DNA of 42,101 bases from Bacteriovoracaceae bacterium (GTDB lineage: Bacteria; Bdellovibrionota; Bacteriovoracia; Bacteriovoracales; Bacteriovoracaceae). Position 1 is the first letter of the stretch; the number at the start of each line of letters is the position of its first letter. Positions 1-42,101 of this stretch are shown here, piece after piece. The notes under the pieces are model-generated. The model saw only the letters and a list, made by a program, of their open reading frames with translations, was not told the DNA's origin and ran no database searches. Both the position numbers and the translations under genes were made by a program. The DNA is taken from NCBI GenBank assembly GCA_947451425.1, contig CANGAC010000004.1:1-42101 (forward strand). Direction: 5' to 3'.

Positions 1-2
1 AA

Positions 3-1073
3 GTCGATATTTCCATTTACATGATCCGCGCCGGACTTCTTCTCGGGCAGAAGAATTTCAACTTCGTGAAGTCCGAACTCATCGAAGAACTCGAAGATGA
101 GATCCTCCAGAAGATCGTTCAGTACTACTCAGATCCGGAAGAGATGAATCCGGATATCCTCGTCCTCGATTTTGAAGAGGAAAAACTCGCGGATGTTCGT
201 CCCGCCCTTCTCACTTTCGGTGAGATGAAGGTCATGGGTCTCAATAAGAAATTCTATCCGCTGATTGAAATGTGCAGAAAACACGCTGAAGAAAGCCAGC
301 GAGTGAGAATCGCCAACGCCGATTCCGTCTACATGGGACTTCATAAACTGAAAGATCTCCTCGGCCTGAAAGAGCGGCCTCGCGTTCTCGAATGCTATGA
401 TGTCGCCATCTGGCAGGGTCAATCACCAACAGCATCGCAGATTGTTTTCGAGGAAGGAAAAGCGAACAAGAGAAAGTACCGCTACTATCATCTCGAGACG
501 CGGCCCGAGGGAAATAATGACTTTGCGATGATGAGAGAAGTGATTTCGCGCAGACTTGATAACGGAGATTTGCCGGACGTCTTAGTGATCGACGGTGGGA
601 TTGCCCAGGTGAATACGGTCTGCGCAGTCCTGCGTGAGATGAGCGTGGAACTTCCGGTGGTGGGAATCGCGAAATCCAAAGATCTCACGAGTGGGGATTT
701 GAGTGCGACGGAAGTTGTGCGCTCGGAAGAGAGACTCATCATTCCCGGAAGAAGTAACCCTTACATTCTCCAGAAGTGCCCGCCACTTTTCAAAGTGATT
801 GTTTCGATGAGAGATGAAGCGCACCGGTTCTCGCGGAAACTCCATCATAAAGCTGAGTCGAAGCGCATTCTTTCCACCTGGCTCGATGAAGTGAAAGGTC
901 TCGGTGAAGAAGGGAAGAAGAAAGTCCTCACCCAATTATCCATGACCCAGGAAGAGCTCAAAGACTTCACTGTGCCCGATATTGTGAATTATTTCGGGCT
1001 AAAAAATGCGCAGGCAAAGGCCCTCTGGGACCACCTTCACAGTGATTCACAGGACTTAGGGAATCCGCCTTAA
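3..1073 (+). CDS. uvrC: Excinuclease ABC subunit C, C-terminal part (5' truncated by window edge)
   Basis: Frame open from base 3 (VDISIYMIRAGLLLGQ...); UvrC C-terminal nuclease motifs VLECYDVAIWQGQSPTASQIVFEEG, LPDVLVIDGGIAQVN, HRFSRKLHHK. Confidence 0.95.
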   Translation, partial: VDISIYMIRAGLLLGQKNFNFVKSELIEELEDEILQKIVQYYSDPEEMNPDILVLDFEEEKLADVRPALLTFGEMKVMGLNKKFYPLIEMCRKHAEESQRVRIANADSVYMGLHKLKDLLGLKERPRVLECYDVAIWQGQSPTASQIVFEEGKANKRKYRYYHLETRPEGNNDFAMMREVISRRLDNGDLPDVLVIDGGIAQVNTVCAVLREMSVELPVVGIAKSKDLTSGDLSATEVVRSEERLIIPGRSNPYILQKCPPLFKVIVSMRDEAHRFSRKLHHKAESKRILSTWLDEVKGLGEEGKKKVLTQLSMTQEELKDFTVPDIVNYFGLKNAQAKALWDHLHSDSQDLGNPP

Positions 1074-1096
1074 AGATTCATGGTATCCTCCGATAC
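1071..1096 (+). promoter_or_regulatory. Candidate sigma-28 (FliA)-type promoter for the HELGH gene
   Basis: TAAAGATT (1071-1078), 10 nt, TCCGATAC (1089-1096) against consensus TAAAGTTT-N11-GCCGATAA. Confidence 0.45.
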
Positions 1097-1114
1097 GTAT
1101 CTGAGGAGTTTCCT

Positions 1115-2494
1115 ATGAAATACCTGCTCCCTTTGTTCTTCTCGACAAGCTTGTTTGCCCAGACTGTTCCTGATGCCATCCGGATCATCAGTCAGGGTGT
1201 TTCTGCTTCGGCCTCTGAATGTCCTTCGCTCGTGAGTTGTTCGCAGCAGTTCATCGGAAGCGACCGTAAGAATCCTCCGGCGATCTGTAACAGTAATACA
1301 AATAATCCGGAAGCCTTCCTTGCCCGTTATCCCGATGGAACAGTCGTAGTGAACCAGGCCGCCGTTGATGAGGCCATGAACTACCGCGAAGACGATGAAG
1401 CAGCAGGAAGCAGCGGAAGAAGGCAACCCGCCGGCAACCGCAGAACTCCTCCCCGGTCGAGACGGGGAACTGATCCGGAACTCAATCGCATGATCTCGAA
1501 TGTCTCGACGAATCCCTCGGTCATTCAGAGTATGAACGCTTCGCTTGATCTTCTGAAAGCGCAGCTGCGTGAACAGGTTTCCCAGGGAGTTCCTCCGGAA
1601 CAGCAGAGTGCCCAGCAGCGATTCCTTCTGAATAAGCTCGACCGTCTTCAGGTGACATTTGAATTCGGCGAAGAGTGCCAGCAGTTTCCGTTCAACGCCA
1701 GTTACAGTGGCGTGCTCAACACGCTCAACATGTGCCCGCTTCTCACGAACCTTGCTCCGGCCTCTTATCTGCCGCTTCTCGCTCATGAACTTGGCCATAT
1801 GATCGACCCTTGTTCGTTCTTTGATAATCACCGCTTTAATCCGGAGATCGCTGCTCTTTCAAACAACGAAAACGCACAGAAGGCTTCGCTCACGACTAAG
1901 ATCAATCGCTGTCTTACTGATGTCACTCCTGCGGAAAAGCGCAGGTTCACGGAATGGGCGACTTCACCTTCCCGCATGGCGAACCAGGGACTCACGATCT
2001 ATCGCCACGAGCCTGATACGGGGGGAAACCGCGAGATCGTGGAAAAACTCCAGCGCTGCGGAGTCGTCCAGGCACCGGAGAATCCGGCACCACTTACTTA
2101 TGAAGGCACTCCGTATCTTCCGATTCTCTCCTGTGTATCCCAGAATTATTCAGTGTCACATGGGGCGATTGCTGCTGGTACAAGAATCAGCAGCGCGACC
2201 TGCAACCGTGAAACGAAAATGGCCGAGACCATCGCCGATTACGTTTCATCGACTCTGACGGCAAGAATTCTGAACCGCAATCCGGCAGCGATCCCTTCAA
2301 ATCGGGGAGTCCATCTTCCGAATTTCTTTTCCAGTGTGGTTTGCGGTAACGACAACGATCCGATGTACTTGACGGGTGAAGAGCGGATGAATCTTTTTCT
2401 TAATCCCGCGGTAACTCAGACTGCTGTCGGATGTGATCCAGCGGGACTCCGTCCAGTGTGTCCACTGCCTGCGTCTTTAACGGGCGATCAATAA
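1115..2494 (+). CDS. Secreted protein with HELGH zinc-metallopeptidase-like motif
   Basis: Signal peptide MKYLLPLFFSTSLFAQ; YLPLLAHELGHMIDPC (HExxH) plus downstream AETIADY (ExxAD-type third-ligand candidate); SD TGAGGAG upstream. Confidence 0.7.
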   Translation: MKYLLPLFFSTSLFAQTVPDAIRIISQGVSASASECPSLVSCSQQFIGSDRKNPPAICNSNTNNPEAFLARYPDGTVVVNQAAVDEAMNYREDDEAAGSSGRRQPAGNRRTPPRSRRGTDPELNRMISNVSTNPSVIQSMNASLDLLKAQLREQVSQGVPPEQQSAQQRFLLNKLDRLQVTFEFGEECQQFPFNASYSGVLNTLNMCPLLTNLAPASYLPLLAHELGHMIDPCSFFDNHRFNPEIAALSNNENAQKASLTTKINRCLTDVTPAEKRRFTEWATSPSRMANQGLTIYRHEPDTGGNREIVEKLQRCGVVQAPENPAPLTYEGTPYLPILSCVSQNYSVSHGAIAAGTRISSATCNRETKMAETIADYVSSTLTARILNRNPAAIPSNRGVHLPNFFSSVVCGNDNDPMYLTGEERMNLFLNPAVTQTAVGCDPAGLRPVCPLPASLTGDQ

Positions 2495-2514
2495 AAAGGT
2501 AATTTGGGTGGAAA

Positions 2515-2540
2515 GGAGAGATGATGTGAATCATCTCTCC
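2515..2540. terminator. Perfect 11-bp hairpin between convergent genes
   Basis: GGAGAGATGAT-gtga-ATCATCTCTCC; no long T-tract on either strand. Confidence 0.5.
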
Positions 2541-2555
2541 TGAAAAAGAGAAAGA

Positions 2556-2765
2556 TTAATTGAGGATGTGAATCACTCTGCGATTTCCGCAGCCGCAATC
2601 CATGCAACGTGCAGTTTCCTGCACGAGGAGATTCTTGTAGTCAGGCATGTGAGAAAGAAGAAGCTTCGATCCACAGACTTTACATTCGTCCATCGTCTTT
2701 TTTACCTGCTCAGCTCCGCCGAAGTACTCTTCAAAATTTTCGAACTTAAAATCGATGTCTGACAT
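2556..2765 (-). CDS. Small zinc-ribbon-like protein
   Basis: 69 aa with CKVCG...CMDCGCG cysteine knuckles; SD (AGGAG) upstream. Confidence 0.7.
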   Translation of the reverse strand: MSDIDFKFENFEEYFGGAEQVKKTMDECKVCGSKLLLSHMPDYKNLLVQETARCMDCGCGNRRVIHILN

Positions 2766-2790
2766 TGTGTTCTCCTGTCGTTCACAAGTC

Positions 2791-2818
2791 TTATCGGGAG
2801 AATGAAAGGCTTAATTTA
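2791..2818 (-). promoter_or_regulatory. Candidate sigma-28 (FliA)-type promoter for the zinc-ribbon gene
   Basis: Minus strand TAAATTAA-N12-CCCGATAA; -10 lies 25 nt upstream of the ATG. Confidence 0.45.
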
Positions 2819-2848
2819 AGAGATTTTCCTGCTAGGAAAGTTCGTCCC

Positions 2849-3700
2849 ATGTGTGATAAAAATGCCGCTATGGATGAGCTTTTTAAGCATAAATTATTGA
2901 CCCTGCGGGCACCTCTTGCCCCTAAAACCTTCGCGGAAGCTCTCATCCGTGAGTCTTTTTTCAGTTCTCATTCCGTCCGGCCTGAAACGGTGAAACCACG
3001 TGGCTTCACGGAAAAACAGCAGGTGATTGAATCTCTCGAGCGTTTTGCCAAAGAAAAAACGGAAGAGTCAAAAGAACCGGTGATCAGATTTGATCGTGGA
3101 GAAATTCACCTGAAAGCGGATCCCGTCTGGGACAGCGTCGCTCTTCCTTCGGATAAGACTGCGCTTCTGGCATCACTCTCTCTTGAGAAAGAGAGCCTTG
3201 AAATCCTCTTCCGTGACAAGACTCCAGGGAAAATCCGTGTGATGTTTGTGACGGAGAATCTGCGCTCCTGGGAAGAAGTGAAACCAGAGCTCAAGGGTGG
3301 GATGATTGACGAGCTCCTGGTGGGCTTTCCGGCCAAGACCGCGGAGTTCTTCGAGCGCATGATCCTCGCGATGAAACTGGTTCCTGCGGAAGTCATGGTC
3401 TATCCCATTGAAGACAAGGCCGGAACAGATCTGTCTTCTGAAGTGGTGAAGATCGCTCTTTATCTGGGGGCCGAACTCGTCGTCACTCTCGGCGCCAAGG
3501 CCACGCAGAAAATACTCAAGTCAAATGATCGGTTAACTGTCATTCATGGCCAGTTCTTTGAGAGAAAAGTCGAAGGTGCCGGAAGCCTTCAGATTGTTCC
3601 CCTTTTCCATCCCTCTATCTTAGAGACCAACCTCAACATGAAAAAAACTGCCTGGGCCGACATGCAGAAAATCATGAAGCACCTGAAAAAAATTCCGTAA
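2849..3700 (+). CDS. Uracil-DNA-glycosylase-superfamily-like protein with degenerate motif A (ORF open from 2765)
   Basis: C-terminal half resembles family 4/5 UDG: LVVTLGAKATQKIL...IVPLFHPSILETNLNMKKTAWADMQKI; no GEAPG and no Fe-S cysteines. Confidence 0.6.
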   Translation: MCDKNAAMDELFKHKLLTLRAPLAPKTFAEALIRESFFSSHSVRPETVKPRGFTEKQQVIESLERFAKEKTEESKEPVIRFDRGEIHLKADPVWDSVALPSDKTALLASLSLEKESLEILFRDKTPGKIRVMFVTENLRSWEEVKPELKGGMIDELLVGFPAKTAEFFERMILAMKLVPAEVMVYPIEDKAGTDLSSEVVKIALYLGAELVVTLGAKATQKILKSNDRLTVIHGQFFERKVEGAGSLQIVPLFHPSILETNLNMKKTAWADMQKIMKHLKKIP

Positions 3701-3766
3701 ACAGCGGGTATTTCAGGGTAAGATGTTGGTGGGTCAACCTTCTCATTTCCAGGGATTCGGGAATAG

Positions 3767-4909
3767 ATGCATAAGACAGGATGTTTTCTTTTCTCATTTC
3801 TTTGGGCAACGACCTCGCTTGCCAGCGTACCTACGGTCAAAGTTCTCATCGCAAAATCACTGAAACAAGTTGTTCTGGAAGGTACTGATCTTCAGAAAAC
3901 GATTCATACGCAGAAGCGCTCAGAAAGTTATCTGGGGAGAAAATCCATCTCCTTTAACTGCGCTCCCGGCAGGGCCCACTCCCTGAAACTTCCGCGAAAT
4001 CCTATTCTCGTGGCTTCGTTAAAATCACCGACGGGACTCATCTCGTGGGGGAAAAATAAGTATCAGGGTGAGCTTCAGCTTCTGGCCACCCCGGGTGCTG
4101 AGTCCTGCGATCTCGTGAATGACATTCCTCTTGAAGCTTACTTAAGAACATTATTATCCAAAGAAATGAACGGTACCTGGCCCCTCGAGGCGCTCAAAGC
4201 TCAGGCGGTGGCGGCACGGACGTATGCCTATGATCGTCTTCTGAAATCCCATGGAATCATGGATGAGAAGAAATTGTATCATCTGGAATCGTCCGAAAGA
4301 GACCAGGTTTCTGGTTCGTTTTTTGATATGACAGAAAAAACCCTTCGCGCTTCGAGAGAAACCGAAGGGGAAGTTCTGGTCGGGCCTTCCGGTCGTATTT
4401 CTCCGGCCTTCTTCCATTCAAAATGCGGTGGTAAAACCCTGCGCCCGGATCAGGTCTGGGGCGGAGTGGAAGAAGGTTACAGGTCTGTGAATTGTACGTT
4501 CTGCCAGAAGACCGGAATGAAAGACTGGCAACAGAAACTGAAGCCCATGAAGTTAACCGGAATGATCGATCAGGTTTTAAAGCGCTACTACTCTGAGGCC
4601 CTCGATTCGAAAAATATCAAACTTATGCCGGACACTCTTCACAATTCTGAGATCCGTTTGTACGCCGGCGACCGGCTTCACATCGTAAAGAAATCCTATC
4701 TCCGGAACATGGCCGGCCGGGAAACTCTTCCGTCGAATTACTTTGTGATGAACCAGAAAGACGGCGAGATTACGGTGGAAGGACAGGGCTATGGTCACGG
4801 CGTCGGTCTTTGCCAGCTGGGTGCGCTTGAACTCGCCAAGCGTGGATATGATTATCACCAGATTCTTTCTTTCTACTTTCCCCGTCACCGGATGAAGAAA
4901 GTCTACTGA
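3767..4909 (+). CDS. SpoIID/LytB-domain protein (lytic transglycosylase-like)
   Basis: IPLEAYLRTLLSKEMNGTWPLEALKAQAVAARTYAYDR; C-terminal GQGYGHGVGLCQLGALELAKRGYDYHQILSFYF. Confidence 0.92.
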   Translation: MHKTGCFLFSFLWATTSLASVPTVKVLIAKSLKQVVLEGTDLQKTIHTQKRSESYLGRKSISFNCAPGRAHSLKLPRNPILVASLKSPTGLISWGKNKYQGELQLLATPGAESCDLVNDIPLEAYLRTLLSKEMNGTWPLEALKAQAVAARTYAYDRLLKSHGIMDEKKLYHLESSERDQVSGSFFDMTEKTLRASRETEGEVLVGPSGRISPAFFHSKCGGKTLRPDQVWGGVEEGYRSVNCTFCQKTGMKDWQQKLKPMKLTGMIDQVLKRYYSEALDSKNIKLMPDTLHNSEIRLYAGDRLHIVKKSYLRNMAGRETLPSNYFVMNQKDGEITVEGQGYGHGVGLCQLGALELAKRGYDYHQILSFYFPRHRMKKVY

Positions 4910-4910
4910 C

Positions 4911-5627
4911 ATGAAGTTTCTCCTTCTCTCCCTGCTCATCTCTTCTTCGAGCTTTGCCAAGGTGGTCCTGATAGATCCGGGCCATGGTGGGGATGAAGTC
5001 GGTGCGGTGGGGTACCTTGACTCAAAGAAAACCAGACGCGTTTACGAAAAAGACCTCTCTCTTCGTCTCGCGAAAAAAGTGAAAGAGGAACTTTCGAAAA
5101 CAACGACGACCTATCTCACGCGGAGCCTTGATCGCCAGGTGAGTCTGCAGGAGAGAGCGGACCTCGCGGACATGGTGAAGGCCGATCTTTTCCTTTCCCT
5201 TCACTTCAACTCGTCTCCGAATCCCAAGGGGCACGGCTTCGAACTCTATTACCTCGATAACAATTCCAATGTGGCCGCTTCAAAAGTTGAGCGCTCCGAG
5301 AACCTGAACTTAAAAGGTGAAGAGCTCATCGTGAACCAGATTCTGGTGGATCTCGTGGTTCAGCAGACGGTGTCGCACTCGAAGGAACTCGCGGCAAAGG
5401 TGCATGAGAAGATCAGACACATCGTGGGAACGCACAAGGTGATTGATCGCGGGATCAAACCAGGTCTCTTTTACGTCCTCGCTCTTTCCAAGCGCCCTGG
5501 GCTTCTGGTGGAAGCAGGTTTCGTTTCTAATCCCGGTGAGCTCCATATCATCAACCAGGAAAAATATCTGACGGATCTCGCGAAGGGGATTGCGGCGGGT
5601 GTGCAGAGTTACTTAGATAAAAAATAA
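4911..5627 (+). CDS. N-acetylmuramoyl-L-alanine amidase (Amidase_3, AmiA/B/C-like)
   Basis: VVLIDPGHGGDEVGAVG, LFLSLHFNSSPNPKGHGFELYYL, LLVEAGFVSNPGE; signal peptide MKFLLLSLLISSSSFA. Confidence 0.93.
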   Translation: MKFLLLSLLISSSSFAKVVLIDPGHGGDEVGAVGYLDSKKTRRVYEKDLSLRLAKKVKEELSKTTTTYLTRSLDRQVSLQERADLADMVKADLFLSLHFNSSPNPKGHGFELYYLDNNSNVAASKVERSENLNLKGEELIVNQILVDLVVQQTVSHSKELAAKVHEKIRHIVGTHKVIDRGIKPGLFYVLALSKRPGLLVEAGFVSNPGELHIINQEKYLTDLAKGIAAGVQSYLDKK

Positions 5628-5646
5628 GAGCTCCTTTCGGAGCTCT
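5627..5646. terminator. Intrinsic terminator, probably bidirectional
   Basis: AGAGCTCC-tttc-GGAGCTCT; U-rich tail on minus strand (tattttttat), CACTTTT on plus. Confidence 0.75.
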
Positions 5647-5673
5647 CACTTTTAAAAAAATTAGTTTTAGAAA

Positions 5674-6207
5674 TTAACGGCAGTAAGAGAAACGGGCACC
5701 AGCTGAGTTGCCGTAATCCATCATACGGAAGCGAATGAGAGTTCCATCGCCGGCAGGCATGATCGCGTTCATCTGCTTAAATCCGCAGTTCGTGTATGGG
5801 AAAAGTGAAATTCCCGAAACTTGCTGCTGGGCCTGAGACATCATGCTTCTTGGACAGAGGTAGGCTTCGAAAACTGCACCTTGTGGAGTTCCACCGATAG
5901 CCGCAACGTCACCAAACGAAGTCACACCAACATAGATATCACCCTGAGCTATAACTGTGCTCACAGGGGCCTGAGTCGTTACACGGATACGGGCAGTATT
6001 ACCGTAACCACCGATACAAGGGTTTTCGTTAATAACCTGATTCACAGAGAAGCCGTTGTAGCCGATGGAAGATCCGCCGTACTGGCCGACAGTCCCGAGG
6101 GCATTGAAGCCGTAAGCTCCCGTGTTGTTCTTACCGGACTTGTTATCCTTTCCGCACCCGACGAGGGCAAAGAGGATAAGGAAGATAAGAGTGGTCACCG
6201 GTTTCAT
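5674..6207 (-). CDS. Small lipoprotein
   Basis: Start set at MKPVTTLIFLILFALVGCGKDN (lipobox LVGC), downstream of the ORF-track start. Confidence 0.75.
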   Translation of the reverse strand: MKPVTTLIFLILFALVGCGKDNKSGKNNTGAYGFNALGTVGQYGGSSIGYNGFSVNQVINENPCIGGYGNTARIRVTTQAPVSTVIAQGDIYVGVTSFGDVAAIGGTPQGAVFEAYLCPRSMMSQAQQQVSGISLFPYTNCGFKQMNAIMPAGDGTLIRFRMMDYGNSAGARFSYCR

Positions 6208-6241
6208 GAGTTCTCCTTCGTCACAGGACGATTCAAGCTTC

Positions 6242-6270
6242 CTATCGGATCGAAACCCCTCCAAACTTTA
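6242..6270 (-). promoter_or_regulatory. Candidate sigma-28 (FliA)-type promoter for the lipoprotein
   Basis: Minus strand TAAAGTTT-N13-TCCGATAG; perfect -35 octamer, core CCGATA; -10 is 34 nt from the start codon. Confidence 0.4.
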
Positions 6271-6372
6271 GGAAAAAGATTTAGGGACGCTGACTTGATC
6301 AGATCAGGCGACTATCTGGTGTCCATATCTGCCTAGTTTTAAGAGTTTAGAGTTTTGGCTTAAGATAAATAC

Positions 6373-7320
6373 ATGAAAGCATTCTTACAATTATTCAGGC
6401 CACAGGAGTTCCGCCGTCTCTTTAAGAACGAAGATACGCGTTTTATCATGCTCGTGGGCTTTAAGGTTTCCGGCATCTCTTTAGGGATCAGTCTCTTTAT
6501 CTATTACTTTCTGTTTCAGGTGATCCGTCTCAATTATGCTTTCTTCGATGCCCAGGGCTTTCCGGTTCAGGATGAAAGTCTCTTCTTCGATTACATCATG
6601 AAAGAGGCGATGGATAATCTTCCGATTCTTTTCGCCTTTCATATCTTTCTCTTTTTCATCGGGACTTATGTGGGCTGGCTGATTCTCAGGCCTTTCCGCG
6701 TGATCGGAGAGTACTGTGAACACGTCATTGAAAATCCCAACGCAATCTACAAGATCGATGAGTTTTCCAATTACAAACTTCTCACGCGCTTTTCCGAGTT
6801 CTTCTTTGAGTTTCTCCGTGAGGCGAGACGAAAGGGTGAGATCGCGAGCAACAGCATTCCTCCGCAGTACTCACGGATCCACAAGCCCTTGATTGACTGG
6901 ATCTTCCTTCTTCACTTCGGAATTCTTCTCATCATCATTTCCATCTGCAGCTCCGTCTTCATTATTGATAACTCTTCCATTCTCTTTCACGACATGACAG
7001 ACCTCGCGACGAAAACTCTTCCCGATAGTGTCGCGGTCCGGAAGTTCATCACAAACCAGCTGTTCGTTCTCGATGAGCTCGTGTTCATGACGATTACGCT
7101 CACGTCGATTTTTTACATCTTTCTTGGGCTTCACTTATACGGCCAGGTTTCCGGTGCTGCTTTCGGTATCTTTTCCACCATGCGCTCTTTCATGAAGGGA
7201 AACTACTTCAGTCGGGTTCACCTCGTGGGTTATGCCTATATCCGGGACTACACGCGTAAGCTCAACAAATATCTCGATCACCTTGAGAATAATTTGGTGA
7301 AGGACAAGCCGAAAGGTTGA
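6373..7320 (+). CDS. Membrane protein with two TM-TM + HAMP-like segments and no output domain
   Basis: Four hydrophobic segments; post-TM segments LRPFRVIGEYCEHVIENPNAI and FSTMRSFMKGNYFSRVHLVGYAYIRDYTRKLNKYLDHL look HAMP-like. Confidence 0.7.
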   Translation: MKAFLQLFRPQEFRRLFKNEDTRFIMLVGFKVSGISLGISLFIYYFLFQVIRLNYAFFDAQGFPVQDESLFFDYIMKEAMDNLPILFAFHIFLFFIGTYVGWLILRPFRVIGEYCEHVIENPNAIYKIDEFSNYKLLTRFSEFFFEFLREARRKGEIASNSIPPQYSRIHKPLIDWIFLLHFGILLIIISICSSVFIIDNSSILFHDMTDLATKTLPDSVAVRKFITNQLFVLDELVFMTITLTSIFYIFLGLHLYGQVSGAAFGIFSTMRSFMKGNYFSRVHLVGYAYIRDYTRKLNKYLDHLENNLVKDKPKG

Positions 7321-7391
7321 AATCCATCCGGTCAGGCCTTACCATAGTTCTCATTAACTCTAACTGTTTACTCTCTCTATAAAGGACTCGC

Positions 7392-8174
7392 ATGAAAAGT
7401 TTTGTATTCATCCTCGGAGCTCTTCTATTAGCTGCTTCGTGTACCACTTCAAAAGAAGATCTCAAAAAAATCCTGAAAGAAAATCCGGATATCGTTACAG
7501 ACAGTATCAAGGCTAACCCTGCCAAGTTCATCGAAGCACTTAACGAAGCAGTTAAGTCTGCACAGGAAGGCGAAGGGAAGAGACGCGAAGAAGAAGAGAA
7601 GAAGCAGCTTGAAAACTCTTTCAACAATCCTCTTCAGGCCGAACTCCGCTCGGATGAAAACTTCCGCGGTAACAAAGACGCTCAGATTACTCTCGTAGAA
7701 TATTCAGATTTCGAGTGTCCATTCTGCTCACGCGGATTCACAACCGTGATGGAACTCATGAAGAAGTACGAAGGGAAAATCCGCTTTGCTTATAAGCACC
7801 TTCCGCTTTCTTTCCACCCGCAGGCAATGCCAGCTGCTCAGTACTACGAAGCGATCCGCCTCCAGTCTCCTGAGAAAGCATGGCAGTTCCACGATGCAGT
7901 TTATAAGAACCAGCGCGCGCTCCAGAACGGCGAAGGCTTCCTCAAGGCCGAAGCGAAGAAACTTGGTGTTGATATGAACAAGCTTGCTAAAGACGTTAAG
8001 TCTGAAGCCGTCCAGTCACGCATCGATGCTGACATGGCAGAAGCTAGTAAGTTCGGCTTCCAGGGAACTCCAGGCTTCCTTCTTAATGGTGTTCCGGTGA
8101 AAGGAGCTTACCCGGCTTCTCACTTTGACGGCATCATTGAAGAACTCAAGAAGCGCGGAAAGATCACAATCTAA
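7392..8174 (+). CDS. DsbA-family thioredoxin-fold lipoprotein
   Basis: Lipobox LLAASC; DAQITLVEYSDFECPFCSRGFTTV (CPFC active site); FGFQGTPGFLLNGVPVKGAYP. Confidence 0.92.
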   Translation: MKSFVFILGALLLAASCTTSKEDLKKILKENPDIVTDSIKANPAKFIEALNEAVKSAQEGEGKRREEEEKKQLENSFNNPLQAELRSDENFRGNKDAQITLVEYSDFECPFCSRGFTTVMELMKKYEGKIRFAYKHLPLSFHPQAMPAAQYYEAIRLQSPEKAWQFHDAVYKNQRALQNGEGFLKAEAKKLGVDMNKLAKDVKSEAVQSRIDADMAEASKFGFQGTPGFLLNGVPVKGAYPASHFDGIIEELKKRGKITI

Positions 8175-8197
8175 TTCCTTCTTTCAGAATCAAAACG

Positions 8198-8226
8198 AAA
8201 GGCCCGGGTAATTCCGGGCCTTTTTT
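8198..8226 (+). terminator. Intrinsic terminator after the dsbA-like gene
   Basis: aaaggcccgg-gtaatt-ccgggcctttttt. Confidence 0.93.
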
Positions 8227-8328
8227 ATTATGGAATGTGATTTCAGCTAGGCAAACCTTGCCGGTGTCAGGCTCTCCACTCTTCGGGACCTAAACACGGC
8301 AAAAAATACCCTGCCCCTAGGACCTTCC

Positions 8329-8357
8329 TTGCTTCTAACGCCTCATAAAGTTATAAT
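8329..8357 (+). promoter_or_regulatory. Sigma-70-type promoter of the flagellar operon
   Basis: TTGCTT-N17-TATAAT located between the upstream terminator and fliL. Confidence 0.65.
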
Positions 8358-8368
8358 TTTGACAGATA

Positions 8369-8385
8369 TCCCTCAGGATGAGGGA
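8369..8385 (+). promoter_or_regulatory. 5'-leader hairpin with GGA loop
   Basis: TCCCTCA-GGA-TGAGGGA, perfect 7-bp stem. Confidence 0.65.
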
Positions 8386-8403
8386 GCCTAAAAAGGTTTA
8401 GTC

Positions 8404-8946
8404 ATGGCAGACAACAATTCAGCAGCGGCACCGGCTTCGTCCGCAAAAAATCCTCTCCTTACTATTCTCATGGTTGTGAACATCGTTGCGATGGGTGCAG
8501 TGGCATTTTTCCAATGGCGTTTCATGCAGATGGAAGCAAGTCGTCCGGATCTCACGCGGCTTTTAAAAGAGCAGCAGGACGGAACAGTTAAGGTAGATAC
8601 AGAAGCTGCCGGAGAAATGAAGTCATCTGAAGTCGTGAAGAAAGAAAATCTTCTGACTCTCGATAGTTTCACTGTGAACCTTGCGAGTGGAGAAGGCCCG
8701 AGACGCTACGTTCGCCTCGATGCTGTTCTTAAGATGAGTGACGATGCGAAGGCTCCGGAATTTGAAGCGAGAAAGCCTCAGATCCGCGACACCATCATCA
8801 GCATTCTCAACACGAAAAAAGCTGAAGACCTTCTTATGAAAGAAGGGAAGTCGATATTAAAAGAAGAGATCAAGTCCCACATCAACTCATTTTTGGTTGA
8901 TGGGAAAGTTGAAGATATTTACTACATCAGCTTCCAGATCAACTAA
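8404..8946 (+). CDS. fliL: Flagellar basal body-associated protein FliL
   Basis: N-terminal TM; LDSFTVNLASGEGPRRYVRLDAVLKM; position upstream of fliM. Confidence 0.92.
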   Translation: MADNNSAAAPASSAKNPLLTILMVVNIVAMGAVAFFQWRFMQMEASRPDLTRLLKEQQDGTVKVDTEAAGEMKSSEVVKKENLLTLDSFTVNLASGEGPRRYVRLDAVLKMSDDAKAPEFEARKPQIRDTIISILNTKKAEDLLMKEGKSILKEEIKSHINSFLVDGKVEDIYYISFQIN

Positions 8947-8961
8947 GGCAGGATGCCGTAG
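8943..8961 (+). promoter_or_regulatory. Intercistronic hairpin with GGA loop (fliL-fliM)
   Basis: CTAAGGCA-GGA-TGCCGTAG, 7 of 8 pairs. Confidence 0.55.
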
Positions 8962-8985
8962 TTTGAAATCCCAGGAGGGGAGAAC

Positions 8986-9975
8986 ATGGCGCAGGTTTTG
9001 AGCCAGGACGAAGTAGACGCATTACTAAACGCAGTCAACGATGACGGCGATAGTTCTGCGAACGGTGCTGACGGTTTCAACGAGGTTGAAGAGACGGATG
9101 CCAACATCCAACCCTACGACCTTACGAACCAGGACCGGGTTATCCGCGGGAGAATGCCAATCCTCGAGATCATCTACGAGCGCTTCATTCGTCAGTTCCG
9201 CGTTTCCCTTTCTAACTCACTCAGGAAAATTTCGACGATCTCCATGATCTCGACCGATCTTTTGAAGTTCGGTGAGTTTGTGAACACACTCCCGATTCCT
9301 TCATGCATGTGTATCATGCGCTTTAACGAACTCAGAGGCCCGGCCCTGATCGTTTTCGAATCAAAACTCGCTTACGCCATCATCGATTCCTACTTCGGGG
9401 GAACAGACCGTCCGTTCACAAAGATTGAAGGGAAGGAATTCACTTCGATCGAGCTCTCATTCATGAGACGCGTGATGGACATGGCGATCAACGACCTCGA
9501 AGAAGCCTGGGCACCGGTTCACAGAATCGACGCTCAGTATTCGCGTACCGAGATTAACCCTCAGTTCGTGGGTGTGGTTCCTCCTTCAGACGTTATTATC
9601 ACCACGACTTTCGAAGTGGAGTTTGAATCCGCCTCGGGAACGATCATGGTGGTGATTCCGTACTCAACCATTGAGCCGATTAAGCAGAAACTCTCGTCAA
9701 GCTTCCAGGCCGATAACGATGTCGTGGATACGCTCTGGACCCGTTCCATGCAGGAACATGTTCAGCACGCGCAGGCGACAGCGATCGTGAAACTCGGTGA
9801 AACAGAAATGACGATCGGTGATCTCGTGGGCCTTCAGGTCGGCGACATCATTCCGCTTTCGCAGGAAGTTTCCGGTGAGCTCGATCTCGAGATTGAAGAT
9901 GCGAAGAAAATGAAGTGCCTGATCGGTGTCTACAAGGGCAACCGCGCTGTTCAAATTACTAAAAGAATCACATAA
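8986..9975 (+). CDS. fliM: Flagellar motor switch protein FliM
   Basis: LSQDEVDALLNAV N-terminus; full FliM domain and C-terminal SpoA domain; strong SD AGGAGGGG. Confidence 0.97.
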   Translation: MAQVLSQDEVDALLNAVNDDGDSSANGADGFNEVEETDANIQPYDLTNQDRVIRGRMPILEIIYERFIRQFRVSLSNSLRKISTISMISTDLLKFGEFVNTLPIPSCMCIMRFNELRGPALIVFESKLAYAIIDSYFGGTDRPFTKIEGKEFTSIELSFMRRVMDMAINDLEEAWAPVHRIDAQYSRTEINPQFVGVVPPSDVIITTTFEVEFESASGTIMVVIPYSTIEPIKQKLSSSFQADNDVVDTLWTRSMQEHVQHAQATAIVKLGETEMTIGDLVGLQVGDIIPLSQEVSGELDLEIEDAKKMKCLIGVYKGNRAVQITKRIT

Positions 9976-9987
9976 AGGAATATCACC

Positions 9988-10344
9988 ATGGCGAATCCAG
10001 AAATGTCTGAAAATAACAAAGATGCCATCCGTGAACTCGCGGACCAGTTTAAGGCCGGTGATGATGCCTTAAATAAACTGAAAATCCAGAACCTCGACTT
10101 CATCCTCGATATCCCGCTCAAAGTGAGTGTGGAACTTGGTCGCGCGAAGGTGATCATTAAGGATCTCCTCCAGCTTGGTCAGGGGTCGGTGCTTGAACTT
10201 GATAAGCTCGCCGGTGAACCACTTGAGGTTCTCGTGAATGGCAAGCTCGTTGCAAGAGGTGAGGTCGTTGTGGTGAACGAGAAATTCGGGATCCGCTTAA
10301 CAGATATCATCAGCCCACTAGAAAGAATTGAGTCTCTGAAGTAA
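9988..10344 (+). CDS. fliN: Flagellar motor switch protein FliN
   Basis: [70 protein letters not shown]. Confidence 0.97.
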
Positions 10345-10390
10345 CAGTAGTTTAAGTAGATAGTTTCGATAAACCAGGAAGGAATATCGT

Positions 10391-11596
10391 ATGAACAGGA
10401 AGTTTTTAGCAGCAACCTTTGCGACACTGGTCACATTTAGCGCCTACGCGGGTGTCAAAGTGACGGGCCTTGACCTTCGCACGGATGGTCAGAATGGCTT
10501 TGTTAATGTCGCGCTTGAAGGACGCTCCAACGATCTTCCAGATGTGAAGGTTTTCGGAAATTCCATTGAAATTACCCTCACGAATGCAGAAGCCTTTCCG
10601 GCGATCATGAAAAATATTCGTGGTGCCGCGCTTACGGCGAACGTCCTGAACGGCAAGGCGATCATCCGCGCCACTCTTCCTTACGCAATCAACGCTTCGG
10701 CGGTTGATCTCGGCTGGAAAAATAACAACATTGAAGTTCTTTTCCCTCGTGGTGTCGCAACGACAAACGTCAACCGCGCTCCAACCAGAGAAATTACCAT
10801 TGCGACTGACACAATGGCCCCTCAGGCCCCGGTCGTAAAAAAAGCTGAAGAGAAAAAGACTGCTCCCACTGCTGCAGCTCCGGCCCCGAAAAATGAACCA
10901 GCCTCTTCCGCTTCCAAGCTCGGCGCGGTTAAAAAAGAAGAACTCAACGAAGACTACCTGAACAAGCTCATGAACGAGAAAGACCAGGCGAAAGTCGAGA
11001 CAGCAAAAGACGAAGTGAAACTCGCTGCTGCTGCTCCGGCCAGAACTCAGGCGAAAGTCGAAGTTCCGAAAGCTCCGGGTGCTGATTCGTTCTCATTCGC
11101 GGGATACGCGGCGAAGTTCACCCTGTTCCTCGGATTAGTCCTGGGCCTTTTCTACGGAGTCGTTCAGGTTCTGAAGAAAGGTGTCTTCAATAAAGGGAAA
11201 CTCGGGTTCCTCAATAACGGAAAAATGATCGAAGTCCTCTCGACAACGTACATCGCTCCGAAAAAATCCCTCATGATCGTGAAGGCGCACAAGCAGCTCT
11301 TCCTCGTCTCCAATTCTGAAGCCGGTCTTCAATTCCTCGCGGAAATGAAAGACACGAGCGGCATCATCAAAGAAGGCGAGAAGGTCATCACCGGAACGAA
11401 CTTCGATCTCAGCATGCTGAATGCCGAGGCCAATAACGAAGAATCGAAAATCACTTTAAAAGAAAACATCATGGAGTCGACACCGGTGTCGGATGAAACT
11501 CCGCTCTCGCGTATTGCGAAAGCGACGGATGTGGTAAAATTCTCAGAAGAACTTAAAAAGAAGGCGAGAAAGCTCAAGCCAATCGAGTTTAACTGA
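10391..11596 (+). CDS. fliO: FliO-like protein with AMIN-like periplasmic N-terminal domain
   Basis: Signal peptide, about 110-aa beta-rich N-domain, A/P/K linker, TM, then FliO-like KMIEVLSTTYIAPKKSLMIVKAHKQLFLVS; located between fliN and fliP. Confidence 0.85.
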   Translation: MNRKFLAATFATLVTFSAYAGVKVTGLDLRTDGQNGFVNVALEGRSNDLPDVKVFGNSIEITLTNAEAFPAIMKNIRGAALTANVLNGKAIIRATLPYAINASAVDLGWKNNNIEVLFPRGVATTNVNRAPTREITIATDTMAPQAPVVKKAEEKKTAPTAAAPAPKNEPASSASKLGAVKKEELNEDYLNKLMNEKDQAKVETAKDEVKLAAAAPARTQAKVEVPKAPGADSFSFAGYAAKFTLFLGLVLGLFYGVVQVLKKGVFNKGKLGFLNNGKMIEVLSTTYIAPKKSLMIVKAHKQLFLVSNSEAGLQFLAEMKDTSGIIKEGEKVITGTNFDLSMLNAEANNEESKITLKENIMESTPVSDETPLSRIAKATDVVKFSEELKKKARKLKPIEFN

Positions 11597-12327
11597 TGTT
11601 CATTTTTGCTCTGGTAGCCGCTCTTTTTTCAGGCACAGTTTTCGCTCAGACCGCTACCAGCCTTCCTGGTGTTGCGGTCAATTTCGGCCAGGGCACAAAC
11701 CTCGTTGATACGATCGAAGTTCTTCTCCTCTTCACCGTTCTCACTCTCGCTCCGGCGATTATCATCCTTTGCACATCCTTCACCCGTATCGTGGTTGTTC
11801 TCTCCTTCATGAGACAGGCCCTCGGTACGCAGAACATGCCACCCAATCAGTTACTCATCGGGTTCGCTATGTTCTTATCGATCTTTGTCATGATGCCGAC
11901 GGGGAAATCGATTTATGAAAACACCCTGAAGCCCTATCAGGCAAAACAGATCGATGGAGTCCAGGCCATGAAAGGTCTTGAGACAGATCTGCGGGCCTTC
12001 ATGGAAAAGCACGTGAGAAAAGCCGACATTGGATTGTTCTTCGATGTGACCGGTGAAGCAGCTCCCTCAGACATCAAAGCTGTTCCCACTCACTATCTCA
12101 TTCCTGCTTTCATTATTTCTGAACTTAAGACCGCATTCCAGATCGGCTTCCTCCTCTACATTCCGTTCATCGTGCTCGACATGGTCGTGGCTTCGGTGCT
12201 CATGGCGATGGGGATGATGATGCTTCCGCCGATGCTGGTTTCGATGCCGTTTAAACTTCTGCTTTTCGTCCTCGTGGATGGCTGGCAGCTCGTGACGGGT
12301 GCGATCCTGCGCTCGTTCAACACTTAG
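11596..12327 (+). CDS. fliP: Flagellar export protein FliP
   Basis: FTRIVVVLSFMRQALGTQNMPPNQLLIGFAMFLSIFVMMP; ends in GMMMLPPMLVSMPFKLLLFVLVDGWQLV. Confidence 0.98.
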   Translation: MFIFALVAALFSGTVFAQTATSLPGVAVNFGQGTNLVDTIEVLLLFTVLTLAPAIIILCTSFTRIVVVLSFMRQALGTQNMPPNQLLIGFAMFLSIFVMMPTGKSIYENTLKPYQAKQIDGVQAMKGLETDLRAFMEKHVRKADIGLFFDVTGEAAPSDIKAVPTHYLIPAFIISELKTAFQIGFLLYIPFIVLDMVVASVLMAMGMMMLPPMLVSMPFKLLLFVLVDGWQLVTGAILRSFNT

Positions 12328-12336
12328 GAGTGATGA

Positions 12337-12609
12337 ATGGAAAATGAATTTGCCATTGAAGTGGTAAACCAGGCCATCAAAGTCGCCCTGATGCTTTCGG
12401 CTCCCATGCTGATCGGTGCTCTGGTCGTCGGTATTCTCGTTTCGATTTTCCAGGCCGTCACCCAGATCAACGAACAGACACTTTCCTTCATTCCCAAGAT
12501 CCTTGTGATCATCGCGGCCCTCGTTATTTTCAGCCCGTGGATGATGGAGACGATGGTGAGTTACACGCATGATCTCTTCACGTCGATCCCGGAACTCATC
12601 CGCCGATGA
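12337..12609 (+). CDS. fliQ: Flagellar export protein FliQ
   Basis: 90 aa, two TM; VGILVSIFQAVTQINEQTLSFIPKI. Confidence 0.97.
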   Translation: MENEFAIEVVNQAIKVALMLSAPMLIGALVVGILVSIFQAVTQINEQTLSFIPKILVIIAALVIFSPWMMETMVSYTHDLFTSIPELIRR

Positions 12610-13388
12610 ACGTAGCTCTTGGAGATCCTGTTGTCTTTCTCGCTTTCTGGATCTCCTTTGCCCGGTGGACAGCCGTCCTCATGCAGATCCCCTTATTTGA
12701 TAACGTCTCGGTTCCCGGCATTGTAAAAATTCTCACGAGTTTCCTCATTTCCTTCGCCTTTTTTCCTCACCTGCAGGGCACGCTTGTTGCAGAAGTACGG
12801 ACAGTGGGAACAGAGAATATCTGGATCCTCATCATGTTCCATACAACCGCGGGGTTAATTATCGGATTTCTGGTGAAATGTATCATGTCCCTTTTCATTG
12901 CTACCGGTAGCATTCTGACCCAGCAGATTGGTTTTGCCAGTGTCAGTTATTTTGACCCTACTCAGGGCCAGCAAGTGGGTCCTTTCGAGCGGCTCATCGA
13001 GTGGACGATGATCATACTTGTTCTATCATCTGGCGCCCTGGTTCCCATGTTTCGAGGGGTTTTCCAGTCGTTCTATTCAGTCAACTTTGCACACGCTGAT
13101 AAACTTCTGAAAACGCCTGAATATTTCGTGTTATTCTTTAAGTCAGCGTTCAGTGCGGCCGTGCTTCTGGCGGGCCCGCTGATCTTCGCGAACTTGCTCA
13201 TGAACCTGGTCTTCGGAATTGTCGCAAGAACCGTTCCTCAGATGAATGTTCTCATGGTGAGTTTCGTGGTGAATATCGGACTGGGACTTCTTCTCTTCTT
13301 AGGAATAGCAGAGGAGTTTTTCCAAGTGAGTTTTGATCTGTACGTTGAGAAATTGGGCGAATGGTTTCAGTTCCTCACGAACAACTAA
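12606..13388 (+). CDS. fliR: Flagellar export protein FliR
   Basis: Polytopic; GLIIGFLVKCIMSLF...QQIGFASVSYFDPTQGQQV; 4-nt overlap with fliQ. Confidence 0.95.
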   Translation: MNVALGDPVVFLAFWISFARWTAVLMQIPLFDNVSVPGIVKILTSFLISFAFFPHLQGTLVAEVRTVGTENIWILIMFHTTAGLIIGFLVKCIMSLFIATGSILTQQIGFASVSYFDPTQGQQVGPFERLIEWTMIILVLSSGALVPMFRGVFQSFYSVNFAHADKLLKTPEYFVLFFKSAFSAAVLLAGPLIFANLLMNLVFGIVARTVPQMNVLMVSFVVNIGLGLLLFLGIAEEFFQVSFDLYVEKLGEWFQFLTNN

Positions 13389-13405
13389 CGTAATCGGGGC
13401 ATAGG

Positions 13406-14488
13406 ATGGCCGACGAAAACGAAAACGACGCGGAAAAGACGGAAGAGCCGTCCCAATACCGCATAGACGAAGCCCGCAAGAAGGGTGATGTAGCTCAGTC
13501 AAAAGAGCTCTCGTCTGTTCTCATCCTCTCGGGATCTCTCCTCACGCTCATCATCTGCGGAATGTACATCTACGAAGTCTTCACGGACTTCATCGAATAC
13601 GCTTACAAGATCGACTGGCGCCTGGCCTACGAGAAAGAAAAATTCGCTGAGATCTTCCGTCAGACGGCCTGGTCATTCGTAAAATGTTTAGCTCCGTCCT
13701 TCGGTGCTTCACTTTGCCTGGGTGTCTTCACACAGTTTATCCAGGTGGGATTTCTTTACTCGCCGGAAATTCTCACTGCTGATATCACCCGCTTAAATCC
13801 GGTCTCCGGCTTCGGTCGTCTCTTTTCCAAGAAAGCGATCGTTGAAGCTCTCAAAGGTATCTTCAAGTTCACGGTCGTGATCACCATCACGTACAGCGTG
13901 ATCAAGGATAACGTCGGCTCAATGCTGGGATTCCTTCACGCAGACGCCGCTCATTCTTTGATGTATGGGAAATACCTGATGGTGAAACTTGGCTTTTCCA
14001 TTCTACTGGGCCTGGGTGTGATCGCTCTCATGGATTTTGCGTGGGAGAAGTGGTCGTACCGTAAGAAAATGATGATGACCAAGCAGGAAGCTAAGGAAGA
14101 GGCGAAGGAAAAAGACGGGAATCCGGAAGTGAAGAACAAGATCCGCCAGATCCAGCGCCAGATGGCGACGAAGCGGATGATGAATGATGTGAAAAAAGCT
14201 GACGTGATCGTCACAAATCCGACCCATATTAGTGTAGCATTGAAGTATGACGGTGATGGCATGATCGCTCCCGCGGTAGTGGCAAAAGGTGCCGATCATC
14301 TGGCGCTTCGCATTCGGGAGATTGCGAAGGAAAATGACATTCCCGTTGTCGAGAACATCATGCTGGCCCGGACTCTTTACAAGACAGTGAAGGTTGGGCA
14401 CGGAGTTCCGAGAACATTATATAAAGCGGTGGCTGAAATTCTCGCGTTTGTTTACAAACTGAGAAAGAAACAGAAAGCGCTGAAATAG
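13406..14488 (+). CDS. flhB: Flagellar export switch protein FlhB
   Basis: EKTEEPSQYRIDEARKKGDVAQSKEL; autocleavage motif VTNPTHISVAL. Confidence 0.98.
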   Translation: MADENENDAEKTEEPSQYRIDEARKKGDVAQSKELSSVLILSGSLLTLIICGMYIYEVFTDFIEYAYKIDWRLAYEKEKFAEIFRQTAWSFVKCLAPSFGASLCLGVFTQFIQVGFLYSPEILTADITRLNPVSGFGRLFSKKAIVEALKGIFKFTVVITITYSVIKDNVGSMLGFLHADAAHSLMYGKYLMVKLGFSILLGLGVIALMDFAWEKWSYRKKMMMTKQEAKEEAKEKDGNPEVKNKIRQIQRQMATKRMMNDVKKADVIVTNPTHISVALKYDGDGMIAPAVVAKGADHLALRIREIAKENDIPVVENIMLARTLYKTVKVGHGVPRTLYKAVAEILAFVYKLRKKQKALK

Positions 14489-14497
14489 TTTTTTAAA

Positions 14498-14510
14498 GCT
14501 CAGGAAGAGC
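14498..14510 (+). promoter_or_regulatory. Intercistronic mini-hairpin with AGGAA loop (flhB-flhA)
   Basis: GCTC-AGGAA-GAGC, directly 5' of the flhA SD. Confidence 0.4.
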
Positions 14511-14520
14511 GGAGTAACTT

Positions 14521-16596
14521 ATGGATAAGTTTTTTGAAAAGCTCAAAATCTTTTCTCAAAATTCCGATTTAGCAATCGCACTCGGTTTGATCGCCGTCCT
14601 CGGCGTGATGGTCGTGCCGGTTCCGCCAATCGTACTTGATGTCTTTCTGGCCTTCTCGATTGCGATTTCGATCGGGATTCTCCTGATGTCGGTGTACGCA
14701 AGAAAGCCGCTGGATTTCTCGACCTTCCCGTCAATCCTTCTCGTGACGACCCTCTTGCGTCTGTCACTGAACGTGGCCTCTACCCGTAACATTCTCCTTC
14801 ACGGAGCAACGGACGGAACTGCAGCTGCCGGTCACATCATCGAAGCCTTCGGTGAGTTCGTGGTCGGAGGTAACTACGCCGTCGGTATCATCATCTTCAT
14901 GATCCTCGTCGTCATTAACTTTATCGTTATTACAAAAGGTGCCGGTCGAGTCGCTGAAGTAAGTGCACGATTCACTCTCGATGCGATGCCAGGTAAACAG
15001 ATGGCGATCGATGCCGACTTAAATGCCGGCCTTATCAATGAAACAGAGGCCAAACGCCGTCGTGCGGAAGTCGCACAGGAAGCAGACTTTTACGGGTCCA
15101 TGGACGGTGCTTCGAAGTTCGTTCGAGGAGATGCCATCGCAGGTATCCTGATCACAGCGATTAACATCATCGGCGGTATCATCGTCGGTGTTGCCCAGAA
15201 CGATATGTCTTTCTCGGATGCCGCAAGAGTCTTCACCCTCCTCACGGTCGGGGATGGATTGATTGCGCAGATTCCAGCACTGATTATCTCTACAGCTGCC
15301 GGTCTCATCACAACCCGAAATTCCAATTCCAATGCTCTCGGAAACCAGGTCGGCCAGGAATTCGGCGCGCACCCGAAAGCTTTCTACATCACTGCGGTTG
15401 CGATCGGAATGTTCGGTTTTATTCCGGGCTTTCCTTTCATCCCATTCTTTCTCGTTGCCGGGCTCATTGCCTTCGCCGGATTCAAGATTGAGAGGAACAA
15501 GGAAAACGCAAAAGTCGCAGAAGCAAAAACAGCTGTCCAGGAAACAAAAGAGAAGAAAGAAACTCTCGAGTCTCTTCTTCCGGTGGAACTGGTTCAGCTC
15601 GAGGTTGGATACGGAATTGTATCGATCGTGGATGCCGAACAGAACGGAGACCTTCTCGAACGTATCTCTCATATCAGAAAGCAATTTGCTCTCGACTGGG
15701 GGGTTATCATCCCTTCCGTTCGTATCAAAGATAACCTGGAACTCAAGCCGGGTGGTTACTCCATCAAGCTCAAGGGAATGGAAATTGCCAAGGGTGAGCT
15801 CCAGCCTGATCACATGATGGCGATGGATCCGGGAACTGTGATTGAGCAGATGGATGGAGTGCCGACAAAAGAGCCGGTCTTCGGGCTCCCTGCGATCTGG
15901 ATTACGGACGACAGAAAAGATGAAGCCCAGTACAACGGTTACACCGTGGTGGATCTCTCGACAATTGTTGCGACTCACTTAACAGAAGTCCTGAAATCGA
16001 GTCTCTCTGAACTCTTCGGTCGTCAGGAACTCGTGAAAGTTCTCGATACCTTCAAGGAAGAGAATCCTAAAATTGTTTCGGATCTCATTCCGGAAATCAT
16101 GCCACTCGGAGTGGTGCTCAAAGTTCTTCAGAATCTTCTGCGCGAAGGTGTTTCGGTTCGTGATCTTCGCTCCATCCTCGAAACGCTCGCGGAATTCGGT
16201 CCATCAGCGAAGGACCCGGATACGCTTACGGAATACGTCCGCCAGTCGCTTTACCGCACGATCACGGAACGGATCAAGGGCTCGCAGGGTGATGTTCCGC
16301 TCTTCACTCTCGACCGCGGTCTGGAAGAAGCGGTGGCCCGCTCAATCATCAATACTGATCATGGTTCGCAGCTGAATCTTGATCCGAAAGTGACTCAGAC
16401 GATCCTCGCATCTCTCAATGAAAAAATTGAAGAAGCAACTTCACAGGGCGAGAAGATGGTGGTGCTTTGTTCACCGGTCATCCGTCGTCACTTCAAGAAG
16501 TTGACTGAAAAATTCATTCCCAACATGATCGTGGTCAGTCATAATGAACTTAGTCCAGATATTAACATCCGATCTCTCGGTACCGTGAGGTTGTAA
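14521..16596 (+). CDS. flhA: Flagellar export gate protein FlhA
   Basis: FHIPEP-family N-terminus; GAGRVAEVSARFTLDAMPGKQMAIDADLNAGLI. Confidence 0.98.
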   Translation: MDKFFEKLKIFSQNSDLAIALGLIAVLGVMVVPVPPIVLDVFLAFSIAISIGILLMSVYARKPLDFSTFPSILLVTTLLRLSLNVASTRNILLHGATDGTAAAGHIIEAFGEFVVGGNYAVGIIIFMILVVINFIVITKGAGRVAEVSARFTLDAMPGKQMAIDADLNAGLINETEAKRRRAEVAQEADFYGSMDGASKFVRGDAIAGILITAINIIGGIIVGVAQNDMSFSDAARVFTLLTVGDGLIAQIPALIISTAAGLITTRNSNSNALGNQVGQEFGAHPKAFYITAVAIGMFGFIPGFPFIPFFLVAGLIAFAGFKIERNKENAKVAEAKTAVQETKEKKETLESLLPVELVQLEVGYGIVSIVDAEQNGDLLERISHIRKQFALDWGVIIPSVRIKDNLELKPGGYSIKLKGMEIAKGELQPDHMMAMDPGTVIEQMDGVPTKEPVFGLPAIWITDDRKDEAQYNGYTVVDLSTIVATHLTEVLKSSLSELFGRQELVKVLDTFKEENPKIVSDLIPEIMPLGVVLKVLQNLLREGVSVRDLRSILETLAEFGPSAKDPDTLTEYVRQSLYRTITERIKGSQGDVPLFTLDRGLEEAVARSIINTDHGSQLNLDPKVTQTILASLNEKIEEATSQGEKMVVLCSPVIRRHFKKLTEKFIPNMIVVSHNELSPDINIRSLGTVRL

Positions 16597-16599
16597 AGA

Positions 16600-18114
16600 A
16601 TGTTCGTTAAGAAGTTCGAGGCCGACACATTAGAAGAAGCGCTTAAAGCAGTTAAGGTCGAGCTGGGTCCTGATGCGATCATTCTGAAGACTATTACTAA
16701 CACTGGCCTCAAAGGTGCCTTCAAAAAAAAGCGCATCGAGATTACCGCGGCCATCTCAGAGCGAAACTTTGAGAAAAAGGCGAAGGTGGATAAAGTGCTT
16801 AACGATGAACAGAAAGAAGCTTTTCACCAGCAGCCGGCCAAAAGCATGAACAAGACTATCCAGAAATATAATAATTCTCCGGGCGTTGAAACATCCAACG
16901 GAACTGGTTACGGAAGCCTTGGTCTCAATAAAGTGGTGAACACCATCTCTCAAAGCACGGCCAATCTTGCGGACGTGACTTCGAAAACCGGAAAACTTCT
17001 GAAGAACAGTCTCGATGATTTCTTGGGCGAAGAAGAAGGGGAGTTCCTGACTGATTCGGCTGAAGAAAGAGTCATTCGTCCCGCTGCCCGTCCAGCTCCC
17101 CGGGAGGCGCGCAGAGAAGCTCCCGCTCAGGAACCGACCCGCGGGAAGTACGCTGAACCTCCCGCGCAGAGAACGGAAGAAGCTCCTCGTGCCCAGGAGA
17201 ATAATTCTCCCGTGAGCCGTGAAGCTTACAACGAACTTCGCCAGATCATGGCGACCCAGCAGAACAAGATTCAGCTCCTCGAGCAGAAGATCCTCGAGTT
17301 CTCATCAAACTACCAGTTCAACCAGAAACACCTGAACGAAGCCAAGGGTCTCTTCCAGCTTCGCACGACTTTAAAGACTCTTGATGTGGACGAAGCGCAC
17401 ATTCTTGAACTCATCAAGAAAGCGCAATACGAACTCGCTAAAGATGATCTCGAAGACGCGGACGTGGTTTTTGAATTTGCCCTGAAAGAAATGGCGAGCT
17501 CGATCAATACAGCGATTCCTCTTTTTGCCCGCGTGGATAACGGAGAGCCCGTGATCACGATCCTTTGCTCGGAGGCAGCTTCCGGACAATCGACCATGGG
17601 AATGAAGATCGCGATCCTGAAAAAAGACGTCGTTTTCCTTCAGTATTCTCAGGATGCCCAGAACAATGGAGCAACTGACTTCGCTGCTCAGGTCTTCGGG
17701 ATCAAGGTAGAAAAAGTCCAGAATTACCCGGAACTGGTGGGTCTTACCAGAAAAGCTGTGGAAGCCGGCAAATCTGTCCTCATCGATGTCCGCCTGAACG
17801 GCAAACATTCCGATGAAACCAAAAAATTTGTTGAGACGATGAAACGTGGTTTCCATCACGTAGAAGTCCTTACCACGTTATCTGCCATTCACTCTGAACT
17901 TTATAACCGGAAAATTCTTGCTCGATACAAGGACTTTACGGACGGTGTTATCATTTCTCATGTGGATCTCTGCATGAACTTTGGGGCCCTCTACAATGTT
18001 CATAAAGGCCACAATAAGCTGCCCCTGAAATTCTTTGGAACAGGCCCCGTAGTTCCGGACGATATCGAAGGTGCAACTGCTGAGAGATTGATGGGTGGTC
18101 TCTTCCAGTTCTAA
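16600..18114 (+). CDS. flhF: FlhF-like SRP-GTPase-fold protein with eroded nucleotide-binding motifs
   Basis: FlhF N-terminus MFVKKFEADTLEEALKAVKVELGPDAIILKT; C-terminal LPLKFFGTGPVVPDDIEGATAERLMGGLF; located between flhA and flhG. Confidence 0.88.
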   Translation: MFVKKFEADTLEEALKAVKVELGPDAIILKTITNTGLKGAFKKKRIEITAAISERNFEKKAKVDKVLNDEQKEAFHQQPAKSMNKTIQKYNNSPGVETSNGTGYGSLGLNKVVNTISQSTANLADVTSKTGKLLKNSLDDFLGEEEGEFLTDSAEERVIRPAARPAPREARREAPAQEPTRGKYAEPPAQRTEEAPRAQENNSPVSREAYNELRQIMATQQNKIQLLEQKILEFSSNYQFNQKHLNEAKGLFQLRTTLKTLDVDEAHILELIKKAQYELAKDDLEDADVVFEFALKEMASSINTAIPLFARVDNGEPVITILCSEAASGQSTMGMKIAILKKDVVFLQYSQDAQNNGATDFAAQVFGIKVEKVQNYPELVGLTRKAVEAGKSVLIDVRLNGKHSDETKKFVETMKRGFHHVEVLTTLSAIHSELYNRKILARYKDFTDGVIISHVDLCMNFGALYNVHKGHNKLPLKFFGTGPVVPDDIEGATAERLMGGLFQF

Positions 18115-18133
18115 AGTTTTCCACCAGTTTCCC

Positions 18134-18156
18134 AACCCCGACAGGATGTCAGGGTT
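18134..18156 (+). promoter_or_regulatory. Intercistronic hairpin with GGA loop (flhF-flhG)
   Basis: AACCCCGACA-GGA-TGTCAGGGTT, 9 of 10 pairs. Confidence 0.6.
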
Positions 18157-18176
18157 AGTGCGCTTACAGGAGTTCT

Positions 18177-19043
18177 ATGCACAAGACCAGCGAGTGGTTG
18201 CAGACTTTTTCATCCGAAAAAAATACCAAGTCTCATTCTTTAGATTCTTTCAGACCGTGCGTAAAAATTTCTGTAACTGGCGGCAAGGGCGGAGTAGGGA
18301 AGACCTCCATCGCTCTGAAAACGGCCCAGGAACTCGCGAAGGCCGGTCACCGGACACTTCTCATCGATTGTGATTCCAATCTCTCCAATACGGCGATTAA
18401 GCTGGGTCTGCCGATGGATAATAAATTCGAAAAACTCCTCTCATCAGAGAAAACTTTCGAAGAGTGCCTGATCGTCCAGGGAAATTTCCACCTTCTTCCG
18501 GCCTGCAACGGCTCGATTGAAGTTTTCGAATCAAAAATCAATTTCGATGAAGTCATCATCGACATCATCCAGTGCCATGAGCACGAGTATGATTACATCA
18601 TCCTCGATTGCCCTGCGGGAATGTCCGTTTCCACACTCACATTGAACGCTTATTGCGACCACCGCTTCGTTGTGGTCACACCTGATAAATCCTCCATCAC
18701 TGATTCGTACTCACTCATTAAGGTGCTCTCAAATCGCTTCAACGTGATTGATAACCACCTCATCGTGAACATGTATCAGAACGACAGACAGTTCCAGAAA
18801 GTCGTGATGACCCTGACAGAAACAATCGAGAACTACATCGGTTCACGCACAACTGTCCTTGGTGGCATCCCGAAACTGGATGTTTCTGCCGAGGGGTTTG
18901 ATACTTTTTTCCTCTCTGAAGGGAAAAATGAGTTTCACAAAAACTTCGTTAAACTTTTATATGGGTTCACCGAAAAAGTTGGTGGACCAATGATCCGCAA
19001 TTCAAGCGCAGGTCATTTGGCCTTTGAACACGACGTTCAATAA
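18177..19043 (+). CDS. flhG: FlhG/FleN MinD-type ATPase
   Basis: Deviant Walker A ISVTGGKGGVGKTSIALKTA; LLIDCDSNLSN; YDYIILDCPAGM; adjacent to flhF. Confidence 0.93.
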   Translation: MHKTSEWLQTFSSEKNTKSHSLDSFRPCVKISVTGGKGGVGKTSIALKTAQELAKAGHRTLLIDCDSNLSNTAIKLGLPMDNKFEKLLSSEKTFEECLIVQGNFHLLPACNGSIEVFESKINFDEVIIDIIQCHEHEYDYIILDCPAGMSVSTLTLNAYCDHRFVVVTPDKSSITDSYSLIKVLSNRFNVIDNHLIVNMYQNDRQFQKVVMTLTETIENYIGSRTTVLGGIPKLDVSAEGFDTFFLSEGKNEFHKNFVKLLYGFTEKVGGPMIRNSSAGHLAFEHDVQ

Positions 19044-19069
19044 AACGGCAAAAGCAGGAGAGCTAGCAA

Positions 19070-19855
19070 ATGTCATCACTCACGGCCAAATTGAAAAACC
19101 TCAAAGACTACCGCTCAACCGTTGACCCGAAAGTCAAAGACGAAATCATTCTTGAATACGCTCCGTTTGTCCGTTATATCGCGCAGAAAATCGCGTCACG
19201 TCTTCCGCCGAATATCGAGCTGGATGACATGATTTCATGCGGAGTTATCGGTCTCATGGACGCGATCGAGAAATTCGATCCAACCCGCGATAACAAATTT
19301 AAAACGTACGCTGAATTCCGTATCCGTGGAGCGATCCTCGATGAGCTTCGCTCACAGGACTGGGTTCCCCGTTCCGTTCGTGAGAAGGCCAAGATCGTAG
19401 AGAAAGCTTACGCTAAGCTTGAGAAAGATCTCGGTCGTCCGGCAACTGACGAAGAGATGTGCGAGCATCTCGCGTGCTCAATGGACGAGTTCCATGAGCT
19501 CATCAACAAATCAAAATCTGTCTCTCTTCTCAATATCGAAGATGCCGCAGCGATGTCCAAGGGTGATAAAAAACTCATGGTCTCTCTCATGGAAACTTCC
19601 CGTGGTGCTAACCCGGCAACGGCCGTTGGTTACAAGCGCGCGCAGGAAATCATCAAGGACGGGATCAAGTCCCTTCCGGAGAAGCAGCGTCTCGTTCTTT
19701 CTCTCTATTACTTCGAAGACCTCAACCTGAAAGAAATCGGCCAGGTTCTCGACGTCACAGAGTCGCGCGTGTCTCAGCTTCACACTCAGGCGATCCTGAA
19801 ACTGAAAGCAAAACTCCGCAATCAATTCGATTCATACGAAGATCTGGCGAGCTAA
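19070..19855 (+). CDS. fliA: Flagellar sigma factor sigma-28
   Basis: DPTRDNKFKTYAEFRIRGAILDELRSQDWVPRSVREKAK; LSLYYFEDLNLKEIGQVLDVTESRVSQLHTQAILKL. Confidence 0.96.
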   Translation: MSSLTAKLKNLKDYRSTVDPKVKDEIILEYAPFVRYIAQKIASRLPPNIELDDMISCGVIGLMDAIEKFDPTRDNKFKTYAEFRIRGAILDELRSQDWVPRSVREKAKIVEKAYAKLEKDLGRPATDEEMCEHLACSMDEFHELINKSKSVSLLNIEDAAAMSKGDKKLMVSLMETSRGANPATAVGYKRAQEIIKDGIKSLPEKQRLVLSLYYFEDLNLKEIGQVLDVTESRVSQLHTQAILKLKAKLRNQFDSYEDLAS

Positions 19856-19881
19856 GATAAACTCATTCAGATCATGATTCT

Positions 19882-19910
19882 AAAAGCCCGAGTCTAAACC
19901 TCGGGCTTTT
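19882..19910 (+). terminator. Intrinsic terminator ending the flagellar operon
   Basis: aaaagcccgag-tctaaac-ctcgggctttt. Confidence 0.92.
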
Positions 19911-19991
19911 ATATTTTATTTAGTACTTCACAATCCGTGTCATTTTGTCTGAGAATTTAACTAGCGGAATTTATTCTCACGAGGTGCTTCT

Positions 19992-22289
19992 ATGGATTGG
20001 AAAAAAACCTTCACTAAGGGCTCATGGCTTATTCACGGGATCTTTCTCGTCGCCATCCTTTGCACACTGGGAACGGGCCTGTTTGCTCTTCGCCTGGCCC
20101 AGTATCAGGCAACAGAAGCTGAACGTACGACGAAGGTCAAAGAACTCATCACCTACTTAAAGACGGATGATTCGTTTGAAAAAATCGCCAAGTATTTATC
20201 CTGGGCGCAGTCAGAAAAAGCCTTCGAGAAAGTGAAAGAACTCTCTGCACGGATGGCGGAAACTGAAACCATCCTCGAAGTAAAACCAAACGACGAACTT
20301 CAGAAGTCGCTTCGCTCTTTCAATAAATCCATCACGAAGGGAACCGGCATGTCGGACCCTTCGGATGCGCTGAAAGTGATGAGTAACAAGATCAACGCTC
20401 TCTCTGATGTTGCTCACTCCAATGGCTTCAGAAGAGTTTCCGCGATCGCTGACAAGATGAAGTCCCGCCTCTCAAACCTCACAGCGAAAACTGTTGCGGG
20501 CTCGGTCCAGGTCTCTTACTTAAAAACTGATCTCAAAACACTTTCTACACTCGTTTCCGGTGCGGCCCTGAGTGATGGCGAAAAGAATGGTCTTCTTGCC
20601 CGCTTTGAATCAATCGAGCAGGAACTGAATCTCCTCTCCTCACTCAGCTCTGAATCAAGAAACATGAAAGCCGAAATCACCACGGCCACTCTGGCGATGG
20701 CAAAATGGGTCGCGCAGCTTGAGACGAAAGCACTCACGTTATCTGGTGTTCCGGTTCAGAAGCAGAAGCACCTTATCATCTTCCTGTTCTCGATCGTGGG
20801 CTTCATGATGACCGCGTGGCTGGGTGTCCTTTATCTTTTCCGCTGGGAAAAAATCACGATCGGCACGCAGGTTGAAAACGAAGTGAAGAGTGTGATTGAA
20901 AAAGGTATCCTCGCTGACCAGAGATTCATGGTGGACCATTACTCCGATTCCACCCGCGAAGATATCATCCGCCTTCTCGATGAACTCAAAGTGAAACTCA
21001 ATCTCGGATCCATGCTCCATGAAGGTCTCCCTTTTGGTGGCTGCATGCTGGATAAGAATTTCCGTGTGACCTGGTTCAACGAAATCTTCCTCGAGCAGTT
21101 CTATCTTTCTCCGGAAGAAGTCCGGTCTGAAACGTTTCACTGGGATTACCTTCGCGAAACCCTGAATCTCTCTGAAGATCCGGTTTACGAAGCTCTCGTC
21201 AACAAAGTCGCCGGCATCTATCCGGTGAAAATGAAGCAGGATGAGATGTCTCCGGCCCAGCCGTACGAGATGTACGTCACTCCGATCACGATGAACCGCG
21301 AAGACCGGGTGATGGTGTTCTTCTATCCGTTGATTTCTGTGAAAGACGCCATCACGGAGCAGGTGAATCTCTCGCGGGATGTGATGAAGCGCTTCGCTGA
21401 CCTCTGGAACATGGACACGCTCGATGAAGATGAGCTGGCCCTCCTCGAAAAAGATTTCGCTGCCAATAATCTCGAAGACACGTTCGTTGAACTCCGCGAT
21501 CTCTATGAGCGCATCGCACTTGAGAAGCAGGAATATCTCCGTACGATCCAGGTGCTTGAATCTGAAAATACCGAATACAGAAACTCTCTCGATGCCATCT
21601 CCCGCATGGAAGAAGAGAAAAAAGAAATCATCAGAAAAGAGATGACCATCGCCAATGAACTCAAGACGTCGATGATCACGACACTTGAGAAGTGCGAGAT
21701 GCTCACGCACATCAACAAGGGTGTCCTCCAGCAGAATGATGAACTCCGCACTGAAGCGATGAGAATTCAGGAGAAAGGCATCGACGGCATGAAACGTGTC
21801 CGCGAAGTGATGGACATGGTTACCCAGATCGATGGTCTTCGCGCTGACTACAAGAAACTGAAGTTCGATCTCATGGAGAACAAGGCGCGCCTCATTTCCA
21901 TGAATAATTCTCTCCTCTCGGGTCTTCCGGTCCTGGATGAAAACCAGCAGAAGCTCGCTACGAAGTACAAGGATGAACTCGCCCGTCTCGATGTGACGGT
22001 CAGTATCCTTGAGAAAAAACTTGGGTCTCTCGATATGCTCGTAGGAAAAATGAGCATGATGAATGAAGCAAGGACAACCGAGCAGCTTCCGTTTAATTTC
22101 CAGACTTCTCAGAAAGATCACGCCCTGAAAGAGACTATCCATGAACTTCAGAAAGTGCTGACGGCGGAAGAAGGGAAACTCGTGACAAATCTCCAGGCCC
22201 TGCGCGAACTCATGAAGCAGGACATGGAAGCTTCACGGAAGTCTCAGGAGATCTCTGAAAGAGGCGAGAACCAGTCTCTTCTGTCCTGA
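19992..22289 (+). CDS. Two-TM membrane protein with PAS-like domain and long coiled coil; no recognised output domain
   Basis: TM1 WLIHGIFLVAILCTLGTGLFAL, TM2 HLIIFLFSIVGFMMTAWLGVLYLF, PAS-like GCMLDKNFRVTWFNEIFLEQF, then extended heptad-like helix. Confidence 0.75.
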   Translation: MDWKKTFTKGSWLIHGIFLVAILCTLGTGLFALRLAQYQATEAERTTKVKELITYLKTDDSFEKIAKYLSWAQSEKAFEKVKELSARMAETETILEVKPNDELQKSLRSFNKSITKGTGMSDPSDALKVMSNKINALSDVAHSNGFRRVSAIADKMKSRLSNLTAKTVAGSVQVSYLKTDLKTLSTLVSGAALSDGEKNGLLARFESIEQELNLLSSLSSESRNMKAEITTATLAMAKWVAQLETKALTLSGVPVQKQKHLIIFLFSIVGFMMTAWLGVLYLFRWEKITIGTQVENEVKSVIEKGILADQRFMVDHYSDSTREDIIRLLDELKVKLNLGSMLHEGLPFGGCMLDKNFRVTWFNEIFLEQFYLSPEEVRSETFHWDYLRETLNLSEDPVYEALVNKVAGIYPVKMKQDEMSPAQPYEMYVTPITMNREDRVMVFFYPLISVKDAITEQVNLSRDVMKRFADLWNMDTLDEDELALLEKDFAANNLEDTFVELRDLYERIALEKQEYLRTIQVLESENTEYRNSLDAISRMEEEKKEIIRKEMTIANELKTSMITTLEKCEMLTHINKGVLQQNDELRTEAMRIQEKGIDGMKRVREVMDMVTQIDGLRADYKKLKFDLMENKARLISMNNSLLSGLPVLDENQQKLATKYKDELARLDVTVSILEKKLGSLDMLVGKMSMMNEARTTEQLPFNFQTSQKDHALKETIHELQKVLTAEEGKLVTNLQALRELMKQDMEASRKSQEISERGENQSLLS

Positions 22290-23107
22290 TGAGAACGTTC
22301 AAACTTACCGTCACCCGGGAGAATCAGAACCTGGGTGACGCTCTCTCACTCCTCACGAAATTTCCCTTTGAAAACATCGCTGAAGCTGCCTGGAAAGGGG
22401 CCATCTGGTTACAGAAGGGCGGAAAGGGGAAAATCCTCCGCGAGCGGGATGCGAATTTTATCCTGAAGCCGAAAGACCTTGTGACCTTTTATCTGGATCC
22501 GAAAGTTCTCTCGCTGCCGGAATTAAAACACGCCGTATGCCTCGAAGAAACCCGCCACTATGGAGTCTGGATTAAGAACGCCGGAGTCGTCACGCAAGGA
22601 ACTCAGGCCGGTGATCACACCTCGCTTCTTCGCTACGTTGAACTCACAAAGAAAAGAGAGACATTTCTTGTTCACCGACTTGATCGGGAAACGGAAGGTC
22701 TTACCATCATCGCTTACACTTCCGAAGGAGCGGCGAAGTTGAGTGCGCTCTTTCAGGAAAACAAGATCACAAAAACTTATGAAGCCGTTGTTCTGGGTTC
22801 CATCACACCAGGCATCAGCCGCACCATCGAAGCTTCTTTGGACGGCAAAGAGGCGGTCACTCACTACAAAGTGATCGACAGCAGTGAGAGCAAGAGTCTC
22901 CTGCGGGTAGAAATTGAAACCGGAAGGCTTCATCAGATCCGACGGCACCTGGATTACGCCGGGTATCCAGTCATGGGTGATCCCAAATATGGGAAGGGGA
23001 ATAAGAACCGCAAAGGCCTTCAACTTCTCGCTAGTTCGCTCTCCTTTATCGATCCCTGGGATAAAAAACAGAAGACCTGGGATCATCCTTCTCACCTCAC
23101 TGTCTAA
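22289..23107 (+). CDS. RluA-family pseudouridine synthase
   Basis: FLVHRLDRETEGLTIIAYTSEGAAKLSALFQENKITKTYEAVV; ETGRLHQIRRHLDYAGYPVMGDPKYG. Confidence 0.93.
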   Translation: MRTFKLTVTRENQNLGDALSLLTKFPFENIAEAAWKGAIWLQKGGKGKILRERDANFILKPKDLVTFYLDPKVLSLPELKHAVCLEETRHYGVWIKNAGVVTQGTQAGDHTSLLRYVELTKKRETFLVHRLDRETEGLTIIAYTSEGAAKLSALFQENKITKTYEAVVLGSITPGISRTIEASLDGKEAVTHYKVIDSSESKSLLRVEIETGRLHQIRRHLDYAGYPVMGDPKYGKGNKNRKGLQLLASSLSFIDPWDKKQKTWDHPSHLTV

Positions 23108-23204
23108 ATTTTAGTCAATCCGCTTCTGTCATTTTTACAACGAGTCCCGTTTTCTCAGCCCCAACTTCTTAGGCCGGATACAATTCGCGTATTAAGGAGT
23201 TCTC

Positions 23205-24701
23205 ATGTTTCGCATCAGCTCGGCCATTTTGATTGCCCTTGTTTCATTCTCTGCCTTTGCCCGTGTGAGCATGGATGAGAAGAGAGACCGTGTGCGCTTC
23301 CTCGAGCGTCTATCCCGCGCCATTCCCGCTCTTCACATTGCGGGCTATCAGCGTGAACTGGCCTACGAAGAAAGAAACCTGTCGATGGAAGAGCGTGCTG
23401 AAAACGAAGCTCAGCTCATGGCCGAAACAATTAAGAAACAAGTTATCGCCTCTTACGAGAAGGCCTTTGAAGAATCATCCGATGAGGTGAAAGCCAAAGA
23501 AACCGTGAAAGAGTCCATCGACCGTGACCTTGACCTCGCGGAACCTGATCTTCGCGATTCGATCAAAGAAATTGCTTACAAGGCTTTAGAAGATGCCGCC
23601 AATGGTGCAGCTTCTTCTGAAGAAAATACCGATCCTCTTCAGCGCTTCATGATGGTTGAAGTGACGGAACGTTCGCGCTTCTTAAATCTTGAGACGATCT
23701 CGAGTTCCAACGGCAACGCTGCTTCACCTATTGCCAGCACTGACCGCGATGCGGAACGGAAGTCATACAACAATAAAAATGAAATTCTCGAATCTCTCAC
23801 TTCAGATCGCGCCAATACCCGCTGGTTATCAACAGCAAGTATTACAACCAACTCATCCGTCACCAAGCGGGCTGATGCCAACATCAGTTACACTCTTAAG
23901 ATTAACTTCCTCGGCGCTGAACTTTCCGGCGGGCCAAATATCGCCTTTCACCGCCACTATGAATCACGGGTGGTCGTTCTCTCAGAAGGACTCCAGCCGG
24001 GCGTGAATCCTAACGGCGATTTTGATTTCAACAAACGCGACCGCGCGGGCCAGGTCATCATGTCCGGCGGAAAAGCACAGAAGAGATTCATCGCTTTCTA
24101 CTGCGAACTATCGCTCAACTTCAACACAGAATACTCGGGCAGCGGAAACTTCAGCATCGCCGGCATCGGCGGCGGAGCTTCGTACGGCCACCGCTATAGT
24201 AATGAAGTCACCATGACTTCCAGACGTATCCTTGTTCCGGAATACATCGGTAATCAGACCGTTACTTTATCTTTCCTTCAGAATCTTTGCCTCGGTGATT
24301 TCTTAGGTGCCAAGGTCAATAACTACATGACCGTAAAACAGTCCCTCAATGTCCAGATGAGAAACGTCATCGCTTCTCTTCGTTTCTCTCACCCGATGAC
24401 TAAATGTGTCCGCGACTCTCAGTGTATCGGCTGGTTCAATTCCGGCATGAGAGGAGTCGTGGGGAATGCCGCTGTTCCAAGATGCGTGGAAGAATCGAGA
24501 GAAAAATACTTCGCCTGTGCCGTAAGATCCGTCGTGAACCAGAAGTGCCCGGTCTTTAAGAATGGAAAACACACTTCAGACGGAATGTTTGAGTACGCCT
24601 GTGACCAGGGACTTTATTGCAAGACGGTTAAGGAAGGCGGATGGTTCCAGAATTACAATCTCTTCGAGTACGCTGAAGGCCGCTGCCAGCCCCGCAGATA
24701 A
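23205..24701 (+). CDS. Secreted protein with Cys-rich C-terminus
   Basis: Signal peptide SSAILIALVSFSAFA; C-terminal CVRDSQCIGWF...CVEES...CAVRS...CPVF...CDQGLYC...CQPRR. Confidence 0.65.
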   Translation: MFRISSAILIALVSFSAFARVSMDEKRDRVRFLERLSRAIPALHIAGYQRELAYEERNLSMEERAENEAQLMAETIKKQVIASYEKAFEESSDEVKAKETVKESIDRDLDLAEPDLRDSIKEIAYKALEDAANGAASSEENTDPLQRFMMVEVTERSRFLNLETISSSNGNAASPIASTDRDAERKSYNNKNEILESLTSDRANTRWLSTASITTNSSVTKRADANISYTLKINFLGAELSGGPNIAFHRHYESRVVVLSEGLQPGVNPNGDFDFNKRDRAGQVIMSGGKAQKRFIAFYCELSLNFNTEYSGSGNFSIAGIGGGASYGHRYSNEVTMTSRRILVPEYIGNQTVTLSFLQNLCLGDFLGAKVNNYMTVKQSLNVQMRNVIASLRFSHPMTKCVRDSQCIGWFNSGMRGVVGNAAVPRCVEESREKYFACAVRSVVNQKCPVFKNGKHTSDGMFEYACDQGLYCKTVKEGGWFQNYNLFEYAEGRCQPRR

Positions 24702-25340
24702 TTATTCAAAAACCTGCCGGAGAAACTGTTCCACTTCTTCGGCAAGTTCAACCTTCGTCCCGGAATTATCAATCACCAGATCTGATTTCTCTTTCTTCTC
24801 TTCAATGCCCAACTGACTGTCCATGATAAGATCCGCCATGGCTTCCTCATGCCCGTCCCGTTCCATGAGACGCGCGCGCTGGATTTTTTCCGGAGCATAG
24901 ACCAAAACTTTCAGGTCAACCATCGGGTCAAGGTGCTTCTCAAATAAAAGGGGAACATCATAAACAACATATTCCGGCCGTCCGAGTTTTTCATAAGCCG
25001 CTAAGAAAGCATCTTTCAGGCGGGCATAGATATGCGCCTCAATTTCTTCTTTCACCACGGGGGCCGTGAAAACTTTGTCCCGGAGTTTCCGGAAATCAAT
25101 TTCCGCTTCATTCATCACATCAGGGTAATTCGTGCGGATAAAGTCTTTCGTGTCTTTTCTTGTATAGATCTCTTTGACGAGAAGATCGGCATTGATGACG
25201 GGGATTTTTTTCTCCATCAGGATTTTGGCAACAGTGGATTTTCCCGTGGCAATCCCTCCGGTGAGACCAATCACCGGAACTTTCATCCCGTGAAGTCTTT
25301 TAGTCTCACTGAGCTTAGAAAAATTCTTCTTCAGCTTCAT
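24702..25340 (-). CDS. coaE: Dephospho-CoA kinase
   Basis: VPVIGLTGGIATGKSTVAKIL; ATGA overlap with mazG. Confidence 0.95.
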   Translation of the reverse strand: MKLKKNFSKLSETKRLHGMKVPVIGLTGGIATGKSTVAKILMEKKIPVINADLLVKEIYTRKDTKDFIRTNYPDVMNEAEIDFRKLRDKVFTAPVVKEEIEAHIYARLKDAFLAAYEKLGRPEYVVYDVPLLFEKHLDPMVDLKVLVYAPEKIQRARLMERDGHEEAMADLIMDSQLGIEEKKEKSDLVIDNSGTKVELAEEVEQFLRQVFE

Positions 25341-26119
25341 TTCTTCTTAACCTCAATCCAGATCTTTTCAAGCTCAGTCTGCGGAGTCTCTTCGAGCTTT
25401 CTGCCCTGAGCTTTTACTGCATCTTCCACTTGCTTGAAGCGGTTGATGAATTTCCGGTTCGCATCGCGCAGGCAATTTTCCGGATCAATATCCAGATGCC
25501 TCGCCAGTTGGGCCACACTGAACAGGAGATCACCGATTTCTTCCTTCACTCTTTCTTTGTTGTACTTATTTCCGGGAGGAAGCTCTTCTTTCACTTCCTG
25601 CCATTCCTCTTCCACCTTGTTTGCGACCTGATGGTAATCGTCCCAGTCAAAGTTAACAGCAGTAGATTTCTTTCCGATATTAAATGCTGAGACGAGGGCA
25701 GGGGACTGAAGGAGCTTTTCATCGATCGTGTATTTCTTGGTGCCTTTTTCTTTTTCCTTGATGTCTTTCCAGTTGGCGACCACATCATCCGATCCGGTCA
25801 CTTTCACATCGCCAAAGACATGCGGATGGCGTCTCACGATTTTATCAGCAAGTACCTTGGCCACAGATTCAAGATTGAATCTTTTAGATTCAGCAGCGAT
25901 AGTCGAGTGGAGAAGGACCTGAAGAAGAACATCGCCAAGTTCTTCTTCCATGAGCTTCGGATTCTTAAGTTCCACGGCTTCCATGTACTCATAGGATTCT
26001 TCCAGGAGGTATTTCAGGAGGCTCTCGTGGGTTTGCTCAAGATCCCACGGGCACCCTCCCACCGGATCGCGGAGTTTTCTGATGACCTCTATACAACGCT
26101 CGAGTTCTGGATATTTCAT
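25337..26119 (-). CDS. mazG: Nucleoside triphosphate pyrophosphohydrolase MazG
   Basis: LRDPVGGCPWDLEQTHESLLKYLLEESYEYMEAV; second EEEWQEVKEE...EEIGDLLFSVAQLARHL. Confidence 0.96.
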   Translation of the reverse strand: MKYPELERCIEVIRKLRDPVGGCPWDLEQTHESLLKYLLEESYEYMEAVELKNPKLMEEELGDVLLQVLLHSTIAAESKRFNLESVAKVLADKIVRRHPHVFGDVKVTGSDDVVANWKDIKEKEKGTKKYTIDEKLLQSPALVSAFNIGKKSTAVNFDWDDYHQVANKVEEEWQEVKEELPPGNKYNKERVKEEIGDLLFSVAQLARHLDIDPENCLRDANRKFINRFKQVEDAVKAQGRKLEETPQTELEKIWIEVKKK

Positions 26120-26143
26120 AGGTCAAAGGATAACATAGGCCTT

Positions 26144-26677
26144 ATGAAGAAACCTACCCTCCTCACGGATTTTCATTCGACCGCGAAGCTTTCTCCCGCT
26201 GACTGGAAGAAACTCGAGGGGCTTATGGACCTCGCATCAGAAGTTTTTACTGATCTCATTGCAGCAAAACTCCTCCCCACCACGAAGGGCCAGACCTTTC
26301 ATGTCTCGCTTTTGATCTGCGGCGATGAAAGAATCAAAAAATTAAACCACGCTCACCGGCAGAAAGATAAAGTGACCGACGTCCTTTCATTCCCGGCGCA
26401 CGAAAGTCTCCGGAAACTCGCGCGCGCAGAAAACGATGTGTTCTTAGGAGATCTTGCGATTTCCATTCCGCAGGCCCGGCGTCAGGCAAAAGCGTTCAAC
26501 ATCCCGGTCTGGGATGAATTTATCCATCTCTATTTTCATGGCCTTTTACATCTGGTGGGATTTGATCACGAGATTTCTGCGCAGGAAGAAAAGCTCATGC
26601 AGAAGTGGGAAGACAAGGCCCTCGATCTGCTTTCGGGCAAAAAAAAAGGGGGCCCTAAGGCCCCCTCGAAAAAATAG
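26144..26677 (+). CDS. ybeY: Endoribonuclease YbeY
   Basis: KVTDVLSFPAHE; FHGLLHLVGFDHEISAQEEKLM; start at MKKPTLLTDF rather than the ORF-track start 25820. Confidence 0.93.
   Translation: MKKPTLLTDFHSTAKLSPADWKKLEGLMDLASEVFTDLIAAKLLPTTKGQTFHVSLLICGDERIKKLNHAHRQKDKVTDVLSFPAHESLRKLARAENDVFLGDLAISIPQARRQAKAFNIPVWDEFIHLYFHGLLHLVGFDHEISAQEEKLMQKWEDKALDLLSGKKKGGPKAPSKK
26639..26665 (-). terminator. Intrinsic terminator of the S8 protease gene, embedded in the ybeY 3' coding end
   Basis: Minus strand GGGGGCC-TTAG-GGCCCCC followed by nine T. Confidence 0.85.
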
Positions 26678-26679
26678 AA

Positions 26680-28026
26680 TTATCTTCTTCTTGCAGGAAT
26701 CTTCGCCGCAGCTTCAAGAGCGCGCTTGAGACTTACGCGTCCACCAGAAACCATCTTGCCTTCGAAGGCCGGAACTTTCGTCACAGAATCGATGAGAACT
26801 TTCTTGAGGATCTCGCCTTTTACGTGAGGGAAGTAACCAACAACCATCGCCGCGACACCAGAAGTGTTCGGAGACGCCATTGATGTACCAGATGCCATCG
26901 CATACTTGTTCCCAATGATCGTTGAGTAGATGTCTGAACCAGGGGCAGCGACATCAACAGTTTTTGCACCGATGTTTGAGAATGAAGAAAGTCCGCCGGA
27001 ACTTGTAGTCGAAGCGATCGTGAGAAGGCTTGCGCTATCAAGGGCCGCAGGGATTTTAGGATCTGTATCGTTATCATGCCACGACATCGGTCCCCATGAA
27101 TCGTTACCGGCAGAAGCGATCACGAGAACGCCTTTCTTGCCGATTTCGTTGATCACGTCACGAACGACGTTATCGCCGTCCATTGGTGCTTTACCGAATG
27201 AACAGTTGATGATCTTCGCACCGTTTTTAGCAGCGTATTTGTAAGCTTCGACGATGTCAGAGTTGAGCTCATCAGAATCATCCGGAACTGTTCTGATCGC
27301 CATGATTTTTACGTTAGAAGCAACACCCGCGATACCGATGGCGTTGTTCTGAGTCGCTGCGATTGTCCCGGAAACGTGAGTTCCGTGCCAGTGAGAACCC
27401 ATGGTGTCCATCGTCGCGCGGCCTTGTGAATCTCTTACGAGAACGTTGATCCCGTGGATGTCATCGATGTAACCGTTGTTATCATCGTCTTTTCCGTTTC
27501 CACGGATTTCGCCTTTGTTTTCCCACATGATGTCTTTGAGGTCTTCGTGGTTGTGATCAACACCTGTATCAACAACGGCAACGATCACTTCGTTAGCTGT
27601 GCGACCAGGAAGTCCGCGGTACGCCTCATCAACTTCCATTCCGTTAGCTCCGGCAAATGCCCAGAGTTTCCCGGCCTGGGGATCATTGAAGTTAGAAAAC
27701 TGCATGTCGAACATGGTCTTCATTTTGAAAGAAACAGCATCGAGAGTTTCCATCTTTGGCATTTTTTCTTTGCCGGCGTAGAAGTCTTTTTCTGTGTAAG
27801 CGATAGATTTTTTCGCTTTGAGGCTGTTCTGGAGGGCAACGGCATCGCTCGTTTTTACGAGATAAAGGTCACCGAAAATCTGCTCAGAACCCTGAATCAG
27901 GGGAGATTTTACGAGAGACTGACCGGCCTTCATCTTGATGAAGAGGTGGTTTGGGTGAAAACGGCTTTCAGACGCTAAAGCGGTGAAGGCGAAGACACCT
28001 ACGAGAAATCCAATGGTTAGCTTCAT
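26680..28026 (-). CDS. Secreted subtilisin-like serine protease (S8)
   Basis: Catalytic triad contexts VVDTGVDHNHED, GSHWHGTHVSGTIAA, GTSMASPNTSG; start at MKLTIGFLVGVFAFTALAS. Confidence 0.95.
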   Translation of the reverse strand: MKLTIGFLVGVFAFTALASESRFHPNHLFIKMKAGQSLVKSPLIQGSEQIFGDLYLVKTSDAVALQNSLKAKKSIAYTEKDFYAGKEKMPKMETLDAVSFKMKTMFDMQFSNFNDPQAGKLWAFAGANGMEVDEAYRGLPGRTANEVIVAVVDTGVDHNHEDLKDIMWENKGEIRGNGKDDDNNGYIDDIHGINVLVRDSQGRATMDTMGSHWHGTHVSGTIAATQNNAIGIAGVASNVKIMAIRTVPDDSDELNSDIVEAYKYAAKNGAKIINCSFGKAPMDGDNVVRDVINEIGKKGVLVIASAGNDSWGPMSWHDNDTDPKIPAALDSASLLTIASTTSSGGLSSFSNIGAKTVDVAAPGSDIYSTIIGNKYAMASGTSMASPNTSGVAAMVVGYFPHVKGEILKKVLIDSVTKVPAFEGKMVSGGRVSLKRALEAAAKIPARRR

Positions 28027-28258
28027 TTTATCTGGTCCTTTAGTTGAGTAGGAAACTCTGTTGAACACCCTATAAAAACTCATATCTGAAAACAACGGAA
28101 AAATCCTGTCTTTGGGGAGGTTTAGCAGAATGTGACAGTTCCTGCTCACGGGTGTGAAACCTTTACAAACGGGGGGCGGGGAAAGAACTTGCCTTGGTAC
28201 AATGTGTCAAGTGTTTGGATTGGTTTCCTTGGATAATGAAACCATAGGAATAGTTGTT

Positions 28259-29575
28259 ATGTTTCGAAAACTTGTATGGATGACATTGATCTTCTCCACC
28301 GGTGCATTTGCCGCCGATGGTGTCGTCAATGGTTACATTGGAGGCCTTTCCAATCAGGCGAGCTCCAACGTGGGAAATGTTCCGGGTAACCGCTACAACG
28401 GAAGTTTTGAATTCGATTATTACAACAAGCCCGTTTCAACTTACGAAAAAGAAAGCAGATTCACTTTCGCTTCCCAATACAACGATCAAAGTCTCACTCA
28501 GTACTCCCTCCAGGAAGCTTACGTCGGGGGCAGACTTTCCGAACAAAATTACTGGAAGGTTGGTCGACAGATTCTGACCTGGTCAGACGTCGATGCGAAC
28601 TGGGGTTTTGGTAAGCTCAACAACAGAAGAAACTTCGATTATTTCAATCCGGGCCAGGAAGGTCTGATTGGTCTTTCTCTCGAGAGACAGTCTTCCAACG
28701 GAATGAAGTACAGAGTTTTTGGTTCCCCAATCTACGCACCGGAACTCAACCCTGGTCTTGATATCAACAAGGGTGACAAGACGATCACCAGTCGCTCACA
28801 GTGGGGAAATCCTCCTGCTCAGGACACAACCATTCCCGGTGGCGCAACTGTGCCGATCGAATACCGTGTTGATTACCCTAGTATCGGCAAAGTGATTTAC
28901 CGCTACACCGTAGGGGCCAATGTTGGTTTTGAAAACAAGCACTGGAAGGTTGATAACTTCATCATCCGGAAACCTGAGAACCAGATTTCAGTAAAAGTGG
29001 ACGCAAAACTCAACACGATTGAGCAAGTGGTGAAGGCAAACGTTCGCCCTCAGTTCTACTACCACGATGTCTACGGAACGACGGTCAAGTGGCGCAATAA
29101 AGATGTCGAAGTCTACGGTTCAGGTATTGCGATCCGCCCAAACACGTTTCCGGACGGAGACACCCAGGCGTTCCAATACACTGAGATTAAGACGGAAAAG
29201 AGACGTGAAGATTATGTTGGCGGCGGGATTTCCAAAACCAATGACCTTTATGGTATTGGTTTAAATTACGTTGCAAGACTTTCACCGTTTGACCGCCAGA
29301 AAGAACAGCTCGCCGAGGATCCTCGCTGGAACCAGGCCGTGAATGTGACTGCTTATCGTGCTCTTTCAAGTAAAGTGACTGTCTTCGGAGATGTGAAATA
29401 CGACATGCTGACAACTGACCGTCTGGTCATGGTGAAGGCGACGTATCTCATGACGAAGAACTTTCAGCTGATGGCCGGTGCAAACTCTATCGGGACACCG
29501 ACGAATGGTAAGTCTTATTGGTCTCCGTACACGAATAACGATTCGGTCTACGGGGCCCTGAGGTATATTTTCTGA
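28259..29575 (+). CDS. Putative outer-membrane beta-barrel protein
   Basis: Signal peptide MFRKLVWMTLIFSTGAFA; amphipathic beta pattern throughout; terminal aromatic YGALRYIF. Confidence 0.65.
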   Translation: MFRKLVWMTLIFSTGAFAADGVVNGYIGGLSNQASSNVGNVPGNRYNGSFEFDYYNKPVSTYEKESRFTFASQYNDQSLTQYSLQEAYVGGRLSEQNYWKVGRQILTWSDVDANWGFGKLNNRRNFDYFNPGQEGLIGLSLERQSSNGMKYRVFGSPIYAPELNPGLDINKGDKTITSRSQWGNPPAQDTTIPGGATVPIEYRVDYPSIGKVIYRYTVGANVGFENKHWKVDNFIIRKPENQISVKVDAKLNTIEQVVKANVRPQFYYHDVYGTTVKWRNKDVEVYGSGIAIRPNTFPDGDTQAFQYTEIKTEKRREDYVGGGISKTNDLYGIGLNYVARLSPFDRQKEQLAEDPRWNQAVNVTAYRALSSKVTVFGDVKYDMLTTDRLVMVKATYLMTKNFQLMAGANSIGTPTNGKSYWSPYTNNDSVYGALRYIF

Positions 29576-32220
29576 TGATGAAGTTATTGAATGCTCTTAT
29601 TCTGGCCTCGATGCTTCTCGTGCTCACAGCGTGCGGAGATCTCCTTGGCACGAAAGTCGTTCCGAAAGAAATTGATACCACGAGATTCCGCGCTGATTGC
29701 GAACTCGAACTCGACGCCTTTAAAAACATCCTTCACCAGAACATCAGCTCCCAGATCCGTTGCCTGGGTGCCAACCTCAATCTCTTCATCAAAGTCGTTG
29801 ATACGAACCGCCCTGGTTACATGAACCTCGATTCGTTTGAAGCTTACCTCCGCAATAACCAGACCGGGATCACTCCGGAAATCCTGAAGGCCCTGAAACA
29901 GGTCTACGAACTGAACTACCTCATCCGTGGTGAAGACAGAAAATACATCTCAAAAGACAACGTGGATGACGTGATCAACCTCGCGATCGTCTTTAACGAA
30001 CAGATGGCGCTGAACTTCGGACCGATCTTCCAGTCTGAGCAGGAAGCCACTTACTCGCTTCATAAGATTCACAAGTCCCGGGTAAGAGAAGCCGCTAACA
30101 AGATCATGGTTTCTCTCCTCCGTACGTTCAGAAAAGAGCGCGGTGGCCGGATTGATACTCTCGACATCCCGAAACTTCTCCAGTCATTCACCACGAAAGA
30201 CACGGAAGAAGTGATCAAGAAAATCGAGAAAGTCCTCTTCGTGAAAAAGGTCCTCCTGGGTGGCGAAAAATCTATCCTGACTCACGTGGAACTCGAGCGC
30301 TTCATGTTCTCTTTCCCGTACCTCGCGGAGATTGCTCTCGATGCCACCCGCTACAAGTACATTCTCCTTGAGCAGGAATCGATCCTCGCCATGCTCAAGA
30401 TGGACGTGGAAAACCTCACGGGTATCATTCTCAATCCGAAACTCGGAAACCGCGACTCGGAATATTTCTTCTCACTGGATGATGCGTACGAAATGGTCCG
30501 TATGTTCGTGCCGAAAGAAAGCTTCGACATCGACAAATTCCAGAACCTCATCGTCTACGGTAAAAAAATCATCATGGGTGGTAACGGAAAAGTTGTTCTC
30601 GGCGGAGACTTCAAGAACCTTCTTTATCACGCAGAAAAAATCCTCAGCATGGGCTGGGTCTTCCACAGAATGTACGACAAGTTCCGCGTTCCTCTTGAAA
30701 GTAAGCTCCCGGTTGCGATCAATTACAACCAGGCGATCGTCGCCTTCCCTGAGTACCCGAATGAGCTGAAGAAATTCATCCGCATCACTCAGAACTACCG
30801 CATGATGAAAGGGGAGTTTGAATCTCCTTTCTTTACACGGGAATGGCGCCGGAATCCCGACGCTGTTTTCGAGCTCGCGCTTTACGAATACGGAATTGAC
30901 CTGGTTTTCAGATTTGTCGATACGGAGCCGGATCAGAATCCGATCCAGCTCCCCTCTGCAGGAAATGCGCCCAAGTTCTGTGCTCCAGAATGGGGGACGA
31001 AGTTTTCCTACCCCGGAACAACCTTCACTCACGGCGTAGACCAGTTCCAGGTTCAGTGTCTTCTTAAGCGACTCGAAAAAGAGCTCATCGCACTTGACCT
31101 CCTGATGCCACAGAGAGCGATCAGCACCGCCGACACTGTTTCCCTCCTCGGGACTCTCTTTCAGTATCAGTCTGACGAAAACATCAACCCTACGACGAAG
31201 AAGGGGACCCCGACCCTCGACGTGAATGAAACCACCGAATTCGCCGTCTCCCTCATCACTTCCATTGGCATGGCCAAGGAAATGATGAAGAAGTACCGGG
31301 TCTCCTGTGACGCTGAGATGGATGATTTTGACCGCGTTTCACCTTCATGCTTCCGGAAAAATTTCCTGAAGTTCATGTGCCAGGATTATCGCCAGTATTT
31401 CCCACTGCTCTTCGACAGCCTTGGATCAGCGGCCTGTGACGTTCCGAACACAGATTACAACAAGGCTTATCTCGACATGACGATCAAAGCCGCGAGGACC
31501 TGCCAGAACTATCACGATGCGAATCAGAAGCCGACTGAGGAGATTTACTACTCAGAATCGGACATGTTCTCGATGCTCGTGGCGATGATGCACGTCGAGG
31601 CCACATTCCTCCGCTGGGACAAAAATAAGAATAACACTCTCGATCCCGACGAAGTGAATGATGCTTACCAGATTTATTCGTGGGCCCTCGATGGCTTCCT
31701 CGTCGATAAGCCTTCTTACATCAAGCTTTTCAAAAAACAGATTTATCAGTTCATGATTAAGTACGAAGAAATTCCGGATGAGAAAGATCCGAAGTCGATC
31801 GGAAAATTCCTGAAGTTCCTTGTGAACTTCAACAAGAAAGCTCCGGCAACCAGGAAGACCTTCGCGAGCGTTCTCTATGGAATTTCCGAGCAGAATAAAA
31901 AGATCCGCATCGCCAACGGGACAGAGACCTTTGATTGTAACTGGCTCCGTGACATGAAGTTCCCGGAAGAGCAGCCGCCGCACTCAGAACCAGTGACGAC
32001 GCCGACCGAGTCCCTCGCTCCGCTCCTGAATCTGGTTCAGCCAGATGGCGTTACTGAGTCTGGGGAAGAGAAGTTTGTTATTCCGAAGAACAAATGTATC
32101 GTCGAAGATGGCAAAGAATACTGCTCTGGCGAGGGCTTCGACGATCTTGATACTTCGACTTCAAAACCAGCGAAAAAAACCTGCCTCATCATCCTTGGCA
32201 AGACGATTTTCTGTTTGTAA
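29575..32220 (+). CDS. Large lipoprotein with EF-hand motif(s)
   Basis: Lipobox VLTAC; canonical EF loop DKNKNNTLDPDE and several degenerate EF-like loops; start overlaps the stop of the barrel gene. Confidence 0.75.
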   Translation: MMKLLNALILASMLLVLTACGDLLGTKVVPKEIDTTRFRADCELELDAFKNILHQNISSQIRCLGANLNLFIKVVDTNRPGYMNLDSFEAYLRNNQTGITPEILKALKQVYELNYLIRGEDRKYISKDNVDDVINLAIVFNEQMALNFGPIFQSEQEATYSLHKIHKSRVREAANKIMVSLLRTFRKERGGRIDTLDIPKLLQSFTTKDTEEVIKKIEKVLFVKKVLLGGEKSILTHVELERFMFSFPYLAEIALDATRYKYILLEQESILAMLKMDVENLTGIILNPKLGNRDSEYFFSLDDAYEMVRMFVPKESFDIDKFQNLIVYGKKIIMGGNGKVVLGGDFKNLLYHAEKILSMGWVFHRMYDKFRVPLESKLPVAINYNQAIVAFPEYPNELKKFIRITQNYRMMKGEFESPFFTREWRRNPDAVFELALYEYGIDLVFRFVDTEPDQNPIQLPSAGNAPKFCAPEWGTKFSYPGTTFTHGVDQFQVQCLLKRLEKELIALDLLMPQRAISTADTVSLLGTLFQYQSDENINPTTKKGTPTLDVNETTEFAVSLITSIGMAKEMMKKYRVSCDAEMDDFDRVSPSCFRKNFLKFMCQDYRQYFPLLFDSLGSAACDVPNTDYNKAYLDMTIKAARTCQNYHDANQKPTEEIYYSESDMFSMLVAMMHVEATFLRWDKNKNNTLDPDEVNDAYQIYSWALDGFLVDKPSYIKLFKKQIYQFMIKYEEIPDEKDPKSIGKFLKFLVNFNKKAPATRKTFASVLYGISEQNKKIRIANGTETFDCNWLRDMKFPEEQPPHSEPVTTPTESLAPLLNLVQPDGVTESGEEKFVIPKNKCIVEDGKEYCSGEGFDDLDTSTSKPAKKTCLIILGKTIFCL

Positions 32221-32247
32221 TCTTCTGACATCAGAAGGTTCAACTCC

Positions 32248-33400
32248 ATGGATGACTCGCTGCTTTTAAAGCTGGGTGATTTCAAATCCCAGTACCCTGC
32301 CGTTAAAGAAACTATCGATCACATTCGGAGGTCACTTTGACGTCGAACGTAAGGGTCGCCGTTTAAAAGAGATCGCAGACCTCGAGGCCCTTGATGGCTT
32401 CTGGAATGACACTGCCAACGCCGCTAAGATTCAGAAAGAAAAATCCCTCCTCGAAAATATTGTGAGCCTCTATACCGGTGTAAAAGCTCAGGCCGATGAT
32501 TTCGAAGTTCTCCTCGAGATGGCCCAGGACGGAGACGAAGGTTCAGCGACTGAAGCCATCGAATTATTTCCGAAGCTCAAAAACGAACTCTCTGAAGTAG
32601 AGAAAAAAGCTCTCCTCTCAGGCGAAACCGATGTGAACAACGCCATCGTCACGATCAACTCCGGCGCCGGTGGAACGGAGTCCTGTGACTGGGCAGGCAT
32701 GCTCCTTCGCATGGTCACGCGTTGGTGTGAGAAAAAAGGCTTCAAGGCGATCGTCACAGATTTTCAGTACGGCGATTCTGCCGGTATTAAATCGGCCACC
32801 GTCATCGTGAATGGAAATTTTGCTTACGGGCTTTTGAAATCAGAAATCGGCGTTCATCGCCTCGTTCGCATTTCGCCTTACGACTCCAATGCCAGAAGAC
32901 ATACATCATTCGCTTCTATCTTCGTGGCGCCGGAGGTGGACGACACAATTGAAATTGAAGTCCTTGATAAAGACCTCCGCATCGATGTTTATCGTTCCGG
33001 TGGATCGGGTGGTCAGTCAGTTAACACCACCGACTCCGCTGTCCGCCTCACTCACTTTCCCTCGGGAATCGTGGTGGCCTGTCAGAATGAACGCTCTCAG
33101 CTCCAGAACAAGGCAACCGCGATGAAGATCCTCAAGTCGCGTCTCTATGACATGGAGATGGCAAAGCGCTTTAAGGAACAGCAGGAACTCGAATCAACAA
33201 AAATGGATGTGGCGTGGGGATCTCAGATCAGATCCTACGTTCTTCATCCGTACAAACTCGTCAAAGACCATCGTACCGGATTCACTTCTTCGCAGGCAGA
33301 GACTGTCCTCGAAGGAGATCTCGACGATTTCATGAAAGCGTACCTTCAGTGGAAGAGCTTGGGTGGAAAAGCCGTGGATACCGGGAACGACGACCTATAA
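32248..33400 (+). CDS. prfB: Peptide chain release factor 2, programmed +1 frameshift: join(32248..32337,32339..33400)
   Basis: Zero frame MDDSLLLKLGDFKSQYPAVKETIDHIRRSL then CTT TGA C; +1 frame DVERKGRRLKEIADLEALDGFW; GGQ motif SGGSGGQSVNTTDSAVRLTH. Confidence 0.95.
32328..32341 (+). promoter_or_regulatory. prfB programmed frameshift signal
   Basis: GGAGG TCA CTT TGA C: SD-like stimulator 3 nt before CTT, in-frame UGA followed by C. Confidence 0.95.
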
Positions 33401-33409
33401 AGGAAGATT

Positions 33410-34945
33410 ATGAAAGACAAACACGTTTCCCGCTGGACCGAACAATTCAATGAACAAATGGGTGTTCGTCTGGAGAAGCGGAAGAAGCTCGAGGACTCAG
33501 GTTCTCAGCCTTATAAAAATAATCTGAAACCGAACACGACTTTTAAGTACCTCAGTGAGACGTACGGCCATAAGACCAAAGAAGAAATCGGCGAAACTCC
33601 GCGCTACCACGTCGCTGGTCGTGTGATGATGGTCCGCGATTTCGGCAAGGCCGCTTTCCTTCAGTGTGATGATGGCACGAGCCGCTTCCAGCTCTACGTG
33701 AATAAACAGGTCACTTCCGAGAAAGGATTTGCTGAATACTCTCACCTCGATTTCGGCGACATCGTTTACGCTGAAGGGGATGTGTTCAAGACGATGAAAG
33801 GCGAGCTCGCTCTCAATGCTCGTGAACTTTCCATCCTCACAAAGTCCATCCGTCCACTCCCGGAAAAATTCCACGGTCTGACGGATGCTGAGCTCAAGTA
33901 CCGCATGCGCTACGTGGACATGATCATGAATCCGGACACGCGCGATAAACTTCGCCGCAGATCAGACATTGTCCGTTACATCCGTGAGTATTTCTACAAG
34001 GCCGACTTCCTCGAAGTGGAAACCCCGATGATGCACTCAATTGCCGGCGGAGCTGCTGCGAAGCCTTTCAACACTCATCACAACGCTCTCAACATGGAAC
34101 TCTTCATGCGGATTGCTCCGGAGCTTCACCTGAAGCGCCTGATCGTCGGAGGCTTTAATAAAGTGTTCGAGATGAACCGCTGTTTCCGGAACGAAGGGCT
34201 TTCTCTTAAGCACAATCCTGAGTTCACAACGATTGAGTTCTACTGGGCGTACGCGACTTACCACGACCTCATGGATTTCACGGAAGATCTCATCTCTGGA
34301 ATCGCCCGCGATGTTCTGAAGACGGAAGTTGTCCGCTTCAAAGATCACGACATTAATCTCAAAGGCCCTTACGCTCGCCTCACGATGAGAGAAGCTGTCG
34401 CCAAATACACAAACTCTTCGATGGACCAGGTGAATAATCGTGATCACCTTCTCGGACTTCTGAAAGGGATCGATCAGGATCCAAAAAAAGTTGCGGCACT
34501 TTCCTGGGGAAGACTTCTCGTTCTCGCGTTCGAAGAGCTGGTGGAAGCAAAACTCATTCAGCCGACGTTCATCACTGAATATCCTACGGAAGTTTCTCCG
34601 CTTTCCCGCAGAAATGATGAGAATCCGGATTTCGTGGACCGCTTCGAGTTTTTCATGAACGGCTGGGAAGTCGGGAACGCATTCTCAGAGCTTAACAACC
34701 CGACAGACCAGCTTGACCGCTTCGCTGATCAGGCCGTTCAGAAAGAGGCCGGTGATGATGAAGCGTCTGATGTGGATTACGATTTCGTCCGTGCGCTTGA
34801 GTACGGAATGCCTCCGACAGCAGGCCAGGGTATCGGGATCGATCGCCTCGTGATGATCCTCACGGACAGTCACACGATCCGCGACGTGATCCTCTTCCCG
34901 CTTCTGAAGAAAGAGCATCTGTTCTCTGAAGAAGTCAGTGAATAA
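33410..34945 (+). CDS. lysS: Lysyl-tRNA synthetase, class II
   Basis: MELFMRIAPELHLKRLIVGGFNKVFEMNRCFRNEGLSLKHNPEFTTIEFYWAYATYHDLMD; GQGIGIDRLVMILTDSHTIRDVILFP. Confidence 0.97.
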   Translation: MKDKHVSRWTEQFNEQMGVRLEKRKKLEDSGSQPYKNNLKPNTTFKYLSETYGHKTKEEIGETPRYHVAGRVMMVRDFGKAAFLQCDDGTSRFQLYVNKQVTSEKGFAEYSHLDFGDIVYAEGDVFKTMKGELALNARELSILTKSIRPLPEKFHGLTDAELKYRMRYVDMIMNPDTRDKLRRRSDIVRYIREYFYKADFLEVETPMMHSIAGGAAAKPFNTHHNALNMELFMRIAPELHLKRLIVGGFNKVFEMNRCFRNEGLSLKHNPEFTTIEFYWAYATYHDLMDFTEDLISGIARDVLKTEVVRFKDHDINLKGPYARLTMREAVAKYTNSSMDQVNNRDHLLGLLKGIDQDPKKVAALSWGRLLVLAFEELVEAKLIQPTFITEYPTEVSPLSRRNDENPDFVDRFEFFMNGWEVGNAFSELNNPTDQLDRFADQAVQKEAGDDEASDVDYDFVRALEYGMPPTAGQGIGIDRLVMILTDSHTIRDVILFPLLKKEHLFSEEVSE

Positions 34946-36134
34946 CAGCTACAGGCATTTATTAAGCATCGTCCTTCATGGTCGCTCATCAGGAAAAATC
35001 CTGATGGCGACTTTTTTTTCGTTTACGTTTTCCATCGCTGTCATTCTCTGTACCTTCGGACTCATGGATGGTTTTGATCATCTTTTAAAAACCGGCCTTC
35101 GCCAGTCTACCGGAGACGTGATCATCACGAATAAGAAAGGCTTTTTCTCAAGGGAAGAAGTCAATCGTGCTGTGGAATCTTCCGCTCCTCTGGCCGTGGC
35201 ATCCGTCATCCAGACCGAAGCTTTCGCTCTCGCCAATGGGAAGAGCCAGGGAGTTCTGGTGAAGGGTGTCGACACTGATGATTTTGCAAAAGCTTCAGGA
35301 CTTAGGATCAATGTTCAGTCGGAAGAAATTGTCATCGGTGAGGAACTCGCCAAGGCCCTGAGTCTTAAAACCGGTGATGAAATGGCCCTGGCACTTGGAA
35401 AAGGAAACGATTCCGGAAGTGCTCTCCCGGCGATTAAAGTCATGCGGATCGGAGACATCGTCCGTCACGGGATTTACCAGAAAGATCTGCGCTTCGTTTA
35501 CATGAACCGCTCTGATCTCTCAGCGCTCATGGGAACCGGAGACCGGATCAACATGATGATCGTGACGTATTTCCCTGTGAACAATGCCATCAATGACCTC
35601 TTTCCCATTCAGGAAAAGGCGATGGATCTCCGGATGGGACTCATTGGTGATTACCGCGTCCGTCCTTTCTGGGATGAGTACGCATTCCTCATTGAAGCCG
35701 TGAAAGTGGAGAAATTTTCCATCTCCCTTATCCTCCAGCTGATCGTTGTCGTCGCTGTCTTCAACATCATCGCCTTCGTGATTTTTGTGATGGAAAAAAA
35801 GGCCCAGGATTTTTTCTTCCTCCGCGCAGTGGGTTTATCTCTGAAGGATCTCATGCTCTTCTGGCTGAAATCCATTCTCATCCTCTGGGCCGCGTCCTGC
35901 GTGGGCGCGTGGGCGCTGTCTCACGTCTTCAACTGGTCACTGAAAAACCTTCCGTTCTTCAAAGTACCGGGGCAGATTTATGTTCTCTCCGAGCTCAGTA
36001 TCCGGCTTGATTCCATGGCCTATGTGACGGTGTCTGCTATATCTTTATTCTGGGTACTGGTTGCGGCAGGCATCGGATATTTCCGCCTCCGGAGCCGACC
36101 GATCATTGAAGGTCTTCGCCAGGAGTTCAGCTGA
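34938..36134 (+). CDS. LolC/LolE-family ABC transporter permease
   Basis: N-terminal TM, MacB-like periplasmic domain, three C-terminal TMs; followed by a LolD-like ATPase. Confidence 0.85.
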   Translation: MNNSYRHLLSIVLHGRSSGKILMATFFSFTFSIAVILCTFGLMDGFDHLLKTGLRQSTGDVIITNKKGFFSREEVNRAVESSAPLAVASVIQTEAFALANGKSQGVLVKGVDTDDFAKASGLRINVQSEEIVIGEELAKALSLKTGDEMALALGKGNDSGSALPAIKVMRIGDIVRHGIYQKDLRFVYMNRSDLSALMGTGDRINMMIVTYFPVNNAINDLFPIQEKAMDLRMGLIGDYRVRPFWDEYAFLIEAVKVEKFSISLILQLIVVVAVFNIIAFVIFVMEKKAQDFFFLRAVGLSLKDLMLFWLKSILILWAASCVGAWALSHVFNWSLKNLPFFKVPGQIYVLSELSIRLDSMAYVTVSAISLFWVLVAAGIGYFRLRSRPIIEGLRQEFS

Positions 36135-36793
36135 TGAGTTTCATTCGTCTGGAAAAAGTTGAGAAGAGTTTCGGGAAGACAAAAGTCCTCCGGGGCATTT
36201 CTTTTTCCATTCAGGAAAAAGAACTCGTCGCCATCCGCGGGGCTTCCGGCTCGGGAAAATCGACCCTCCTTTATCTTCTGGGTGGCCTGGATACGCCGAC
36301 TTCGGGAAATGTGGTGATCGGAAACCAGAATCTTTCGACGAAATCCGATGAGGAACTGGCGCAATTCCGGAACTCGACCGTGGGTTTTGTGTTTCAGTTT
36401 CACTTTCTTCTTCCTTCCATGACATGCAGGGACAATATTCTTCTTCCCGGCCGTATAGGAGGAAAGTCTCTTTCTGAAATTGAAAAATCCACTGCCAAGC
36501 TCGCCGACATTCTGGGCGTCACTCATTGTCTGGAAAAATTCCCTTTTGAGATTTCCGGCGGAGAGCAGCAAAGGATTAATATCATTCGCGCCCTTTCGCT
36601 CCGGCCAAAAATCCTTTTGTGTGACGAACCGACGGGGAATCTCGATTCCAAAAACACCGAAAAAGTCGCCTCACTTTTGAAAAATCTCGCCCAGGAATAT
36701 GGTGCTACTCTTCTTGTTGTGACACATGACGATAGAGTCGCTTCTTTCTTTCCCCGCAAAATAGTCATTGAAGATGGTCAGATAATTGGCTAA
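36134..36793 (+). CDS. lolD: LolD-like ABC transporter ATP-binding protein
   Basis: GASGSGKSTLLYLLGGLD, ISGGEQQRINIIRAL, ILLCDEPTGNLD. Confidence 0.92.
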   Translation: MSFIRLEKVEKSFGKTKVLRGISFSIQEKELVAIRGASGSGKSTLLYLLGGLDTPTSGNVVIGNQNLSTKSDEELAQFRNSTVGFVFQFHFLLPSMTCRDNILLPGRIGGKSLSEIEKSTAKLADILGVTHCLEKFPFEISGGEQQRINIIRALSLRPKILLCDEPTGNLDSKNTEKVASLLKNLAQEYGATLLVVTHDDRVASFFPRKIVIEDGQIIG

Positions 36794-36850
36794 AATTTTT
36801 CCGCAAATAAATTTAATAGGATAGCTTGTCGCGTTAAGGAAAATTCGCCT

Positions 36851-39178
36851 TTGAAAAGATCGCATTTCTTTTTCTTCATCTTCTTGATTTTGAGCGGTCA
36901 GGCGAAAGTTTTCGCGCAAGAAATTATTGGTCCTATCCGGGAAATGTTCCGGGTCGATTCTATTGAAGTGACCGGTAACCGCAAGGTCGAAGCGGAGGCG
37001 ATTCTCGAAAAAATCGGCACCCGTCCGGAAATGGTGCTCGATAACTATCTTCTCCGGAAAGATCTCTCCCGCATTTACGAAATGAAGTACTTCGAGGAAG
37101 TCGAGGCCTATCACAAGAAGTCCAAAGACAAGAACATCCTCCTCTTCAAACTCCGCGAAAAGCCCATCATTTCCAAGGTTACGTTTGACGGAAACGACGA
37201 GATCAATGATGACGACCTTAAGGGCCAGGTCAAGACCAAAGAATTTAACATCCTTGATATCTCCACCTTAAAAAACGATATTCTCCTTCTCCAGAAACAC
37301 TACGAAGAGAAAGGTTACTTCCTCGCCCAGGCGACCTACACCCTGAAAGAAACCAAGGGTGGGTCGGTCGAAGTCAAATTCCGCATCAAGGAATGGGACA
37401 AGGTTCGCGTGAAGAAAATTATGTTCCTCGGGAACAAGGCGATTCTTGATCAGGACCTCAAGGCCTTCATGCAGACCAGAGAAGAAACGTATTTCTCGTT
37501 TCTCTCCGGATCGGGAAATTTCAAAGAGATCAATTTCCAGACGGATGTTGAGCGCCTGAAATACTTCTACAAGACCAAGGGTTATCTTCAGATCAATGTC
37601 CAGAATCCAGAAGTGACCGCTTCCGAAGATAAGAAATGGATTTTCATCACCGTTCGCCTCCAGGAAGGTCCGCAGTTCTCGGTGAACGACATCAATTTCA
37701 ACGGTGAGCTTCTCTTCACCGAGTCTGAGATGATGGAAAAACTCAAGATCAAGAAAGGCGATATCTACAACGAAGAAAATCTTCGTCTCGACATCCAGAC
37801 CTTAACGGAAATGTACCAGGATAAAGGTTACGCCTTTGCCAACGTTCTCCGGACTCTTGAAGTTGTTCCAGGTGAAAACAAAGTTGACATCGTCTTCTCC
37901 TTCGAGAAAGGTGTGATTGCTTACTTCGGTAAGATCATCATGAAGGGGAATACCAAGACCCGGGATAAAGTCATCCGACGCGAGCTCAAGATCAAAGAAG
38001 GCGAGATGTACTCCGGAACAAAACTCCGGACATCCAAAGATAACGTGAACCGTCTCGGATTCTTCCAGCAGGAGTCGGTGATCTTCAATACGATCACAAG
38101 AAAAGGCACTGACAACATTCTTGATGTGGAAATTTCCATTAAAGAGCGTCCGACGGGTCAGATCTCACTCGGGGCCGGTTACTCAACGGCCACGCAGGGA
38201 TTTGTTCAGGCATCGATTGCGCAGAATAACTTCCGCGGTCTCGGGCAGAACATTAACCTCAACCTTTCGTACTCAAATAAGCAGCAGATCTATAACGTCG
38301 GTTTCACTGAGCCGTACCTCTTCGACACGAAGTGGACTGCCGGTGCCGATTACTACCAGACCGTTTCCTATTTCATCAGATCATTCGCGTACACGAAGCA
38401 TGGAGCGGACGTGCGCGTGGGTCACCCGATCTACGATTACACCCGACTCTTCCTCACGTATCGCTACGAAGACAACAAAGTGAACGGGGTCATTAACTCC
38501 GGCATCAATCCGAAAGTTGAAAACGGGTCGGGCTCTTCCCTTCAGGCGTCCATCATCCGCGACAAGCGAAACAATATCTTTGAACCGACTGCCGGTTACT
38601 ATGGAAGTTCATCCCTTGAATACACCGGTCTTGGCGGAACATATCGTTGGGTGAAAGGTGAGCTCGAGGGTCGTTACTACAAACCGATCTGGGGTGACCT
38701 GGTTCTTCGAACGCGGGGAACAGCGGCGCAGCTTTTCAAGACTACCGATCGCGAAATCCCGAGGGTGGAAAGATTCTCCATGGGTGGCGCGCGTAACATG
38801 CGGGGTTATAGCCTTGAGGATATCGGTCCAAGAAGACTCGCGAAGAACTCCAATACCGGAAACATCGAGGCCTTCAACTTCGGGGGTCTGTTCAGCTTAT
38901 TAACAACTGTTGAACTCGAGCATCCCCTGATTAAAGAAGCCGGTCTTAAGTGGGTAGTTTTCTATGATGCGGGTAACGTTTTCAGCACTCGCATCGGGGA
39001 AAATAACAATTTTGCCCTCCGCGCAGATTACGGCTTCGGTTTCCGCTGGTTCTCTCCGATCGGGGTTCTCCGCTTTGAATTCGGCTTCCCGGTTAATCCA
39101 CGGACCAACCGTCTCGGGAAGAAAGGCGACAACGAAGCCTCGAACCAGTTCAATTTTGACATAGGACAATTATTCTAA
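36851..39178 (+). CDS. bamA: Outer membrane assembly factor BamA (TTG start)
   Basis: Multiple POTRA repeats, NMRGYSLEDIGPR (VRGF/Y-like L6 motif), terminal FDIGQLF. Confidence 0.95.
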   Translation: MKRSHFFFFIFLILSGQAKVFAQEIIGPIREMFRVDSIEVTGNRKVEAEAILEKIGTRPEMVLDNYLLRKDLSRIYEMKYFEEVEAYHKKSKDKNILLFKLREKPIISKVTFDGNDEINDDDLKGQVKTKEFNILDISTLKNDILLLQKHYEEKGYFLAQATYTLKETKGGSVEVKFRIKEWDKVRVKKIMFLGNKAILDQDLKAFMQTREETYFSFLSGSGNFKEINFQTDVERLKYFYKTKGYLQINVQNPEVTASEDKKWIFITVRLQEGPQFSVNDINFNGELLFTESEMMEKLKIKKGDIYNEENLRLDIQTLTEMYQDKGYAFANVLRTLEVVPGENKVDIVFSFEKGVIAYFGKIIMKGNTKTRDKVIRRELKIKEGEMYSGTKLRTSKDNVNRLGFFQQESVIFNTITRKGTDNILDVEISIKERPTGQISLGAGYSTATQGFVQASIAQNNFRGLGQNINLNLSYSNKQQIYNVGFTEPYLFDTKWTAGADYYQTVSYFIRSFAYTKHGADVRVGHPIYDYTRLFLTYRYEDNKVNGVINSGINPKVENGSGSSLQASIIRDKRNNIFEPTAGYYGSSSLEYTGLGGTYRWVKGELEGRYYKPIWGDLVLRTRGTAAQLFKTTDREIPRVERFSMGGARNMRGYSLEDIGPRRLAKNSNTGNIEAFNFGGLFSLLTTVELEHPLIKEAGLKWVVFYDAGNVFSTRIGENNNFALRADYGFGFRWFSPIGVLRFEFGFPVNPRTNRLGKKGDNEASNQFNFDIGQLF

Positions 39179-39211
39179 CCGGTGCTAAAGTTTTACCTCT
39201 AAGGAGAACAT

Positions 39212-39721
39212 ATGAAGTCGCTAATCGCATTGCTTGCACTCACTTTTTCGCTCTCGTCTTTCGCCACAACTCTGGTTGGGCTCGTTGATATCCAGAAAGT
39301 CATCACGTCGATCAAAGAAGGAAAGGGAGTTCAGAAGACTCTTGAGAAATCTTTCAACGACAAGAAGGCGATCCTGAAAAAAGACGAAGATAAAATCAAA
39401 AAGGCCCAGGAAGATTACAAAAAGCAGAGCATGGTTCTTGCTGAAGCGGCCCGCCTGAACAAAGAGCGTGAGCTCCAGGAAATGATGATGGGTCTCCAGA
39501 ACAAGACGATGGAATACCAGCGTGAAATCCAGAAAATGGAACAGGATCTTAAGAAGCCGCTTCTTGAGAAGCTTCGTCCGATCATCGATGAAGTCTCTAA
39601 AGAAAATGCTGTAGCGATGACTTTCGAACTTTCAGCGGCTCCGATCGTTTACGCTGAATCGAAGAAAGATCTCACTGAAGACGTCGTGAAGGCCTACGAC
39701 AAAAAGTATCCTGGAAAATAA
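39212..39721 (+). CDS. skp: OmpH/Skp-family periplasmic chaperone
   Basis: Signal peptide; [27 protein letters not shown] then coiled coil; between bamA and lpxD. Confidence 0.88.
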
Positions 39722-39722
39722 G

Positions 39723-40757
39723 ATGAAACTCCAGGATTTGGTCGGCTACGACCAATCTCTCAAAATGATTCACAATCCTGAATGGCCAGAAGAAATTCTG
39801 GCCATTTCTGCTTTAGATGCACCCCTTGAGAACAGCATTGTCTTCGTTAAAAACTCAAAATTTCTCAACCGTTTCAAAGCTAAGATCGAAGATCTCGCAA
39901 AATTAAAAATCGGCGCCATCGTTGATGAGAAATTCTTCACGATGATTACACCCGAGGATAAGGAACTTCTTCTGAAGCTTTCCTGGTTTGCGACTTCAGC
40001 TAACGTCGCTCTTTGCCTCACAAAACTTTCCAGGCCTTTTTATGACCGGAAATTCCAGGGCATGAATAACCAGGCCGATGGCCGGCAGATGGGAACGACT
40101 AACATCGATTCTTCTGCGCACATTTCCCAGAATGTCTTCATCGGCGAGAACGTCACGATTGGTGCCAACGTCGAAATCTTTCCGGGTGCTGTGATCAAGC
40201 CCCATGTCGAGATTGGGGATAACACGAAAATTTACGGCAACGTTACCATTTACCCATTCACAAAAATCGGGAAAAACTGCCGCGTTCATTCCGGTACCGT
40301 CATTGGTGCGGATGGCTTCGGTTATACCTTCCACCAGGGCCAGCATCTGAAGATCTGGCACATGGGCGGAGTGGTTATTGCTGATGATGTGGAAATCGGC
40401 TCCAACACGTCCATTGATCAGGGAACTTTTTCTCCGACAACGATTGGTGCGGGAACAAGAATCGATAACCTTGTCCAGATCGCTCACAACTGTAAAATCG
40501 GCAAGGGCTGTATCATCTGCGGTCAGGTCGGACTCGCGGGTTCAGTGACCTTCGAAGATTACGTCGTCGTCGGTGGGCAAGCCGCCATCGGTCCTGATGC
40601 TCACATTGGCATGGCTTCGCAAATTGGTGGCAAGGCCGGTGTGATGGAAGGCGCGGTCTGGCCTGCAAATTCGAAGATCGCAGGATTTCCTGCGCGGGAT
40701 ATTAAAGAGTGGCTGCGCGGGCTTGCTCTCACAAAAAAATTAGCTGCCGAAAAATAA
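39723..40757 (+). CDS. lpxD: UDP-3-O-acylglucosamine N-acyltransferase
   Basis: Hexapeptide repeats; [41 protein letters not shown]...[12 protein letters not shown]. Confidence 0.96.
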
Positions 40758-40766
40758 GGAGTTCAT

Positions 40767-41261
40767 ATGATGTTCAACAAGAAGCAGGTGATGGAGTTTC
40801 TCCCCCATAGAGATCCATTTCTCTTCATTGATGGAGTCAAGGAAGTCATTCTTCCTGAAAGTCTCAAAGGTCAGAAAGGTCCTTTCAAGGCTTCAGAAAT
40901 GATCGGCGGAAAAAGTGTCTGCACCTTCCGTGTCGATGAAACTGTTAAAGTTCTCGAAGGGCATTTCCCCGGAAATCCGATTCTTCCGGGTGTTGTTCAG
41001 GTGGAGATGATGGCCCAGGCGGCATCCTTCCTTTGCGTTCACATGATCGGAAAGCCCCTGAATGAAGTGAAACTCACAGTCGCGCTCATCACGGTGGATT
41101 CTGCGAAATTCAAAAAGCCGATCACTCCGATCATGGATCTCGAAATCCATTCGACCCTCGAAAAATCGCGCGGAATGTTCCAGGGTTATAATTGCGAAAT
41201 CTATTGCGGTGGCGAACTCATGTCCCAGTGTACGGTTATGGCCACTATCAAAATCGAATAA
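40767..41261 (+). CDS. fabZ: 3-hydroxyacyl-ACP dehydratase FabZ
   Basis: FLPHRDPFLFIDGV; LEGHFPGNPILPGVVQVEMMAQAAS. Confidence 0.95.
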   Translation: MMFNKKQVMEFLPHRDPFLFIDGVKEVILPESLKGQKGPFKASEMIGGKSVCTFRVDETVKVLEGHFPGNPILPGVVQVEMMAQAASFLCVHMIGKPLNEVKLTVALITVDSAKFKKPITPIMDLEIHSTLEKSRGMFQGYNCEIYCGGELMSQCTVMATIKIE

Positions 41262-41270
41262 GGAATTTTT

Positions 41271-42074
41271 ATGTCTAAGAATTACGAAGCTCATCCGATG
41301 TCTTTCATTCATCCTGAAGCCAAAATAGGGAAGAACGTTACGTTCGGCCCTTTTTGCGTGATCGGTGCCAACGTCACGATCGGCGATGATTGCTACTTCC
41401 ATTCCAATGTCGTTGTTGATGGTCACACGACGATCGGTAAGGGAAATAAGTTTTTCCAGTTCGGTTCCATCGGTGCTCCTCCTCAGGACAACTCTTATAA
41501 AAATGAGCCGACAGAGACCATCATCGGGGACAACAATACGTTCCGCGAATACGTCTCCGTCCACAGAGGGACAACCAAGCAGGATCAAAAAACCATCATC
41601 GGTTCAAACTCCCTGTTCATGGCCTACTGTCATATCGCTCACGACTGCACCCTCGGAAATAACCTCACGTTTGCCAACTCCGTGAACCTTGCAGGTCACG
41701 TAAACATCGGCGACCGCGTGATCATCGGTGGTAACACAGGCGTGTCTCAGTTTGTGACTCTCGGACGTGGTGCTTACATTGGTGGCGGTTCGGGAATCGA
41801 CCGCGATATCCCGCAATTCTGTACTGCGTACGGAAACCGCGTAAAGCTCAAAGGGATCAACATCATTGGTCTCAAGCGCCAGGGAAATTCCAAAGAGATC
41901 GTCTCCGAAGTTGTGGACTTCTACAGAACGATGGAAGCCTCGGCCCTTTCTCCGCGAGCGTTCATTTCTCATCCGGAGCACATGGAAGAATTTAAAAACA
42001 ATGTGATCGTGCAGGAGATTGCGAGCTTCATCAAAAAATCAGAGATTGGTATTGCTCCATTCATGGCGGATTAA
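41271..42074 (+). CDS. lpxA: UDP-N-acetylglucosamine acyltransferase
   Basis: IHPEAKIGKNVTFGPFCVIGANVTIGDDC; AYCHIAHDCTLGNNLTFANSVNLAGHV. Confidence 0.97.
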   Translation: MSKNYEAHPMSFIHPEAKIGKNVTFGPFCVIGANVTIGDDCYFHSNVVVDGHTTIGKGNKFFQFGSIGAPPQDNSYKNEPTETIIGDNNTFREYVSVHRGTTKQDQKTIIGSNSLFMAYCHIAHDCTLGNNLTFANSVNLAGHVNIGDRVIIGGNTGVSQFVTLGRGAYIGGGSGIDRDIPQFCTAYGNRVKLKGINIIGLKRQGNSKEIVSEVVDFYRTMEASALSPRAFISHPEHMEEFKNNVIVQEIASFIKKSEIGIAPFMAD

Positions 42075-42076
42075 TT

Positions 42077-42101
42077 ATGAAAAAAGTTCGCGTTGCAGTC
42101 T
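42077..42101 (+). CDS. Start of next gene (MKKVRVAV...), truncated
   Basis: ATG 3 nt after the lpxA stop; too short to identify. Confidence 0.4.

Follow-up and report, generated by a model that had tools for sequence, protein, structure and literature searches.

The FlhF of Bacteriovoracia keeps the SRP-GTPase fold, has lost its canonical G1-G4 motifs and is predicted to be a pseudo-GTPase that arose once in the class ancestor

The stretch of DNA analyzed here (the window, 42,101 nucleotides from a Bacteriovoracaceae bacterium) carries on its forward strand a flagellar cluster comprising fliL, fliM, fliO, fliP, fliR, flhB, flhA, flhF, flhG, and fliA. The flhF homologue (16600-18114, + strand) is an open reading frame of 504 amino acids with an ATG start and no internal stop. 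It is directly preceded on the same strand by flhA (14521-16596; PF00771, E 1.7e-275) and followed by flhG (18177-19043), encoding a MinD/ParA-like ATPase (Pfam AAA_31, E 2.3e-19) with an intact deviant Walker A motif, GKGGVGKTS, and by fliA (19070-19855), encoding sigma-28 (TIGR02479, E 3.2e-80). The flhA-flhF-flhG-fliA neighborhood and the co-occurrence with flagella are those of a member of the FlhF family. Directly 3' of fliA, positions 19992-22289 encode a 765-amino-acid membrane/coiled-coil protein with a weak PAS_4 match, and a 498-amino-acid open reading frame at 23205-24701 has no Pfam match.

The FlhF equivalog model TIGR03499 matches the window protein (E 1e-15), its best stretch covering residues 1-298, with a score of 58.5 bits, which lies well under the curated cut-off of 174 bits. 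This cut-off is reached by 103 of the 244 genomes of the phylum and by none of those of the class Bacteriovoracia. Pfam SRP54 did not match the window FlhF, and a PDB search with its single sequence found nothing useful. The idea that the genome encodes a canonical FlhF in addition was rejected, since its canonical SRP GTPases are two in all, Ffh and FtsY. The loci L167, L168, G000:C40, and G000:C194 of this genome take in a full-length FliG that adjoins a FliF-like open reading frame and three further, small FliG_C-type domain proteins (open frames of 149-258 amino acids).

Three parts can be distinguished in the protein: a FliG-interaction domain (FID) of the B domain (residues 1-55; 16600-16764), a variable linker of the B domain (16765-17244), and an SRP-GTPase-like NG domain (residues 216-504; 17245-18111), all on the + strand. 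The initial annotation had described the N-terminal FlhF sequence as intact, and this was borne out, the FliG-interaction domain 9EN1 being the sole PDB profile match (E 2.3e-6) and also the top fold. AlphaFold2 predicts a beta-alpha-beta-beta arrangement for residues 1-62 (pLDDT 84), and Foldseek places 9EN1 first with a TMt of 0.90 and an E value of 0.01, a value that, for so short a domain, is weak on its own. Structure prediction and comparison with FlhF NG domains, the check proposed with that annotation, gave an NG fold: with pseudo sequences only as input, AlphaFold2 reached a pLDDT of 81.7 and a pTM of 0.74, and the top Foldseek match was FlhF-GDP (8R9R; E 6.3e-12, TMt 0.75), followed by the NG domains of Ffh/FtsY. 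The NG profile search was headed by the FlhF structure 2PX0, with GKTT aligned to GQSS; matches to influenza HA2 in this search were discarded as noise, lying as they do in the linker/coiled-coil stretch. Two of the features that define FlhF membership, an N-terminal FID and an SRP-type NG domain with an I-box, are thus present.

Within this NG domain, the nucleotide motifs G1 to G4 are replaced. At G1, the pseudo-P-loop SEAASGQST (17569-17595, + strand, as for the following motifs) lies on the canonical GPTGVGKTT in alignments with relatives. The G2 region reads QYSQ (17641-17652), the canonical DTFK/DTYR loop being lost. At G3, DVRL (17785-17796) stands for DTAG, with Asp396 kept and the Gly lost, and at G4, SHVDL (17956-17970) stands for TKLDE, with the Lys and Glu lost and Asp456 kept. 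The G5 closing loop, GTGPVVPDD (18037-18063), is retained. Of the features of a functional SRP GTPase, the protein lacks G1 GxxxxGK[ST], G2 DTxR with its arginine finger, G3 DxxG, and G4 TKxD, and it has the G5 closing loop, in which G482, P486, and D488 are invariant or nearly so. Misalignment of the motifs was rejected because three alignments agree with a profile built from pseudo sequences alone, which places the motifs likewise on the solved FlhF 2PX0. The four replacements and the intact C-terminal VPDDIE segment had thus been read correctly from the sequence; the accompanying statement that every motif is altered holds for G1-G4 and has to be amended for G329, S331, D396, D456, and the G5 loop (GTGxxVPDD), which are kept and almost invariant.

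The class is represented in our sample by one family, with 130 genomes in 48 genera. An FlhF match was found in 123 of these genomes and 46 of the genera, and this FlhF is present in all 25 genomes of the same genus and in most other sampled genera. Public records with this protein bear the titles Bacteriovorax stolpii, Bacteriovorax sp., Halobacteriovorax sp., and Bacteriovoracaceae. Six of the seven genomes without an FlhF match also lack FlhA, the exception being an 87%-complete MAG. Since FlhA is absent from nine of the ten class genomes tested that have no or a weak FlhF match (three weak), the class FlhF goes with the flagellum. The motifs were surveyed in 79 distinct class sequences (L131 included) from 44 genera, with at least one sequence per genus. 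The position of the P-loop Lys is occupied by Gln, never by Lys, in every sequence covering it (the untrimmed P-loop of L131 reads SPRSSGQSS, and L112 has AQ for GQ), and the first P-loop Gly is a Ser in 76 of 78. The Asp and Arg/Lys positions of G2 are unconserved or gapped. The G3 Asp is kept in 78 of 79 sequences and the G3 Gly is lost, while the G4 Asp is kept in all 78 and the G4 Lys is mostly replaced by His, Tyr, or Asn (Lys in two). Close relatives with intact motifs were looked for, and none occurs among the 79 class sequences. Outside the class, GK[ST] is present in all 38 FlhFs examined, which belong to further families of the phylum (some of the records being titled otherwise).

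In a tree of the NG domain, a single branch (100*) separates all pseudo sequences from the rest, and the single origin was also recovered with the motif columns removed; how this tree relates the pseudo clade to the other families is not to be trusted, with a stem of about 2.2 changes per site and weak forks. dN/dS was calculated by the Nei-Gojobori method for pairs from the genus and one close genus in which dS could be estimated; the median was 0.018 in the FID (residues 1-60), 0.058 in N, and 0.050 in G, as against 0.235 in the linker (residues 100-210). As dS is near saturation, the ratios are rough, but the contrast with the linker is clear. By these codon comparisons, all parts of FlhF except the linker are shown to be under strong purifying selection. 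Within the genus, Q330 is encoded by CAA 12 times and by CAG 11 times, and each motif Ser by four to six codons, while the residues are constant. Because Q330 occurs in every covering sequence and the codons vary only synonymously in the genus, the altered motifs are, on this evidence, far beyond chance or sequencing error. The window belongs to a MAG that is 89% complete and split into 328 contigs, which could suggest a pseudogene, decay confined to this MAG, or an artefact of assembly or frameshift. This explanation is extremely improbable, as the same altered motifs are found in 79 distinct sequences from 44 genera, among them those of G016, a genome in one contig, and G027, a genome in two, the frames are open throughout, dN/dS of the G domain is about 0.05, and codon variation inside the motif is synonymous; local decay or MAG error is refuted by the class survey and the selection data. 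The FlhF of Bacteriovoracia is best explained as a true, vertically inherited FlhF that was made a pseudo-GTPase once, in the class ancestor, and it is a variant within the known FlhF family, not a new type of system.

Compared with the FlhFs of B. subtilis (2PX0/2PX3) and S. putrefaciens (8R9R, 9EN1), the class FlhF has the same gene order, FID, and linker, and shares the NG fold with its I-box and VPDDIE closing loop. In contrast to them, it lacks the P-loop Lys, DTxR, DxxG, and TKxDE; neither hydrolysis of GTP nor a composite dimer site with two GTPs is possible in the known way. It also differs from the Bdellovibrio-type FlhFs of the same phylum (families f6, f11, f15, f16, f20, and f21), many of which have loosened G3 and G4 motifs (D[FYC]xG; T[SGF]xDE), whereas their GK[ST] P-loop and D-x-x-K G2 loop are intact in nearly all. 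In loci of f6, f11, f15, f16, and f21 (L147-L157, L159, L166, L087), GKT and the G2 loop are kept, the G4 Lys is often replaced (TSLDE, TGIDE, NDLDE, TFLDE), G3 reads D[FYC]xG, and FlhG is without DQAxxLR; Bdellovibrio FlhF, too, may be less competent as a GTPase. A shorter type of FlhF (about 350-380 amino acids; L073-L082), which occurs in Bdellovibrionota and in records titled Myxococcota/Deltaproteobacteria, has an intact P-loop, a DSPAL-like G3, and no VPEDIE tail. The FlhFs of L090 and L094 (f12) and L089 (f8) have GK[ST] without the G2 Asp (QL, NT, or EC for DT), and no MinD-like gene was found adjoining these flhF genes. GTPase-dead FlhF mutants (Vibrio R334A, Pseudomonas R251G) do not hydrolyze GTP and keep their polar localization (PMC6092412); they are engineered single changes with intact binding motifs, whereas in the class FlhF G1-G4 have all been altered by evolution. 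In eukaryotes, the p190RhoGAP pseudoGTPase domains (PMC5593906) and degenerate septins (PMC10731463) are described as keeping the G fold with degenerate motifs and a scaffold or assembly role; they belong to another GTPase class (not SIMIBI/SRP), and nucleotide binding varies among them.

Conservation within the NG domain was scored over 261 columns, with a mean identity of 62%. D488, G482, P475, D456, K336, and Q330 are invariant, followed by D396 and G329, and most of these top-conserved columns fall in or beside what is the nucleotide site in canonical SRP GTPases. In or near the pocket, S324, Q330, E433, Y435, N436, and C458 are nearly invariant and specific to the class, unlike in canonical FlhF. 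This pattern of conservation indicates that the nucleotide pocket is rewired, not abandoned. In Vibrio alginolyticus FlhF, T306A and D439A leave the cells without flagella, K305A and K437A cells are still flagellate at a reduced level, as are G299 mutants, G304 and D377 mutants are reduced, the effect at G380 is mild, charge reversal at E440 abolishes function, and R334A shows hydrolysis to be dispensable for function and localization (PMC6092412). Mapped by motif position, the class FlhF keeps Ser/Thr331 (T306), Asp456 (D439), Gly329 (G304), and Asp396 (D377), and it has lost the canonical residues at Ser324 (G299), Gln330 (K305), His454 (K437), Leu399 (G380), and the catalytic R334. The lost residues are thus mostly those tolerating mutation in Vibrio and the essential ones are kept, a good match that is imperfect because the equivalent of E440 is lost as well (Leu457). 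In 8R9R, GDP is contacted by Lys254, Thr255, and Thr256 (G1), Asp388 and Glu389 (G4), and Gln414 (G5), with Mg2+ unseen (PMC10910532). Three of these six contacts are kept in the class FlhF, the others being replaced by Q330 (Lys254), L457 (Glu389), and P483 (Gln414).

Canonical FlhG stimulates FlhF via the Gln of its DQAxxLR helix (PMC12826062). This helix is found in none of the 72 distinct class FlhGs; 70 of them have WL instead (KTSEWLxSF in the genus), and nearly all retain GKGGVGKT, the ATPase motif. In the window, the FlhG N-terminus MHKTSEWLQTF (18177-18209, + strand) carries this conserved WLxS(F/Q)-like element at the place expected for DQAxxLR. In one genome of the same genus (L024, genome G002), the flhG adjoining flhF encodes GSPGSGKT in place of GKGGVGKT, its Walker B reads ECPPLGK, and the WL element is missing; in this one species FlhG may be inactive while FlhF persists. 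Elsewhere in the phylum, families with a DTAG/TKLDE-type FlhF have an FlhG with DQAxxLR (L088, L091, L093, L098, L162), and Bdellovibrio-type FlhGs without DQAxxLR are paired with GKT-bearing FlhFs. Because of these last pairs, the idea of a specific co-loss of the FlhG helix with the FlhF P-loop is weakened. The same distribution among living forms suggests a graded series in the phylum, from the full switch, through forms in which the FlhG helix, the G4 Lys, and G3 are loosened, to the additional loss of G1 and G2 in Bacteriovoracia.

In published accounts FlhF is a switch that depends on GTP, and polar placement is said to require its GTP binding in several species. The FlhF known from them tethers FliG to a landmark and does not serve as the landmark. 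In Bacteriovoracia, GTP hydrolysis by the known SRP-GTPase chemistry has very probably been lost, as judged from the motifs, and we are less confident that the switch is lost as regards all nucleotide binding. A kept fold, lost motifs, and retained selection make this protein a pseudo-GTPase, for which the absence of nucleotide binding and hydrolysis is predicted. The initial annotation, which had proposed a pseudo-GTPase with coordinated motif loss and a retained fold, is upheld by alignment, AlphaFold2/Foldseek, purifying selection, and class-wide fixation, except that the pocket is rewired and among the most conserved parts. Its proposal of a structural landmark rather than a GTP switch would better be worded as a tether, and the loss of the switch is what we infer. 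In the Shewanella protein, FliG is bound by the FID, and HubP, a protein of the cell pole, by the NG domain regardless of nucleotide; according to the proposed mechanism, hydrolysis stimulated by FlhG sets off another cycle of capture (PMC11236974). With hydrolysis subtracted from this scheme, the tether remains. We favor, as the probable reading, that the class FlhF is a constitutive tether between FliG and the pole, with the ATP cycle of FlhG as the remaining switch. GTP hydrolysis would be gone, and GTP-dependent dimerization would no longer act as a switch. The FID would hold FliG and, via FliG, also FliF, while the NG domain would dock at the cell pole through an interaction that is nucleotide-independent already in Shewanella. 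Flagellar release and counting would have shifted from FlhG-stimulated GTP hydrolysis to the FlhG ATP cycle, the DQAxxLR helix being replaced by the conserved WLxS element. As for the pocket in its rewired form (Ser324/Gly329/Gln330/Asp396/Asp456/G5 loop), it probably keeps the protein in a single conformation, as an internal lock or a protein interface. One polar flagellum per cell is recorded for Bacteriovorax stolpii and Halobacteriovorax marinus (PMC7175336, PMC5760749), and thus the class achieves polar, number-controlled flagellation with this FlhF. A HubP/FimV search of the genome gave no match, but neither did the search control.

The tether model has to face the 100% conservation of Q330, D456, G482, and D488, which a plain scaffold would not need, and the retention of the G4 Asp and the G1 Ser/Thr, whose change to alanine leaves Vibrio without flagella (PMC6092412), so that guanine-nucleotide binding may survive. 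FlhF could then be dead for hydrolysis and still bind nucleotide, the pocket holding GDP, GTP, or a different guanine nucleotide, for instance (p)ppGpp, with no Mg2+ involved. Asp456, the P-loop Ser/Thr, and the G5 loop would provide the contacts, and the nucleotide would act as a structural cofactor or the protein as a slow sensor. Such a pocket would account for the invariant or nearly invariant Asp456, Gly482, Asp488, Gly329, Ser/Thr331-332, and Lys336, and would agree with the kept half of the 8R9R contacts, with the lack of visible Mg2+ in that structure (PMC10910532), and with the flagellate K305A and K437A as opposed to T306A and D439A cells in Vibrio (PMC6092412). It is hard to reconcile with the replaced equivalents of Lys254, Glu389, and Gln414, with the missing DTxR loop and DxxG Gly, and with the lost P-loop Lys, and we consider it unlikely. 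In P-loop NTPases, loss of this Lys usually leads to a strong drop in affinity. The class-specific, near-invariant pocket positions S324, Q330, E433, Y435, N436, and C458 could also mean that the NG domain was recruited for a new task, either catalysis or the binding of a ligand, in which case its GQ[ST] loop would bind a protein tail or some ligand other than a nucleotide; as the genomic position, the FID, and the co-occurrence with flagella are unchanged and nothing points to a specific ligand, this seems quite improbable. The constitutive tether could be given a more specific form, which we put forward tentatively as possible though somewhat doubtful: the Gln-for-Lys pocket (S...GQ[ST], G3 D, G4 D, GTGxxVPDD) would lock a constitutive nucleotide-free or Mg-free GDP-bound homodimer or FliG-capturing state, and the FlhG ATPase with its WLxS helix would alone set flagellar number, making an ATP-only FlhF/FlhG circuit.

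A search of the literature outside subscription journals found no report coupling FlhF with a pseudo-GTPase or with Bacteriovoracia. A whole, mostly predatory class, including cultivated predators with one polar flagellum, has apparently lived without GTP switch chemistry in FlhF since the origin of the class. The class FlhF is thus a natural experiment separating the tether function from the GTP cycle, and it leads to the prediction that the FlhG ATPase would suffice for the control of flagellar number.
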